Source: a virus | Virus record (IMG/VR): IMGVR_UViG_3300047494_000017 | Location: 1 to 40,938 of that record | Strand: one strand, 5' to 3' | DNA: 40,938 nt | Shown here: one piece after another, positions 1 through 40,938 of the stretch | Layout of the letters: each line of letters opens with the position of its first letter | How positions within the stretch are numbered: position 1 is the stretch's first letter | The notes under the pieces: generated by a model | What the model was told of the DNA's origin: nothing | Databases searched by the model: none | What the model saw: only the letters and a program-made list of their open reading frames with translations | Program-made: the position numbers and the translations under genes

Positions 1-126
1 CAGGGCCATCTGGGTGTTTTGCGCGGGGTTGTACAATGCGTAGATTGATACCCGTTATAGCAACGCGCTCTTGTGGTGTAAGCGAAAAGTACGCACCCAG
101 GGCGTAATATAGAAGCTGTTTATTGT
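1..126. repeat. Left copy of end-to-end direct repeat (circular assembly overlap)
   Basis: Bases 1-126 are identical to 40811-40936; the last two bases of the window (40937-40938) differ from 127-128. The repeat lies inside a single coding frame (DUF2800 family) that is continuous across the join. The simplest reading is that the contig is a circle of about 40,810 bp with an assembler overlap near 127 bp. A real short terminal repeat cannot be excluded from sequence alone. Confidence 0.9.
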
Positions 127-628
127 TCTCAGCTTCTACTGCTATACCCGCACCGTATTTGAAATCGATGACGGTTAGCGTTTTAGGCCCAATGATAACA
201 GCGTCACAGGTTCCAAATGCTTCCGGGTCGATTTCGGTAAGCGTGAAGCTTCTTTCGACGAAAACATCCGTAAATTGTTCACGATTAGCGTGTTCAATTA
301 CTTCGTCAACGTAGTCCTGAACGGCTATAAGCATCGCTTCGGTAATTTCAATTTGGTTGGCTAGCTTTTGGCCCTCATCCAAGGGGTTATCGGCGGGTAT
401 GGTGTCAATCACATCCCCCCATAACTCCATAGGGACAACGGCAATTCTCCCTGTACTTCCTAGCCACTTCTTAAGCGTTTGTTCGCAAAGCCAATGAGCG
501 ACCGTTCCCTCATCGGCATATTTAGATGAGGGTTGATGTGGTAGAGATTCGCCCAAGGCGATAGACCCTGGGCAATTCCACCAGCGTTCACAGGAGGATG
601 CTCCTATCGGTGAATGCTTCGTTCCCAT
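1..628 (-). CDS. DUF2800 family protein, N-terminal 209 codons (PD-(D/E)XK nuclease-like); continues at 40811
   Basis: Probable RecB-like nuclease of the DUF2800 family, found in phage replication/recombination modules beside DUF2815 and SNF2 helicase genes. The ATG at 628 overlaps the helicase stop as TAATG, so translation is coupled. The N-terminus reads MGTKHSPIGASSCERWWNCP, with a Cys pair typical of such nucleases, and is followed by DEGTVAHWLCE. The nuclease-like stretch FGTCDAVIIG...LTVIDFKYGAGI is near residues 130-155; its D and DFK residues fit the PD-(D/E)XK core. The frame runs to base 2 and continues without shift at 40811 once the terminal repeat is collapsed, giving 412 aa in total. 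Confidence 0.85.
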   Translation of the reverse strand, partial: MGTKHSPIGASSCERWWNCPGSIALGESLPHQPSSKYADEGTVAHWLCEQTLKKWLGSTGRIAVVPMELWGDVIDTIPADNPLDEGQKLANQIEITEAMLIAVQDYVDEVIEHANREQFTDVFVERSFTLTEIDPEAFGTCDAVIIGPKTLTVIDFKYGAGIAVEAENNKQLLYYALGAYFSLTPQERVAITGINLRIVQPRAKHPDGP

Positions 629-2319
629 TATAACTCGTCGCTTCCTAAATCAACGTTTTCAGCTTCAACAATAGCTTCTATCAAAGCCATAAAGTTAGCC
701 GGTGCAACCTCGTTCAGGCGGTCCGCTTGTCCAGCTTCTTTGATGATTTCGCGCGCACGAATCTTTTGGGCTTTTTCATCCGCACCGCTATTCACAAAAC
801 GCTCTACCGCTTCGCGCACATCATCCATTGTGACTTTAATAGTAGCTTTAGCGGGCGGTGTAGGCGCGGCTTCGCTTAAAAAGTCCTCGCTCGTTTCAGG
901 TTCCGCTACCATCAATACGGCGGGTTCAGCTTTTTTACTACCTTTGGTAGGCTTAGCCGTCGTCTTAATAGGAGTTGAGGCGGTTTGCTCTTGTCCCGAT
1001 GTACTAATAGTATCTCCAGAATTAGCAATTGCCTCCAAAGCAGTCGCAATCCGGTCGAGTGATTGTTCAATGGTCATAGTATCCTCCGTTTGTTCCATTA
1101 AGCGGTCAATTAGGCGCCGCTTCTTCGCCAAAACTTGCTCTATAACAGCCTCTAAGCTGTTTGGTACGATTAAATACTGGACTAATACAGAACCTTTTTG
1201 CCCAATACGGCGCAATCTATCGATACACTGCTCCATAACGCCGGGCGACCACTCAAGTTCAGCGAATATAAGGTGTTGACACACGCGCTGTAAGCCATCA
1301 ATACCAACCCCGGCGGCGTTGATTTGTCCGATAAGAACCCTAGATTCGTCAGTTTCGGTAAATTTGAAAAGATTTTTTTGCTTATTTTCGGCCGACATTC
1401 CACCATAAATAATAGTTGGGCCGTACGCCGCTAGATCCCTTTTTAAGGTTTCAATCACTTGCCGGTGATACGCAAACACTACTACTTTATCAACACCGCT
1501 TAAAACGTCTTCTACGTGGCTTAGAATCGATTTTATTTTATGGATGCCTAGCTCTCTGCGTTCCGTTGCTAAAGGAACGAGTTCATCCGTAGGAAACTTT
1601 AAATCGTTTAAATAAATAACCTGTTCGCGTCGTGCCGGGAGTTCTTTAAGGACCTCTTGCTTGGTCCTACGTAGCATAAACCCTTTTAAGCGGTCTCTTA
1701 GCTCCTCTAAATTACTAGCACCCGTAGTGACGTATTCGCCATCTTGCCAATGGCCGTTGCAATACCTTTTTGCGTATTCTGGCCAAGAATAGTATGGCCC
1801 CATTTTTTCAGGCGCCAAGCTACGAAGGATGATAAATAATTCTTCAGGCCGATTTAAAATAGGTGTCCCGGTTAATAGGTATCGGTATACGCAACGGCCC
1901 ATAAGCGCCGTCTTACTCGCCAAGATTGCTTTAGTTCGTTTGGCTCTGGGATTCTTAAGGCGATGTGCCTCATCGCAAATTCCGATTGCGAAATCCCGCG
2001 TGATGAGTTGTCTATGAATAGCGGGTCGAATAACCAAGTCATAATTGACGATAACAATATCACTATCCAAACTAATAATTGTCGCTCCATCTTTTACCAC
2101 CTGTACGGTTAAGTCACGACGTAACCATTCCTTTAGTTCTCTTTCCCAATTGTACTTGACTGTCGCTGGCGTAATGATAAGCGCTGATTTGGCTTTCAAG
2201 CGGTTCATCACTTCAATGGCTTGTATCGTTTTCCCTAACCCCATATCATCGGCTAAGAGCGCGTGATTACGAGAGGAAAGGAATTGAACGCCATATTCTT
2301 GAAACGGTAATAGCGGCAC
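628..2319 (-). CDS. SNF2-family DEAH helicase/ATPase
   Basis: A 563-aa ATP-dependent translocase of the SNF2 superfamily 2 group, probably acting in phage DNA replication or recombination. Visible motifs are the Q-like LPFQEYGVQFL at residues 4-14, Walker A DDMGLGKT at 24-31, Walker B DEAH at 116-119, LTGTPILNRP in the middle, and the C-terminal QCIDRLRRIGQ (motif VI) near 370. Residues about 430-540 are low-complexity (Thr, Ala, Pro, Glu), and the protein ends in GSDEL. It overlaps the DUF2800 start by one base. A sigma70-like promoter lies just upstream, so it heads the replication message. Family assignment is secure; the exact role is inferred. Confidence 0.92.
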   Translation of the reverse strand: MPLLPFQEYGVQFLSSRNHALLADDMGLGKTIQAIEVMNRLKAKSALIITPATVKYNWERELKEWLRRDLTVQVVKDGATIISLDSDIVIVNYDLVIRPAIHRQLITRDFAIGICDEAHRLKNPRAKRTKAILASKTALMGRCVYRYLLTGTPILNRPEELFIILRSLAPEKMGPYYSWPEYAKRYCNGHWQDGEYVTTGASNLEELRDRLKGFMLRRTKQEVLKELPARREQVIYLNDLKFPTDELVPLATERRELGIHKIKSILSHVEDVLSGVDKVVVFAYHRQVIETLKRDLAAYGPTIIYGGMSAENKQKNLFKFTETDESRVLIGQINAAGVGIDGLQRVCQHLIFAELEWSPGVMEQCIDRLRRIGQKGSVLVQYLIVPNSLEAVIEQVLAKKRRLIDRLMEQTEDTMTIEQSLDRIATALEAIANSGDTISTSGQEQTASTPIKTTAKPTKGSKKAEPAVLMVAEPETSEDFLSEAAPTPPAKATIKVTMDDVREAVERFVNSGADEKAQKIRAREIIKEAGQADRLNEVAPANFMALIEAIVEAENVDLGSDEL

Positions 2320-2340
2320 TATCTTTACTTTCTGTACTAA

Positions 2341-2370
2341 ACATTAGACTACGTGAGTGTACATTAGACT
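2341..2370 (-). promoter_or_regulatory. Two direct repeats on the helicase promoter, candidate operators
   Basis: The minus-strand word AGTCTAATGT occurs at 2370-2361 and again at 2350-2341, exactly 20 bp apart (about two helical turns). The first lies in the promoter spacer and touches the -10; the second covers the expected transcription start. The arrangement suits a regulator that binds on one face of the DNA. Confidence 0.5.
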
Positions 2371-2384
2371 ATACGAACTGTCAA
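2356..2384 (-). promoter_or_regulatory. Sigma70-like promoter for the helicase-to-resolvase operon
   Basis: On the minus strand a perfect -35 TTGACA (2384-2379) is followed by a 17-nt spacer and -10 TACACT (2361-2356, 4 of 6 consensus). It sits in the 68-bp gap between the primase-helicase stop and the helicase start. The message would run through the helicase, DUF2800, DUF2815, two unknown genes, DNA polymerase and RuvC. Confidence 0.65.
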
Positions 2385-2387
2385 TCT

Positions 2388-4559
2388 TTATAAATCATCT
2401 AAAACACTAGGGGTATGAATCCGATTGCGAAACCCATTTATAGTACGTCCGCTTTCTTTATCGTAAAACTTACCTTTATCCCATCCTAGTTTTTGCATAA
2501 CGTTACTGATTCGTACTTGAACATCGCGCGTTATGAATTTAGCCGGAATTTCAAGCATCTCATAAGCGATTTGATAGGTTGTTAACAACACAGGCGCCAA
2601 TTGAGCTTTTGTCATTTTGTGCAAAAACTCTTCAATACCCATTTGAAATGAATCTGTTATCTCCCTTTTTTCTTGTTCTTTTACAGCGGCTGTTTTTAGC
2701 TCTTTTGTGTTGAGGTAAAATGTTTCGCCTGTTTTAAAGCGTTCATAGGCTTCAGCCCAAATTTGGTCTAACTCAATTTCTAACCCATCAGTATCGATAT
2801 GGTTTCCGCATTCAACAGGCCACCATCGACGGTTTCCAGTTGTATCTTTGAGATACCCACCGTCGCCTTCCGGGTTAAGCGTGCCGATTAAAATAAACTG
2901 CCTTGGAAAGTCTTCAGCATAGGTTTGATACGCCATCCGATGCCTATCTTCCATTTTCGACAAAAAGGCTTTAATCGCGTTAACGTCGGAGCGCCGGTTA
3001 AACTCTAACTCTGAAACCTCTCCAATAAGCTTTCCCCGCATAATTTCAATGGTCGACTTACCTTGCGTTTCAATCTGTACATCAACGTACCACTCTTTTT
3101 TAACCGCGAGTTTTTGAATAAACGTTGATTTACCAATGCCTTGCGCGCCTTCTAAGACGACGATTTGGTCAAACTTACAGCCCGGTTGCATTACCCTGGC
3201 CACGGCGGCAATCATCATACACTTGGCGACGGCTCTATGGTACACCGTATCTTTTGCCCCGCAGTATTTAACAAACAGCTCATCTACGCGCGGTTTGCCG
3301 TCCCATTTAAGGCCGTTAAGGTAATCGTGAACGGGATGGAATGCGTTATATGCAGCGGCGTAAGTCTCCATTGCAGTGGCGCACTTGGGTAAATCGGCGT
3401 AATAGTTGTTTCTGTTATACAAATGGTGGGCTAATTGGTTTGTATCGTTATCGCTCCACGTTCTACAAGGATGGGTAGCGTAATGCCAAGGCGCGGGGCG
3501 TCTAAACTCGTATTGTTTTGAGAAAAGGCTATATCCTACCATTTTTCTAAGAGGGTTAGTGTAGCTCCCCACGTCGGCAATTCGGAAAAAATTGATAATA
3601 TTTGGTACCCAGTTTGCTTTTGGAATATTTAATCCTGTTTTTTCGTCGATTTTATTAGGAATCCAGTCCCACGTTAGCTTCTCAAGCTCTTCGCCCTTGG
3701 TTTGGTCCGCTGAAATCTGGGCAAAAACCGCTTCCGGGTGTTCACTTCCTACTTCACCTTTGGCGTAATTGTAAGCGTTCTCTACTTTTAGGCTTAATTC
3801 GTGCGCGCTCCACCGTGGAATACACTTAGGGTTGAAGTTTTCGGCCATTAAAGCAAACGTGACTTCCTTAGAAAGGCCGAAATCACGCCCTTTACAGGCG
3901 GTGTAGTAAGTGTAATCATCACCATTTTCGCCCTGTACAGCTCCCTTATGGTCTGCAATATAGTGTAGGAAACGAAGCTGGGTTTGCTCATCATCTCGAA
4001 AGCCCGCTATGCCTGCAACGGTGGGACATCGTTTTGTAAGAAGCTCCAGAAGCTCGTCAGGGGCATCTAAAATATCGTGTGGTGAACCGTTAAGGATTTC
4101 GTAAGTATCGCCCGTCTCAGGCGATATAGAGCCCGGGCCAATGACACAATGGCCTTTACTCATAAATGCCAATCCGGTGAACCCTTGAATGGTCATTGTG
4201 TTGTTAAACTCAGGCGGCTTTCTAAGGTAGATGTGTTGTCCGCCCTGGCCGCTACGCACTACGAAGGTCTTTTCAAAACCAAATCCCACAGCGCGACTCA
4301 AGGCTTTAAGAGGGTTTTCATTAGCCTTATAACTGCGGGGGTCCGCATCTATAACCAGCATCCAATCCTGTAAAACTACGCCGTAATTGTATTTGTAGTA
4401 TTCCGGCGTCTTGTCAGGGTCGTGAGGTAACTCAGTCCAGTCTAATAGAATGGGCCGTTTACCTTTACACCTGACTAGAGGGATTTCTAAATCCAAATAA
4501 GCTTGTTTTACCGCGTCGAAATTATAAATCGTCGATTGTTCTTCCCCTTTTACGAGCAT
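2388..4559 (-). CDS. Primase-helicase: Prim-Pol N-terminus with VapE-family helicase C-terminus
   Basis: A 723-aa bifunctional replication protein. The N-terminal half resembles the bifunctional primase/polymerase fold: VIDADP near residue 70 (catalytic acidic pair) and SGQGGQHIYLRKP near 102-114 (the GGxHxY motif). The C-terminal half is a virulence-associated E (VapE) P-loop helicase with Walker A GAQGIGKST near 475 and Walker B-like GKLIGEVSELE near 510. It probably primes and unwinds phage DNA. The ATG at 4559 has GGAGG about 12 nt upstream and overlaps the HTH gene by 38 bp. It ends in VLDDL, the tail shared with several replication proteins here. Confidence 0.9.
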   Translation of the reverse strand: MLVKGEEQSTIYNFDAVKQAYLDLEIPLVRCKGKRPILLDWTELPHDPDKTPEYYKYNYGVVLQDWMLVIDADPRSYKANENPLKALSRAVGFGFEKTFVVRSGQGGQHIYLRKPPEFNNTMTIQGFTGLAFMSKGHCVIGPGSISPETGDTYEILNGSPHDILDAPDELLELLTKRCPTVAGIAGFRDDEQTQLRFLHYIADHKGAVQGENGDDYTYYTACKGRDFGLSKEVTFALMAENFNPKCIPRWSAHELSLKVENAYNYAKGEVGSEHPEAVFAQISADQTKGEELEKLTWDWIPNKIDEKTGLNIPKANWVPNIINFFRIADVGSYTNPLRKMVGYSLFSKQYEFRRPAPWHYATHPCRTWSDNDTNQLAHHLYNRNNYYADLPKCATAMETYAAAYNAFHPVHDYLNGLKWDGKPRVDELFVKYCGAKDTVYHRAVAKCMMIAAVARVMQPGCKFDQIVVLEGAQGIGKSTFIQKLAVKKEWYVDVQIETQGKSTIEIMRGKLIGEVSELEFNRRSDVNAIKAFLSKMEDRHRMAYQTYAEDFPRQFILIGTLNPEGDGGYLKDTTGNRRWWPVECGNHIDTDGLEIELDQIWAEAYERFKTGETFYLNTKELKTAAVKEQEKREITDSFQMGIEEFLHKMTKAQLAPVLLTTYQIAYEMLEIPAKFITRDVQVRISNVMQKLGWDKGKFYDKESGRTINGFRNRIHTPSVLDDL

Positions 4560-4785
4560 TGCTTGTTTTAACCTCCATTACCAGTTCAGCTTCCTGTGCG
4601 TACAGGGTGGGTAAAGAATGCTGCGCTTTATGAGGCTCAAAATACCAGTGTCTCCCCCATTTATGAGCGCCCATTTTATTAGTATATTTGCGTGCAAGAT
4701 GCCTTATCCAAGGCTCACTAAAGCCCAACCGTTCAGAAAGTTCTTTGACATTAACACATAGAATTCCATCAATCAATTGACTCAT
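4522..4785 (-). CDS. Small helix-turn-helix DNA-binding protein
   Basis: An 87-aa protein. Residues 10-60 (VNVKELSERLGFSEPWIRHLARKY... then HWYF) look like an excisionase/MerR-type winged helix-turn-helix: helix, turn, recognition helix, then an aromatic wing. The rest is basic and ends RTIDDL. It is the first gene after a strong promoter and directly precedes the primase-helicase, overlapping it by 38 bp. A role as operator-binding regulator or origin-binding/replication accessory protein is inferred from position, fold and the shared tail. Confidence 0.7.
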   Translation of the reverse strand: MSQLIDGILCVNVKELSERLGFSEPWIRHLARKYTNKMGAHKWGRHWYFEPHKAQHSLPTLYAQEAELVMEVKTSNARKRGRTIDDL

Positions 4786-4799
4786 TTGTTCACTACTCC

Positions 4800-4838
4800 A
4801 ATAGCTACGTATGTACTTTTATGTATAGTATAGCTATT
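4800..4838. promoter_or_regulatory. Inverted repeat spanning promoter and leader, candidate operator
   Basis: AATAGCTA (4800-4807) and TAGCTATT (4831-4838) are perfect inverted 8-mers separated by 23 bp. The right arm covers the edge of the -10 box and the left arm lies just before the HTH gene. The adjacent HTH protein is the obvious candidate binder (inference). Confidence 0.45.
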
Positions 4839-4856
4839 AAGATATAATAGTGTCAA
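4827..4856 (-). promoter_or_regulatory. Sigma70-like promoter for the HTH and primase-helicase genes
   Basis: On the minus strand TTGACA (4856-4851), an 18-nt spacer, then TATACT (4832-4827), 5 of 6 consensus. The -35 lies in the last codons of the upstream DUF6378 gene. The predicted start leaves a leader of about 35 nt before the HTH gene. Confidence 0.7.
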
Positions 4857-5427
4857 CTGCTTCTATTTCTTTCATCGCCTCTCTATATTGATTATGCTTT
4901 GGATGTCGGCTATCTTTCTTCAAATTAATCGTAGCGTTACAGTTTTTGCATACCGAATAAGTGTAACCATAAAAATGACCCTTGGGCATCTCTGTAAATT
5001 TTGCGCACTTTTCACAAAAAACTATTATTTCGGTGGCGGGGGATTCTTCAGGCATCACGCCGGTAACGAAACCATTAAAGGTATCACTACTCATTTCAAG
5101 ACCGCCTACTTTAATTGTTGTCGGACTGGGCTTGGCGGGCTCATTAAACAAACTGGTCTGAATATCTTGTGAGCATTCGGAAGCGATTGCGCCATAGCCC
5201 AAGATATCAATATAGTCATCAACGTTATAATTCCCGGAGCAGCTTCTTGAAATTTTCAAGAGAACCTGACACATCGCCACTTGTTCCGCCGCTATCGGCG
5301 TCCCCAAATACGTAGTCCATAAATTCGCTATCTGCGTCATTTGGGAAACTGCGTCCCCGTGCGTCTGGTCCCGGTCCGTCGTAATTAATTTGAGTGCCTC
5401 GTTTAGAAAATCTTGTTTCGTTTTCAC
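4837..5427 (-). CDS. DUF6378-like protein with C-terminal zinc ribbon
   Basis: 196 aa. The N-terminal 90 residues (ITTDRDQTHGDAV, IANLWTTYLG, AEQVAMCQVLLKISR, VDDYIDILGYGAIASE) match the pattern of phage DUF6378 proteins, whose function is unknown to me. The C-terminal part adds a zinc ribbon, CEKC near residue 137 and CKNC near 158. The start is GTG at 5427, with GGAG 8 nt upstream. It overlaps the previous zinc-finger gene by 203 bp in another frame. Confidence 0.7.
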   Translation of the reverse strand: MKTKQDFLNEALKLITTDRDQTHGDAVSQMTQIANLWTTYLGTPIAAEQVAMCQVLLKISRSCSGNYNVDDYIDILGYGAIASECSQDIQTSLFNEPAKPSPTTIKVGGLEMSSDTFNGFVTGVMPEESPATEIIVFCEKCAKFTEMPKGHFYGYTYSVCKNCNATINLKKDSRHPKHNQYREAMKEIEAVDTIIS

Positions 5428-5587
5428 TTGCTTCTCTCCGTTTTACGCACCATTCGCAACAGGGGTCAATTAGCCATATTCCGGGATAGCGCCAGTGGTG
5501 CGTTGGTTCCTGATACCATTCCCGGCAATAAGGGCATTTACGTTCGATATACCAATCTGTTAAGGCGTCTTTGAGTAAATAAGGCAT
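5225..5587 (-). CDS. Zinc-finger protein with C-terminus encoded inside the next gene
   Basis: A 120-aa frame. CPYC at residues 18-21 and CCEWC at 43-47 form a four-Cys zinc site and are encoded before the overlap begins. Residues from about 55 on are encoded in a second frame of the DUF6378 gene; they are Gly/Asp-rich and lack clear motifs. ATG 5587 has AGGAAG upstream. The N-terminal half is convincing. The C-terminal half could be true overprinting or simply an open frame, or the two genes may be joined by a frameshift. Confidence 0.6.
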   Translation of the reverse strand: MPYLLKDALTDWYIERKCPYCREWYQEPTHHWRYPGIWLIDPCCEWCVKRREASENETRFSKRGTQINYDGPGPDARGRSFPNDADSEFMDYVFGDADSGGTSGDVSGSLENFKKLLREL

Positions 5588-5610
5588 TTTCGCTTGTTTC
5601 TTCCTGCTTA

Positions 5611-5790
5611 TTACCTAATAATTCTAAAACCGCAATCTACGCATTGGTACACGCCTTCCCCTATTTCATTTAAAAAATTATTAATAGGGTACATCGTACC
5701 ATAACAATGAGAGCATTCTAACGTATCGCTGTTATCATCTGCGAGCAATTGCCCAAAGAAATAGCTTACTAAACGCTTTAAAAATTGCAT
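5611..5790 (-). CDS. Small zinc-ribbon protein, 59 aa
   Basis: ATG at 5790 with AAGGA 8 nt upstream; stop TAA at 5611-5613. The N-terminal 18 residues (MQFLKRLVSYFFGQLL) form an amphipathic or weakly hydrophobic helix. CSHC (26-29) and CVDC (50-53) form a zinc ribbon. It is the first gene after the leftward promoter at 5821-5848 and the first of three consecutive zinc-binding proteins. Function unknown. Confidence 0.65.
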   Translation of the reverse strand: MQFLKRLVSYFFGQLLADDNSDTLECSHCYGTMYPINNFLNEIGEGVYQCVDCGFRIIR

Positions 5791-5820
5791 CGCTGTTCCT
5801 TGTTTGTTTCTGTGTATTAG

Positions 5821-5848
5821 TGTATATGAGTGTTTGACTATTTGTCAA
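5821..5848 (-). promoter_or_regulatory. Leftward early promoter before the zinc-ribbon genes
   Basis: Minus strand: TTGACA (5848-5843), 16-nt spacer, TATACA (5826-5821). The -35 overlaps the -35 of the rightward promoter at 5842. TTGAC (5834-5838) and GTCAA (5844-5848) form an inverted repeat over both, a plausible shared operator. Confidence 0.55.
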
Positions 5849-5869
5849 CTATAAAAATTGTGCTATAGT
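5842..5869 (+). promoter_or_regulatory. Rightward promoter of a small RNA
   Basis: TTGTCA (5842-5847, 5 of 6), 16-nt spacer, then TATAGT (5864-5869) preceded directly by TGC, an extended -10 element. It points against the surrounding leftward genes and ends about 85 nt later at a strong terminator. Confidence 0.6.
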
Positions 5870-5875
5870 AAAGAC

Positions 5876-5960
5876 AACTGCTATTCTGTCTAATACCAAC
5901 CGTTTCTTTCTTACTTATGCCACGCCTCCGTAAACAAGTGCTTACGGAGGTATTATTTTT
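5876..5960 (+). ncRNA. Candidate small RNA, about 85 nt, opposite to flanking genes
   Basis: The ends are predicted from the extended -10 promoter (start near 5876) and the intrinsic terminator (end near 5960). The 5' half is unstructured and pyrimidine-rich (TTTCTTTCTTAC), a possible pairing region against purine-rich ribosome-binding sites; the 3' half is the terminator hairpin. There is no meaningful open frame. Existence is inferred from signals only. Confidence 0.45.
5925..5960 (+). terminator. Rho-independent terminator of the small RNA
   Basis: Perfect 9-bp stem CCTCCGTAA (5925-5933) with TTACGGAGG (5942-5950), 8-nt loop, then TATTATTTTT. The U-tract lies only on the plus-strand side. 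Confidence 0.8.
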
Positions 5961-6007
5961 AAGGCCATTTGCAGGCCCATTAAGGGGCTTTAAATTTGTA
6001 AGGGTAG

Positions 6008-6334
6008 TTATAGACCTGTTTTATGTTTTGCATAGTATAACGCTTGACTGAGTAAGTGCTCTATGGACGTTAGCTCATTTGCGTGGTTGCGTAATACGGG
6101 GGCTAAGATTCGTTCAATTTCGCAACGGCTTAAACCCTTCAAGTAAATTCCTATTGCGGTAACGGCGGGATATTCTAATGGGTCTAAGCTGCACAACGCA
6201 AGGTATACGATGGCCCCTAAAAAGTCCTCAATAGAGTGGGCGCCTATTTCGCAGTCTACGATAAGACGATAAAGCTCTGTATCGGCATTTTCTAAGGATT
6301 TTGATTTTATGCCCATAGGTGTAAATTTGTTCAT
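6008..6334 (-). CDS. Unknown early protein, 108 aa
   Basis: I do not recognise it. Mostly helical, with a hydrophobic middle (DFLGAIVYLALCSLDPLEYPAVTAIGIYLKGL) and a C-terminal helix. The frame is open from 6370, but I place the start at ATG 6334, 4 nt after the upstream stop (6339-6341), with a GGATGGGAAG ribosome-binding region. Last gene of the small early operon. Confidence 0.6.
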   Translation of the reverse strand: MNKFTPMGIKSKSLENADTELYRLIVDCEIGAHSIEDFLGAIVYLALCSLDPLEYPAVTAIGIYLKGLSRCEIERILAPVLRNHANELTSIEHLLSQALYYAKHKTGL

Positions 6335-6338
6335 ATTG

Positions 6339-6701
6339 TCACTTCCCATCCTCAGCGTAACGCACCACAAAGAGGGCGGCTTCGCATAGCTCTCTGGGTG
6401 TTCTCATTAAATCACCCCAAACCTCATAGAAGTCATGATCACCCAGCTTCCTATTTGGAAATAAGGAACAAAGAAAATCGTATATAGAAAGTTCGTTCTC
6501 AATCTTCTCAAGCACAAGCTGAGCGTGGTTGCGGTCTTGGCAGGGGTTAAAAAATCCATAGTCGCCACAAGCTATTTCTAACCCGTCGGGGGATCTAAAT
6601 GTTTTAACTTCGCCTAAGTCTACGAAGTGAGCCAGAGCCATATTTAAATCCCAATCACTTAAAGCCCGAATCTCATCCATAAGCCGCGTTTTAGTCATCA
6701 T
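6339..6701 (-). CDS. Phage ABA-sandwich-like protein, 120 aa
   Basis: The order LSDWDLNMALAHFVDL, then FNPCQDRNHAQLVLEKI near residues 51-67, then WGDLMRTPRELCEAALFVVR near 95-114, follows the pattern of the phage 'ABA sandwich' domain common in early phage operons. Function unknown. The start is ATGATG at 6701/6698, 26 nt after the predicted cleavage site of the type I hammerhead, so its 5' leader would be made by ribozyme cutting. Confidence 0.65.
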   Translation of the reverse strand: MMTKTRLMDEIRALSDWDLNMALAHFVDLGEVKTFRSPDGLEIACGDYGFFNPCQDRNHAQLVLEKIENELSIYDFLCSLFPNRKLGDHDFYEVWGDLMRTPRELCEAALFVVRYAEDGK

Positions 6702-6722
6702 CGTTACCCTGTTTACGTTTTA

Positions 6723-6786
6723 CCATAGACACGTCGTCCCTTCCACAAAACGACGTGTTTCGGCTTATCAAGCCTCATCAGTATGG
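6723..6786 (-). ncRNA. Type I hammerhead ribozyme (HHR I-A)
   Basis: Minus strand. Stem I 5' CCATA (6786-6782), core CTGATGA (6781-6775), stem II GGCTT-GAT-AAGCC (6774-6762), core GAAA (6761-6758), stem III CACGTCG (6757-6751), 14-nt loop, CGACGTG (6736-6730), T (6729) pairing with the last A of GAAA, C17 (6728), then stem I 3' TATGG (6727-6723). All conserved core positions are present and all three helices pair perfectly. Cleavage is expected between 6728 and 6727, just before the 6701 gene. Open stem I makes it type I. Confidence 0.9.
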
Positions 6787-6807
6787 TTTTGGACGGTGTT
6801 TAGTCAT

Positions 6808-6966
6808 TTACTTTAAACTCCTCTGAATCGCTTGTGCTTGGTACTGTGTGGGGTGATAGGTTGAGGCTGTGTCGCCAACCAAAACCACGTGGACGTGGCC
6901 TGTTTGCAAAATAACGGCTATTAAAACCAGTAGGCATATGATTGTGACTGCTTCTAATCTGGTCAT
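6808..6966 (-). CDS. Small single-pass membrane protein, 52 aa
   Basis: ATG 6966 with AAAGGA in a leader repeated before three genes; stop TAA 6808-6810. Residues 6-22 (AVTIICLLVLIAVILQT) form a transmembrane or signal-anchor helix, followed by a polar C-terminus. Flanked on both sides by hammerhead motifs. Function unknown; possibly a small inner-membrane effector. Confidence 0.65.
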   Translation of the reverse strand: MTRLEAVTIICLLVLIAVILQTGHVHVVLVGDTASTYHPTQYQAQAIQRSLK

Positions 6967-6989
6967 TGTGGAAGGTCCTTTCATTTACT

Positions 6990-7038
6990 GCTACAGATGC
7001 CCGTAGGGTTTCGGCTCATTAAGCCTCGTCAGTGTAGC
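6990..7038 (-). ncRNA. Hammerhead-like motif, probably degenerate (HHR I-B)
   Basis: Minus strand. Stem I GCTACA (7038-7033) with TGTAGC (6995-6990), core CTGACGA (7032-7026), stem II GGCT/AGCC (7025-7013), GAAA (7012-7009), and a UC cleavage pair (6997-6996). Stem III is only CCC/GGG with a 3-nt loop and leaves two unpaired bases (CA) before the cleavage U. The architecture matches HHR I-A, but the short bulged stem III may weaken or abolish cutting. It starts one base after the stop codon of the 61-aa gene. Confidence 0.55.
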
Positions 7039-7039
7039 T

Positions 7040-7225
7040 TTAGTGGGATGCAAAACAAGGCCTATGTTTACGGGTTAAATCGCCATATCGCGAAGATGTA
7101 CAGTTAACTATTTCAATTTCATCGGATAAGTTTAAATGGTTCACGACCCAGTGGTAAGCGGTATCGTAATCTTTAAACATTTTTTCATAAAATAAATCTT
7201 GTTTATTATTAAATACTGAAAACAT
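7040..7225 (-). CDS. Unknown early protein, 61 aa
   Basis: Preceded by the repeated leader (AAAGGACCTTCCACA then AATG). Aromatic and acidic N-terminal half (FNNKQDLFYEKMFKDYDTAYHWVV), basic C-terminus. No family recognised. Its stop codon is followed after one base by the HHR I-B motif. Confidence 0.6.
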   Translation of the reverse strand: MFSVFNNKQDLFYEKMFKDYDTAYHWVVNHLNLSDEIEIVNCTSSRYGDLTRKHRPCFASH

Positions 7226-7264
7226 TTGTGGAAGGTCCTTTCATTTCTTTTACTGCTACTTAGT

Positions 7265-7501
7265 CTAGTAACCCAGCCATTCAAAGATGTCACGGGTTTT
7301 AAAGGTGTTCATACTGGTGGCGTTGAGACAGAATCCACCGTTGTATGCGTAGCAACGACACTCTTGGAGGTAATTGTCAATCGTGAAACCATGGGCTACG
7401 CATAGTTTATCGGCTTGATGGCGGGTGATTAGCTCGCCCCATCTATCTAATGCTTCTTGGCGAATGTCGCGATTCTCTGTTAACGCATCTATAAGGCTCA
7501 T
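7265..7501 (-). CDS. Unknown early protein, 78 aa
   Basis: First gene of the leftward small-gene operon, started by ATG 7501 after the repeated leader. Contains four Cys (34, 48, 50, 58), CRCY near residue 50 among them; they could bind metal, but the spacing is not a standard zinc ribbon. No family recognised. Confidence 0.6.
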   Translation of the reverse strand: MSLIDALTENRDIRQEALDRWGELITRHQADKLCVAHGFTIDNYLQECRCYAYNGGFCLNATSMNTFKTRDIFEWLGY

Positions 7502-7561
7502 TGTGGAAGGTCCTTTCGTGTTTTATTGTAATTTGAACGGTTTGTCACTGACCATAACTAT

Positions 7562-7590
7562 ACAATAGCATACGTTGATAGATAAATCAA
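7562..7590 (-). promoter_or_regulatory. Probable leftward early promoter
   Basis: Minus strand TTGATT (7590-7585), 17-nt spacer ending in TGC, then TATTGT (7567-7562), an extended -10. A second possible -10, TATAGT, lies at 7562-7557. It would drive the 78-, 61- and 52-aa genes and the two genes after them. Confidence 0.5.
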
Positions 7591-7995
7591 GGATTTTTAT
7601 GTGGGTAGACGTGGGAGAAATGGGAAAAGTTAAACGCAGTCATAGCTACTTAGTGCGGTTTGTCTCCCCTATCTCCTATATCTCCTATTAATAGATTGTG
7701 TTTTTAAAATAGGGAAAAGTATATACTTTGTATATTATTCAAATGTTATACAATAGTAGAATACTGTATTATTATATATGTTGTCAAAAATGTGTGTGAG
7801 AAAGGTGAGACGCCGCTGAAACTCAGTCATAGAGAGTGTTTAGGACCTCCCATGTCTACAGGGGAGAAGTGTGAGAAAGGGTGAGAAATCAGGCGTTTCG
7901 CTCGAAAATCGCATACGTTTATGGTCGCTATTGTCTAGCCAGTATACACGCATACACACTAGCATACGTCGTCAAATGTTAAGATTTATGGCAGC

Positions 7996-8102
7996 AAATC
8001 GCTGAAACCCATTATAAACTTCTGGAAACTTGAATTTTTTCGTTTTTTTTTTTCTACTTTTGAGCGAGAGTAGAAAACGAATCCACTGCGTTTCAGCGAT
8101 TT
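7996..8102. repeat. Nested inverted repeats (cruciform-like)
   Basis: Outer arms AAATCGCTGAAAC (7996-8008) and GTTTCAGCGATTT (8090-8102) are perfect 13-bp inverted repeats. Inside, TTCGTTTT (8039-8046) and CTACT (8054-8058) pair with AGTAG (8069-8073) and AAAACGAA (8074-8081), leaving extra T residues from an 11-T run. The pattern suggests a replication or recombination site rather than a simple terminator. Confidence 0.6.
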
Positions 8103-8111
8103 GTGCTGAAT

Positions 8112-8155
8112 TATGAGATATCTCATACGGTACGTGCCTCGTTAAGGCGCCTTAA
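8112..8155. promoter_or_regulatory. Two perfect palindromes, candidate protein-binding sites
   Basis: TATGAGATATCTCATA (8112-8127, 16 bp) and TTAAGGCGCCTTAA (8142-8155, 14 bp), 14 bp apart. Perfect uninterrupted palindromes of this length are rare by chance and suit dimeric DNA-binding proteins. Confidence 0.5.
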
Positions 8156-8348
8156 ATCCTTTTCAGGTCTTATACTACCCGGCATTGTAGCGGCATAAAC
8201 GCACATAAGCGCTATTATCGGACTCTGTTACCGGCGCGATAACAATGCTACCATCCACCCCCCGCCCCCTCCTTTCCGACCCCCTATAGCATCCCAGCGT
8301 CCCCAACCCTGCCGAGGGTAGGGTCCCCTACTCGCGAAAAAATTACCA

Positions 8349-8464
8349 AAATCACACCGTGTATACCGACGTATAGTAAAGGTATAAGGCAAATCACACC
8401 GTGTATACCGACGTATAGTAAAGGTATAAGGCAAAACAAACCGTGTATACTCAAGCTATAAGGC
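8349..8464. repeat. 42-bp tandem repeat, iteron-like
   Basis: Two identical 42-bp units (8349-8390, 8391-8432) and a third, shorter diverged unit (8433-8464). Each contains CCGTGTATAC and a TATAAGGC end; the first two also hold CGTATAG. A related CCACGTATAC lies at 8483-8492. Placed between early and late genes, they could be operators or origin iterons. Open frames across them translate the repeat and are not credible genes. Confidence 0.75.
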
Positions 8465-8528
8465 AAAAATTTATAAATTTAACCACGTATACTAATGTAC
8501 GTTTATATTGGTTCTACCTAGTTTCTCC

Positions 8529-8561
8529 AATAAAAAGCCCGCTCAGGGGAAACGAGCGGGC
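8529..8561 (-). terminator. Leftward intrinsic terminator between divergent operons
   Basis: Perfect 8-bp GC-rich stem GCCCGCTC (8537-8544) with GAGCGGGC (8554-8561). On the minus strand it is followed by TTTTTATT, and there is no T-run on the plus side. It would stop antisense transcription leaving the late region before it enters the control region. Confidence 0.75.
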
Positions 8562-8614
8562 AAAGCATAGAAGTTAAAAACAAGCTGATAAACGACAAGA
8601 TAGCACACTCAATG

Positions 8615-8629
8615 ACGCTATGCTATAAT
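8615..8629 (+). promoter_or_regulatory. Late-region promoter with extended -10
   Basis: TGC directly before a consensus TATAAT (8624-8629). No good -35 is visible at 16-18 bp, as expected for extended -10 promoters. The predicted leader is about 28 nt to the first late gene. Confidence 0.65.
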
Positions 8630-8663
8630 CCGAATAAAGTCACTAACCGAAAGGACACCCTCA

Positions 8664-9242
8664 ATGGTCTTAGATATTCCAACGCCTACGAAACCTAAAC
8701 GGCCTACTAAATGCGGCTATAGGTTAACTGTAATGGGTAAATACACCGCAGCAACAGATAATGGTTTTATGGCGAAACCTTACGTAGTAGATATAAATGT
8801 TCTCACATTAACCGATGAAAAAGGTCACGATAACGCACTTAGTATGCTCTTAAGAACGCGAACCCTCCATAAAATGGTTCAAAAAAAATACGAAGACTTT
8901 GATGATATCCACACTCACGAGATTATAAGCGTTCAAAATATGGCGAACCCGGATGATGATACGATTCCATATTCGTTGATGTCGCGTAGACAATTGACTA
9001 ACCTCATTAAGAAAAAGAAATACCCATTGAATCCTGAACTATACGGGACTGTTTCGGAATTTAGACAAGCGATGAGTGACTATCAGAGCGACCCGGAGTC
9101 TTTCAAAAAAGCGGAATCGAACAGAGCGCATATGCAAGAGAAGAAACTACAAGACCTAAAAGCGCGTAAAGAGATGACAGCCTTAAATCCTGAACTTCAG
9201 GATGAGGACTACGACGGAGATTTACTGGACGATGAGTTATAG
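8664..9242 (+). CDS. Unknown protein upstream of terminase, 192 aa
   Basis: First gene of the late operon; ATG 8664 follows AAAGGACA. The N-terminal half is mixed (CGYRLTVMGKY...KPYVVDINVLTL), the C-terminal third highly charged and helical, ending YDGDLLDDEL. It overlaps the terminase small subunit gene by 11 bp. No family recognised; its acidic Leu tail resembles those of the replication proteins. Confidence 0.65.
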   Translation: MVLDIPTPTKPKRPTKCGYRLTVMGKYTAATDNGFMAKPYVVDINVLTLTDEKGHDNALSMLLRTRTLHKMVQKKYEDFDDIHTHEIISVQNMANPDDDTIPYSLMSRRQLTNLIKKKKYPLNPELYGTVSEFRQAMSDYQSDPESFKKAESNRAHMQEKKLQDLKARKEMTALNPELQDEDYDGDLLDDEL

Positions 9243-9849
9243 TCCTTCGCAACAAGAGGATTTACAACGAATTAAAAAATTGCCCGCTAAGACGCAAGTG
9301 CTTGGCGGGCGTTCTCTCGTTATTAGAGAGGATGGGACGCCAATGCCGACTTACTCCGAACCGATTACCATCATCGGCATTAAGGAACAGCTTTTTATAG
9401 AGATATCGAAAGAGTACGAGGGGGAATACGACCCCGAATTCGAGTGTAAAACAATGCCGAATGGTTATAGAAACAAGCGAAAGATAGATGCTGCTATCAC
9501 AAGGCAAGTGGATGCCGCCGCCGCAGGAGACCAAAAAGCCTTTGAAATCATAATGAACTACACCATTGGTAGACCAAAGCAAGCAATCGAATCCGTTCAA
9601 GTCAGTATGACGTATCAAGACTATCTACAAAATCTAGTGGATGAAGAAAACTATCAACAAGAAGCACGCCATGAGAAAGCAGAAGAACATCACACGCAAG
9701 CCGTATTAAACAACACACGCGCCGCGTTTCACCACGCTTCCGTTCCGATTGATGTTACCGCTACCCCCCAACAAATAAACTTCGTTACGCCTCAGCAAAT
9801 GCCCACTCAAAGGCTTAACTCCTTAGATGATGTATTGGCGGACTTGTAG
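9232..9849 (+). CDS. Terminase small subunit (probable)
   Basis: 205 aa. Located directly before the large subunit, with the stop TAG abutting the next ATG. Residues about 45-105 (GIKEQLFIEISKEYEGEYDPEFE...AAITRQVDAAAAGDQKAFEIIMNYTIGRPKQ) look like a small-terminase DNA-recognition and oligomerisation region. I chose ATG 9232 (MSYSPSQ) over an upstream in-frame ATG at 9202 because it overlaps the previous stop by 11 bp and has GGAGA upstream. The role rests on position and general pattern. Ends DDVLADL. Confidence 0.65.
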   Translation: MSYSPSQQEDLQRIKKLPAKTQVLGGRSLVIREDGTPMPTYSEPITIIGIKEQLFIEISKEYEGEYDPEFECKTMPNGYRNKRKIDAAITRQVDAAAAGDQKAFEIIMNYTIGRPKQAIESVQVSMTYQDYLQNLVDEENYQQEARHEKAEEHHTQAVLNNTRAAFHHASVPIDVTATPQQINFVTPQQMPTQRLNSLDDVLADL

Positions 9850-11463
9850 ATGCAACAAGCAGGCGTAAACAACGACCTTACATTGGAACAAAGGCAAGCA
9901 CAAGCTAAATTACGTAATAGCTTAACCTATTACGCAAGTAAAGCTCTCCTGATACAGACTAAGGAAGGGAACTTCGCGTATTTGGATTTTAATAAAGCGC
10001 AAGAATACCTACACAACGAGGCCGAAAAGATGCTCGAAGAAACCGGAATGGTTCGCATCATCATCGTCAAAGGGAGGCAACAAGGATGCTCAACGTATGT
10101 AACAGCCCGGTTTTTACACAAAGCAGTGTGGCGAAAAGCCAAATCCGTTTTCATTCTCTCTCACGAGGGGACATCGACAGAGACTCTTTTTCAGAAAGTG
10201 GAACGGTATCACGAGAACCTTCCCGACTTCCTCAAGCCCAAGGTAGAGATAGCCAACAGACGACAACTCCGTTTCGACAATGGGAGCGAATACCGGGTTG
10301 GTACGGCGGGTGCGGGGAGTACGGGACGTTCCCAAACCAACCAATATTTTCACGGCTCGGAAGTGGCGTTCTATGCTAACTCAAACGAGATATCGTCGGG
10401 CGCTCTTCAAACTGTTGCGGACGTTCCTGGTACCGAAATATTTCTTGAATCGACCGCCAATGGTACTAGCGGATTGGGGGCCTTTTTCTATCAAGCGGCA
10501 ATGGACGCATTGGAAGGTAAAGGGCGTTATCGGATTGTTTTCATCCCCTGGCATTGGCAACCGGAGTACCGCACTAAGGTTCCACCTAATGCCGAATTCT
10601 CTCCTGAAGAGAAGCAACTAAAAGAGGTCTACAGCTTAGATGATGAACAGTTATACTGGCGACAGCTTAAGATTTATGAACTCAAAAGCGAATGGTTATT
10701 TAGACAAGAGTATCCATTCACAGCTAAAGAGGCTTTCCAGACTTCAGGAACAACTCTTATATCGCCGATTGCCGTACAAGCTGCCCGTAAATCTACTGTA
10801 TCCGATACCCAATCTCCGCTCATTATGGGTGTTGACGCTGCACGTAGCGGTGATAGAACAATTATACTCTTTAGACGGGGGCGACAGGTAACGCAATACT
10901 ACTCCTATTCGGAGATGGACGAGATGCACCTATGCGGGCTTATCAGCTCATATATTGAAAAATTAAGCGTATCCAAAGCCTTTATAGACGTTGGGTCGGC
11001 ATATGGGACGATTGATAGGTTACACGAGTTAGGTTATGCCGCTGTAGTAACCGCCGTAAACTTCGGAGAGCGAGCTATACGAGATGATATCTACATTAAC
11101 AAACGCGCTGAAATGGCGGGCGATATGCGAGACTGGTTTGAAGAAGGCAATTGCCGAATCCCCGATGATGAAGAATTAGAGGCCGACTTATTAGCGGTAC
11201 CGGATTTTAAATTGACTAGCTCATCCAAGCGACAACTGATTGCAAAGGACCAAATCCGTAAAACTTTTGGAAAGTCACCCGATATTTTTGATGCGCTCGC
11301 ATTGACATTCGCGTATCCTGTAAGAAACGATGCCATCAGTAAGCGTTTTGAAAAGCGTACTGTTCCATCTAAAAACGGCTCACCGTTTAGAACCATCAAC
11401 CGTTTTCGACAAAAGGAAACAAACGATGATGCTGTAGAATGGAATTTATGGGCGAAATTATAA
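9850..11463 (+). CDS. terL: Terminase large subunit (DNA-packaging ATPase/nuclease)
   Basis: 537 aa. The ATPase half has the Walker A variant VKGRQQGCST (residues 73-82). The C-terminal RNase H-like nuclease half has MGVDAARSGDRTII near 324-337, IDVGSAYGT near 378, and DIFDALALTFAYP near 477-489, carrying the three acidic metal ligands. It packages DNA into the prohead through the portal. Length and motifs are typical. Confidence 0.95.
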   Translation: MQQAGVNNDLTLEQRQAQAKLRNSLTYYASKALLIQTKEGNFAYLDFNKAQEYLHNEAEKMLEETGMVRIIIVKGRQQGCSTYVTARFLHKAVWRKAKSVFILSHEGTSTETLFQKVERYHENLPDFLKPKVEIANRRQLRFDNGSEYRVGTAGAGSTGRSQTNQYFHGSEVAFYANSNEISSGALQTVADVPGTEIFLESTANGTSGLGAFFYQAAMDALEGKGRYRIVFIPWHWQPEYRTKVPPNAEFSPEEKQLKEVYSLDDEQLYWRQLKIYELKSEWLFRQEYPFTAKEAFQTSGTTLISPIAVQAARKSTVSDTQSPLIMGVDAARSGDRTIILFRRGRQVTQYYSYSEMDEMHLCGLISSYIEKLSVSKAFIDVGSAYGTIDRLHELGYAAVVTAVNFGERAIRDDIYINKRAEMAGDMRDWFEEGNCRIPDDEELEADLLAVPDFKLTSSSKRQLIAKDQIRKTFGKSPDIFDALALTFAYPVRNDAISKRFEKRTVPSKNGSPFRTINRFRQKETNDDAVEWNLWAKL

Positions 11464-11479
11464 TTGAGGAGATGAAATT

Positions 11480-11764
11480 ATGGCCCCCGCAATCCCTATT
11501 ATTACGGCAGTCGCCGCCGCAGCAACGGCAGGCGTAGCTATTAAAAACCTTATTTCACCGTCTAAACCTCAACAAGCTCCCACAGCGGCCCCGGCCGCCC
11601 CACTCAATCTAACCAATCCTAACGCCCCAACGCCAACCGTATCGACTCAAGCAAGTGGTCCTTCGCAACAGCAACAAGCCGGAGCGCTTTCGCTTCTTTC
11701 AACGAGTCCACAAGGGCTTTTAAATGACCCCACATCAGGCCGTTCACAGCTCTTGGGGTATTAG
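11480..11764 (+). CDS. Small virion-associated protein with hydrophobic N-terminus, 94 aa
   Basis: N-terminal hydrophobic helix (MAPAIPIITAVAAAATAGVAI), then a Pro/Ala/Gln-rich linker. The C-terminus DPTSGRSQLLGY resembles the C-terminus of the next gene (DPYTSRSALLGA). Small proteins with N-terminal hydrophobic helices occur at this place in related podoviruses; function unknown. GAGGAG upstream of the ATG. Confidence 0.6.
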   Translation: MAPAIPIITAVAAAATAGVAIKNLISPSKPQQAPTAAPAAPLNLTNPNAPTPTVSTQASGPSQQQQAGALSLLSTSPQGLLNDPTSGRSQLLGY

Positions 11765-11765
11765 A

Positions 11766-12299
11766 ATGTCGGCAGTATTGGGCGGGGGAATTAGTCCGGC
11801 AGGGTTACCGGCTTCGTTGCTCACAAAGCAACAACTGGGTTTTCAGATGCTTCAAAATACGATTCTCCAACAGCAACGCAGTAACCCCGCAACACAAGCA
11901 AGCGCTTCCATATTGGGAGCACAAAAAGCGGCACAACTTCAACTTCAACAAATGGCCCAACAGCATATCACCCAAAATGGGGGGAGCTATGAGAACGCGA
12001 GTCAAGCTATCAATAAGCAGTTGGCTTCGGCGGCGACAAGCGCTTTAGGTGCAGCGAAACCCGCTAGCGGTACTTCGGAAAATATGAACGCAGGTTCAAC
12101 CGTACAAGCCGCGACGTCTTTGTTTCCGAGTTATTTTAACCCAACGCCAACCCCTACGGCGGCGACAAGCGCACCATCGCCTAGCGCGAGTAACCTTGTT
12201 GCAGGCCTTACAACCGACCCGTTACTTCTTATTGCAACAAGCGCACAAGGTATACCAACGGACCCTTATACAAGCCGTTCAGCTTTGTTAGGAGCCTAA
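11766..12299 (+). CDS. Gln/Ala-rich virion-region protein, 177 aa
   Basis: I place the start at ATG 11766 (MSAVLGGGIS), one base after the previous stop; the frame itself is open from further upstream. Rich in Gln, Ala, Ser and Thr, largely disordered, with a helical stretch LLTKQQLGFQMLQNTILQQQ. Ends in the shared motif SRSALLGA. The following ATG overlaps its stop (TAATG). No family recognised. Confidence 0.6.
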   Translation: MSAVLGGGISPAGLPASLLTKQQLGFQMLQNTILQQQRSNPATQASASILGAQKAAQLQLQQMAQQHITQNGGSYENASQAINKQLASAATSALGAAKPASGTSENMNAGSTVQAATSLFPSYFNPTPTPTAATSAPSPSASNLVAGLTTDPLLLIATSAQGIPTDPYTSRSALLGA

Positions 12300-12691
12300 T
12301 GCAAATTACGCATACACCTTTTGACCCGACTCAGTATGAGCGAAAGCTTCCTCCCGACCAAGAGGCGCAGTTCTGGCCTTGGTTACAAAAAAACGCGCAA
12401 GAGGGAAAAATCTCACCGGGAGATTATCGATACTATCAGCTTAATAAAGTAGGCTATGATTACGATTTTAGACAAGCATTTGCGACGGGGCAACAACCTT
12501 CGATTAATCCTCAAGATGGGTTATATCATTGGGATGATAGCGGTAAGAAGCCTAATGAACCCACGTTTTCACGTTATTCTATTTATGCAAAAGACGATAT
12601 GGCCAAATATGCCGGGGATTGGGACCAAAACAATAACTTTATTCCTCCTAATATTCAAAATCCCTATGTAGAACCTGAAGGGGAAGATTAA
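12299..12691 (+). CDS. Conserved podovirus protein between terminase and portal, 130 aa
   Basis: Contains YDYDFRQAF followed by HWDDSGKKPNEPTFSRYSIYAK and a C-terminal NNFIPP, the pattern of a small conserved phage family usually encoded near portal genes. Function unknown to me. TAATG overlap on both sides shows tight translational coupling. Confidence 0.6.
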   Translation: MQITHTPFDPTQYERKLPPDQEAQFWPWLQKNAQEGKISPGDYRYYQLNKVGYDYDFRQAFATGQQPSINPQDGLYHWDDSGKKPNEPTFSRYSIYAKDDMAKYAGDWDQNNNFIPPNIQNPYVEPEGED

Positions 12692-14442
12692 TGTTACACG
12701 ACCGTATTGAAAAGATTTTAGAAAAACACGGAGAGTTAAAAACCGAAAAACTCCCTTGGTTACCTTTGTACGAACTACTCGGCGAATACATTATGACGCG
12801 CAAACAGCATTTCGTTTCAGAGCCAATACAAGGCGAAATGCAGAATGCACAGGTTTTTGATAGTACTGCGATTAACGCCAATCACCTTGCTGCAAGTGCT
12901 TTAATTGGTGCAATGTGGCCTAACGGGGCTAAATCAGTTCAGTTAGTACCGCCTGACTTTATGAAAGACTCTGAAACTAAAGAGGTTAAGGATTTTTATG
13001 ATAACGCAACCCGTGTGCTCACTCAAAAAATGGACCATCCGAAAAGTGGGTTTCTCACGGCGCTTGAAGAATATATGCTTGACCAATTGTGTTTCGGGAT
13101 TAGCGGAATTGAGCCGATTGAACAGGAAGGGGATGACCATATCCCCATCGTGTTCAAGGCGCGTGATTGCAAGACAATTTGTGTCGATGAGGGTAAAAAC
13201 GGCTTCGTAGATACTGTATTCATTGAGTTTAGATTATCCATTCGGCAAGCAGTCATCGAATATGGGCTAGAAACCTTATCAAAAGAATCACAGAAGATGT
13301 TTCTTGACGGGCAAGGTAAGACGAAAATAAAAATCCTTCAAGCAGTTGAACCCCGTGTAGACCGTGACCCATACGGCTTTGGTGTATCTAATATGCCCTA
13401 TGCGTCCATTCATATTGAGGTTGAGCAAAAAACTGTTTTACGCGAAAGTGGTTTTGCTGATATGCCCGTGTATGTAACGCGTTTTTGGAAAGCAATGGGT
13501 GAAAAGTACGGCCGTTCGCCGGGGATGAACGCATTGCCTGATATTCTCGAAGCAAACGCACTTAGAGAAGCGATGATTATTGCGAATGAAAAAACCCTAG
13601 ACCCCCCGCTCGTAGTACACGATAACGGCGCATTGGGAGGCGGCAAAATTGACACCAGTGCCGGGGCAATCAACGTACTCAGCTTATCCGGTCGTGTAGG
13701 CCCGCAAGGAATGAAACCCGTTGAACCTCTTTACACCGTAGGCGAATTATCGGATTCCAATGCGCGCTCGCAAGAGCTTCGAGAAATCATCAGTAATCAC
13801 TTCTTTATCGACCGTTTATTAGACCTCAATAATGAAACCCGTATGACATTGGGCGAAACAAATATCCGCAATGACTTACGGGGGCAATCTTTAGGTACAG
13901 TTTATTCTCGTCAAATCGCGGAATTGTTTATTCCATTGGTAGAATTTGTATTCAATGTCTTGTTAATGCGCGGTTTATTAGGCGTTGTTCAGGGGTCCGA
14001 TGAGGAACGCGCGCTTTTAAGTGAAGGCATACAACCCCTTTACATTCCCGACGCTGTTCTTGCCTTAATGAGAGGCGGTAAAAACGCTTACGATATCAAG
14101 TTTATCTCTCCCGCAGCGCGCATAATGAAAGCAGAAGAGATGCAAGGGATTCAACAAGCCGTCGAATTAATAACACCATTGGTCGGAGACGCTCCCGAAA
14201 TACTAGATAACTTTAACTGGGATAATTTGCTAGATAGCGTTATTGAAAATAGCGGCGCACCGCGTAAAATTCTTAACGACACTGTGACGATTCAAAACAT
14301 TAGAGCCAATCGCGCGCAACAGCAACAGGCAATGGCGCAGTTAGAGGCGGCTAAAACGCAATCAGAAATAGCGCGAAATGCCGGTCAAACGCAACAAATG
14401 GCTCAATCACAAGGCCAACAAGGAATGCCCAATGCCGCCTGA
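12691..14442 (+). CDS. Portal (head-tail connector) protein
   Basis: 583 aa, usual size for podovirus head-to-tail connectors. Visible family patterns include the N-terminal SEPIQGEMQNAQVFDSTAIN and LAASALIGAMWPNG near residue 75, NEKTLDPPLVV near 305, GETNIRNDLRGQSLG near 391-405, and a C-terminal Gln/Ala coiled region. It forms the dodecameric ring through which DNA enters and leaves. Confidence 0.92.
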   Translation: MLHDRIEKILEKHGELKTEKLPWLPLYELLGEYIMTRKQHFVSEPIQGEMQNAQVFDSTAINANHLAASALIGAMWPNGAKSVQLVPPDFMKDSETKEVKDFYDNATRVLTQKMDHPKSGFLTALEEYMLDQLCFGISGIEPIEQEGDDHIPIVFKARDCKTICVDEGKNGFVDTVFIEFRLSIRQAVIEYGLETLSKESQKMFLDGQGKTKIKILQAVEPRVDRDPYGFGVSNMPYASIHIEVEQKTVLRESGFADMPVYVTRFWKAMGEKYGRSPGMNALPDILEANALREAMIIANEKTLDPPLVVHDNGALGGGKIDTSAGAINVLSLSGRVGPQGMKPVEPLYTVGELSDSNARSQELREIISNHFFIDRLLDLNNETRMTLGETNIRNDLRGQSLGTVYSRQIAELFIPLVEFVFNVLLMRGLLGVVQGSDEERALLSEGIQPLYIPDAVLALMRGGKNAYDIKFISPAARIMKAEEMQGIQQAVELITPLVGDAPEILDNFNWDNLLDSVIENSGAPRKILNDTVTIQNIRANRAQQQQAMAQLEAAKTQSEIARNAGQTQQMAQSQGQQGMPNAA

Positions 14443-14743
14443 GTCCGAAGAAACAATGCCCCCTAAGCGTATTCTTCTAAAACAGGCGTTAAATCGTCTG
14501 GCAAAGACGGATGATGGAAAAGTAGTGTTACGACACATAATGGAGGTGAGCGGATTCAAAGATTATAGCGCGGTTTTTCTACCGAGCAGTGAATATAATG
14601 TTTATGCAATGGTTCACAATGAAGCGATACGGAGCTTCTATCTCAGTTTACGGAAACTTATAGCGCCCACCATATTGGATGTAATCGAAACGAATGAGGA
14701 AATAGTATGCGAAATCAACGATATAGAAGATTCAATCTCTTAA
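14432..14743 (+). CDS. Bbp19-like small phage protein, 103 aa
   Basis: LAKTDDGKVVLRHIMEVSGFKDY, then HNEAIRSFYLSLRKLI, matches the shape of the Bbp19-type protein of Bordetella phage BPP-1 relatives, encoded between portal and scaffold. I start at ATG 14432 (AAGGA upstream), overlapping the portal stop by 11 bp; ATG 14456 is an alternative. Confidence 0.55.
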   Translation: MPPESEETMPPKRILLKQALNRLAKTDDGKVVLRHIMEVSGFKDYSAVFLPSSEYNVYAMVHNEAIRSFYLSLRKLIAPTILDVIETNEEIVCEINDIEDSIS

Positions 14744-15705
14744 AACACCTTATACCGCGTATGGCGGATGGGGATGCCGGAGGAGATTCAGGGGCGGCCG
14801 GAAGCGCATCCGAATCAAATCCCGGTGATACAGGAACTGATGATGGGATTGCTACAGGAACGCTATCAATGGGCGCGTCTGATGAGAACCTAGGAGACAA
14901 TGAGTTCCAAAAGCTTATTCCCGCCGAGTATAGGGATAAACCTTATTTAAAGGACATTGACAGCCCCGACAAGCTGTTTAAGCAATTCGATAACGCACAG
15001 CAACTAATTGGTCGAAAGAACGCCACAGTTCCCGCGCAGGATGCCGCAGAAACGGATTGGGAAAAGTATTATGAAACCACTCGCCCGGAAAATGCAGACG
15101 CGTATCAATTTGCCGACCCAGAGTTAGACGCGGACGATAAGCAAATCCTCGACTATTTAAACCAAACGAAAAATGAAGATTTTGAAAAAGAAGTCAAAGG
15201 CTTAATGTTCAAGCACGGAATGACTAAGAAACAAGCAGAAAGCTTTGCTAAGGATTACACCAAAGCATTGGTCACTAAGAGTCGCGACACGTTAAAGGCT
15301 CAAATCGATTCAGCAAAGCTATTAAATCAAGACTTTACGGAACGTGCTAAAAAGAATTGGGGCGCAGATACTGATAAAGTCTTGAATCGGGGTAAAGAGT
15401 ACATTGGAAAATACGCTTCTCCAGAGACAAAGCAGCTTTTAAACCATATGGATAATGCTGGGTTAATCGTTTTAACCGAAGTGATTGAAGGAATGCATCG
15501 CGATTACGTAAAAGGCGATTCTCTTACACCTTCTAAAGATACATCCGCAGGCACTTCCGAATCAATCCGTAAGCAAGCGTATGCGCTTCAATCGGAATTG
15601 ATGAAAAACGGTTCGCAACAATTTGACCCGAACTATGACGATAAGCGTAAACGCGTAACTGAATTGTATGCACAGGCGGATAGTTTGAAACGCAAAGGTA
15701 TGTAA
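14707..15705 (+). CDS. Capsid scaffolding protein (probable)
   Basis: 332 aa, acidic, Gly/Ser/Asp-rich N-terminus (GDAGGDSGAAGSASES), then EFQKLIPAEYRDKPYLKDIDSPDKLFKQFDNAQQLIG near 67-100, a hallmark stretch of podovirus scaffold-type proteins, then charged helical coils. Lies immediately before the capsid gene. GAGGA precedes ATG 14707; ATG 14761 (MADGDAGG) would avoid a 37-bp overlap and is an alternative start. Confidence 0.75.
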   Translation: MRNQRYRRFNLLKHLIPRMADGDAGGDSGAAGSASESNPGDTGTDDGIATGTLSMGASDENLGDNEFQKLIPAEYRDKPYLKDIDSPDKLFKQFDNAQQLIGRKNATVPAQDAAETDWEKYYETTRPENADAYQFADPELDADDKQILDYLNQTKNEDFEKEVKGLMFKHGMTKKQAESFAKDYTKALVTKSRDTLKAQIDSAKLLNQDFTERAKKNWGADTDKVLNRGKEYIGKYASPETKQLLNHMDNAGLIVLTEVIEGMHRDYVKGDSLTPSKDTSAGTSESIRKQAYALQSELMKNGSQQFDPNYDDKRKRVTELYAQADSLKRKGM

Positions 15706-15951
15706 ACCAACAAACATATTGCACAATAGAGCTACCTACAGTATATTTATTTATGAGAAGCTCCAAGCTTCTAGTCTTTTTTCCAGTTTAGACGCCCAAA
15801 ATAAAACTGGCCCTTAATCGGGTAGCCTCTAGTGGGTCCGAGACCGAATTTTAGACGTCCTTTACAGGGTAGCGTCGACCAGTATAGTTTTACAGTATTA
15901 GCCTCCAAAGGTGCTACGCGCGCCAATGGTTGTATATAGGAGCGTTGTCTA
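15706..15951 (+). other. Structured leader upstream of the capsid gene
   Basis: A 246-bp gap with no gene in an otherwise packed operon. After a terminator-like hairpin it holds two alike hairpins: GG-CCC-TTAATC-GGG-TAG-CC (15809-15827) and GACG-TCC-TTTACA-GGG-TAG-CGTC (15854-15876). Both have a 6-nt loop and a 3-nt TAG bulge on the 3' side of GGG. CCAGTTT (15783-15789) can also pair with AAACTGG (15804-15810). AGGAG stands 9 nt before the capsid ATG. Confidence 0.5.
15756..15782 (+). terminator. Intrinsic terminator or attenuator after the scaffold gene
   Basis: 7-bp stem AGAAGCT (15756-15762), loop CCA, AGCTTCT (15766-15772), then AGTC and six T (15777-15782). Partial readthrough would lower or separate capsid from scaffold transcription; a promoter after it is not obvious. 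Confidence 0.6.
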
Positions 15952-16842
15952 ATGCCTCAAATGACTATTGACAACCATCTAATTACGCAATTCAGCGATA
16001 TGATGCACATTGCGGCGCAACAGATTCGCGCACGCTTACGTCCATACGTTGATATTCGTAAAATGGATGGGGATAATTATGCCTACGATGGTTTAGGTTC
16101 CGTAGAAGCACGCGAATTTCAAACCCGTATTACGCCCACGCAGTTTGACGATATCGACCATAACCGCCGGAAAATTTCACGCCGGTTTTTTGGTGTCACA
16201 CTGCCGATGGACCAATCCGACATTGAAGCCCGTTTAACCGACCCACAAGGCAACTACGCCCAAGCTTGCGTTCGAGCAATGGAACGCGTGTTTGACCGTG
16301 TGGTTATCGATGCGCTATTCGCTACTGTGAACACAAGTCGGGATTTTTTGGTTCCTTTAACGTTTGCGCAAGATGGCGGTTTAACAGTTAACGCAACATC
16401 GGGATTAACTTATAACCAGTTAATCGCAATTAAACAAGGCTTTGTGGATGCGGATGTCGGTAACGATATGCCCGTGGACATTGTCTTAGGTATTGCGGGT
16501 AACGAACATACTACGCTTATGAAAGAAACCAATTTGATTAACAGTCAATACACGCGTGAAGTGGTTGTTGATAAAGGGACCATTTCGAAAGCCGCCGGAT
16601 TTGATTTAGTCAAATTTGCTGCAAATGCTAAAATCCCGCCTTTGTCAGTTACCGGAGGTATCCGTAACTGTTTTGCAATGGCAATGGGCGGCGTGTGCGT
16701 CGGCTTAAGTCGTGACTGGCAAATTACTGTGAAGGACCGACCTGACTATTACAACGTCAAACAGGTTCAAATCACAGGCGTGTTAGGCGCGGTTAGAACC
16801 GAAGGCAAATTGGTACAAATGGTACAGACTACCGCTTCATAA
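15952..16842 (+). CDS. Major capsid protein
   Basis: 296 aa. N-terminal FSDMMHIAAQQIRARLRPYVDIRKMDGDNYAYDGLGSVEAREF and C-terminal CVGLSRDWQITVKDRPDYYNVKQVQITGVLGAVRTE fit the phage capsid family of Bordetella phage BPP-1 type (HK97 fold). Codon choice favours abundant forms, consistent with strong expression. It follows a structured leader with a good AGGAG site. Confidence 0.85.
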   Translation: MPQMTIDNHLITQFSDMMHIAAQQIRARLRPYVDIRKMDGDNYAYDGLGSVEAREFQTRITPTQFDDIDHNRRKISRRFFGVTLPMDQSDIEARLTDPQGNYAQACVRAMERVFDRVVIDALFATVNTSRDFLVPLTFAQDGGLTVNATSGLTYNQLIAIKQGFVDADVGNDMPVDIVLGIAGNEHTTLMKETNLINSQYTREVVVDKGTISKAAGFDLVKFAANAKIPPLSVTGGIRNCFAMAMGGVCVGLSRDWQITVKDRPDYYNVKQVQITGVLGAVRTEGKLVQMVQTTAS

Positions 16843-16892
16843 GCCGGGGTACGGTCGAAACCCTGTTACAATAATTAATAGGAGGACAGCAA

Positions 16893-17399
16893 ATGGCTGT
16901 TGTTGAATACTACACAAACGCTCAGCTTACCGCGGGTAAGTTAGCAGACCCGGCTTCAACGTATGGCGCGCAACCGTTTACGATGATTTCTACCTTTACC
17001 GTCGCAAACGGTGACAGTATTGGTTCTATTTATCGTATCGGTAAAGGCATTGATGCGAGTTTAGTCCCTAGTAAGATATCGTTTTTTAACGATGCTATTA
17101 CTTCTGCGGCAATGTCACTCGGCATTTATGGTACAGGCATTGGGAAACCTGTTCCTGTAGCGAATTCCCAGCAATTGTTTGATACTGCGGTTTCGATTGC
17201 AAGCGCGCACCCGGTTACATCATCTCCGCAAATCGCATTAACAAACGTGACAATTCCTCAACGTGGGTTGCGGATATGCGATTTGTTAGGGTTAACCGAT
17301 GCCACTAAATTGTCGGCTTACGATTTGGCGGTTACATTGACTGCGGCGGCTACGGCGACTGGCAATATGTGTTTTATCGTCGAATTCATCCAAGGCTAA
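16893..17399 (+). CDS. Capsid decoration (cement) protein, probable
   Basis: 168 aa, beta-rich with few charges, right after the capsid gene with AGGAGG upstream. FTVANGDSIGSIYRIGKGID and an ISFFNDAITSAAMSLGIYGTG segment look like a jelly-roll decoration protein, as in BPP-1-like heads. Assignment rests on position and composition. Confidence 0.55.
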   Translation: MAVVEYYTNAQLTAGKLADPASTYGAQPFTMISTFTVANGDSIGSIYRIGKGIDASLVPSKISFFNDAITSAAMSLGIYGTGIGKPVPVANSQQLFDTAVSIASAHPVTSSPQIALTNVTIPQRGLRICDLLGLTDATKLSAYDLAVTLTAAATATGNMCFIVEFIQG

Positions 17400-17403
17400 A
17401 CCA

Positions 17404-17439
17404 AAATGATGGGGGGTATAATTTTACCCCCCATCATTT
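17404..17439 (+). terminator. Perfect 15-bp hairpin after the decoration gene
   Basis: AAATGATGGGGGGTA (17404-17418) pairs fully with TACCCCCCATCATTT (17425-17439), 6-nt loop. No U-tract follows on the plus side beyond TTT, so it may be an RNase III site, a partial terminator or an mRNA stabiliser for the highly expressed capsid message. Confidence 0.5.
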
Positions 17440-17453
17440 AACGGAGGGTTATC

Positions 17454-18107
17454 ATGCCAGCGCCTACGGCGGATATTGATATTTGCAATTTAGCGCTTGA
17501 CCACATTGGTCAAGGCGCTATTACCAGTATCGAGCCGCCTTCAACCAAAGAAGAGGCTATTATGGCTCGTTGGTACGATATCGTTCGACGGGTTTGTTTG
17601 CGTGAATACGTATGGAATTTTGCTCGCCGCCGCACGGTGCTTGCCGCCGATACAGAGGTACCGGCTTTTGACTACACCACTCAATTTTTACTTCCTGTAG
17701 ATTGTTTACGGGTATTGAGTTTGGGCGGTGTGCAAGGAAGCTATCCCATATCCGACTTCGATATTAACGGACGCTATATCTTTACAAACAATCAGTTAAA
17801 TAGTTCTAGCGCTACTGGAGCTTTAAACTTACGCTACATCTCAGATGTTACGGATGTAACACAAATGGATTCGCTGTTCATTAATATTTTTGCAATGCGT
17901 TTAGCATTACGGGTAGCGTATAAATTCTCTATTAAACCGGGGTTAGTTACTCAGGTTAATAGTATGCTTGGCATTGAAGAGGGGAAAGCGGTTACAGTAG
18001 ATAGTCAAGAGGTTCCTACCGTTAGGGTTCAACGCAGTCGCTACCTTTCCGCTCGCACAGCGGGGTATAGTTCAGGTTATGCACTCCCTTATACAATTTT
18101 TTATTAA
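17454..18107 (+). CDS. Tail tubular protein A-like adaptor
   Basis: 217 aa. The opening ADIDICNLALDHIGQGAITSIEPPSTKEEAIMARWYDIVRRVCLREYVWNFARRR is the signature of podovirus gp11/tail tubular A-like head-to-tail adaptors. It would form the ring below the portal. GGAGG upstream of the ATG; the tail tubular B gene follows after 8 bp. Confidence 0.85.
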   Translation: MPAPTADIDICNLALDHIGQGAITSIEPPSTKEEAIMARWYDIVRRVCLREYVWNFARRRTVLAADTEVPAFDYTTQFLLPVDCLRVLSLGGVQGSYPISDFDINGRYIFTNNQLNSSSATGALNLRYISDVTDVTQMDSLFINIFAMRLALRVAYKFSIKPGLVTQVNSMLGIEEGKAVTVDSQEVPTVRVQRSRYLSARTAGYSSGYALPYTIFY

Positions 18108-18115
18108 GGATTTTT

Positions 18116-20458
18116 ATGGCTTTAGCAAATGTTTTTAGCGGAAATTTCTTATCCGGGGAACTTTCGCCTAAATTGCGGGGGCGATTTGATTTGCCCATCT
18201 TTAATAAAGGTGCGGAGCGCATTCAGAATTTTATTTGTGAGGTGCAAGGTTCTCTGCGATATCGCAGTGGATTTATGTATGTGAACCATACTCGGCTTAA
18301 TCAAGCGGCTGTATTGATTCCGTTTCAGTTTAACGACCAACAAAGTTATTTGATTGAAGCAACAAATCAGGCTTTTCGATTTTATAAAAATAATGCGGTT
18401 ATTACCGAAGCGCCCATTACGATTAGTGGCGCAACGCAAGCTAACCCCGGCGTTATAACGGCGACTGCGCACGGGTATTCCAATGGTAACGAGATTTTCA
18501 TTAATGGGGTCTCGGGTATGACCGCTTTAAACGGTAAGTCGTATCTGATAGCAAGCGCCACCACTAACACTTTCACTTTAACAGATGTGTACGGGAATGC
18601 GATTAACACTTCGAGTTTTAGTGCGTACACCAGTGGTGGAACTGCGAGTCGGGTTTATGAGGTAGGTACACCTTATGCTACGGCGGATTTAGAGACGATT
18701 CAATACACTCAAAACGCCGACACAATGTATATGGTCCATCAAAACTATGCGCCAATGAAGTTAACGCGTTCAGGCAACACAAATTGGACTTTAAGCGCGT
18801 TCAGTCGCACAGCGGACCCTTTCACAAGCGCGGGCAATTATCCGGGCTGTGTACGCTTCTATGAGGGGCGTTTGTTTTACGCGGGTACTTTGAATAACCC
18901 TCAAAAGTTTTGGGGGAGTCGCGCGCCGGACACATCGGGAAACCCACGTTACGATGACTTCACTGTACCCAGTTCTCCAACGGATGCCGATGCGGTTATT
19001 TTTACGACCGCCCAAACAAATGGGGAAGTCGATAATATTCAATGGATTGCAGGCACTTCAAAATTAATGATGTTCGGGAATTTCGGCTCCATTTCAAAAG
19101 TAACCGGTTCAGTAGATGGCGACCCTATTACGCCATCTAGCATTAACGTTAAACCCTTAACCTCCGTAGGGTGTGCTAGGGCGTTACCTTATTCCGATGG
19201 TAACGCCATTTTTTTTATTAGGCGTTCAACCTTGGGGCTAGAGAGCGTTGCGTATAACTTCGTAGAGGATTCTTATATCCCATACGACCGTTCAGAATCC
19301 GCTGAACACTTAGCCTTAGCAGGTTTAAAGCGAATCATGTTTCAGTCCGGCAAACCGGATATTATATGGGCGCTTCGACAAGATGGCGTGTTTTTAGGTC
19401 TCACTTATAAAGATGGGGATACTGAACCGGGATGGCATCAACACTATATGGGCGGAAGCGGAAATGTACTAAGTATAGGGCAAATGCCTCGACCTGCTAG
19501 TGTAGACCAACTATGGGCCATCATTCAGCGTACAATAAATGGGCAAACGCTTACGTCGGTGGAATATATGACGGATGAAGTATTGTTTCCCGACCCCGAA
19601 GCGTTTTACACCAATGAATCTACAGAAGTCGCAGACACAACAGCCTATTTAAATGCAACGTATGAACTCCAAAAAAGCTATGTTTTTTTAGATACGGCTC
19701 AACAATATGACGGGGCCGCGTATGGGATAAATGCTTCTGCTACTTTAACACCCGGAACGGGCGCGAATGCAGCGGGTACTGTAAATGTTACTTTTACGGC
19801 GAGTGCCGGAGTTTTTGACGCAACAATGGTGGGACGTCAATTGTGGAAAAGTTATAGCGCACTTGGAGCTGGCGGCGGTAGAGCGCTTATAACGGGGTTC
19901 ATAAGCACCACACAGGTAACTTGCACAATAAACGTTGCTTTCGATTTATTAACCGCTATTGCTGCGGGAATGTGGCGAATTACTGCGACCGTAATTTCGG
20001 GTTTAACAATGCTTGAGGGGCAAACCGTAGGGGTTGTTACAGATGGCGCGGTTGACTTGAATCAAACGGTAGTAAACGGGTCTATTACCATTCCTAGTGC
20101 GGCTAGCGTTGTTACGGTAGGCTTAGGATATCAGGGGTTTCTAAAATCAATGAACTTGGAGATAGGCGGTATTAATGGGCCTGCTCAAACCAAAACACGA
20201 AATGTAGCAAAAGTTTCTTTTCGATTTCTAGACACTCTCGGAATTATGTTTGGTACTGCAATGTATAAATTAGATACGATTCAGTTTCGAGAAAGTAATG
20301 CTTATATGGGGCGGCCGGTACCTGTATTTAGTGGCGTTTTAACCCAGAGTTTCGAAGATGAATGGGCTAACGAAAAGCATATTTACGTTATCCAAAACAA
20401 GCCATTACCTGTTAACATACAAGGTGTAGATGTTTACGCGAGTACCTCGAATGACTAA
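18116..20458 (+). CDS. Tail tubular protein B-like nozzle protein
   Basis: 780 aa. N-terminal FSGNFLSGELSPKLRGRFDLPIFNKGAERIQNFICEVQGSLRYRSG is typical of the podovirus tail nozzle/stabilisation family. Mostly beta, with repeated beta-rich insertions near residues 100-185 and 540-640. It forms the tail tube below protein A. It overlaps the following gene by 8 bp. Confidence 0.85.
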   Translation: MALANVFSGNFLSGELSPKLRGRFDLPIFNKGAERIQNFICEVQGSLRYRSGFMYVNHTRLNQAAVLIPFQFNDQQSYLIEATNQAFRFYKNNAVITEAPITISGATQANPGVITATAHGYSNGNEIFINGVSGMTALNGKSYLIASATTNTFTLTDVYGNAINTSSFSAYTSGGTASRVYEVGTPYATADLETIQYTQNADTMYMVHQNYAPMKLTRSGNTNWTLSAFSRTADPFTSAGNYPGCVRFYEGRLFYAGTLNNPQKFWGSRAPDTSGNPRYDDFTVPSSPTDADAVIFTTAQTNGEVDNIQWIAGTSKLMMFGNFGSISKVTGSVDGDPITPSSINVKPLTSVGCARALPYSDGNAIFFIRRSTLGLESVAYNFVEDSYIPYDRSESAEHLALAGLKRIMFQSGKPDIIWALRQDGVFLGLTYKDGDTEPGWHQHYMGGSGNVLSIGQMPRPASVDQLWAIIQRTINGQTLTSVEYMTDEVLFPDPEAFYTNESTEVADTTAYLNATYELQKSYVFLDTAQQYDGAAYGINASATLTPGTGANAAGTVNVTFTASAGVFDATMVGRQLWKSYSALGAGGGRALITGFISTTQVTCTINVAFDLLTAIAAGMWRITATVISGLTMLEGQTVGVVTDGAVDLNQTVVNGSITIPSAASVVTVGLGYQGFLKSMNLEIGGINGPAQTKTRNVAKVSFRFLDTLGIMFGTAMYKLDTIQFRESNAYMGRPVPVFSGVLTQSFEDEWANEKHIYVIQNKPLPVNIQGVDVYASTSND

Positions 20459-20891
20459 AATTGAAATCATTCCGGCATCTTTAGAGCATTTTGCAACGAT
20501 GACGTTGCGCCCGGAGGAATTAGACCATTTAGGAGTTCGATACTTAGAGCGTGCCACCCCGTTATTTGAATTAGGATTTGGGTGGACATTATTTTGCGAC
20601 CAAAAAGTAATTTGTATGGGTGGATTCTACGAAATGTGGGCGGGGGTGTACGATATGTGGCTTTTCCCGGATGTGTGCGTTCCACAGTATAGTATAATTT
20701 TTCTTAAGAATGTGCGCCGAGTTTTAGGCATCATTGAAGATACAAATCCCGTTCATCGTATACAGACATCTTCAATAGCGGATGAGATGCACGATAAATG
20801 GATGCGTTTTCTAGGTTTTAGTGAAGAGGGTTATATGAAAAAATATTCCCCGGCCGGGCGTGATTACAAAATGTGGGCGAGGATTTTATAG
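20451..20891 (+). CDS. GNAT-like acetyltransferase-fold protein (internal virion A-like)
   Basis: 146 aa. Start at ATG 20451 (MTKIEIIPASLEHF), overlapping the previous stop as ATGACTAA. MTLRPEELDHLG and FELGFGWTLFCDQKVICMGGFYEMWAGVYDMWLFPD follow the shape of the GNAT-fold proteins that podoviruses encode between tail tube and internal proteins; AGVYDMWLFPD replaces the usual acceptor strand. Catalysis is not shown. Confidence 0.65.
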   Translation: MTKIEIIPASLEHFATMTLRPEELDHLGVRYLERATPLFELGFGWTLFCDQKVICMGGFYEMWAGVYDMWLFPDVCVPQYSIIFLKNVRRVLGIIEDTNPVHRIQTSSIADEMHDKWMRFLGFSEEGYMKKYSPAGRDYKMWARIL

Positions 20892-21526
20892 TGGGAAGCG
20901 ACTTATCCACCACTTTATCTAACTTAACAAATGGTGCAAGTGCGGCCACTAAAGGCCTAGGCGCGGTTGCGGCTTTAACGCAAGGCGCTTCTGCCGTTGG
21001 TAGTGTGGTGGCGGGTTCGCAAAAAAATACAGCAGATTTACAAGAAGCTAAAGCTCAGAATTTACAGGCTCAAGCCGCCGAGAACGATGCGCAGCTTAAC
21101 GCGGCTCAACAAGCGCGAACCACGCAACAAACCGCGGCGTCTCAAACCGTAGCGTATTTAGCAAATGGCGTATCGGTACAAGGCTCTCCTATGGCTATTA
21201 TTGGCGATACCCTTAACCAAGGGCAAATCGAGATTAATGCTACCCTTAAACACGGCAACTTGTTGAAACAGCTTTACAATATGAAAGCTCAGCAATACCA
21301 ACAAGCGGGTCGCAGCGCTTTGTTAGGAGGCGCAGGTCAAGCGGCGACGGGCTTAACGAATGCAGGGGTGCAAGCGTCTAGATTAGGTCTCTTTAAAGGA
21401 GCGGCGCCATCCTCCCCATCTTCTACCGTTCAAGACTTTGCGCCATCAACAGATTTAACGCCATCTGGAAGCGTATCGGACGATATATCCTCAATGTACA
21501 ATATTCCTAATTATACAGGGATGTAA
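20891..21526 (+). CDS. Internal virion protein B-like
   Basis: 211 aa from a GTG at 20891 with GAGGA 7 nt upstream (an in-frame GTG at 20873 is less likely). Ala/Gln-rich helical protein: AQNLQAQAAENDAQLNAAQQART, YLANGVSVQGSPMAIIGDTLNQG, GRSALLGGAGQAATG. This matches the general pattern of small ejected proteins before the large internal proteins. It would travel with DNA into the host envelope. Confidence 0.65.
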   Translation: MGSDLSTTLSNLTNGASAATKGLGAVAALTQGASAVGSVVAGSQKNTADLQEAKAQNLQAQAAENDAQLNAAQQARTTQQTAASQTVAYLANGVSVQGSPMAIIGDTLNQGQIEINATLKHGNLLKQLYNMKAQQYQQAGRSALLGGAGQAATGLTNAGVQASRLGLFKGAAPSSPSSTVQDFAPSTDLTPSGSVSDDISSMYNIPNYTGM

Positions 21527-21528
21527 CA

Positions 21529-23145
21529 ATGGCTGTTATTCCTAAATATCATCAAGAGAAATTAGAATCTCAGGTTGTCGGCACGCCGGGGGTAAACCCT
21601 TCTGCGGGAGATTTAGCGACAGGTTTCGCCAAAGATACGGGGGGCTTTACAAATGGTGTACTGAATATTGCTCAGCAAAATTTGAGCAATCAAGCCGACC
21701 TTCAGTATATTCAACAAAAGCAACAGGATGCGTTGCAAAGACAGCTTCAGGATAGCGCGAATCAAATTGAAACGGCGAACCGATTTGCGACGATTGACGG
21801 GCAAGTCGCGGACCAAACCAATCAATTACAGCAAACTTACGCCGCTGACCCGGATAAAGCGGTTCAACAAGTTTCGCAACAGGGAATGGATTACATTAAC
21901 AAAATAACTCAAGATATCGATAACCCTCAAGTAAAAGGTTCGGTTTACGCTCAGTCTGCAGCATCCCTTCGGGGGCGCGTAGAGAGGGTAAGAACGTGGG
22001 CCGTTGACCAAAAGGTTAAAAATGGCGTCGCTCAAGTTACAGATACCGCCAATCAGTACATCACACAGGCCGGTAATACAAGCGATATGGGAGATTTACA
22101 AAGCCTATATAGAAAAGTGGATGTCAGTAGTAAAGCCTGGGCGTTAGCTACTTCGCCCGAAGGCGCTAAACAATTGGTTGATAAAACGAAAGAATCAATG
22201 GCAAAACAGTATATGGACAATATGCTGAATACCAATTATCAAATGGTTAAGCCTACTTTAGATTCAGGTGCTTTTGATAATATTTTACCGGCAAGCGCTA
22301 GGAAACCTTTTTATGATAGTTACAATACGAAAGTAGCGGCGCAACAGGCGTCGGTAGATAAGAAACAACGTATTGCTGAAAAAACCGATAATATTGACGT
22401 TACTTCTAAAATAGATAGTATTTTAACAGATAACAATACGCTTTATGCTCCTAAATTAATTAAACTGCAAGGGTTATTAGCCGACCGACAAGCGGCAGGT
22501 GATAAAGCGGGTATGAATCAAGTTACCTCAGCGATTAGAGAAATTACGAAAGACGCTAGAAGCGATGCCAAAGACGCTAAACAAACGAGTAAAGAAATAG
22601 AATCAGAGGCAACAAAGCAACAGCAAAACGCCGAAAAAGCAAAAGCTAAAGCCAAAGCGGATTACTATAATACAGATGGTGCTATTAGGTACCGAGCGGA
22701 TTTGCATAAGTGGATATCTGATTTAAACGAATCAAAAACAATAAATATGGACCCTGAAAAATTTGTTAATAAGCTTACTAAGGTGCATAACGATATGCGC
22801 GCCGAATATGAAAAAGGATCTCTTAAATCAAATCAGTATACGAATTTAACGAAAATACTTTATAATGTAAATACTAGATTTTCGAAGGACCATAATATGA
22901 AGGGGGTCCCTAATTTTCTTGGAGATGGAATTAACCATATTCAACATCAATGGGCGCCTCAATTGGGCGCGCCTAAAAAAGTGCAAGACAACATTAGCCG
23001 GAATGCGCAAGACCAATTTGTAGCGATACAAGCGCGTTTTATATCGGAGCATCCCGGTATGCAACCGACTGCGCAACAGGTACTAGGGTTCAGAGAAGGT
23101 GCTAAACGCTGGGCTTTGCAGCAGCATAATACTGAGGTGAAATGA
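21529..23145 (+). CDS. Internal virion protein C-like
   Basis: 538 aa, helical, Gln/Ala/Lys-rich, with long coiled segments (residues about 55-120 and 330-385). Position between the B-like protein and the giant internal protein, and its size, suggest the middle component of a T7-like ejection channel. No enzymatic motif seen. It overlaps the next gene as ATGA. Confidence 0.6.
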   Translation: MAVIPKYHQEKLESQVVGTPGVNPSAGDLATGFAKDTGGFTNGVLNIAQQNLSNQADLQYIQQKQQDALQRQLQDSANQIETANRFATIDGQVADQTNQLQQTYAADPDKAVQQVSQQGMDYINKITQDIDNPQVKGSVYAQSAASLRGRVERVRTWAVDQKVKNGVAQVTDTANQYITQAGNTSDMGDLQSLYRKVDVSSKAWALATSPEGAKQLVDKTKESMAKQYMDNMLNTNYQMVKPTLDSGAFDNILPASARKPFYDSYNTKVAAQQASVDKKQRIAEKTDNIDVTSKIDSILTDNNTLYAPKLIKLQGLLADRQAAGDKAGMNQVTSAIREITKDARSDAKDAKQTSKEIESEATKQQQNAEKAKAKAKADYYNTDGAIRYRADLHKWISDLNESKTINMDPEKFVNKLTKVHNDMRAEYEKGSLKSNQYTNLTKILYNVNTRFSKDHNMKGVPNFLGDGINHIQHQWAPQLGAPKKVQDNISRNAQDQFVAIQARFISEHPGMQPTAQQVLGFREGAKRWALQQHNTEVK

Positions 23146-26100
23146 TGGCAGGTACAGAAGCCGCAGCGGTAAACCCCTACGCATACGTACCCGATGCCAA
23201 TGAAATGACGAGCGAGCAATTTAATTCTACTTATGTTGCGCCGTCACCTCCTGACGCGCCTCAAGCAATACCGGATGTAAACGATATGTCCTCAGCGGAA
23301 TTTGAAGCTCATTATGGGCAACAGGCGGTTACTAAGCCGGATACAAAGCCTAGCCCTACCACTCAACCCGTGACGATGCTTCATTATTGGGATGACCAAT
23401 GGAAGCAAGGTGAGGTGGATGTCGCTAAAGGAACGGCGATGTTTGGTGTTATCACCGGGGATAGAAAGTATGAGGACGCTAAATCGGAGTTTAATACGGA
23501 TAATTTAAAACAATTAAAAGCGGAAACGGGAAGCGTAGATTCTCGACTGCATTGGTGGGGCGCTACACGAATGGTAGGAAGCGTTATAAATGCAGGGCCA
23601 TTCGCAATTCAAACTGCTATAGGAAGCGTTAAGGGGGCTTTAGCAGGCGCAGGTGCAGGGGCGGCCATTGGGGCGGGCGTTGGCGCAGTCGGCGGTGTAG
23701 AAACCGGACCAGGAGAGCTATTAACAGTACCAGGGGGCGCACTAATTGGAGCGCAGCACGGTTTTAGAATTGGTATGACAGCGGGGGGCGCACTCGTCAC
23801 GGGTAAGATTATGTCGGGTCAATTGTACGGAGATTTACGCGAAGCGGGCATCAATCACGAAAACGCCAAGGTAGCGGCGATTGCCGGTGGCACTGTGATA
23901 GGTGCTATATCGGCTTTACAGTTAGGGCAACTCTCTTCTATTGGTAAGAAAGCGGCGATTCAGGAATTAAGTACCGAAGCCGGTAAGGGGGCTTTAGGTA
24001 CATTCGTAAAAAATTACGCTAAAGAATCCGGTATTTTCCTTACAGAAATGGAAGCTCAATCCGTTACAAGTTTGCTCAGTAAGACGATTGCTAAAGGGGT
24101 TCAGAATCACAGTGATGTGATGCCCACAATGGATGAATGGAAGCAAACCTTAGTCGATACCTTCAAACAAAGTTTAGGGCCTGCTCTCGTCCTTCCTGCG
24201 GGCGCTCACGTAGCAGGTGAAGTTGCAGGCAAAGCGGGTGAAGTGGTGGGAATAGGGAAAGCTAAAACAGAATTGAGTGATATCGCTAAGACTGCTGAAT
24301 TTAAGCAGGCAGTAGAGGATTCCACCGTTCACGATAAAGAAGCCGTCGCAGGTGTAGGGTTAGCGCAGCGTGTGGCGCAAGGTAAAGTAAGTATTGCCGA
24401 TGCGATATCGGTTATTAACGAAGGCTTTAACCACGGCGATAAACCAACGGAAGCTGAAATTGAGAAGGTTAAAAACACGGATACCAATACAGCGCTTGAT
24501 GCCCTATCAAAGCCTGTTACAGATGAAACCGGAAAAGTCACCTCCGAAGCATCAGGCGCGCCCGGTTTCAAAGTGACCACCGATAAAGAGGGAAACGCAG
24601 TCATATCGGGTTTAGAAGTCAGTAACGAAAAACCTGTTGAAAATGCTCCCGCTACATCGATGGAAGTGGCCTCAACTAAATCAGGACCAAATACCGATTT
24701 ACCATCGCCAGAGTTAAAAGCCCGTAGCGATAAGATTAAAGCCGATGTTAAAGGTATTGATAGCGGCATTGCCGATTTAGAAGCTGAAAAAGATGCGCGG
24801 GATGTTGGTACGAAAAAAACGCGCATCGATGAGTTGAACGACCATATCGATGGATTGGAAAAGAAACTAAAAAATAAACAAGCTGAAAACACGGATACGA
24901 CTGAAGTAGAGGCTAAACTTAAGGATGCAAATAAAGAACGAAATACGCTTCAAAAGGAAGTAGAAGCCCAAGGCAAAAAGACGAGTACAGTACAAATTGA
25001 TGCGAAGCTACAAGATTTGTACGATAAACGTGATACTCTTACTACTGAACACGATTTGATTCACGAAGGATTATTGAAACCAGAAGAAATTGGCAAGCAT
25101 CAGGGGTTAATTCCAGTAGAAAAAATAACGCAGTTACGAGCAAAAGCAGTCGATAGGATTATTAAAGGCTATGAAAAAGGGATACGCGAAGGTACTGTTG
25201 ACACTAAATCCGCAGTTAGAGACGTTCAGACTCAGGTCACGGCCTTGGTCCGTAAAAGCGGCCTCGATGCAAAGGGCCGAGCCGAATTTCTCTCGGATAT
25301 TAAAAACACCCAAACGCCTGAACAGCTCGAAAGGAATCTTCCAAACCTAAGGGCGAAGATAGAAAAATTCGCTGAAGCTGAAAACAAACGAATTCAGCTT
25401 AAAAAACTAGATAGGTTGATTAACCAAACGGAGCTTAAGAAATCAGGCAAACACCCTGTTGGTAAATTCACAGCGGATATTCAGGAAACGTTAAACCATT
25501 ACCGTGAGGCGGCAAAGGATAAAGAGTTTTTACAGAAAACAGCCGATAAGATTAACGCCAAAATTCATAAGGGCGAGCCACTCACGCCGGAGGACCACGT
25601 TAAGGTTGCTATCGCGGAACAGATGGACGATATTAAATCAAAATCTGCGGCGGATATTCAGAAAACGCACGACGAGTTAAAAAGCATTCTAGAGGGTGGA
25701 CGCGCCGAGAACGTGGAAAAATCTGCAGCACGTTCTTTAGCGCGTCAAGAGATTAAAGAAAAAGCGATGGAGTCTATTCAAGGTAACAAACCTAGGGAAA
25801 TTGTTCCTGAAGACGACGAGACAAGAGCGCACCCGCGCAAGGAAGGTTTTGCTAAATGGTTTAGAAGAGTGGGTCACGAAATATCTGCGTGGGATAAGTT
25901 AATGGCAATTACGGCTCAACACGACCCTTCTATTGCTAAAGGCGAGAAACCCGAATTAGTTAAATTAATGGACCATAATACTGCGGATAGAAGTTACATT
26001 GAAATGCGTCAGGAATGGCACGCTAATTTGCGGGAGAAACTAACCGAAACTTTAAATAAAGGCCATAGGGATTTATTAAGGAAATTAGAGGATGATACGC

Positions 26101-27875
26101 GTACACGAAAACGCGGTTTACATTTAAAAGCAGATGGGACTATAAAAAATTTAACTTTGAGTAAAGGCCAAGTAATAAAATTATTTATGGAAATGCAAGA
26201 CCCAGCTTTACGCGCGGGGCTAGAAGAGGGTAACAAATATACATTTAACGATAGCCCCGGTGTTAGAAGCGGTTTTCATCCGGAAGGGGTTCCTACTACA
26301 GAAGAATTGGTTAATAAAATTTTAACTCCTGAAGATAAAGCGATGGCGGATACACTTTTTGGGGTTTATCGTAAGTTTTATAAAGAAACTGTAAACCCAT
26401 TTTGGAGAGAACGTTATGGAACAGACTTACCTTTCAACGAGTTCTATTCGCCCGCTAAACGTAGAGTCGAAGGTAAAATCGTTGAAGATACTTCGCCGGG
26501 CGACCGAATTAACCAATCTACTAAGCCATCATCTGCCATTAGCCGTGTGGCGAACAGCTTGGCCCTTGACCCTCAAGACGCTGTACTTTCTACTTATCAT
26601 CACATTGATGGATGGGCTCATTTCATAGCACACGAAGGATGGGACGCTAATGTACGAGCGGTTTTTGGAGACCCCTATATAAGAAACGTTATTGAATCAA
26701 AGCTAGGAAAAGAAGTCTTAGAGAACATCAAATTTCAGCACGATGATTTGATGCGACAACACAATAATATCGGAGGCGCAACCTTTAAATGGTTTGAAGA
26801 TACGCGCGCAAAGATAGCCACATCAATGGTAGGTTTACGCTTAGTGAGCTTTCCAAAGCACATCATTGCGGCGTTAAGTTATTTGAAGGATGTCGGGCCG
26901 GTAGATTGGGCCGCAGGAGTAACACACTCTATTCTTCATCCGAAAGAAGTACAAGCGATTTTAAACGAATCTCCTATTATTCGAGACCGTTCCTCCCATT
27001 TGGAGAGGGAATTTCTAGACGCTGCGAAAGCAGAAGAATTTCAACCGCCCGGAATACAGAAAGCGCTCACTCACGTTTCGATGCTCGCCGTAGAAAAGTC
27101 CTCATCGGGTGCTAAATACGGCGGAGGGTACGCGTTATATGGAAAGGTACTTAGGGAGACCGGCAGTAAAGAGCAAGCCTTAACGGCAGTCGAGAAGGCC
27201 ACTAAAGAACACCAATTCGGTGGCGGCTCTGATACGCGCTCTATATTTCAAAAGAAACACCCTTGGTTATCTTTATTCGGTACCTACCCGTTAAAAATGG
27301 CGCAGATAGAAATGGAAGCGATGCGCAACGTGGTGAACCATCCTTCAGGAGTAACGGCTAAAAATGCCGCAAAAGCCGCAGTGATATTCCATATCACCCT
27401 TCCCGTGTTATCTCAATTCATCTCAACGCGATTACCTATTTCGGGGCGTCAAGTACCTAAAAATGATGATGACCTTTATATTGCGGGTTTTTTAGGCACA
27501 ATTGGAGAACTACCTTTATTGGGTGATTTGTTAAAAATGACCGCTCAACAAGGCGTAAATATAGTATGGAGTCATAAAAATAAAGTTTGGGAGCCTACTA
27601 CCGTTTTAGGTCGCGCTTCAGAGGAGTTTAAAAAGACCGGGGATGAAGTCGTTAAAACTGCAAGCGACCCTAATTTAGAGAATTTTGCTAAGGTAGTCGA
27701 CCACGCAGCAAACCTTTCATTTCTGTTACCTCGTTCGGCAGGGGGCGCATTACCAATCCCAGCGGCAACCCACCAGTTAGAGAAAATGTTTGGGCTTGAC
27801 CCCAATCAAAAAACAAAAGAAGATGAACTTACAAAAGAGAATAGAAGACTGTTGAAGGAGTCGATGTCAGAATGA
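23142..27875 (+). CDS. Giant internal virion (ejection) protein, 1577 aa
   Basis: Largest gene in the window. The N-terminus has two alike segments (ANEMTSEQFNSTYV, VNDMSSAEFEAHYG), then a Gly/Ala-rich hydrophobic stretch near residues 160-230 that could insert into membranes. A long Lys/Glu coiled region covers about 510-900, and a conserved-looking C-terminal part follows (SFPKHIIAALSYLKDVG near 1237, ALTAVEKATKEHQFGGGSDTRSIFQKKHPWLSLFGTYPLKM near 1350-1390). I see no lysozyme or transglycosylase motif. By position and size it corresponds to gp16-like ejected proteins. Confidence 0.7.
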   Translation: MMAGTEAAAVNPYAYVPDANEMTSEQFNSTYVAPSPPDAPQAIPDVNDMSSAEFEAHYGQQAVTKPDTKPSPTTQPVTMLHYWDDQWKQGEVDVAKGTAMFGVITGDRKYEDAKSEFNTDNLKQLKAETGSVDSRLHWWGATRMVGSVINAGPFAIQTAIGSVKGALAGAGAGAAIGAGVGAVGGVETGPGELLTVPGGALIGAQHGFRIGMTAGGALVTGKIMSGQLYGDLREAGINHENAKVAAIAGGTVIGAISALQLGQLSSIGKKAAIQELSTEAGKGALGTFVKNYAKESGIFLTEMEAQSVTSLLSKTIAKGVQNHSDVMPTMDEWKQTLVDTFKQSLGPALVLPAGAHVAGEVAGKAGEVVGIGKAKTELSDIAKTAEFKQAVEDSTVHDKEAVAGVGLAQRVAQGKVSIADAISVINEGFNHGDKPTEAEIEKVKNTDTNTALDALSKPVTDETGKVTSEASGAPGFKVTTDKEGNAVISGLEVSNEKPVENAPATSMEVASTKSGPNTDLPSPELKARSDKIKADVKGIDSGIADLEAEKDARDVGTKKTRIDELNDHIDGLEKKLKNKQAENTDTTEVEAKLKDANKERNTLQKEVEAQGKKTSTVQIDAKLQDLYDKRDTLTTEHDLIHEGLLKPEEIGKHQGLIPVEKITQLRAKAVDRIIKGYEKGIREGTVDTKSAVRDVQTQVTALVRKSGLDAKGRAEFLSDIKNTQTPEQLERNLPNLRAKIEKFAEAENKRIQLKKLDRLINQTELKKSGKHPVGKFTADIQETLNHYREAAKDKEFLQKTADKINAKIHKGEPLTPEDHVKVAIAEQMDDIKSKSAADIQKTHDELKSILEGGRAENVEKSAARSLARQEIKEKAMESIQGNKPREIVPEDDETRAHPRKEGFAKWFRRVGHEISAWDKLMAITAQHDPSIAKGEKPELVKLMDHNTADRSYIEMRQEWHANLREKLTETLNKGHRDLLRKLEDDTRTRKRGLHLKADGTIKNLTLSKGQVIKLFMEMQDPALRAGLEEGNKYTFNDSPGVRSGFHPEGVPTTEELVNKILTPEDKAMADTLFGVYRKFYKETVNPFWRERYGTDLPFNEFYSPAKRRVEGKIVEDTSPGDRINQSTKPSSAISRVANSLALDPQDAVLSTYHHIDGWAHFIAHEGWDANVRAVFGDPYIRNVIESKLGKEVLENIKFQHDDLMRQHNNIGGATFKWFEDTRAKIATSMVGLRLVSFPKHIIAALSYLKDVGPVDWAAGVTHSILHPKEVQAILNESPIIRDRSSHLEREFLDAAKAEEFQPPGIQKALTHVSMLAVEKSSSGAKYGGGYALYGKVLRETGSKEQALTAVEKATKEHQFGGGSDTRSIFQKKHPWLSLFGTYPLKMAQIEMEAMRNVVNHPSGVTAKNAAKAAVIFHITLPVLSQFISTRLPISGRQVPKNDDDLYIAGFLGTIGELPLLGDLLKMTAQQGVNIVWSHKNKVWEPTTVLGRASEEFKKTGDEVVKTASDPNLENFAKVVDHAANLSFLLPRSAGGALPIPAATHQLEKMFGLDPNQKTKEDELTKENRRLLKESMSE

Positions 27876-30199
27876 CCGTAACAACCTCAACCAGTAAGAA
27901 TTCCTATGTTGGAAACGGTGTAACCACTGTATTCTCGTTTACTTTTAAAGTGTTTGCGCCTACTGATATACAGGTTTATAAAACATTAAGCGGCGCGTCT
28001 ACTTCTACTATTTTAAATTACCCCGCTGATTACGCTATATCCATTAACCCGGTTACGGATGGGGGAACGATAACCCCGACAGTCCTTTTAAATACGGGCG
28101 ATGTAATTGTCGTAAACCGCAATATGTCTCTTACTCAACCTTCTAAGCTTCCCGTAGAGGATAAACTACCGGATGACCTGCTAAATAATGGTTTAGATAG
28201 ACCTATAATGATTACCCAACAGCTTCAAGAACAAATCAATCGAGCGTTATCGTTTCCTATCACTAATACGACGGCGTATAGTAATTTGCTTCCAACACCT
28301 ACGCCGCGTAGTGCGCTTCTATGGGATTCTGCGGGCCTCAATATAATTAATAGTACTTACGACCCGGACACGGCCGGAATAGCGGCCTTAGCGGCTCAGT
28401 TATCGGCGGCTTCGGTTCAAACATATTGGGTGTCCGTAACCGCTTACGGAGCGGACCCATCAGGCGTTCACGATTCAACAGCGGCTATTTTACAAGCGAT
28501 TGCTACAGGTAATAACGTTTACTTCCCACCGGGAACCTATATTATTAGCGCGAACCTTCCTTTATTGGCAAACCAAGTAGTGAGAGGCGCAGGTAAAAAC
28601 CTCACTATCATTAAGTTTAATGCAGATAATATTAAAGGGTTTACGTGTACAAGCATTAATTATTGGGCGATTAGGGATATCGGATTTAACGGAGGCGGTC
28701 AAACGACCAATGTCAATACAGGTCGTAAAGCCGGTGTGGGCATTGCTATTGACAGTTGTAAATTTTATGAAGTAACCGGCGTCAATTTAACTAAAATGGG
28801 AATTATGAATTCCGCCGGTGTAACCAGTGATTCCGGTTTTGGCGGTTTTGGTATCTTGATTCAATGTACCATTAGTGAATGCGCGTACGGTACGTTTAGA
28901 GATATCACGTCCAGTTATATCGCTGGAGGCGGTAACTTCGCCGGGGATGGTATTTATATTGGCGGACAAAATTCAAACACGGCAATTAAGACTCACGACT
29001 TATTATTTGATAAATGTGTGAGCCAATTCGTAGGTCGTCACGCTTTTTCTATTTCTAGCGGTGCGGGAACGTCTATTCCTTCCAACATCACGCTTAGAAA
29101 CTGTACCGGCCTAAACACGGCATTAGCTGGAATAGACTTGGAACCGGCTAACAATACTGTATTAGACAATTGTACTTGGTACTCTTGTGGAAACGACCAA
29201 ACATTTTATAATCCGGCGACGACTTACGGCGCCACTTATCGCTTAATGGCCGCAATCGCGATTGGTAACTCTGAGCAGAATACAACCATTATTAAAAATT
29301 ACGGAACGGGAAACTACTACGGGATTACATACGGGACAAGCGATACGCTCATCATATCGAAAACCATATTTGAAAATAGCGTTCACGGCGACGCATATAA
29401 CGCGCTAGCGGGAGGACCAACCAATTTAATTGTCTCAGAAAGCTTCTTTAATACGGCAACGGCAAGCCCGGCATTTTATTTTAACAGTAGTGCGGCTAAT
29501 TTGCTTTTATTCGACCGATGCTCTTTTGCGTTCACTGTGAATGCGGGTCAGATGAGCGGCGCGACTTATTTTAATTGCGTCTTTAAAAAAGGGTATTTGA
29601 TTGTCGGCGGTAGTACCGAAAAAGTTAATTTTCTTGCGAATACGTTTTTAGATTGGGCGGGCCCGGCTATAGCGGTTACTGTAGGGGATACGGCATCGGC
29701 TTGTGTGGTAGATGGAAACCATTTCTTAGGCACTGGTAATATGACAAACGCCATTCAAGCAGGTTACAATACCTTTAAAAATTGGATTGTTCAAAACAAT
29801 GATATCTCTGGTACTACGGGGTACGGAATTTACGATACTAACTCTAGCGGCGATGTGCCGTTTGCCGTTTTAAGCAACAATACTTTTAACGGATGCGCGG
29901 GCGGCATACGGTTAACGCAAGGGCAATTGGCGGGTTCTATTTCAGGCAACCAATTTACGAACGTAACAAATTACTGTATGCTGTTTGATAGTATTTCAGG
30001 GGCAATGAACGACGTTACAATGATTGATAATACGGCTGTTTCAGGGTGTACGAACGGTTTACAAATCTCTCTGGGAGGCGGTTCATGGGATAGAAACATT
30101 ATCCAATTCAACAATTTTCACAACTGTTCAGGCACAAAATGGTCCTTACCCGGAAGCGGTAACACTAATGGTTTTGTTGGGAATAACATTACGACTTGA
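27872..30199 (+). CDS. Tailspike: T7-type anchor plus pectate-lyase-like beta-helix
   Basis: 775 aa. Residues 1-130 (SYVGNGVTTVFSFTFKVFAPTDIQVY, DYAISINPVTDGGTI) are a T7 gp17-like tail-attachment domain. From about 190 (WVSVTAYGADPSGVHDSTAAILQAI...VYFPPGTYIIS) a pectate lyase 3-type beta-helix begins, with Asn/Gly-rich coils to the end. Probable surface-polysaccharide depolymerase or receptor binder. Overlaps the previous gene by 4 bp. Confidence 0.85.
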   Translation: MTVTTSTSKNSYVGNGVTTVFSFTFKVFAPTDIQVYKTLSGASTSTILNYPADYAISINPVTDGGTITPTVLLNTGDVIVVNRNMSLTQPSKLPVEDKLPDDLLNNGLDRPIMITQQLQEQINRALSFPITNTTAYSNLLPTPTPRSALLWDSAGLNIINSTYDPDTAGIAALAAQLSAASVQTYWVSVTAYGADPSGVHDSTAAILQAIATGNNVYFPPGTYIISANLPLLANQVVRGAGKNLTIIKFNADNIKGFTCTSINYWAIRDIGFNGGGQTTNVNTGRKAGVGIAIDSCKFYEVTGVNLTKMGIMNSAGVTSDSGFGGFGILIQCTISECAYGTFRDITSSYIAGGGNFAGDGIYIGGQNSNTAIKTHDLLFDKCVSQFVGRHAFSISSGAGTSIPSNITLRNCTGLNTALAGIDLEPANNTVLDNCTWYSCGNDQTFYNPATTYGATYRLMAAIAIGNSEQNTTIIKNYGTGNYYGITYGTSDTLIISKTIFENSVHGDAYNALAGGPTNLIVSESFFNTATASPAFYFNSSAANLLLFDRCSFAFTVNAGQMSGATYFNCVFKKGYLIVGGSTEKVNFLANTFLDWAGPAIAVTVGDTASACVVDGNHFLGTGNMTNAIQAGYNTFKNWIVQNNDISGTTGYGIYDTNSSGDVPFAVLSNNTFNGCAGGIRLTQGQLAGSISGNQFTNVTNYCMLFDSISGAMNDVTMIDNTAVSGCTNGLQISLGGGSWDRNIIQFNNFHNCSGTKWSLPGSGNTNGFVGNNITT

Positions 30200-30211
30200 G
30201 GAGAATGCGCT

Positions 30212-30382
30212 ATGATGGCTTTTAAAGTACTGGACGGTATAGCTAATTGGGCCGCTATTGGTTTTTTAGCGTGGCGTCATTATCACAACGCAAAAAAGAT
30301 AGAAGCAAATGAACAAAAAATTAGCACGGTTAGTAAAACTCTTCTTACTGGTAGTTCGGAAGTATCTACCCTTACGCAATGA
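30212..30382 (+). CDS. Small protein with hydrophobic segment, 56 aa (lysis cassette)
   Basis: ATGATG start at 30212 with GAGGAG 8 nt upstream; TGA at 30380-30382 overlaps the next ATG (ATGA). Residues 6-22 are moderately hydrophobic with two Trp (GIANWAAIGFLAW), followed by a charged tail. A small holin or accessory is possible from position only. Confidence 0.55.
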   Translation: MMAFKVLDGIANWAAIGFLAWRHYHNAKKIEANEQKISTVSKTLLTGSSEVSTLTQ

Positions 30383-30735
30383 GCGCCGCTTTGATGCCTA
30401 ATTCTGGACAACCTAATTCTAGTTTTAATGTTGACGCTATACTATCCCTTGGCCGCTTAGAGGAAGGAATGGGTAGTTTACAGCGTATGCATTTGGAACA
30501 GCAAACCAGTATTAAGGATATACAAATTCGTTTAAACGATTTGTCCGCTATTACTCAGCTTCAGGAACGACATAATAACGATATTTTAGATGCAAAACGA
30601 GACCGTGAAAGGTTATGGGAATCAGTTAATCGTCTAAAAGAACAACGGGCTTGGCTAATGGGGGCCTCTACTTTCTTTGGGGCATTAGCGTCTTACTTAT
30701 TTGAGTTAGCACGAGGACACGTAGGAGTTCATTAA
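30379..30735 (+). CDS. XhlA/spanin-like coiled-coil membrane protein, 118 aa
   Basis: Residues about 25-92 form a heptad-rich coiled coil (GRLEEGMGSLQRMHLEQQTSIKDI...RERLWESVNRLKEQ). Residues 93-110 (WLMGASTFFGALASYLF) form a C-terminal transmembrane helix. This layout is that of XhlA-type lysis accessory proteins. Lies between the small hydrophobic protein and the candidate cell-wall enzyme. Confidence 0.6.
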   Translation: MSAALMPNSGQPNSSFNVDAILSLGRLEEGMGSLQRMHLEQQTSIKDIQIRLNDLSAITQLQERHNNDILDAKRDRERLWESVNRLKEQRAWLMGASTFFGALASYLFELARGHVGVH

Positions 30736-31218
30736 ATGCTTAGTATTGAAGCTTATCTCGACCGCGACGTCGATAATATAAATGGTAAATGGACCCTCCA
30801 AGTGGTTCAGGATGGTATACCGACTAAAATATTCGACAGAATCGCTGTACGCTCCGGCCAAAATGGGTATACCAATACCAGCTGGACGGAAGGTAAATCC
30901 CCGACGCCATTTAACACAAAGCAAGAGCCTTGGTATATATGGACTGAAGGGCAAAACGTAGGGACCCTACCTAGTAAAGCTATTCCTACCGGAGAAGCTT
31001 ACCCTATTTCTTCAGATACCAAACAGAAAACGACCATTTATAACCCCGATAACAGGAATGAAACTCGAACCTACTGCGAAATGCATCAGGAAAATGCGAT
31101 ACCCGGTACGGAGGGATGCACGGCTATTGTGGACCCTGCAATCGCGCAAGAGGTATGGGCTTATTTCAAATTACTTGCTAAGATTGGTATAAAGTACATC
31201 CCGTATTACGTTTTATAA
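30736..31218 (+). CDS. Candidate cell-wall-active enzyme, 160 aa
   Basis: A C-terminal motif YCEMHQENAIPGTEGCTAIVDP (about residues 114-135) has the His...Gly-x-x-Gly-Cys layout seen in DUF5675/L,D-transpeptidase-like phage proteins, where Cys is the likely nucleophile. No other endolysin is visible in the window, and the neighbours look like lysis genes, so this may be the lytic enzyme. No signal peptide. Confidence 0.5.
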   Translation: MLSIEAYLDRDVDNINGKWTLQVVQDGIPTKIFDRIAVRSGQNGYTNTSWTEGKSPTPFNTKQEPWYIWTEGQNVGTLPSKAIPTGEAYPISSDTKQKTTIYNPDNRNETRTYCEMHQENAIPGTEGCTAIVDPAIAQEVWAYFKLLAKIGIKYIPYYVL

Positions 31219-31233
31219 AATGAGGAGAAAACT

Positions 31234-31554
31234 ATGCCATTTTTAGAGTCAGCGCAAAAAGTCCTTCAACAAGTAGCGGCCGCAGCTCAATCCGTGGGCG
31301 CAACCGCAACCGTCGTCACTACTGCCACTCACGCAGTTAGCACGGGCGCAGGTCAAGATTTGGCCACTTGGGTTCAAACCGAAGTGTTGGCAGGCGAAGA
31401 AAAGCTTCTGGACGCTCACGCCATCCAGGGCCTAAGCGCTGAAGAAAATGCTTTGTTTACCGATGTTGCCGAGCGTGCAACCAAACTTGGTTTAATGATT
31501 GCGCAACGTCTTTTAACCGGCACAGAAACGACAGCGACGCCTACCGGGCAATAA
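31234..31554 (+). CDS. Unknown Ala/Thr-rich helical protein, 106 aa
   Basis: GAGGAG precedes the ATG. Two helical regions (ESAQKVLQQVAAAAQSVGATATVV; LATWVQTEVLAGEEKLLDAHAI...LGLMIAQRLL). Last gene before a strong terminator. No family recognised. Confidence 0.6.
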   Translation: MPFLESAQKVLQQVAAAAQSVGATATVVTTATHAVSTGAGQDLATWVQTEVLAGEEKLLDAHAIQGLSAEENALFTDVAERATKLGLMIAQRLLTGTETTATPTGQ

Positions 31555-31585
31555 ATTTTACTCCTTGCATTCTATCCTTTTAAAC

Positions 31586-31615
31586 TCCCCTGTTTAGCGA
31601 CAGGGGATTTTGTTT
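31586..31615 (+). terminator. Intrinsic terminator ending the main late operon
   Basis: Stem TCCCCTGT (31586-31593) with ACAGGGGA (31600-31607), 6-nt loop TTAGCG, followed by TTTTGTTT. It separates the virion and lysis genes from the adhesin block. Confidence 0.85.
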
Positions 31616-31623
31616 GCTATACT
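31615..31623 (+). promoter_or_regulatory. Extended -10 promoter for the adhesin-like block
   Basis: TGC (31615-31617) followed by TATACT (31618-31623, 5 of 6), immediately after the terminator U-tract. No clear -35. It has the same form, TGCTATANT, as the promoters at 5861 and 8621. Confidence 0.55.
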
Positions 31624-31651
31624 GAAAACAGATTAATGAGAGGGCTTTCGT

Positions 31652-31960
31652 ATGAATGTATCCACCAGTGCATATAACGCTCCCGCCGCTAACACAGCAG
31701 CGGTAGCGACTATTCCCGGAGCAGGTGCGGCGGGGGTTTCAGGCGTTAACGTGTTATGGAGTTACAGCGCAACGCCTACTAACGGTAATTTATTGATTCA
31801 ACACGGGAGCACTACTATTCTTTCTCTAGATATCACCAATGCGGGCCCTGGTTTTTTACCAATTCCCATTTCGAATACAGGCGCCCAAAATTTAGTCGCT
31901 ACTCTAGCGGCAGGCGGTACGGGTGTATTAAGTAAAATCGCGTTAATAGGTACGTTTTAA
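31652..31960 (+). CDS. Beta-rich small structural-type protein, 102 aa
   Basis: Ala/Gly/Asn-rich with strands (VLWSYSATPTNGNLLIQHGSTTILSLDITNAGPGFLPIPISNTG), few charges. AGAGGG upstream. Probably part of the virion surface or fibre assembly; no family recognised. Its stop overlaps the next ATG (TAATG). Confidence 0.55.
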   Translation: MNVSTSAYNAPAANTAAVATIPGAGAAGVSGVNVLWSYSATPTNGNLLIQHGSTTILSLDITNAGPGFLPIPISNTGAQNLVATLAAGGTGVLSKIALIGTF

Positions 31961-32121
31961 TGGGCCTTCCAATATCTGGTTTAAGCGGCTTAAGTGGTTT
32001 AATAGCAGCGACTCCCACGCCAAGTCCATCGCCAAGTCCTTCACCCACACCGAGTCCGCAAACAATTATTATTTCTGGGTTTAAGAGCAAGTTTTTAATT
32101 ACCCAAGGTTATGGAGCATAA
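31960..32121 (+). CDS. Small protein with Pro-Ser-Thr repeat, 53 aa
   Basis: ATG 31960 inside TAATG. After a Gly/Leu-rich start comes TPTPSPSPSPSPTPSP (residues 18-33), then IIISGFKSKFLITQGYGA. The repeat looks like a flexible linker, the end like a small strand motif. Too short for reliable assignment; coding is supported by exact coupling at its start and by the next gene starting 3 bp after its stop. Confidence 0.5.
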   Translation: MGLPISGLSGLSGLIAATPTPSPSPSPSPTPSPQTIIISGFKSKFLITQGYGA

Positions 32122-32124
32122 AGA

Positions 32125-35100
32125 ATGACCAATTCACTACAAGTTGTCAACTCCACCCCAATCTATCCCATCACGTATCCCACCTATTCCGGTCAGCCTA
32201 TCGCGGCCCCTACTATTGGCTACAACGGTGCGGGGTGGGTAGCCAAAATAGTTTTATCGGGCATAACCGACGTTACACAGGTTTGTGATGCGACCAAATT
32301 AACGCTGACTGTCTCGGACCCCGGCTATGATACTTCGGGTAATGCAACCACGGTAAATAGAACCATAACAGGCCAAGGCCCGCTCATCCGGCAGTACGAA
32401 GATGCTATAGCCAATCTGTCCCAAGGCTCTAGCCCTAACGCGAACATTAATTACCTGATTACAACCGATGGCACGAATTTAACCCTTTACATTGCGCTAT
32501 CAGACTGGATTTATACCGGGACGACCATTAATTCAGTTTCTTTAGCGGCAAACTTTTACGGCAGTTCCTCTGCAACTACAATCAGCAGCCCGACTAACTC
32601 ATCTGATTTAGCATACCCCAACGTTATCTTTGGGTGGCATACACCTCAGTACAATAGCACTAATGGCACAGGCACACTGCCCGTTGAGGGTTTAGCCTTC
32701 CACCGGCACGCCATGAACGGCCAGCAAGTGGCCTGTGTTAAATACCAAGCCACAGATGCGCACAGTATATCGGGCGCCGTGTCGACGGTAGGAGCCAGCA
32801 CGCTTTCTACTCTGGCCAAGCAGGGTAATATACCCGAAGTATTTGCTGCCAACGTTGATTTCTCAGGCTTAACCCAAGGGGATAATTGCACGGTTAATGC
32901 CATCGCCTACCCTTGGCTTGGAAACAATCCTTACGCTATTGCGACATACGGTAGTATCACCGGACAAGGCACGGCGTGGCCTACTCAAAAGGGGCAAACC
33001 CTATTACAAGCCCTTTGCGACAAGACGGGTGCCTATGGCGGGGCTTATGCCTACGTTAGCTTAGCGGGTAACGATACCACCGGGGTTGTATCAACAAGCA
33101 CCACAGTAGCGAAAGCTAGCCCGTTTGCCACCATTCTAGCCGCCGGTACTGCATTGCAGACTTACAACAATGCAACCAAGGGCCATAACGACTTAGGGGG
33201 AGCTACTATACGCCTTATGGATAGCGCTGGCTCAGCCGCTACACACGTTATACCCAGAAGCTTTCCGACGGCAACCGGCAATACCTGGTTTACCATAGAG
33301 AGCGACCCAACCAACACCGGAGTCATCACGGCAGACGGCTCGACATCCGGCTACAATCAATTCCCAGACAAGTTGCGACTTAGAAACTTTACGTTATACC
33401 CATCATCAGGGGCCGGGCGATACATCTTCGTGGCTAACACGACAGGGGCGCTCGTTACTGATGGGCTGACAATTAATAACAGCAATAATAAAAGCCCCTT
33501 TGTTTACTGGACGTACCAGTCATTTTACAACCACACCATTACTGACCCTGGCTCTTCGGATACTTACTTGTGGTCCGCTAACGTTTATACGCTCGTTATC
33601 TCAGGGGCCGTATCCACCGTCTCAACAAATGCCACCAACCCGCCCCAGCCCGGCATTATGATAGGTTCTATCTTGCCTCAAGATTACTTCTTCTTTGGCA
33701 AGAATCTTAATGGCAACGGCTACAAAGACAACGACGGCATCATTGTCTATAACAACCGTTGCCAAGTTATAAGTATGACCACAACTCCCCCCAATGCCTG
33801 GCAAACCAGTCATTTCTATCAGCAGTACACCATGGTTACAAACGGTACCAATTTTTATTACGCCTTAACGAACGGTACATCCGCTTCAAGTGGTGGCCCT
33901 ACTGGAACAGGCTTGAATATTACGGATGGCTCGGTTACTTGGGCCTATATAGCAACCTATAATTTTAGCTTACCTACCGGCGTTGCCTATGTCCAAAACC
34001 TCGTTGAGAATAACAATGCGAGTACTGGTAACGGCGTGGGCCAATTCTTCCCTGATAACGATATCGTGAACTTTACGAACTTTGTCGATATGCACAATAC
34101 CTATTTAGGCGGCAAGTGTAACACACTCTATAACGACCAGTCTGATTCTCAGATTGCCCCGGCCGGCCTCATTAAACAAGGCACCCGTAAATATACTATC
34201 GTTGATAACCGCAACATTAAACTCGACGGTGAGAAACTTGTACAGGGGTGCTACGGTAACATAGCGTTTGCTTACGGGGTAGGCAATTACGGGGAGTATA
34301 GTCTGTTTGGAGAGGTTAACCGTAGCCCGCAAACTATTCCTGTCAACTTACCCGGCCGTGGTGGGGGCGCTACAAACCAGGGTTACATGGGCATGGCGTG
34401 GCATCCAACGGCTACCTTTAGTTTATTGCACAATGTCAACGCTTTAACCGCTGGAGAGTCCACTGGGGCTACCATGGTTAAAATCATGAAAAACTACTTC
34501 GCATCTTATACCACCGGCCCTTGGGGAGATACAAACGCCTTCCCACAATGGGTAACAAGTACAGTCTATGCAGCTTTAGCAGCTTGTCAAAATGCAGGCA
34601 AATGCTATACCACTACGGCTGGCGGAACTTCTGGCGGCACGGCACCCACGCACACCAGTGGCACCGTTAGCGATGGCGGTGTAAGTTGGACTTTTCAACA
34701 CAATAATTACGCGATTGGCGGGAACTATACCCCGGTCACAAGTAGCCCCCTAACAAATATTGTTCAGGCCGGACAAGCCGTACTAAAGCGGGATATAGTC
34801 GGGAATCCTCGTTATAACAACGGCACTGGGGCGGTTGGCGCACTGGAAGCACCGGCACCGGTAACGATAGTACCCGCTCCAATTACGCAGGGCAGTGTGA
34901 CGTTTGCCATCACTCTTACTGAAACCCCATCGGGGGGTAATGGAAGTTATACCTATCAATGGTACATGTCCGTGACGGCTGGCACAAAAGGAACAGCGAT
35001 CGCCGGAGCCACCTCGGCAAGCTATACAGCCTCAGGGCTGGTTCCTGGCAACACGTACTATTTTACTTGTACTGTCGGCGATACCAGTGGTATTGATAGC

Positions 35101-35178
35101 GCTGTTGATAGCGCACAAATAGCAGTCGGGACAGCTCTTGGCTTACCAAAATCAAGATCAATTAAGAGGAGTCGTTAA
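32125..35178 (+). CDS. Large adhesin or second receptor-binding protein, 1017 aa
   Basis: Beta-rich throughout, Gly/Thr/Asn-rich. Residues about 395-450 look like a parallel beta-helix. Two similar carbohydrate-module-like segments occur: WQTSHFYQQYTMVTNGTNFYYALTNG..GSVTWAYI near 557-612 and WVTSTVYAALAACQNAGKCYTTTAGG..GVSWTFQ near 810-858. The end (residues 915-1003) is an Ig/FN3-like domain (SVTFAITLTETPSGGNGSYTYQWYM). The gene is GC-richer and uses GGC/GCC more than its neighbours, a sign of separate origin. Confidence 0.65.
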   Translation: MTNSLQVVNSTPIYPITYPTYSGQPIAAPTIGYNGAGWVAKIVLSGITDVTQVCDATKLTLTVSDPGYDTSGNATTVNRTITGQGPLIRQYEDAIANLSQGSSPNANINYLITTDGTNLTLYIALSDWIYTGTTINSVSLAANFYGSSSATTISSPTNSSDLAYPNVIFGWHTPQYNSTNGTGTLPVEGLAFHRHAMNGQQVACVKYQATDAHSISGAVSTVGASTLSTLAKQGNIPEVFAANVDFSGLTQGDNCTVNAIAYPWLGNNPYAIATYGSITGQGTAWPTQKGQTLLQALCDKTGAYGGAYAYVSLAGNDTTGVVSTSTTVAKASPFATILAAGTALQTYNNATKGHNDLGGATIRLMDSAGSAATHVIPRSFPTATGNTWFTIESDPTNTGVITADGSTSGYNQFPDKLRLRNFTLYPSSGAGRYIFVANTTGALVTDGLTINNSNNKSPFVYWTYQSFYNHTITDPGSSDTYLWSANVYTLVISGAVSTVSTNATNPPQPGIMIGSILPQDYFFFGKNLNGNGYKDNDGIIVYNNRCQVISMTTTPPNAWQTSHFYQQYTMVTNGTNFYYALTNGTSASSGGPTGTGLNITDGSVTWAYIATYNFSLPTGVAYVQNLVENNNASTGNGVGQFFPDNDIVNFTNFVDMHNTYLGGKCNTLYNDQSDSQIAPAGLIKQGTRKYTIVDNRNIKLDGEKLVQGCYGNIAFAYGVGNYGEYSLFGEVNRSPQTIPVNLPGRGGGATNQGYMGMAWHPTATFSLLHNVNALTAGESTGATMVKIMKNYFASYTTGPWGDTNAFPQWVTSTVYAALAACQNAGKCYTTTAGGTSGGTAPTHTSGTVSDGGVSWTFQHNNYAIGGNYTPVTSSPLTNIVQAGQAVLKRDIVGNPRYNNGTGAVGALEAPAPVTIVPAPITQGSVTFAITLTETPSGGNGSYTYQWYMSVTAGTKGTAIAGATSASYTASGLVPGNTYYFTCTVGDTSGIDSAVDSAQIAVGTALGLPKSRSIKRSR

Positions 35179-35181
35179 ACA

Positions 35182-35661
35182 ATGGCAAATATCACCTACC
35201 CAATCTTTTTTACCAATAACGGCGCACCGGCTACCGGATTAACCCCAGCCGCGACAACGCATAAGACGCTTGCGGGTGCAACGGTAAGCGCCCCTACTAT
35301 CACTGAGTTAGGGGGCGGATTTTATACCTTCCCATGGGATTCCGAAGCGAATGCGGAAGCGGCATTTGTTTTTGATGGCGGGTCAACCCTTACAAATCCC
35401 GGCGAACGCTACGTGCCTGTAGCCTGCACTAAAAATGACGGGCGTATACAAGATCCTTGGAATCTCTCCATCAAGGGGCAAACCTTAAGCCTGACCCCAA
35501 CTGTGGGCACAGTGGAAGAAGCCATGCTAGCCGCCCGTGCGGCGGCCTTTGGTAAATGGGCAATAAGTGGCACAACTTTGACTATTTACGGGTCGGATGG
35601 CACTACTATCGTGCGCGCTTTCACGCTGGATAGTGCAACCGCGCCGACGAGCCGGACGTAA
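35182..35661 (+). CDS. Tail-appendage-like protein, 159 aa
   Basis: N-terminal small beta-domain (ANITYPIFFTNNGAPATGLTPAATTHKTLAGATVSAPTITELGGGFYTFPW) and C-terminal AARAAAFGKWAISGTTLTIYGSDGTTIVRAFTLD, the ending typical of small phage appendage proteins encoded after fibres. GAGGAG upstream. Its stop overlaps the next ATG (TAATG). Confidence 0.6.
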   Translation: MANITYPIFFTNNGAPATGLTPAATTHKTLAGATVSAPTITELGGGFYTFPWDSEANAEAAFVFDGGSTLTNPGERYVPVACTKNDGRIQDPWNLSIKGQTLSLTPTVGTVEEAMLAARAAAFGKWAISGTTLTIYGSDGTTIVRAFTLDSATAPTSRT

Positions 35662-36104
35662 TGCAGTTCAAGCCGTATGTTGGCCTGAATGATTCTGAAA
35701 TAAAACACGTTCAAGCCAATTACAAAACACTGAAAAGCATTCAAGACGCAACACAAGTCCCATGGCCTACGGACAAACTAAATGGGGGACGCCATTTGGT
35801 GCGGGAGCAGGAATTACATAATAGATTACAAATCATCAATGGTCGAACGCCGGTGTTTGACCATTTCTTGCCACCCGTAGCGCGCTATCATAACGGCATC
35901 CGATATGTCAAGAGTAATTTTATGCCGGGGATAGAGAGCTTGAGCCTTTGTACGAATGAGCCTCTTTCTATCGCCCTTATCCATCCCCTTTTTAATACCG
36001 ATACCGGCAAGCCATTTTTGAGGAGTAACCATTGTAACGGGAATCTTATAGGACACAAGACAACCGCGTACGAAACCGCAAGACTCGCCAAAATGGAACA
36101 TTGA
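35661..36104 (+). CDS. Unknown protein, end antisense to the RuvC-like gene
   Basis: 147-aa frame coupled by TAATG to the previous gene. The first 55 residues (FKPYVGLNDSEIKHVQANYKTLKSIQDATQVPWPTDKL) look like a normal soluble protein. From base 35826 on it lies antisense to the 3' 279 bases of the resolvase gene, and that part is not motif-bearing. Either a true convergent overlap or a shortened gene whose frame happens to stay open. Confidence 0.45.
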   Translation: MQFKPYVGLNDSEIKHVQANYKTLKSIQDATQVPWPTDKLNGGRHLVREQELHNRLQIINGRTPVFDHFLPPVARYHNGIRYVKSNFMPGIESLSLCTNEPLSIALIHPLFNTDTGKPFLRSNHCNGNLIGHKTTAYETARLAKMEH

Positions 36105-36299
36105 AACAACGCCTTGCCCCGGTCTAGCCCCGACCTGTTCAAAAAAAGAGCAGGTAACAAAACTCGATTTAGCAAATAACGTTTCGGCAATTTCTTGCTC
36201 TGTAAATTTGGCGAAAGCATATAATTCAACCAATTCGCCAGAGGCGTTAATAAAGGCCATTCCACCGTGCGCACCAGGGTCAATTCCTAGAATCATCAT
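35826..36299 (-). CDS. RuvC-like Holliday junction resolvase
   Basis: 157 aa. ILGIDPGAHGGMAF (residues 3-16) carries the first catalytic Asp, FFEQVGARPGQG (52-63) the Glu, and ISDAVMIARYG near 131-141 the C-terminal acidic pair region; VTPQKWLAGIGIKKGMDKGDRKR is the usual basic stretch. It resolves branched phage DNA before packaging. Last gene of the leftward replication operon. Ends STIDDL. Confidence 0.88.
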   Translation of the reverse strand: MMILGIDPGAHGGMAFINASGELVELYAFAKFTEQEIAETLFAKSSFVTCSFFEQVGARPGQGVVSMFHFGESCGFVRGCLVSYKIPVTMVTPQKWLAGIGIKKGMDKGDRKRLIRTKAQALYPRHKITLDISDAVMIARYGWQEMVKHRRSTIDDL

Positions 36300-36326
36300 T
36301 CATATTTTTTCCTATAAATCTGATAA

Positions 36327-38423
36327 TCATTTCTTATACCTCTTTCCTCGCCATCCTTCGGCCGACAAAGGAAACCCATCGGCCCAATCAGGCAATGTCG
36401 TAAACAGTTTGTTAAACTCTTCAACTGAACCGAAGCCTTCGGGTACCTCGGACCCTGCTTCATCGTGTACGCTAATTACTACAGGGTACCCGTTAGCCTC
36501 TAACTGAAGCATTCCTTCTGCTAGTAAATCCCTACAAACTGCTTGAGTTATATTTTCCGCCCATAAGCCGCCATAGGGTGATTGTTCCAGAAATACCGCA
36601 ATGCCGCCGCTTGTACCCACAAAAGTTAATGCGTAAGGCTTACGTTTATTCTTGGTCGCGTAAACCTTTGGTTTAAAATACGCTAGGCATCGGCCGCTCG
36701 GTAATTTACAGTACAAAAATGCGCCGTGCGTAAAGAATATAACCTTACCTACAGGTTGAGGTCTCCCTAATAGAACGGCGTCTAGCGCGGCCGCTTCTAA
36801 AGCGTACCAAAATCGAACAACCTTTTGGTTTGCTTTACGCCACCGTTGTTTGATGATATCGGCGGCTAAGCCCTCTGTACGGGTCAGAGGAAGCGCTTTA
36901 TCAGAGAGCCTAGCCAAAGACGCATCGTAGGCATTTTCGGCACTCTCTCGCTCATTCTGGCTAGCCGTAGGCCATATAATATCGTAAACCGGTTCCAAGT
37001 CAATTCCGTATCCTTTAGCCATCGTACCAAATGCTCCCATTGCGCCCTGGTACCCCAAAGCCAGTACGGCGACTTTGCCGATTTGCCGTTCAAAGGGATG
37101 GTCCTTTTTATTAACCGGATACCCAAAAATTTCAGAGGCTTGTACATTATAGACGTCTTTACCTGTGCGAAACGCTTCTAACGTTTCTTTATCGTCTACA
37201 AGCCACGCTAAACCGCGTGCTTCAACTGAAGCGTAATCAGAAACAATCAGGTCATACCCTTTTTTTGGGATTATCATTCCCCGTAAAGAAGCAGATAGCG
37301 CCTTTAAGACATCTGGGTAAAGTAGCTCGAACATCTCATAATCGTACTTTAGCATTATTTTGATACAGTAATCCGAATCGATATCGCCACGCGGCATATT
37401 CTGAGGTTGAACCCGGCGACCGCCCCATCGACCAGTGGAAGCGGCGTGGTAAGCCAAAAGGTCTAAAACCCTACCTCGACCGTCTGAACCTAGTTTCATC
37501 GCCATATATTTAGCTGTACTGCTCTTTCCCAACTGTTGCCTTATGCCTAGGACTTTCCGAGCTAGGTCCGGGAGATCCTTTTGAGCCAATGTCTTAGCGA
37601 CTGTAACGGCATCTAAAGAGGGCAAAGATACTCCGAGAGTAAGGAGAAACTCTCGCATTTTGGCGATAGCGGTATGGCTCTTGCAATATCCGTTAGTGAG
37701 TTCGACTAATTCAGCTTTCAGCTTAGTGGTGTATATTTCGATGTAATCTAACGCAATGTCGACCGCGTGAACATCAATCTGGACGCCGCGCTGATTTATG
37801 CGTTGGTCCATAAACCAAATTTCTTGTTCTTTAGGCGTTAAATCTCGAAGCTCTTTATCGACGGCCCGTTCCGCTTCAACGTCTAGCATATTGTACTGAT
37901 AGAGGGTTTCGTAATCTTTTTGACTCTCAAAATACTTGTCTTTATTGAATTTTGACTCTTTACGTGGCTTTGAAAGCTTTAGCATTGTGCGACTTGCCGA
38001 TGCGTCTTTTATGGTCTCTAGCCCTAAGGCCCTTCCCGAGTCAAATAAACCCGCCGGTAAAGCGTGAGCTACGCATTTAGCAAGGGTACAACGCCACCGT
38101 TTAATGGGGATAGGCGCAAAGCCGTATCGTTTGACCATAATATGACGCCATATTGCTTGTTCAAACCCGGCATTGTGAGCAATAAATAAAGCGCTCTCCA
38201 ATTGATTTACCGCCAAAAGCTCATATAGCACATTAATGTTTGACCGATTTTTAACTTCGGCGTGTTTCACTAATTCAGGTTGTTTAATGAGCCTCACCGG
38301 CCCATCGTCCACACAGTATGCTAAACACATAATCTGTGTGGACGGGTCCGACGCGTAAATATCCGCACCACACTTCTTAAGGTCGATTTCAGAGCGAGTC
38401 TCAAAGTCGATGTGTATGCGCAT
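36327..38423 (-). CDS. Family A DNA polymerase with 3'-5' exonuclease
   Basis: 698 aa. The exonuclease domain has DFETRSE (residues 5-11) and FIAHNAGFEQAIW near 78-90. The polymerase has motif A VSDYASVEARGLAW near 395, a motif B region RQIGKVAVLALGYQGAMGAFG near 444-464, and motif C VISVHDEAGSEVP near 648-660. Replicates the phage genome. It lacks the acidic Leu tail seen on its partners and instead ends GWRGKRYKK, strongly basic. Confidence 0.95.
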   Translation of the reverse strand: MRIHIDFETRSEIDLKKCGADIYASDPSTQIMCLAYCVDDGPVRLIKQPELVKHAEVKNRSNINVLYELLAVNQLESALFIAHNAGFEQAIWRHIMVKRYGFAPIPIKRWRCTLAKCVAHALPAGLFDSGRALGLETIKDASASRTMLKLSKPRKESKFNKDKYFESQKDYETLYQYNMLDVEAERAVDKELRDLTPKEQEIWFMDQRINQRGVQIDVHAVDIALDYIEIYTTKLKAELVELTNGYCKSHTAIAKMREFLLTLGVSLPSLDAVTVAKTLAQKDLPDLARKVLGIRQQLGKSSTAKYMAMKLGSDGRGRVLDLLAYHAASTGRWGGRRVQPQNMPRGDIDSDYCIKIMLKYDYEMFELLYPDVLKALSASLRGMIIPKKGYDLIVSDYASVEARGLAWLVDDKETLEAFRTGKDVYNVQASEIFGYPVNKKDHPFERQIGKVAVLALGYQGAMGAFGTMAKGYGIDLEPVYDIIWPTASQNERESAENAYDASLARLSDKALPLTRTEGLAADIIKQRWRKANQKVVRFWYALEAAALDAVLLGRPQPVGKVIFFTHGAFLYCKLPSGRCLAYFKPKVYATKNKRKPYALTFVGTSGGIAVFLEQSPYGGLWAENITQAVCRDLLAEGMLQLEANGYPVVISVHDEAGSEVPEGFGSVEEFNKLFTTLPDWADGFPLSAEGWRGKRYKK

Positions 38424-38429
38424 TTTAAG

Positions 38430-38774
38430 TTATCTTTCGATTCTTTTGGCGAGGGTTACACCGCGCATATTCTGGTCTTTCGGATTAGCAACCGCTATGA
38501 TACTAGGCTCATCCGGCACTTGCGTATTATAATTATCCAAGGGGGTTTGAGTGCCACGATATTCATTCCAATGTTCCATAAAGAATTTAGCGGAACGTTT
38601 GTCGTCAAGCTTAATTCCGTTATGCGTTCCATAGAATATTTCGACTTCAAACGTTTCATTGGCATTTCGGTTGTTTTTGACAAAACGCACTTCGGCTAAA
38701 TTAATGTCCATTCCGCACGTTTGAGAACCGACCGCGCCAGTTTCAACCCGTATCCAATAGGGCTCTTTAGTCAT
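38430..38774 (-). CDS. Unknown protein in the replication operon, 114 aa
   Basis: I start at ATG 38774 (MTKEPYWIRVETG) with GGAG 9 nt upstream; the frame also has a TTG two codons earlier. Alternating strands (YWIRVETG, NLAEVRFVKN, FEVEIFYG) and a basic end (GVTLAKRIER). Preceded directly by the ribozyme at 38797. No family recognised; position suggests a replication accessory. Confidence 0.6.
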   Translation of the reverse strand: MTKEPYWIRVETGAVGSQTCGMDINLAEVRFVKNNRNANETFEVEIFYGTHNGIKLDDKRSAKFFMEHWNEYRGTQTPLDNYNTQVPDEPSIIAVANPKDQNMRGVTLAKRIER

Positions 38775-38796
38775 ATTCAATTTCTCCGTAGGTTAT

Positions 38797-38872
38797 GGGC
38801 CTGTCTCCTCAGTATCGGTAGGCCATTTCCGATAAACACCTCTCCTTGTCCAAGTCAGAGAGGTGTTTCGAC
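38797..38872 (-). ncRNA. Type II hammerhead ribozyme (HHR II-B)
   Basis: Minus strand: stem II 3' GTC (38872-38870), GAAA (38869-38866), stem III CACCTCTC (38865-38858)/GAGAGGTG (38844-38837), U16.1 (38836), H17 = U (38835), stem I TATCGG (38834-38829)/CCGATA (38818-38813), core CTGAGGA (38812-38806), stem II 5' GAC (38805-38803). Loop I GGCCT (38824-38820) can pair with AGGCC (38802-38798), a pseudoknot. Cleavage expected between 38835 and 38834. The first base overlaps the last base of the upstream gene's TAG stop. Open stem II makes it type II. Confidence 0.88.
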
Positions 38873-39528
38873 TATTGTTGAGGTTCTTCTGTTTCAGTAG
38901 CGGCATCCGTTGGCGATGTATTGGGCGGCGAGTCTATCCCATTCTCTACATCGGTTTCGGTTGATGGTTCTAAAGGCGTCTGTGATGGGGGATTGTCCGT
39001 AGATGATTCGCTCGGAGAATGTGTCCAGCCAATAATTTCCCCCTGCGCGTTTGGGTCCGGTGCAGGCATTTGAAAGGTATAAGTATCTACGGGGTCATTA
39101 GGTGCGGCAGATGTAGAGTTTGGAGTAGGTAACGGTGGTACTGTTACTGAGACTGGGTCGGGATGAATAGGCGCGTGACCTCCGCTAGCGCGAGAAGCCG
39201 CTAAGGATGCCTCTTCATTAGGAACAGAATCGGCAATCGACAAGCTACCCGGAACGCGATTGGCATCTGGTTTGGAAAGAGAGGCCCCATATTGCGCGAA
39301 CTGTTCAGCCGTAACAAATCCATTTGCTTTAAGAAATGGGTCACGTTGCAAAATAACCTCTTTTGCAATTTGAAACGCAATACGGGGAGCCTGTTCTAGA
39401 GGGTCAAGGTCGCCATTAGCGAGTAACCCCGCTAAAGCCATCCCCGCGTAATGGTCAAACAACGCCATATCTTGAATGCTGTCTAACACTTTGACTCGTT
39501 CAACTTCGTTTTCATTAGTATCGAACAT
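38872..39528 (-). CDS. Unknown protein with disordered acidic tail, 218 aa, between two ribozymes
   Basis: Residues 1-85 look folded and helical (VKVLDSIQDMALFDHYAGMALAGLLANGDL...RIAFQIAKEVILQRDPFL). The remaining 130 are Pro/Ser/Thr/Asp/Glu-rich and disordered. AGGAG 8 nt before ATG 39528. Ribozymes lie directly before and after it, so its message should be cut free on both sides. No family recognised. Confidence 0.65.
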   Translation of the reverse strand: MFDTNENEVERVKVLDSIQDMALFDHYAGMALAGLLANGDLDPLEQAPRIAFQIAKEVILQRDPFLKANGFVTAEQFAQYGASLSKPDANRVPGSLSIADSVPNEEASLAASRASGGHAPIHPDPVSVTVPPLPTPNSTSAAPNDPVDTYTFQMPAPDPNAQGEIIGWTHSPSESSTDNPPSQTPLEPSTETDVENGIDSPPNTSPTDAATETEEPQQ

Positions 39529-39548
39529 TTTAGAATCTCCTATTCATT

Positions 39549-39614
39549 GGGCCTATCTCATCAGGGAGTGGAAGCCATTCACTCCGACCGGGGTAATATG
39601 CCCCCGGTTTCGAT
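39549..39614 (-). ncRNA. Type II hammerhead ribozyme (HHR II-A)
   Basis: Minus strand: stem II 3' ATC (39614-39612), GAAA (39611-39608), stem III CCGGGG (39607-39602)/CCCCGG (39593-39588), U16.1 (39587), C17 (39586), stem I GGAGTG (39585-39580)/CACTCC (39570-39565), core CTGATGA (39564-39558), stem II 5' GAT (39557-39555). Loop I GGCTT (39576-39572) can pair with AGGCC (39554-39550) as a pseudoknot with one G-U pair. Cleavage expected between 39586 and 39585. It begins on the base after the DUF2815 stop codon. Confidence 0.88.
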
Positions 39615-40169
39615 TTACAAATCGTCAAACAATGCAGCGTTACCGGCGGCAGGTTTCGCAGGCCCTAGACCGGCAAACGCTTCCTCGGCGGTTGAACGAG
39701 AGATTAAAGGTTCGCCATCGGAATGTTTCATCAAGTTGTTTAAACCAAATGATATACCCCGATTACCCTTTTTGTCGAATGCATAAGCGTTAACTTCTGC
39801 AACAGCATAGCATCCTGCGTAAAACTCGCCCGGATTGATAATTTTTTGCAAATTTGCATCAACTAAGCCGGGTTGTTGGTTAAACGATTTCGCTGCAACA
39901 ACGATTTTATCACGGTATTCCGGGCGTTTAACCAAGTCGAATTCGTCTTCGGTCCCTTGGCGAAATGGTGATTTTAACTTTCCACCGTCGGGGAATTTCG
40001 CGATGGCGGCGGCTTTGGCTATGCGACGCATTTCACTCAAATCGGCATCAGAATCGAAAATCATCGTAACCGCCCAGTATTCGTCCCCACTTTCGTTTTT
40101 TGCTTTCGTGAAGATATATGGAAAACTCACCCTAAAAATAGGGGTGATAACGGATTCGTTTTTTGGCAT
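39615..40169 (-). CDS. DUF2815 family protein, probable ssDNA-binding protein
   Basis: 184 aa. FRVSFPYIFTKAKNESGDEYWAVTMIFD near residues 8-35 and GEFYAGCYAVAEVNAYAFDKKGNRGISFGLNNLMK near 113-147 are the DUF2815 pattern; this family is regarded as an OB-fold, ssDNA-binding-like phage protein paired with DUF2800. The C-terminus AALFDDL is an acidic-hydrophobic tip like those on SSB-type proteins. AAAGGAC before ATG 40169. Confidence 0.85.
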   Translation of the reverse strand: MPKNESVITPIFRVSFPYIFTKAKNESGDEYWAVTMIFDSDADLSEMRRIAKAAAIAKFPDGGKLKSPFRQGTEDEFDLVKRPEYRDKIVVAAKSFNQQPGLVDANLQKIINPGEFYAGCYAVAEVNAYAFDKKGNRGISFGLNNLMKHSDGEPLISRSTAEEAFAGLGPAKPAAGNAALFDDL

Positions 40170-40199
40170 TTTATCTGTCCTTTCGTCACTTAACTGTAC

Positions 40200-40938
40200 T
40201 TACAAGTCGAGAAACGCTTCTACACTGTCGGGTAAACGCGCTTCTCTATCGTCCTCTACCGGAACCAATGTCTTTCCGGTATCAGGCTTTTCACATAATT
40301 GGTCTATGAGCGCTTGTTGACGCTTACCGACCAATTTTTCCATCTGTGCGGGGCTACGCAATTTAGGTGGCATATAAATTTCATTCCCGAAATCAAACTC
40401 GAAAGTTTGCGCAACGGCAATTTCATTTATCCATCGACGGTTCCCACGCTTACCCACAAGCTTATAACCAGGAATTTCAACACCCGTTTCGGCTATAGAG
40501 TGCGCGTAGGCCACTACCGAATCGGCCCAATCTCGAAGTATAATGGCATTTTTGAGGATGTGCCCAATAAATTCAGGGTCCATCTCTTGAGGTTTAGGGA
40601 GTTGAAACGGCTTTGCGACGTCCTTAAACGCCAGCCGTGCCAATCCGGTTGCCTCGTCGCGCTTTTCCGGGCAAATCGCTTTCGCATTGCAGAATTTACA
40701 ATGGGGGCCTAATTTTAAGGTAGTATCCCCCTCGCGTACTCGTGCTATAGCGGCGCGTAGTTCCTCCATATGAGCCAATAGCTCGATGGTAGAAAGCCAC
40801 CATTGCCGCACAGGGCCATCTGGGTGTTTTGCGCGGGGTTGTACAATGCGTAGATTGATACCCGTTATAGCAACGCGCTCTTGTGGTGTAAGCGAAAAGT
40901 ACGCACCCAGGGCGTAATATAGAAGCTGTTTATTGTAG
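40200..40938 (-). CDS. DUF2800 family protein, C-terminal part (continues from base 628 through the join)
   Basis: The last 203 codons (40811-40203) plus stop; bases 40812-40936 repeat the start of the window. GPHCKFCNAKAICPEKRDEA carries three closely spaced Cys that, with the N-terminal Cys region, could bind an iron-sulfur cluster or zinc as in AddB/Cas4-like nucleases. Ends VEAFLDL. Sits 30 bp upstream of DUF2815. Confidence 0.85.
   Translation of the reverse strand, partial: YNKQLLYYALGAYFSLTPQERVAITGINLRIVQPRAKHPDGPVRQWWLSTIELLAHMEELRAAIARVREGDTTLKLGPHCKFCNAKAICPEKRDEATGLARLAFKDVAKPFQLPKPQEMDPEFIGHILKNAIILRDWADSVVAYAHSIAETGVEIPGYKLVGKRGNRRWINEIAVAQTFEFDFGNEIYMPPKLRSPAQMEKLVGKRQQALIDQLCEKPDTGKTLVPVEDDREARLPDSVEAFLDL
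40811..40936. repeat. Right copy of end-to-end direct repeat
   Basis: Identical to 1-126. See the left copy. Confidence 0.9.

Follow-up and report, generated by a model that had tools for sequence, protein, structure and literature searches.

Predicted type I and type II hammerhead ribozymes ahead of minus-strand genes in a phage genome, and the spacing of their relatives to start codons in viral contigs

Genome context and anatomy of hammerhead A

The window analysed here is the whole of a 40,938-base virus contig, the ends of which overlap by 128 nt (126 identical). This overlap and the DUF2800 gene (412 aa), which reads through the contig junction, show that the map is circular, and all four hammerheads described below therefore lie on one co-directional minus-strand block. 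The replication genes encode a helicase, a primase, the DUF2800 protein, an Enc34-type ssDNA-binding protein and a family A DNA polymerase. The portal resembles those of podoviruses (41% to MW202485 and approximately 30% to pelagiphage HTVC010P), and a search with bases 1–25000 found no close relative among named phages. The initial annotation had placed a hammerhead in an early small-gene operon. This placement is plausible, with a TTGACA-type promoter match at 7787–7758 and no terminator-like site within 7501–6008 on the minus strand, these being consensus matches only. A single operon for all four hammerheads was considered and rejected, because promoter-like sites lie inside the block (5848–5819) and at least two units are likely. 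A strong hairpin, with a TTGACA/TACACT promoter-like site after it, separates the early small genes from the 5790 gene (5819–5951, minus strand). Two copies of a stem-loop, TACGTCGGTATACACGGTGTG, lie in the gap from which the gene blocks diverge (8353–8415, minus strand); this repeat is perhaps an origin or a control site.

Hammerhead A occupies 6722–6787 on the minus strand. Reading along this strand, ACCATA (6782–6787) pairs with TATGGT (6722–6727) to form stem I and is followed by the core sequence CTGATGA (6775–6781), stem II GGCTTGATAAGCC (6762–6774; 13 nt, 5 bp), GAAA (6758–6761), stem-loop III (6730–6757) and UC (TC in DNA; 6728–6729), with the predicted cut at 6728/6727. All elements of the core (CUGANGA, GAAA, the A15.1–U16.1 pair and H17) are present, stem I is open, and loops close stems II and III, as in a type I hammerhead. 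Stems of 5, 5 and 7 bp plus A–U had been proposed; the 5-bp stem II held on inspection, whereas stem I has 6 bp and stem III has eight Watson–Crick pairs plus A15.1–U16.1 (11 plus A–U if three G–U pairs are counted). The minimum free energy fold from RNAfold is exactly the three-way hammerhead, at −24.4 kcal/mol.

To judge chance occurrence, the window was Markov-shuffled. Any descriptor match was found in 4 of 100 shuffled windows and stems as strong in 0 of 100, compared with three elements in the real window; a second run gave six descriptor matches in 200 shuffled windows against the same three. Searching the whole window with Rfam yielded two matches, both sub-threshold, and we therefore built our own covariance model, R1, from 28 other phage type I ribozymes. 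These sequences were picked by their pairing, and the 100% paired cells of the alignment are therefore no test. The R1 search gave exactly two matches in the window, namely 6718–6791 (55.3 bits, E=4e-12), which is hammerhead A, and 6986–7042 (50.4 bits, E=7.5e-11). The best Rfam match for hammerhead A was RF03152 (RAGATH-1-hammerhead), with which it shares the type I layout and core; its score of 31.6 bits lies below the gathering score of 56.3, and the 5′ hairpin of that model is poorly formed, with two non-standard pairs in four. Based on the anatomy, the chance control and the covariance model, the intact type I core of the initial annotation is borne out: the sequence is confirmed as a real, complete type I hammerhead, the self-cleavage of which is predicted.

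Hammerhead A lies 20 nt from its upstream stop codon. As the initial annotation had proposed, the predicted cut would leave a 26-nt 5′ leader to the 6701 gene; this leader (6702–6727, minus strand) carries AGGG ahead of ATG 6701, with ATG 6698 as an alternative start. The distance is right, and the leader length matches that of relatives, in which the predicted cut-to-ATG distance clusters at 25–28 nt; this clustering supports the assignment of the leader to the 6701 gene. That gene is a 120-aa ORF by ORF call (6339–6701, minus strand), for which searches of PHROG, Pfam and viral contigs found no relative; a pattern made from the protein matched 16 stretches in viral contigs, 0 of which were confirmed as relatives. 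With a 6-bp stem I, a 13-nt stem II, a 26-nt cut-to-ATG distance and its score of 55.3 bits, hammerhead A fits the R1 set.

Three further hammerheads in the window

The second R1 match, hammerhead B (6990–7038, minus strand), was absent from the initial annotation. It begins directly after a stop codon and shares the 6-bp stem I and 13-nt stem II of the family, with a predicted cut at 6996/6995 and a leader of 29 nt to ATG 6966, but it carries a 2-nt insertion, CA (6999–6998), between stem III and the cleavage UC. Such an insertion was unique among 163 elements compared (160 flush, three not). Lying beside the cleavage site, it may render hammerhead B slow or dead. The downstream 52-aa ORF (6808–6966, minus strand) starts at ATG 6966 after an AAAGGA ribosome site common to two other genes. 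The surrounding stretch, GAAAGGACCTTCCACA, is repeated ahead of the three consecutive early genes 7501, 7225 and 6966 (copies at 7503–7516, 7228–7241 and 6968–6981, minus strand), and for 7225 and 6966 the likeness continues further upstream, as far as the bases that immediately follow the predicted cut of hammerhead B. The 7225 gene has no ribozyme, and thus a single operon contains the same leader both with a hammerhead and without one. The shared likeness also favours ATG 6966 as the start codon.

Two type II hammerheads lie on the same strand. Hammerhead IIa (39555–39614) begins where the ssDNA-binding protein gene ends, at its stop codon, and consists of stem II (AUC/GAU), stem III (CCGGGG/CCCCGG) and stem I (GGAGUG/CACUCC), with a predicted cut at 39586/39585; its 3′ tail AGGCCCA (39548–39554) can pair with loop I (GGCUU) in a pseudoknot of 5 bp, one of them G–U. 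Hammerhead IIb (38803–38872) has a predicted cut at 38835/38834 after a GUU triplet, and an identical tail (38796–38802) can form 5 bp with its loop I (GGCCU). In both, stem II is open and the 5-bp pseudoknot between loop I and the 3′ tail is possible, in agreement with type II. Hammerhead IIb shares the layout and pseudoknot of the Rfam model Hammerhead_II (RF02276) and scored 31.5 bits, below the gathering score of 37, while IIa was missed by this model; the minimum-energy fold of IIb, computed without the pseudoknot, is not the hammerhead. The 218-aa ORF between the two (38872–39528, minus strand) had no match in a Pfam search, and the ORF downstream of IIb (38430–38774, minus strand) starts at ATG 38774 after CGGAG.

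All four hammerheads directly precede a minus-strand gene, and the predicted cut-to-ATG distances are 26, 29, 57 and 60 nt. The co-occurrence of types I and II in one phage genome had been called unusual. This held within our samples, in which only the window had both: an RF02276 match was found in 1 of 28 records and an R1 match in 0 of 12 type II records, a check made with a model that misses IIa. Clusters of hammerhead types I, II and III are, however, already in print (legend to Fig. 3, PMC3088659).

Related hammerheads and their spacing to start codons

The type I family was surveyed by one motif scan of viral contigs, in which the 13-nt stem II was fixed in the motif, giving at least 119 stretches in at least 80 loci. 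Among the matches listed, 83 of 87 proved to be full hammerheads; of the four left unexplained by the descriptor, two contain no hammerhead (L054 and L102), one is a hammerhead with a weak stem III (L045) and one is cut by the contig end (L106). Two or more hammerheads occurred in 33 of 80 loci by descriptor, and R1, applied to whole motif-derived viral records, gave two or more matches in 29 of 76 (L054, L102, L106 and L122 left out of the 80), both counts being among the matches listed. An exact 6-bp stem I was found in 108 of 112 type I elements among the matches listed, although the script allowed 3–8; this count predates the 6-bp filter by which the table of 100 distinct elements kept only those with a 6-bp stem I, the window excepted. 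In that table, among the matches listed, A immediately precedes stem I in 96% and occupies the two positions that follow it in 94 and 81%, respectively, and the cut triplet ends in UC in 93 elements and in UA in seven. The fixed 6-bp stem I and the flanking A and AA, both found in hammerhead A, would fit a contact. Stem III varies freely in length and sequence, with no conserved domain seen among the matches listed. Compensatory changes occur across 28 type I elements, themselves chosen by pairing. Members of the R1 family generally score under Rfam thresholds: no match over gathering was found for 14 loci carrying R1-type or other non-L203 elements, and in eight such loci only weak matches were seen below it.

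Several viral contigs carry extended sets. A 32-kb viral contig (L245, G015) has ten type I hammerheads between 2808 and 7574, most of them separated from the next by one or two genes. The T7-like SAR11 pelagiviruses L299 (AP013542.1), L300–L302, L304 and L305 have hammerheads in the early small-gene block, those of AP013542.1 lying at 30011–30066, 30574–30634 and 32722–32781. All six share a type I copy upstream of a MarR gene; directly after stem I of this copy, three of them have the start of a 16-codon ORF that was identified by eye. The type II tail motif was found in 80 stretches, with convincing type II hammerheads in 11 of their loci, and the remainder look like chance. Seven type II elements (stem I being weaker in one of them) together with one type III lie in L203 (9454–12341), five type II and one type III in L218 (1019–3314), five type II in L165 (6231–9036) and four in L184 (10230–11965). 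On the L203 viral contig, a tmRNA match (RF00023, 61.6 bits; 13474–13575) adjoins the hammerhead array.

Spacing was measured for 97 viral type I elements among the matches listed, with the window and pelagiphage S35C6 left out. In this set, 95 of 97 elements have, after the cut, an ATG that starts an ORF of at least 30 codons, and the predicted cut-to-ATG distance has a median of 25 nt and falls within 20–40 nt in 65 of 97. Random positions in the same loci gave 127 of 970 at 20–40 nt, a loose control that ignores gene structure. The upstream stop lies −8 to +10 nt from the ribozyme start in 40 of the 97 elements among the matches listed, and more than 60 nt away or not found in 52, for which the median is still 25 nt; across elements with the upstream stop abutting, 11–60 nt off, or beyond 60 nt or not found, the median among the matches listed stays at 25–27 nt. 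As the spacing is kept whatever the upstream stop, the anchor is the downstream start or its ribosome site. In 32 type II elements, the predicted cut lies 48–64 nt from the ATG in 27, pairing of 4 bp or more between loop I and the tail is possible in 30, the median distance from the end of stem II to the following ATG is 23.5 nt, and most are 0–10 nt from a stop codon. Taken together, the type I and type II spacings place the far edge of the ribozyme approximately 20 nt before the start codon in both types, and the 26, 29, 57 and 60 nt of the window fit them. The spacing was weaker in bacterial genome contigs, with 10 of 25 elements at 20–40 nt and any ATG in range in 17 of 25 (27 of 31 matches used after the four weakest were left out, and 25 once identical copies were removed). 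A contrary case comes from five cultured pelagiphages, in which 174–423 nt separate the type I copy upstream of the MarR gene from the next gene in the annotation.

Conservation of the hammerheads by descent was considered and set aside. None of eight loci sharing replication or portal genes with the window has a hammerhead (L162, L163, L004, L009, L030 and L013 for the replication block, and the spring podoviruses L297 and, in part, L298), the pelagivirus record being set apart, and descent is therefore not demonstrable; the 6701 protein likewise has no confirmed relatives in viral contigs. The relatives of the primase are distant, at 40% at best, and no hammerhead was counted near them, one weak long-loop match in L005 having been set aside.

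Proposed function and relation to known systems

We consider it probable that hammerhead A is a working ribozyme that serves as RNA-only operon punctuation. It is one of the four elements of this kind that the phage carries, and it belongs to a large phage family. From the observed anatomy, family, placement and spacing, we infer cleavage in the cell, the chemistry of the ends and a benefit. The ribozymes would cut nascent or finished polycistronic RNA between genes, and the early minus-strand transcript would be cut by hammerhead A between 6728 and 6727. Each ribozyme would fill the space from one gene to the next ribosome-binding site, its 3′ edge lying approximately 20 nt before the start. 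Hammerhead cleavage generally leaves 2′,3′-cyclic phosphate and 5′-hydroxyl ends. The upstream message would thus gain a 3′ end closed by stem III and bearing the cyclic phosphate, and the gene downstream of a type I element would gain a short, open 5′-hydroxyl leader with little beyond the ribosome site. With type II, the right-hand piece would begin with a hairpin, stem I, so that both new ends would be closed by structure. The benefit would be that the message of every gene has a stability and a translation of its own, with no host RNase needed. It counts against punctuation that most minus-strand gene junctions of the phage have no ribozyme, as do the insertion in hammerhead B, the minimum-energy fold of IIb, the weaker spacing in bacterial contigs, the long distances in the five cultured pelagiphages and the hammerhead-free loci that share replication or portal genes.

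Other readings account for parts of this evidence. The ribozyme could serve the upstream gene, its hairpin-capped 3′ end substituting for a terminator and the distance to the next gene reflecting packing: the left-hand cleavage product ends in stem III, in 40 of 97 type I elements among the matches listed the ribozyme start is −8 to +10 nt from the upstream stop, and most type II elements lie 0–10 nt from one. The unchanged median of 25 nt in the 52 of 97 elements (among the matches listed) without a near stop points instead to the downstream start as the anchor, and we regard this reading as unlikely. Stem I abuts the upstream stop in many elements, and, given the size of a ribosome footprint, a terminating ribosome should cover it. 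This would suit a brake or switch, in which uncut RNA, ligation or upstream ribosomes govern folding and cutting is regulated rather than constitutive; the core insertion of hammerhead B and the slow core variants of phages in print (PMC3088659) can be read in the same way. Against it stand the 20 nt between hammerhead A and its upstream stop and the freely varying stem III, with no conserved domain among the matches listed, and a regulated device seems improbable.

The patchy distribution, the hammerhead-free loci that share replication genes and the damaged look of hammerhead B would be expected of selfish or relic elements that move between phages with little effect, harmless between genes. 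Functional selection is indicated, on the other hand, by the compensatory changes in the 28 elements (chosen by pairing) and by the fixed distance to the start codon, and no mobile sequence was seen around the copies in the window; we hold this origin to be distinctly improbable. The sub-threshold scores of the Rfam models are what a chance look-alike would give, but they are general in the R1 family, and with E=4e-12 and stems as strong in 0 of 100 shuffled windows, chance is a most improbable explanation. Operon punctuation remains our preferred reading.

The early polycistronic RNA of phage T7 is cut at hairpins by a host protein, RNase III, into separate stable messages. Intergenic cutting of an early transcript would be alike here, except that the RNA would cut itself; the T7-like pelagiphage S35C6 has hammerheads in its early small-gene block. 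Hammerheads of types I, II and III have been described on either side of individual genes or short gene blocks in prophages (Perreault et al. 2011, PMC3088659), for example as a triple arrangement around ardA in Agrobacterium tumefaciens. Cleavage is reported there for three native clusters in vitro and for one in E. coli, and the authors propose that long phage transcripts are processed to gene-length mRNAs. The core, the permuted types, the type II pseudoknot and the placement are the same here as in those clusters. This phage differs in mixing types, with two elements of type I and two of type II, and the arrays seen here are larger: the accessible text of that paper gives no fixed cut-to-start distance and names a triple as its largest cluster, whereas up to ten copies occur here (L245). 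A literature search, in which subscription papers were mostly outside the range, turned up neither a statement of a constant spacing to the start codon nor arrays of six or more. Clustered prophage hammerheads and the processing idea were already known, and the placement rule and the ten-copy array are added here. A 2017 review treats the role of prokaryotic hammerheads as an open question (PMC6155905).

On a wider view, we see about an even chance that in many phages tandem hammerheads form a host-independent system of one message per gene, with an edge approximately 20 nt from each start, near the edge of the initiating ribosome; the window would be a mixed-type example, and the ten-copy contig the clearest. 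The spacing rule predicts precisely where RNA ends should map in any carrier phage, and directional infection RNA-seq has been published for one cultured carrier, pelagiphage HTVC022P (PMC12753301), the type I element of which lies at 2297–2359 of MH598798.1. If true, self-cutting RNA would be a common phage way of dividing messages, and would also be usable as a part for building operons.

Follow-up and report, generated by a model that had tools for sequence, protein, structure and literature searches.

The replication operon of the phage record analysed here (the window, 40,938 bp) carries a predicted type II hammerhead ribozyme (HHR), II-B, at the junction between a 218-aa gene and the next open reading frame (ORF). 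Its core, its stems, a pseudoknot, covariation among its relatives and a match to an independent covariance model strongly support its being a genuine type II hammerhead. II-B probably acts in cis at this cistron junction, cutting the polycistronic RNA between 38835 and 38834. More generally, arrays of type II HHRs in phages probably cut a long message into single-gene messages. The kind itself is widespread among phages and has been known since 2011; what is added here is a general rule for the placement of these HHRs at stop codons, together with their arrays in cultured phages.

Structure of II-B

Direct reading of the sequence and a structural scanner agree with a preliminary description in which a complete type II HHR had been recognized on the minus strand from 38872 to 38803 (Table 1). 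Stems I and III are closed by loops. Stem II, formed by GUC (38872–38870) and GAC (38805–38803), has 3 bp and is open to the outside, which makes the element type II. The core reads CTGAGGA, in agreement with CUGANGA, and GAAA, and U16.1–U17 provide the UH dinucleotide before the cut. All the elements first described are present (GAAA, CTGAGGA, stem III, the 6-bp stem I and UU before the cut). The 8 bp originally assigned to stem III all form, and the A15.1–U16.1 pair adds one more to give 9 bp, which RNAfold lengthens to 11 bp in the 5' product. II-B also overlaps the 218-aa gene exactly at its stop codon, the G of UAG being the first base of stem II. A further statement, that the helices of II-B differ entirely from those of the neighbouring HHR II-A within a common fold, is true of stems I and III, but the two HHRs have stem II and the AGGCC tail almost in common.

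A pseudoknot can be added to that description: loop I, GGCCU (38824–38820), can pair with the 3' tail, AGGCC (38802–38798). Such a pairing between loop I and the 3' tail is a hallmark of natural type II HHRs, common though not universal. II-A, with its body at 39614–39555 and a tail extending to 39550, has the corresponding pair GGCUU/AGGCC.

Table 1. Positions of the hammerheads, their parts and the surrounding genes in the window (all on the minus strand).
Feature	Position	Details	Basis
II-B, type II hammerhead including pseudoknot tail	38798..38872		sequence, scanner, Rfam, covariance model
II-B core GAA	38869-38867
II-B stem III	38866-38858/38844-38836
II-B H17	38835	U
II-B stem I	38834-38829/38818-38813
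II-B core CTGAGGA	38812-38806
II-B predicted cleavage site	38834..38835	after U17 at 38835; 5'-OH product from 38834	scanner
UAG stop of the 218-aa gene	38872..38874	its G opens stem II	sequence
218-aa ORF between the two HHRs	38872..39528	ATG 39528, Shine-Dalgarno upstream	ORF list
II-A, type II hammerhead including tail	39550..39614		scanner, Rfam, covariance model
Predicted excised RNA	38835..39585	751 nt	computed from cut sites
Enc34-type / gp2.5-like ssDNA-binding protein gene	39615..40169	184 aa, upstream of II-A
Downstream ORF	38430..38774	ATG 38774, 114 aa (listed as 116 aa from TTG 38780)
Family A DNA polymerase gene	36327..38423	downstream of the HHR-bearing segment
Type I hammerhead	6722..6787	among small early ORFs; CTGATGA, GAAA, 5-bp stem II, 12-bp stem III, 6-bp stem I

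Comparison with chance and with known models

Run over the whole 41-kb window, a strict scanner requiring the core CTGANGA plus GAAA, UH and three stems returned three motifs, two of type II and one of type I. The two type II motifs score 46.5 and 43.0, compared with a single type II match, scoring 25.5, when the window was shuffled 200 times (first-order Markov). We also built a covariance model, R1, from 57 HHRs found exclusively on contigs of other phages, with the window absent from the training set. In R1, II-B scores 59.9 bits (E 4.9e-15) and II-A 54.6 bits (E 1.6e-13), and the next match in the window reaches only 8.8 bits.

The Rfam model RF02276 (Hammerhead_II) aligns both HHRs of the window end to end, at scores that fall short of its gathering threshold, 37 (31.5 bits, E 0.0009 for II-B; 34.9 bits, E 7e-6 for II-A). 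II-B is peripheral to this model; many related HHRs pass, and the cut-off does not define the fold. With the type II HHRs of RF02276 and of the survey by Perreault et al. (PMC3088659), II-B shares the permuted architecture, the short, open stem II, the intact core and the pseudoknot between loop I and the tail. It differs from those of RF02276 in its score, its long stem III loop, U17 instead of C17 and G7 instead of U7.

Covariation in relatives

Scanning IMG/VR for TCGAAAC, a gap and CTGANGAGAYAGGCC yielded 107 stretches. Together with the window these hold 177 type II HHRs, or 151 after removal of near-duplicates, nearly all of them from IMG/VR. Because the scan required TCGAAAC and GAYAGGCC, the identities of stem II and the tail are partly selected; the positions of stops and starts were no search criterion. 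A scan of genome_contigs returned only three loci, two of them in one Brevibacillus genome, and these were left out of the placement statistics because the pattern used there contained TAG. At loci L031, L034, L084 and L113, type II arrays are accompanied on the same strand by well-formed type III hammerhead candidates.

Across 57 relatives, 94.9% of the pair cells are standard and 18 of the 20 pairs change on both sides, with 209 double-change cells compared with 49 in shuffles. Shifting the pair partners drops pairing to 32–39% and abolishes the signal. All five pseudoknot pairs covary. The pseudoknot was examined further by swapping tails among HHRs with other tails from the same loci, so that the search had no part in selecting the tail. 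In 42 of 56 HHRs, loop I can form at least five Watson–Crick pairs with its own tail, compared with a mean of 4.7 (maximum 10) after the swap. The fit to a ribozyme's own tail is thus far above that to swapped tails, which indicates that the pseudoknot is specific to each ribozyme.

Gene context and the predicted excised RNA

The ends of the record are identical over 126 bases (1–126 and 40811–40936), within the gene for a DUF2800 exonuclease, indicating a circular or terminally redundant molecule whose minus-strand genes form one block across the junction. The order in this block is early small ORFs, primase/helicase, SNF2 helicase, DUF2800 exonuclease, Enc34-type ssDNA-binding protein (SSB), the 218-aa ORF, the 116-aa ORF and DNA polymerase A. 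II-A lies directly 3' of the UAA stop (39617–39615) of the SSB gene. On the other side of II-B, the Shine-Dalgarno sequence of the downstream ORF, GGAG, occupies 38787–38784, 10 nt past the pseudoknot strand. II-A and II-B form a cluster on one strand that brackets the 218-aa gene, in a window that also contains phage replication and terminase genes. The 218-aa protein has no Pfam or PHROGs match and no relative among the viral contigs searched.

II-A is predicted to cut between 39586 (C17) and 39585, and the released RNA would start at 39585. The fragment of approximately 750 nt from 39585 to 38835 proposed in the preliminary description computes to 751 nt from the two predicted cuts, and the 5'-OH product of II-B is predicted to start at 38834, as had been proposed. 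In this RNA the stem I hairpin at the 5'-OH end is followed by the 218-aa ORF and then by the stem III hairpin with the 2',3'-cyclic phosphate end. For the proposed excision of the message, the geometry is exact, and the same stop and start positions recur in relatives from many contigs; that the RNA is cut here is something we infer.

In the nearest relatives (about 25–39% protein identity), the order exonuclease, SSB, variable genes, polymerase is kept. No type II HHR was found at the SSB and DNA polymerase loci of relatives with 30–40% identity, so that the window pair could not be followed into close relatives. Since relatives of the flanking genes do without an HHR at the same place, the element is dispensable for this operon in general.

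The type I hammerhead among the small early ORFs is on the same strand as II-A and II-B and gives a sub-threshold match to RF03152 (RAGATH-1 hammerhead; 31.6 bits, E 0.003). At about 6995–7045 (minus strand) there is a type I hammerhead-like remnant or variant, GCTACA-CTGACGA-GGCTTAATGAGCC-GAAACCCTACGGGCATC-TGTAGC, in which a CA bulge adjoins the cut site and which has no Rfam match. A tail similar to that of the remnant, GTAGCAGTAAAAGAAATGAAAGGACCTTCCACAA, precedes the early ORF at 7225, where the rest of the motif is absent. The small early ORFs at 7501, 7225 and 6965 (minus strand) have a common ribosome-binding leader, GAAAGGACCTTCCACA(A)ATG, resembling a duplicated expression unit. Short direct repeats, GCCTTATACCTTTACTATACGTCGGTATACACGGTGTGATT, at about 8370–8470 (minus strand) are intergenic between divergent gene blocks and could mark an origin or regulatory region.

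Placement at stop codons

For every HHR with enough flanking sequence (n = 145), we tallied each stop codon that terminates an open frame of 80 codons or more. Stops peak at 2 nt (45) and 3 nt (20) before GAAA, together accounting for 65 of the 145 HHRs, compared with 0.225 per position farther away; 96 stops fall 0–7 nt before GAAA. Those at 2 nt are nearly always UAG (UAG-UC-GAAA), so that two bases come from the stop codon, the A preferred ahead of stem II and the G of stem II itself, and those at 3 nt are UAA or UGA ahead of a full GUC. Shine-Dalgarno-led starts of frames of at least 70 codons cluster 16–32 nt past stem II (92, compared with 0.4 per position). The same stop and start layout is thus shown, at the level of sequence, to recur in unrelated phages, and it suggests that both cleavage products must stay translatable mRNAs.

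Whole records contain as many as 13 type II HHRs. In the 77-kb phage with 13, UAG lies exactly 2 nt away in six of the nine array members found by the strict scanner. The genes flanking HHRs belong to many families, mostly unknown; those that can be named include DNA-metabolism, anti-restriction and RusA genes, and a search for a common function found none.

Arrays in cultured Streptomyces phages

A blast search of isolate phages with the 64-nt HHR consensus matched 32 records, of which 30 are Streptomyces phages. Among three HHR-rich loci compared with phage isolates by blastn, two gave no match and the third led to Streptomyces phages. R1 matches lie in the right arm of Tefunt (L123; eight), Diane (L124; nine) and R4 (L126; nine, one of them weak). 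Most of the HHRs of Tefunt and Diane fill gaps between deposited coding sequences, with a Shine-Dalgarno-led start right after. Like II-A and II-B, the HHRs in these three arrays are found by R1 and stand mostly at gene junctions in one genome arm; they differ in their GC-rich stems, a stem II that is mostly GGC/GCC, other pseudoknot sequences and their eight or nine copies per phage.

Many of the Streptomyces phage HHRs pass Rfam's own threshold, and Rfam detects most of them, so they can be found with existing models. No ribozyme annotation was present in the record stretches examined, and a literature search returned no paper joining Streptomyces phages to hammerheads, save one unrelated match. 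R1 gave no type II match in phage PaP3, for which Perreault et al. named an HHR.

Discussion

Perreault et al. described type II HHRs flanking single genes of phages and prophages in 2011, with clustered examples in Clostridium scindens, Azorhizobium caulinodans and the ardA locus of Agrobacterium tumefaciens; cleavage was shown for three clustered arrays in vitro and for one in E. coli, and the pseudoknot was needed for fast cleavage (PMC3088659). The window resembles those prophage clusters in having several HHRs on one strand that bracket single genes, with variable gene identity and with mRNA processing as the proposed role; its neighbours differ in being SSB and DNA polymerase genes. The 2011 survey left the natural function of phage HHRs unproven (PMC3088659), and our literature search found no later answer. 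The term "stop codon" is absent from the main text of that paper, and the exact placement of stop and Shine-Dalgarno sequences is not mentioned there (PMC3088659).

Cutting of the mRNA gene by gene is the likeliest role that we infer. II-B would cut the polycistronic RNA during or soon after transcription. Neither gene would be damaged, because II-B extends from within the stop codon to a point short of the next Shine-Dalgarno sequence: the upstream RNA would retain its stop codon and terminate in the stem III hairpin, bearing a 2',3'-cyclic phosphate, and the downstream RNA would begin inside the stem I hairpin with a 5'-OH and keep its own Shine-Dalgarno sequence. II-A and II-B together would free the 751-nt RNA as a single-gene mRNA.

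One contender, to which we give somewhat less than an equal chance, is that the HHRs do cut but that gene separation as such is not their main job, which would instead be to tailor RNA ends, with the 3' hairpin and cyclic phosphate block and the 5'-OH hairpin protecting or destabilizing a particular transcript. The upstream products of both HHRs end in stable 3'-terminal hairpins (-15.9 and -15.0 kcal/mol, z about -3), and the 5'-OH product of II-A begins directly in a 6-bp hairpin. RiboJ, which derives from a plant satellite RNA, provides a precedent. This engineered HHR insulator raises transcript abundance about 2-fold; as predicted for the window, an HHR in a 5' untranslated region yields a processed 5'-OH transcript with a hairpin beside the Shine-Dalgarno sequence (PMC6206723). 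It differs in being synthetic and in being placed after promoters, not between cistrons. By analogy, RiboJ suggests stabilization of the downstream piece. End tailoring alone, however, leaves the exact placement at successive array junctions unexplained, as well as the presence of HHRs on unrelated genes. Within gene-by-gene cutting, a more speculative addition is that the hairpins and chemical ends may alter the stability of the pieces, in the way that RiboJ raises expression.

It is also possible, if doubtful, that the HHRs mark exchangeable gene cassettes, in which a unit of HHR, gene and HHR brings its own RNA processing and accessory genes can be swapped without disturbing their neighbours. 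In the gene order kept by relatives, the 218-aa and 116-aa genes with their HHRs occupy the variable slot, with no relative there, a position that, judged from gene order, is compatible with an accessory cassette. The neighbours of HHRs come from many families, some of them early or accessory (anti-restriction proteins, RusA). Against this, the HHR-flanked genes of R4-like phages could equally be ordinary early genes.

II-B itself could be a decaying or slow hammerhead whose fold is still recognizable but which cleaves poorly, so that II-A would be the one working copy, perhaps alongside the type I hammerhead. We regard this as unlikely, although II-B is atypical: U17 occurs in one of the 151 HHRs (II-B itself) and G7 in three, and it scores under Rfam's gathering threshold. 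Cleavage is generally poorer with non-GUC triplets (PMC2238771). By nearest-neighbour energies, a competing nested fold free of the pseudoknot uses the pseudoknot strands and breaks stem I at -30.5 kcal/mol; the native nested fold (-21.6 kcal/mol) plus the pseudoknot helix (-7.5 kcal/mol) is about as stable. Conversely, all the invariant core positions, the stems and the pseudoknot are intact, II-B scores above II-A in the independent model, and U17 conforms to the NUH rule. Given U17, G7 and the competing fold, efficient cutting is less certain at II-B than at II-A; of the two, we expect II-A to cut more dependably, with II-B slower or conditional.

Finally, a reading of the hairpins as transcription terminators or other structural RNA with an incidental likeness to hammerheads, suggested by the strong stem III hairpin directly after a stop codon, is highly improbable and was rejected on sequence grounds, since a terminator scan finds none at either HHR, there is no U-run, the core and pseudoknot are conserved with covariation and shuffled sequences almost never yield such a motif.

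The geometry of II-B also invites speculation about translation: a ribosome terminating at UAG would cover the GAAA strand and could thereby tie cleavage to translation. Extending this, we tentatively propose that many phages may use type II HHRs fused to stop codons as a standard punctuation between genes. With the stop as part of stem II, such HHRs would cut each junction of the early operon without harm to the genes, and their folding would compete with the terminating ribosome, so that cutting would be tied to translation of the upstream gene.

If gene-by-gene cutting is confirmed, RNA catalysts would process the mRNA of these phages at many gene junctions without any nuclease. Through the placement rule and the arrays of eight or nine copies in each of the cultured phages R4, Tefunt and Diane, the function of phage HHRs becomes directly testable.

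Follow-up and report, generated by a model that had tools for sequence, protein, structure and literature searches.

Known hammerhead ribozymes

The closest described systems are the type II hammerheads (Rfam RF02276), for which Perreault et al. 2011 (PMC3088659) described a pseudoknot between loop I and the 3' tail. In a type II hammerhead other than those considered here, disruption of this pseudoknot drastically lowered cleavage at 0.5 mM Mg2+ and a compensatory mutation restored high activity; cleavage by pseudoknot hammerheads can exceed 1 per min (PMC3088659). Published hammerhead arrays cleave in vitro, and that of A. tumefaciens does so in E. coli; the same study described prophage hammerheads that flank single genes or short blocks of genes, and suggested that transcripts are processed into single-gene mRNAs. 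A base-paired pseudoknot is also the tertiary contact of the RAGATH-1 hammerhead (RF03152) and of a crystallised pseudoknot hammerhead (PMC11300833), and in the latter form it replaces helix II, its partner being an additional stem-loop attached to helix I. The extended type I and type III hammerheads have the same catalytic core, and in them a peripheral contact likewise joins the regions of stems I and II, in their case through non-Watson-Crick interactions of loop I with loop II.

Two type II hammerheads in a phage genome

The window, by which is meant the whole stretch of 40,938 nucleotides of virus record IMGVR_UViG_3300047494_000017, carries two type II hammerheads, referred to here as copies A and B. 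The ribozymes and the genes around them are listed below in minus-strand order, followed by a third hammerhead found elsewhere in the window.

39615 to 40169, minus strand: gene for an Enc34-type ssDNA-binding protein (PF10991), upstream of copy A
39550 to 39614, minus strand: copy A, a type II hammerhead ribozyme that starts with AUC (5' strand of stem II) and ends with AGGCC (3' strand of the pseudoknot); RF02276 score 34.9 bits
39588 to 39607, minus strand: copy A stem III hairpin, CCGGGG...CCCCGG
39586, minus strand: copy A predicted cleavage, 3' of the C in GUC (N17 in hammerhead numbering; stem I starts at 39585)
39565 to 39585, minus strand: stem I of copy A, GGAGUG/CACUCC; the loop is AAUGGCUUC, in which GGCUU is the pseudoknot 5' strand
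39550 to 39554, minus strand: copy A pseudoknot 3' strand AGGCC
38872 to 39528, minus strand: 218-aa ORF between the two ribozymes (TAG stop at 38872-38874)
38798 to 38872, minus strand: copy B, a type II hammerhead ribozyme that starts with GUC (5' strand of stem II) and ends with AGGCC (3' strand of the pseudoknot); RF02276 score 31.5 bits
38837 to 38865, minus strand: copy B stem III hairpin, CACCUCUC...GAGAGGUG, with a long loop
38835, minus strand: copy B predicted cleavage, 3' of the U in GUU, an uncommon site (stem I starts at 38834)
38813 to 38834, minus strand: stem I of copy B, UAUCGG/CCGAUA; the loop is AAAUGGCCUA, in which GGCCU is the pseudoknot 5' strand
38798 to 38802, minus strand: copy B pseudoknot 3' strand AGGCC
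38430 to 38774, minus strand: ORF of about 114 aa downstream of copy B (ATG 38774-38772; Shine-Dalgarno GGAG 38787-38784)
36327 to 38423, minus strand: family A DNA polymerase gene, at the end of the same minus-strand run
6723 to 6786, minus strand: third hammerhead, type I, with stem I CCAUA/UAUGG, a five-pair stem II GGCUU-GAU-AAGCC and the site GUC

Both copies have the full type II architecture, comprising stems I, II and III, a complete core with all the invariant positions, and an NUH site. Loops close stems I and III and stem II is open, the NUH site precedes stem I (GUC in copy A, GUU in copy B), and the core positions C3 U4 G5 A6 N7 G8 A9 and G12 A13 A14 with the pair A15.1-U16.1 are present in both, as is GAAA. 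Read 5' to 3', copy A is AUC-GAA-(A15.1, stem III hairpin, U16.1)-C-(GGAGUG AAUGGCUUC CACUCC)-CUGAUGA-GAU-AGGCC, in which stem II is AUC/GAU, stem III has seven pairs including A15.1-U16.1, the site is GUC and the core CUGAUGA. Copy B is GUC-GAA-(stem III)-U-(UAUCGG AAAUGGCCUA CCGAUA)-CUGAGGA-GAC-AGGCC, with stem II GUC/GAC, ten pairs in stem III including A15.1-U16.1, the site GUU and the core CUGAGGA. The predicted folds contained stems I and III for copy A and stem III for copy B; for the latter nested minimum-energy prediction, by a program that cannot represent pseudoknots, preferred an alternative fold of stem I and the core.

A type II descriptor that required the core, the NUH site and the three stems and ignored loop I gave exactly two matches in the 41 kb, and 60 Markov-simulated windows yielded no match. 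The two type II motifs of the sequence-only reading are borne out, both being complete and on the minus strand. Their RF02276 scores of 34.9 bits (copy A) and 31.5 bits (copy B) fall just below the gathering score of 37 and a default Rfam scan therefore reports neither; the gathering score is a curation threshold rather than a structural requirement, and many array members in other phages exceed it. Apart from these scores, and the G7 and GUU of copy B, the copies are like the published class: stem II is open and the other two stems are closed, the core is the same, loop I forms a pseudoknot with the 3' tail (four pairs or more occur in a majority of type II hammerheads, and each copy has five), and the ribozymes occur in a phage or prophage and cluster around single genes (PMC3088659). 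Copies A and B are further examples of the already described type II hammerhead class.

The genes around the ribozymes are, like the ribozymes themselves, encoded on the minus strand, and comprise a DUF2800 nuclease-like gene, the Enc34-type ssDNA-binding protein gene, the two ORFs of 218 and about 114 aa (38872-39528 and 38430-38774), which had no Pfam or PHROG match, and the gene for the family A DNA polymerase. A Holliday junction resolvase, an SNF2-type helicase and a VapE/primase protein are also encoded on this strand, and portal-, capsid- and terminase-like genes lie on the plus strand. The ends of the window overlap by 126 nt (1-126 and 40811-40936) and the DUF2800 gene is split across them, and on this basis the contig probably represents an entire phage genome of about 40.8 kb, circularly closed or permuted. 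At 17 loci in the nearest relatives, around their homologues of the DNA polymerase, portal or DUF2815 genes, no orthologous ribozymes were found. The type I hammerhead at 6786-6723, on the same strand of the same phage as the two type II copies, has a long stem III and lies just upstream of a small ORF (6339-6701); the only Rfam matches for it were to RAGATH-1 and type III, both below threshold.

The loop I pseudoknot

In copy B, GGCCU of loop I pairs with the AGGCC directly 3' of stem II, and in copy A GGCUU pairs with an AGGCC in the same place with one G-U among its five pairs, exactly as had been proposed from the letters alone. Stems I and III are nearly unrelated in sequence between the copies and are still paired, which also agrees with that proposal. 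A random loop of the same length would give five pairs with the given tail in 4.4% of cases for copy B and 3.4% for copy A, and shuffling of the loop's own letters gives them in 0.4% and 2.4% respectively. From either copy alone the pseudoknot is thus suggestive, and it is convincing only together with the relatives. The sequence-only reading had called it covarying, and within the window this does not hold: the AGGCC strand is the same in A and B and the sole difference is one-sided, C-G to U-G, so covariation between the two copies was rejected. Across relatives the description stands.

Relatives were sought in two ways. A first scan of viral sequences used the core together with an AGGCC tail, and on the contigs that it found every ribozyme with a tail other than GGCC shows the pairing (36 of 36; at most 20 in shuffles). 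A second scan, of viral and genomic contigs, relied on GUCGAAAC...CUGAUGAGAC alone, so that neither loop I nor the tail entered the search. In this blind scan at least four loop I-tail pairs were present in 71 of 120 non-redundant viral type II hammerheads (shuffle maximum 41) and in 28 of 48 genomic ones (shuffle maximum 19). The alignment for compensatory change that had been suggested as a check was assembled without gaps over 38 columns from 53 non-redundant sequences, namely copy B and the blind-scan members with a stem I of equal length. Changes on both sides are seen at each of the six pseudoknot pairs, 82% of pseudoknot cells are paired and 60 cells are compensated as against 17.3 in shuffles; when the partner is shifted by one column pairing falls to 34-42%, and any shift collapses the signal. 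In this alignment the pairing of stem I was in part selected for by the descriptor, whereas that of the pseudoknot was not. It is supported by these counts, and by the two-sided changes at six pairs, that the pseudoknot and stems have probably been under selection for structure, as the sequence-only reading had supposed.

Among the blind viral set the ribozymes with the pseudoknot have a three-pair stem II in 43 of 56 cases, whereas those without it have a four-pair stem II in 42 of 49 cases, together with a short, often UNAN-like loop I. The window copies fit the class with pseudoknot and three-pair stem II. The pseudoknot-free class, often with a stem I of seven pairs, was seen in L128, L130, L131, L136, L150, L175 and other relatives.

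The idea that the pseudoknot stands in for the usual contact between loop I and stem II is supported, but it had already been proposed by Perreault et al. 2011 (PMC3088659), and a novel tertiary contact is accordingly rejected; the earlier interpretation is correct and not new. The disruption and rescue at low Mg2+ that had been suggested as a check was carried out in that study on another type II hammerhead. The five-pair helix of the window copies, Watson-Crick with G-U, differs from the loop-loop contact of the extended type I and III hammerheads. It also differs from the pseudoknots of RF03152 and PMC11300833, since helix II is kept (three pairs in both copies), the pseudoknot lies outside stem II, the partner of loop I is the 3' tail and the permutation is a different one. 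Identity with the 2024 pseudoknot hammerhead structure (PMC11300833) was rejected on this difference in topology, and that structure is not the structure of these ribozymes.

Placement between stop codon and Shine-Dalgarno sequence

Both copies are fitted closely between the genes that flank them. Stem II of copy A directly adjoins the TAA stop of the upstream gene (39615-39617), and that of copy B has one G in common with the TAG stop at 38872-38874, the last base of the stop. In each case a Shine-Dalgarno sequence and ATG come after the pseudoknot strand, the starts being 29 and 31 nt past the first base of the stem II 3' strand. Relatives are arranged in the same manner. Of the usable pseudoknot ribozymes, 64 of 78 and 46 of 56 have an upstream ORF whose stop codon ends no more than 12 nt ahead of GAAA, where about 2 would be expected from neighbouring offsets, and in most relatives the distance is 2-6 nt. 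The next start codon, accompanied by a Shine-Dalgarno sequence, lies a median of 28 nt beyond stem II. A tight fit is likewise found in type II hammerheads that have no pseudoknot.

In L008 the unit of ribozyme, Shine-Dalgarno sequence, ORF and stop codon is repeated over seven consecutive ORF units. Dense type II arrays that occupy many consecutive gene gaps, each ORF stop adjoining the next ribozyme, were seen at L008 8125-11328 and L217 3619-6707, and in L063, L009 and L133.

The main text of Perreault et al. 2011 (PMC3088659) makes no mention of stop codons or Shine-Dalgarno sequences, and a literature search on these elements returned nothing relevant from the sources covered, which took in few subscription journals. 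Counts of sigma-70 promoters and intrinsic terminators were not above those in shuffles and the two spacers had no terminator-like site, and the spacers were rejected as ordinary transcription signals. A cut after N17 leaves the stop codon upstream and the Shine-Dalgarno sequence downstream, so that neither message would be truncated.

Proposed function and alternative explanations

Hammerhead chemistry leaves a 5' product that ends just past the stem III hairpin in a cyclic phosphate and a 3' product that starts with a 5'-OH at stem I. From the sequence, architecture, pairing, conservation and placement shown above we infer activity, processing and an effect on stability, and consider it very likely that these are active type II ribozymes of a tailed phage, held by their pseudoknots, that split a polycistronic transcript into single-gene mRNAs. 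The loop I-tail pseudoknot would hold both ribozymes in the active fold, and the nascent minus-strand transcript, of early or replication genes, would be cut in the gaps on both sides of the 218-aa ORF, each time past the stop codon of the upstream gene and ahead of the Shine-Dalgarno sequence of the next. The upstream message would then finish in a 2',3'-cyclic phosphate behind the hairpin of stem III, and the downstream one would open with the stem I hairpin and carry a 5'-OH, both ends being plausibly shielded from exonucleases, and the single-gene mRNAs might be translated and decay separately.

Genome compaction is a sufficient rival account of the placement: selfish or near-neutral ribozymes might persist only in the gap between stop codon and ribosome binding site, with cleavage of little effect. 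The patchy occurrence of the ribozymes, with no type II hammerhead at the 17 loci related by polymerase, portal or DUF2815 similarity, is in keeping with such passengers, as are the variation in the flanked genes among phages and the tight fit of the pseudoknot-free type II hammerheads. We nevertheless regard it as unlikely, because compensatory changes preserve the pseudoknot and stems over many lineages, which argues that structure has been selected, and because some phages have a ribozyme in many consecutive gaps. The nearness of the stop codon (2-6 nt before GAAA in most relatives, with an overlap of one base between stop and stem II in copy B) could alternatively mean that folding is prevented by a terminating ribosome that sits on stem II and the GAAA core strand; cleavage would then report translation of the upstream gene. 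If that were true the phage would tie RNA cutting to upstream translation, but cleavage at more than 1 per min (PMC3088659) may precede the arrival of the ribosome and compaction accounts for the same placement, and such coupling seems distinctly improbable.

Copy B has some unusual traits, with G at position 7 in only 4 of 240 relatives and U17 (a GUU site) in 3 of 240, and as these are rare it is possibly slow. Their combination, together with an enlarged stem III and its long loop, might be taken as degeneration, one or both copies being inactive and the copy B pseudoknot a relic. Position 7 is not among the invariant core positions of hammerheads, the invariant core is complete, all stems and the pseudoknot are intact, and a relative in L133 likewise has CUGAGGA with an AGGCC tail; we judge decay very unlikely.

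A 2017 review (PMC6155905) treated the biological role of prokaryotic hammerheads as an open question. The precision, to the nucleotide, with which the ribozymes fill the space from stop codon to Shine-Dalgarno sequence, together with the arrays in consecutive gaps, points to phage mRNA being cut into single-gene units, and this idea of segmentation is one that can be tested with laboratory phages.
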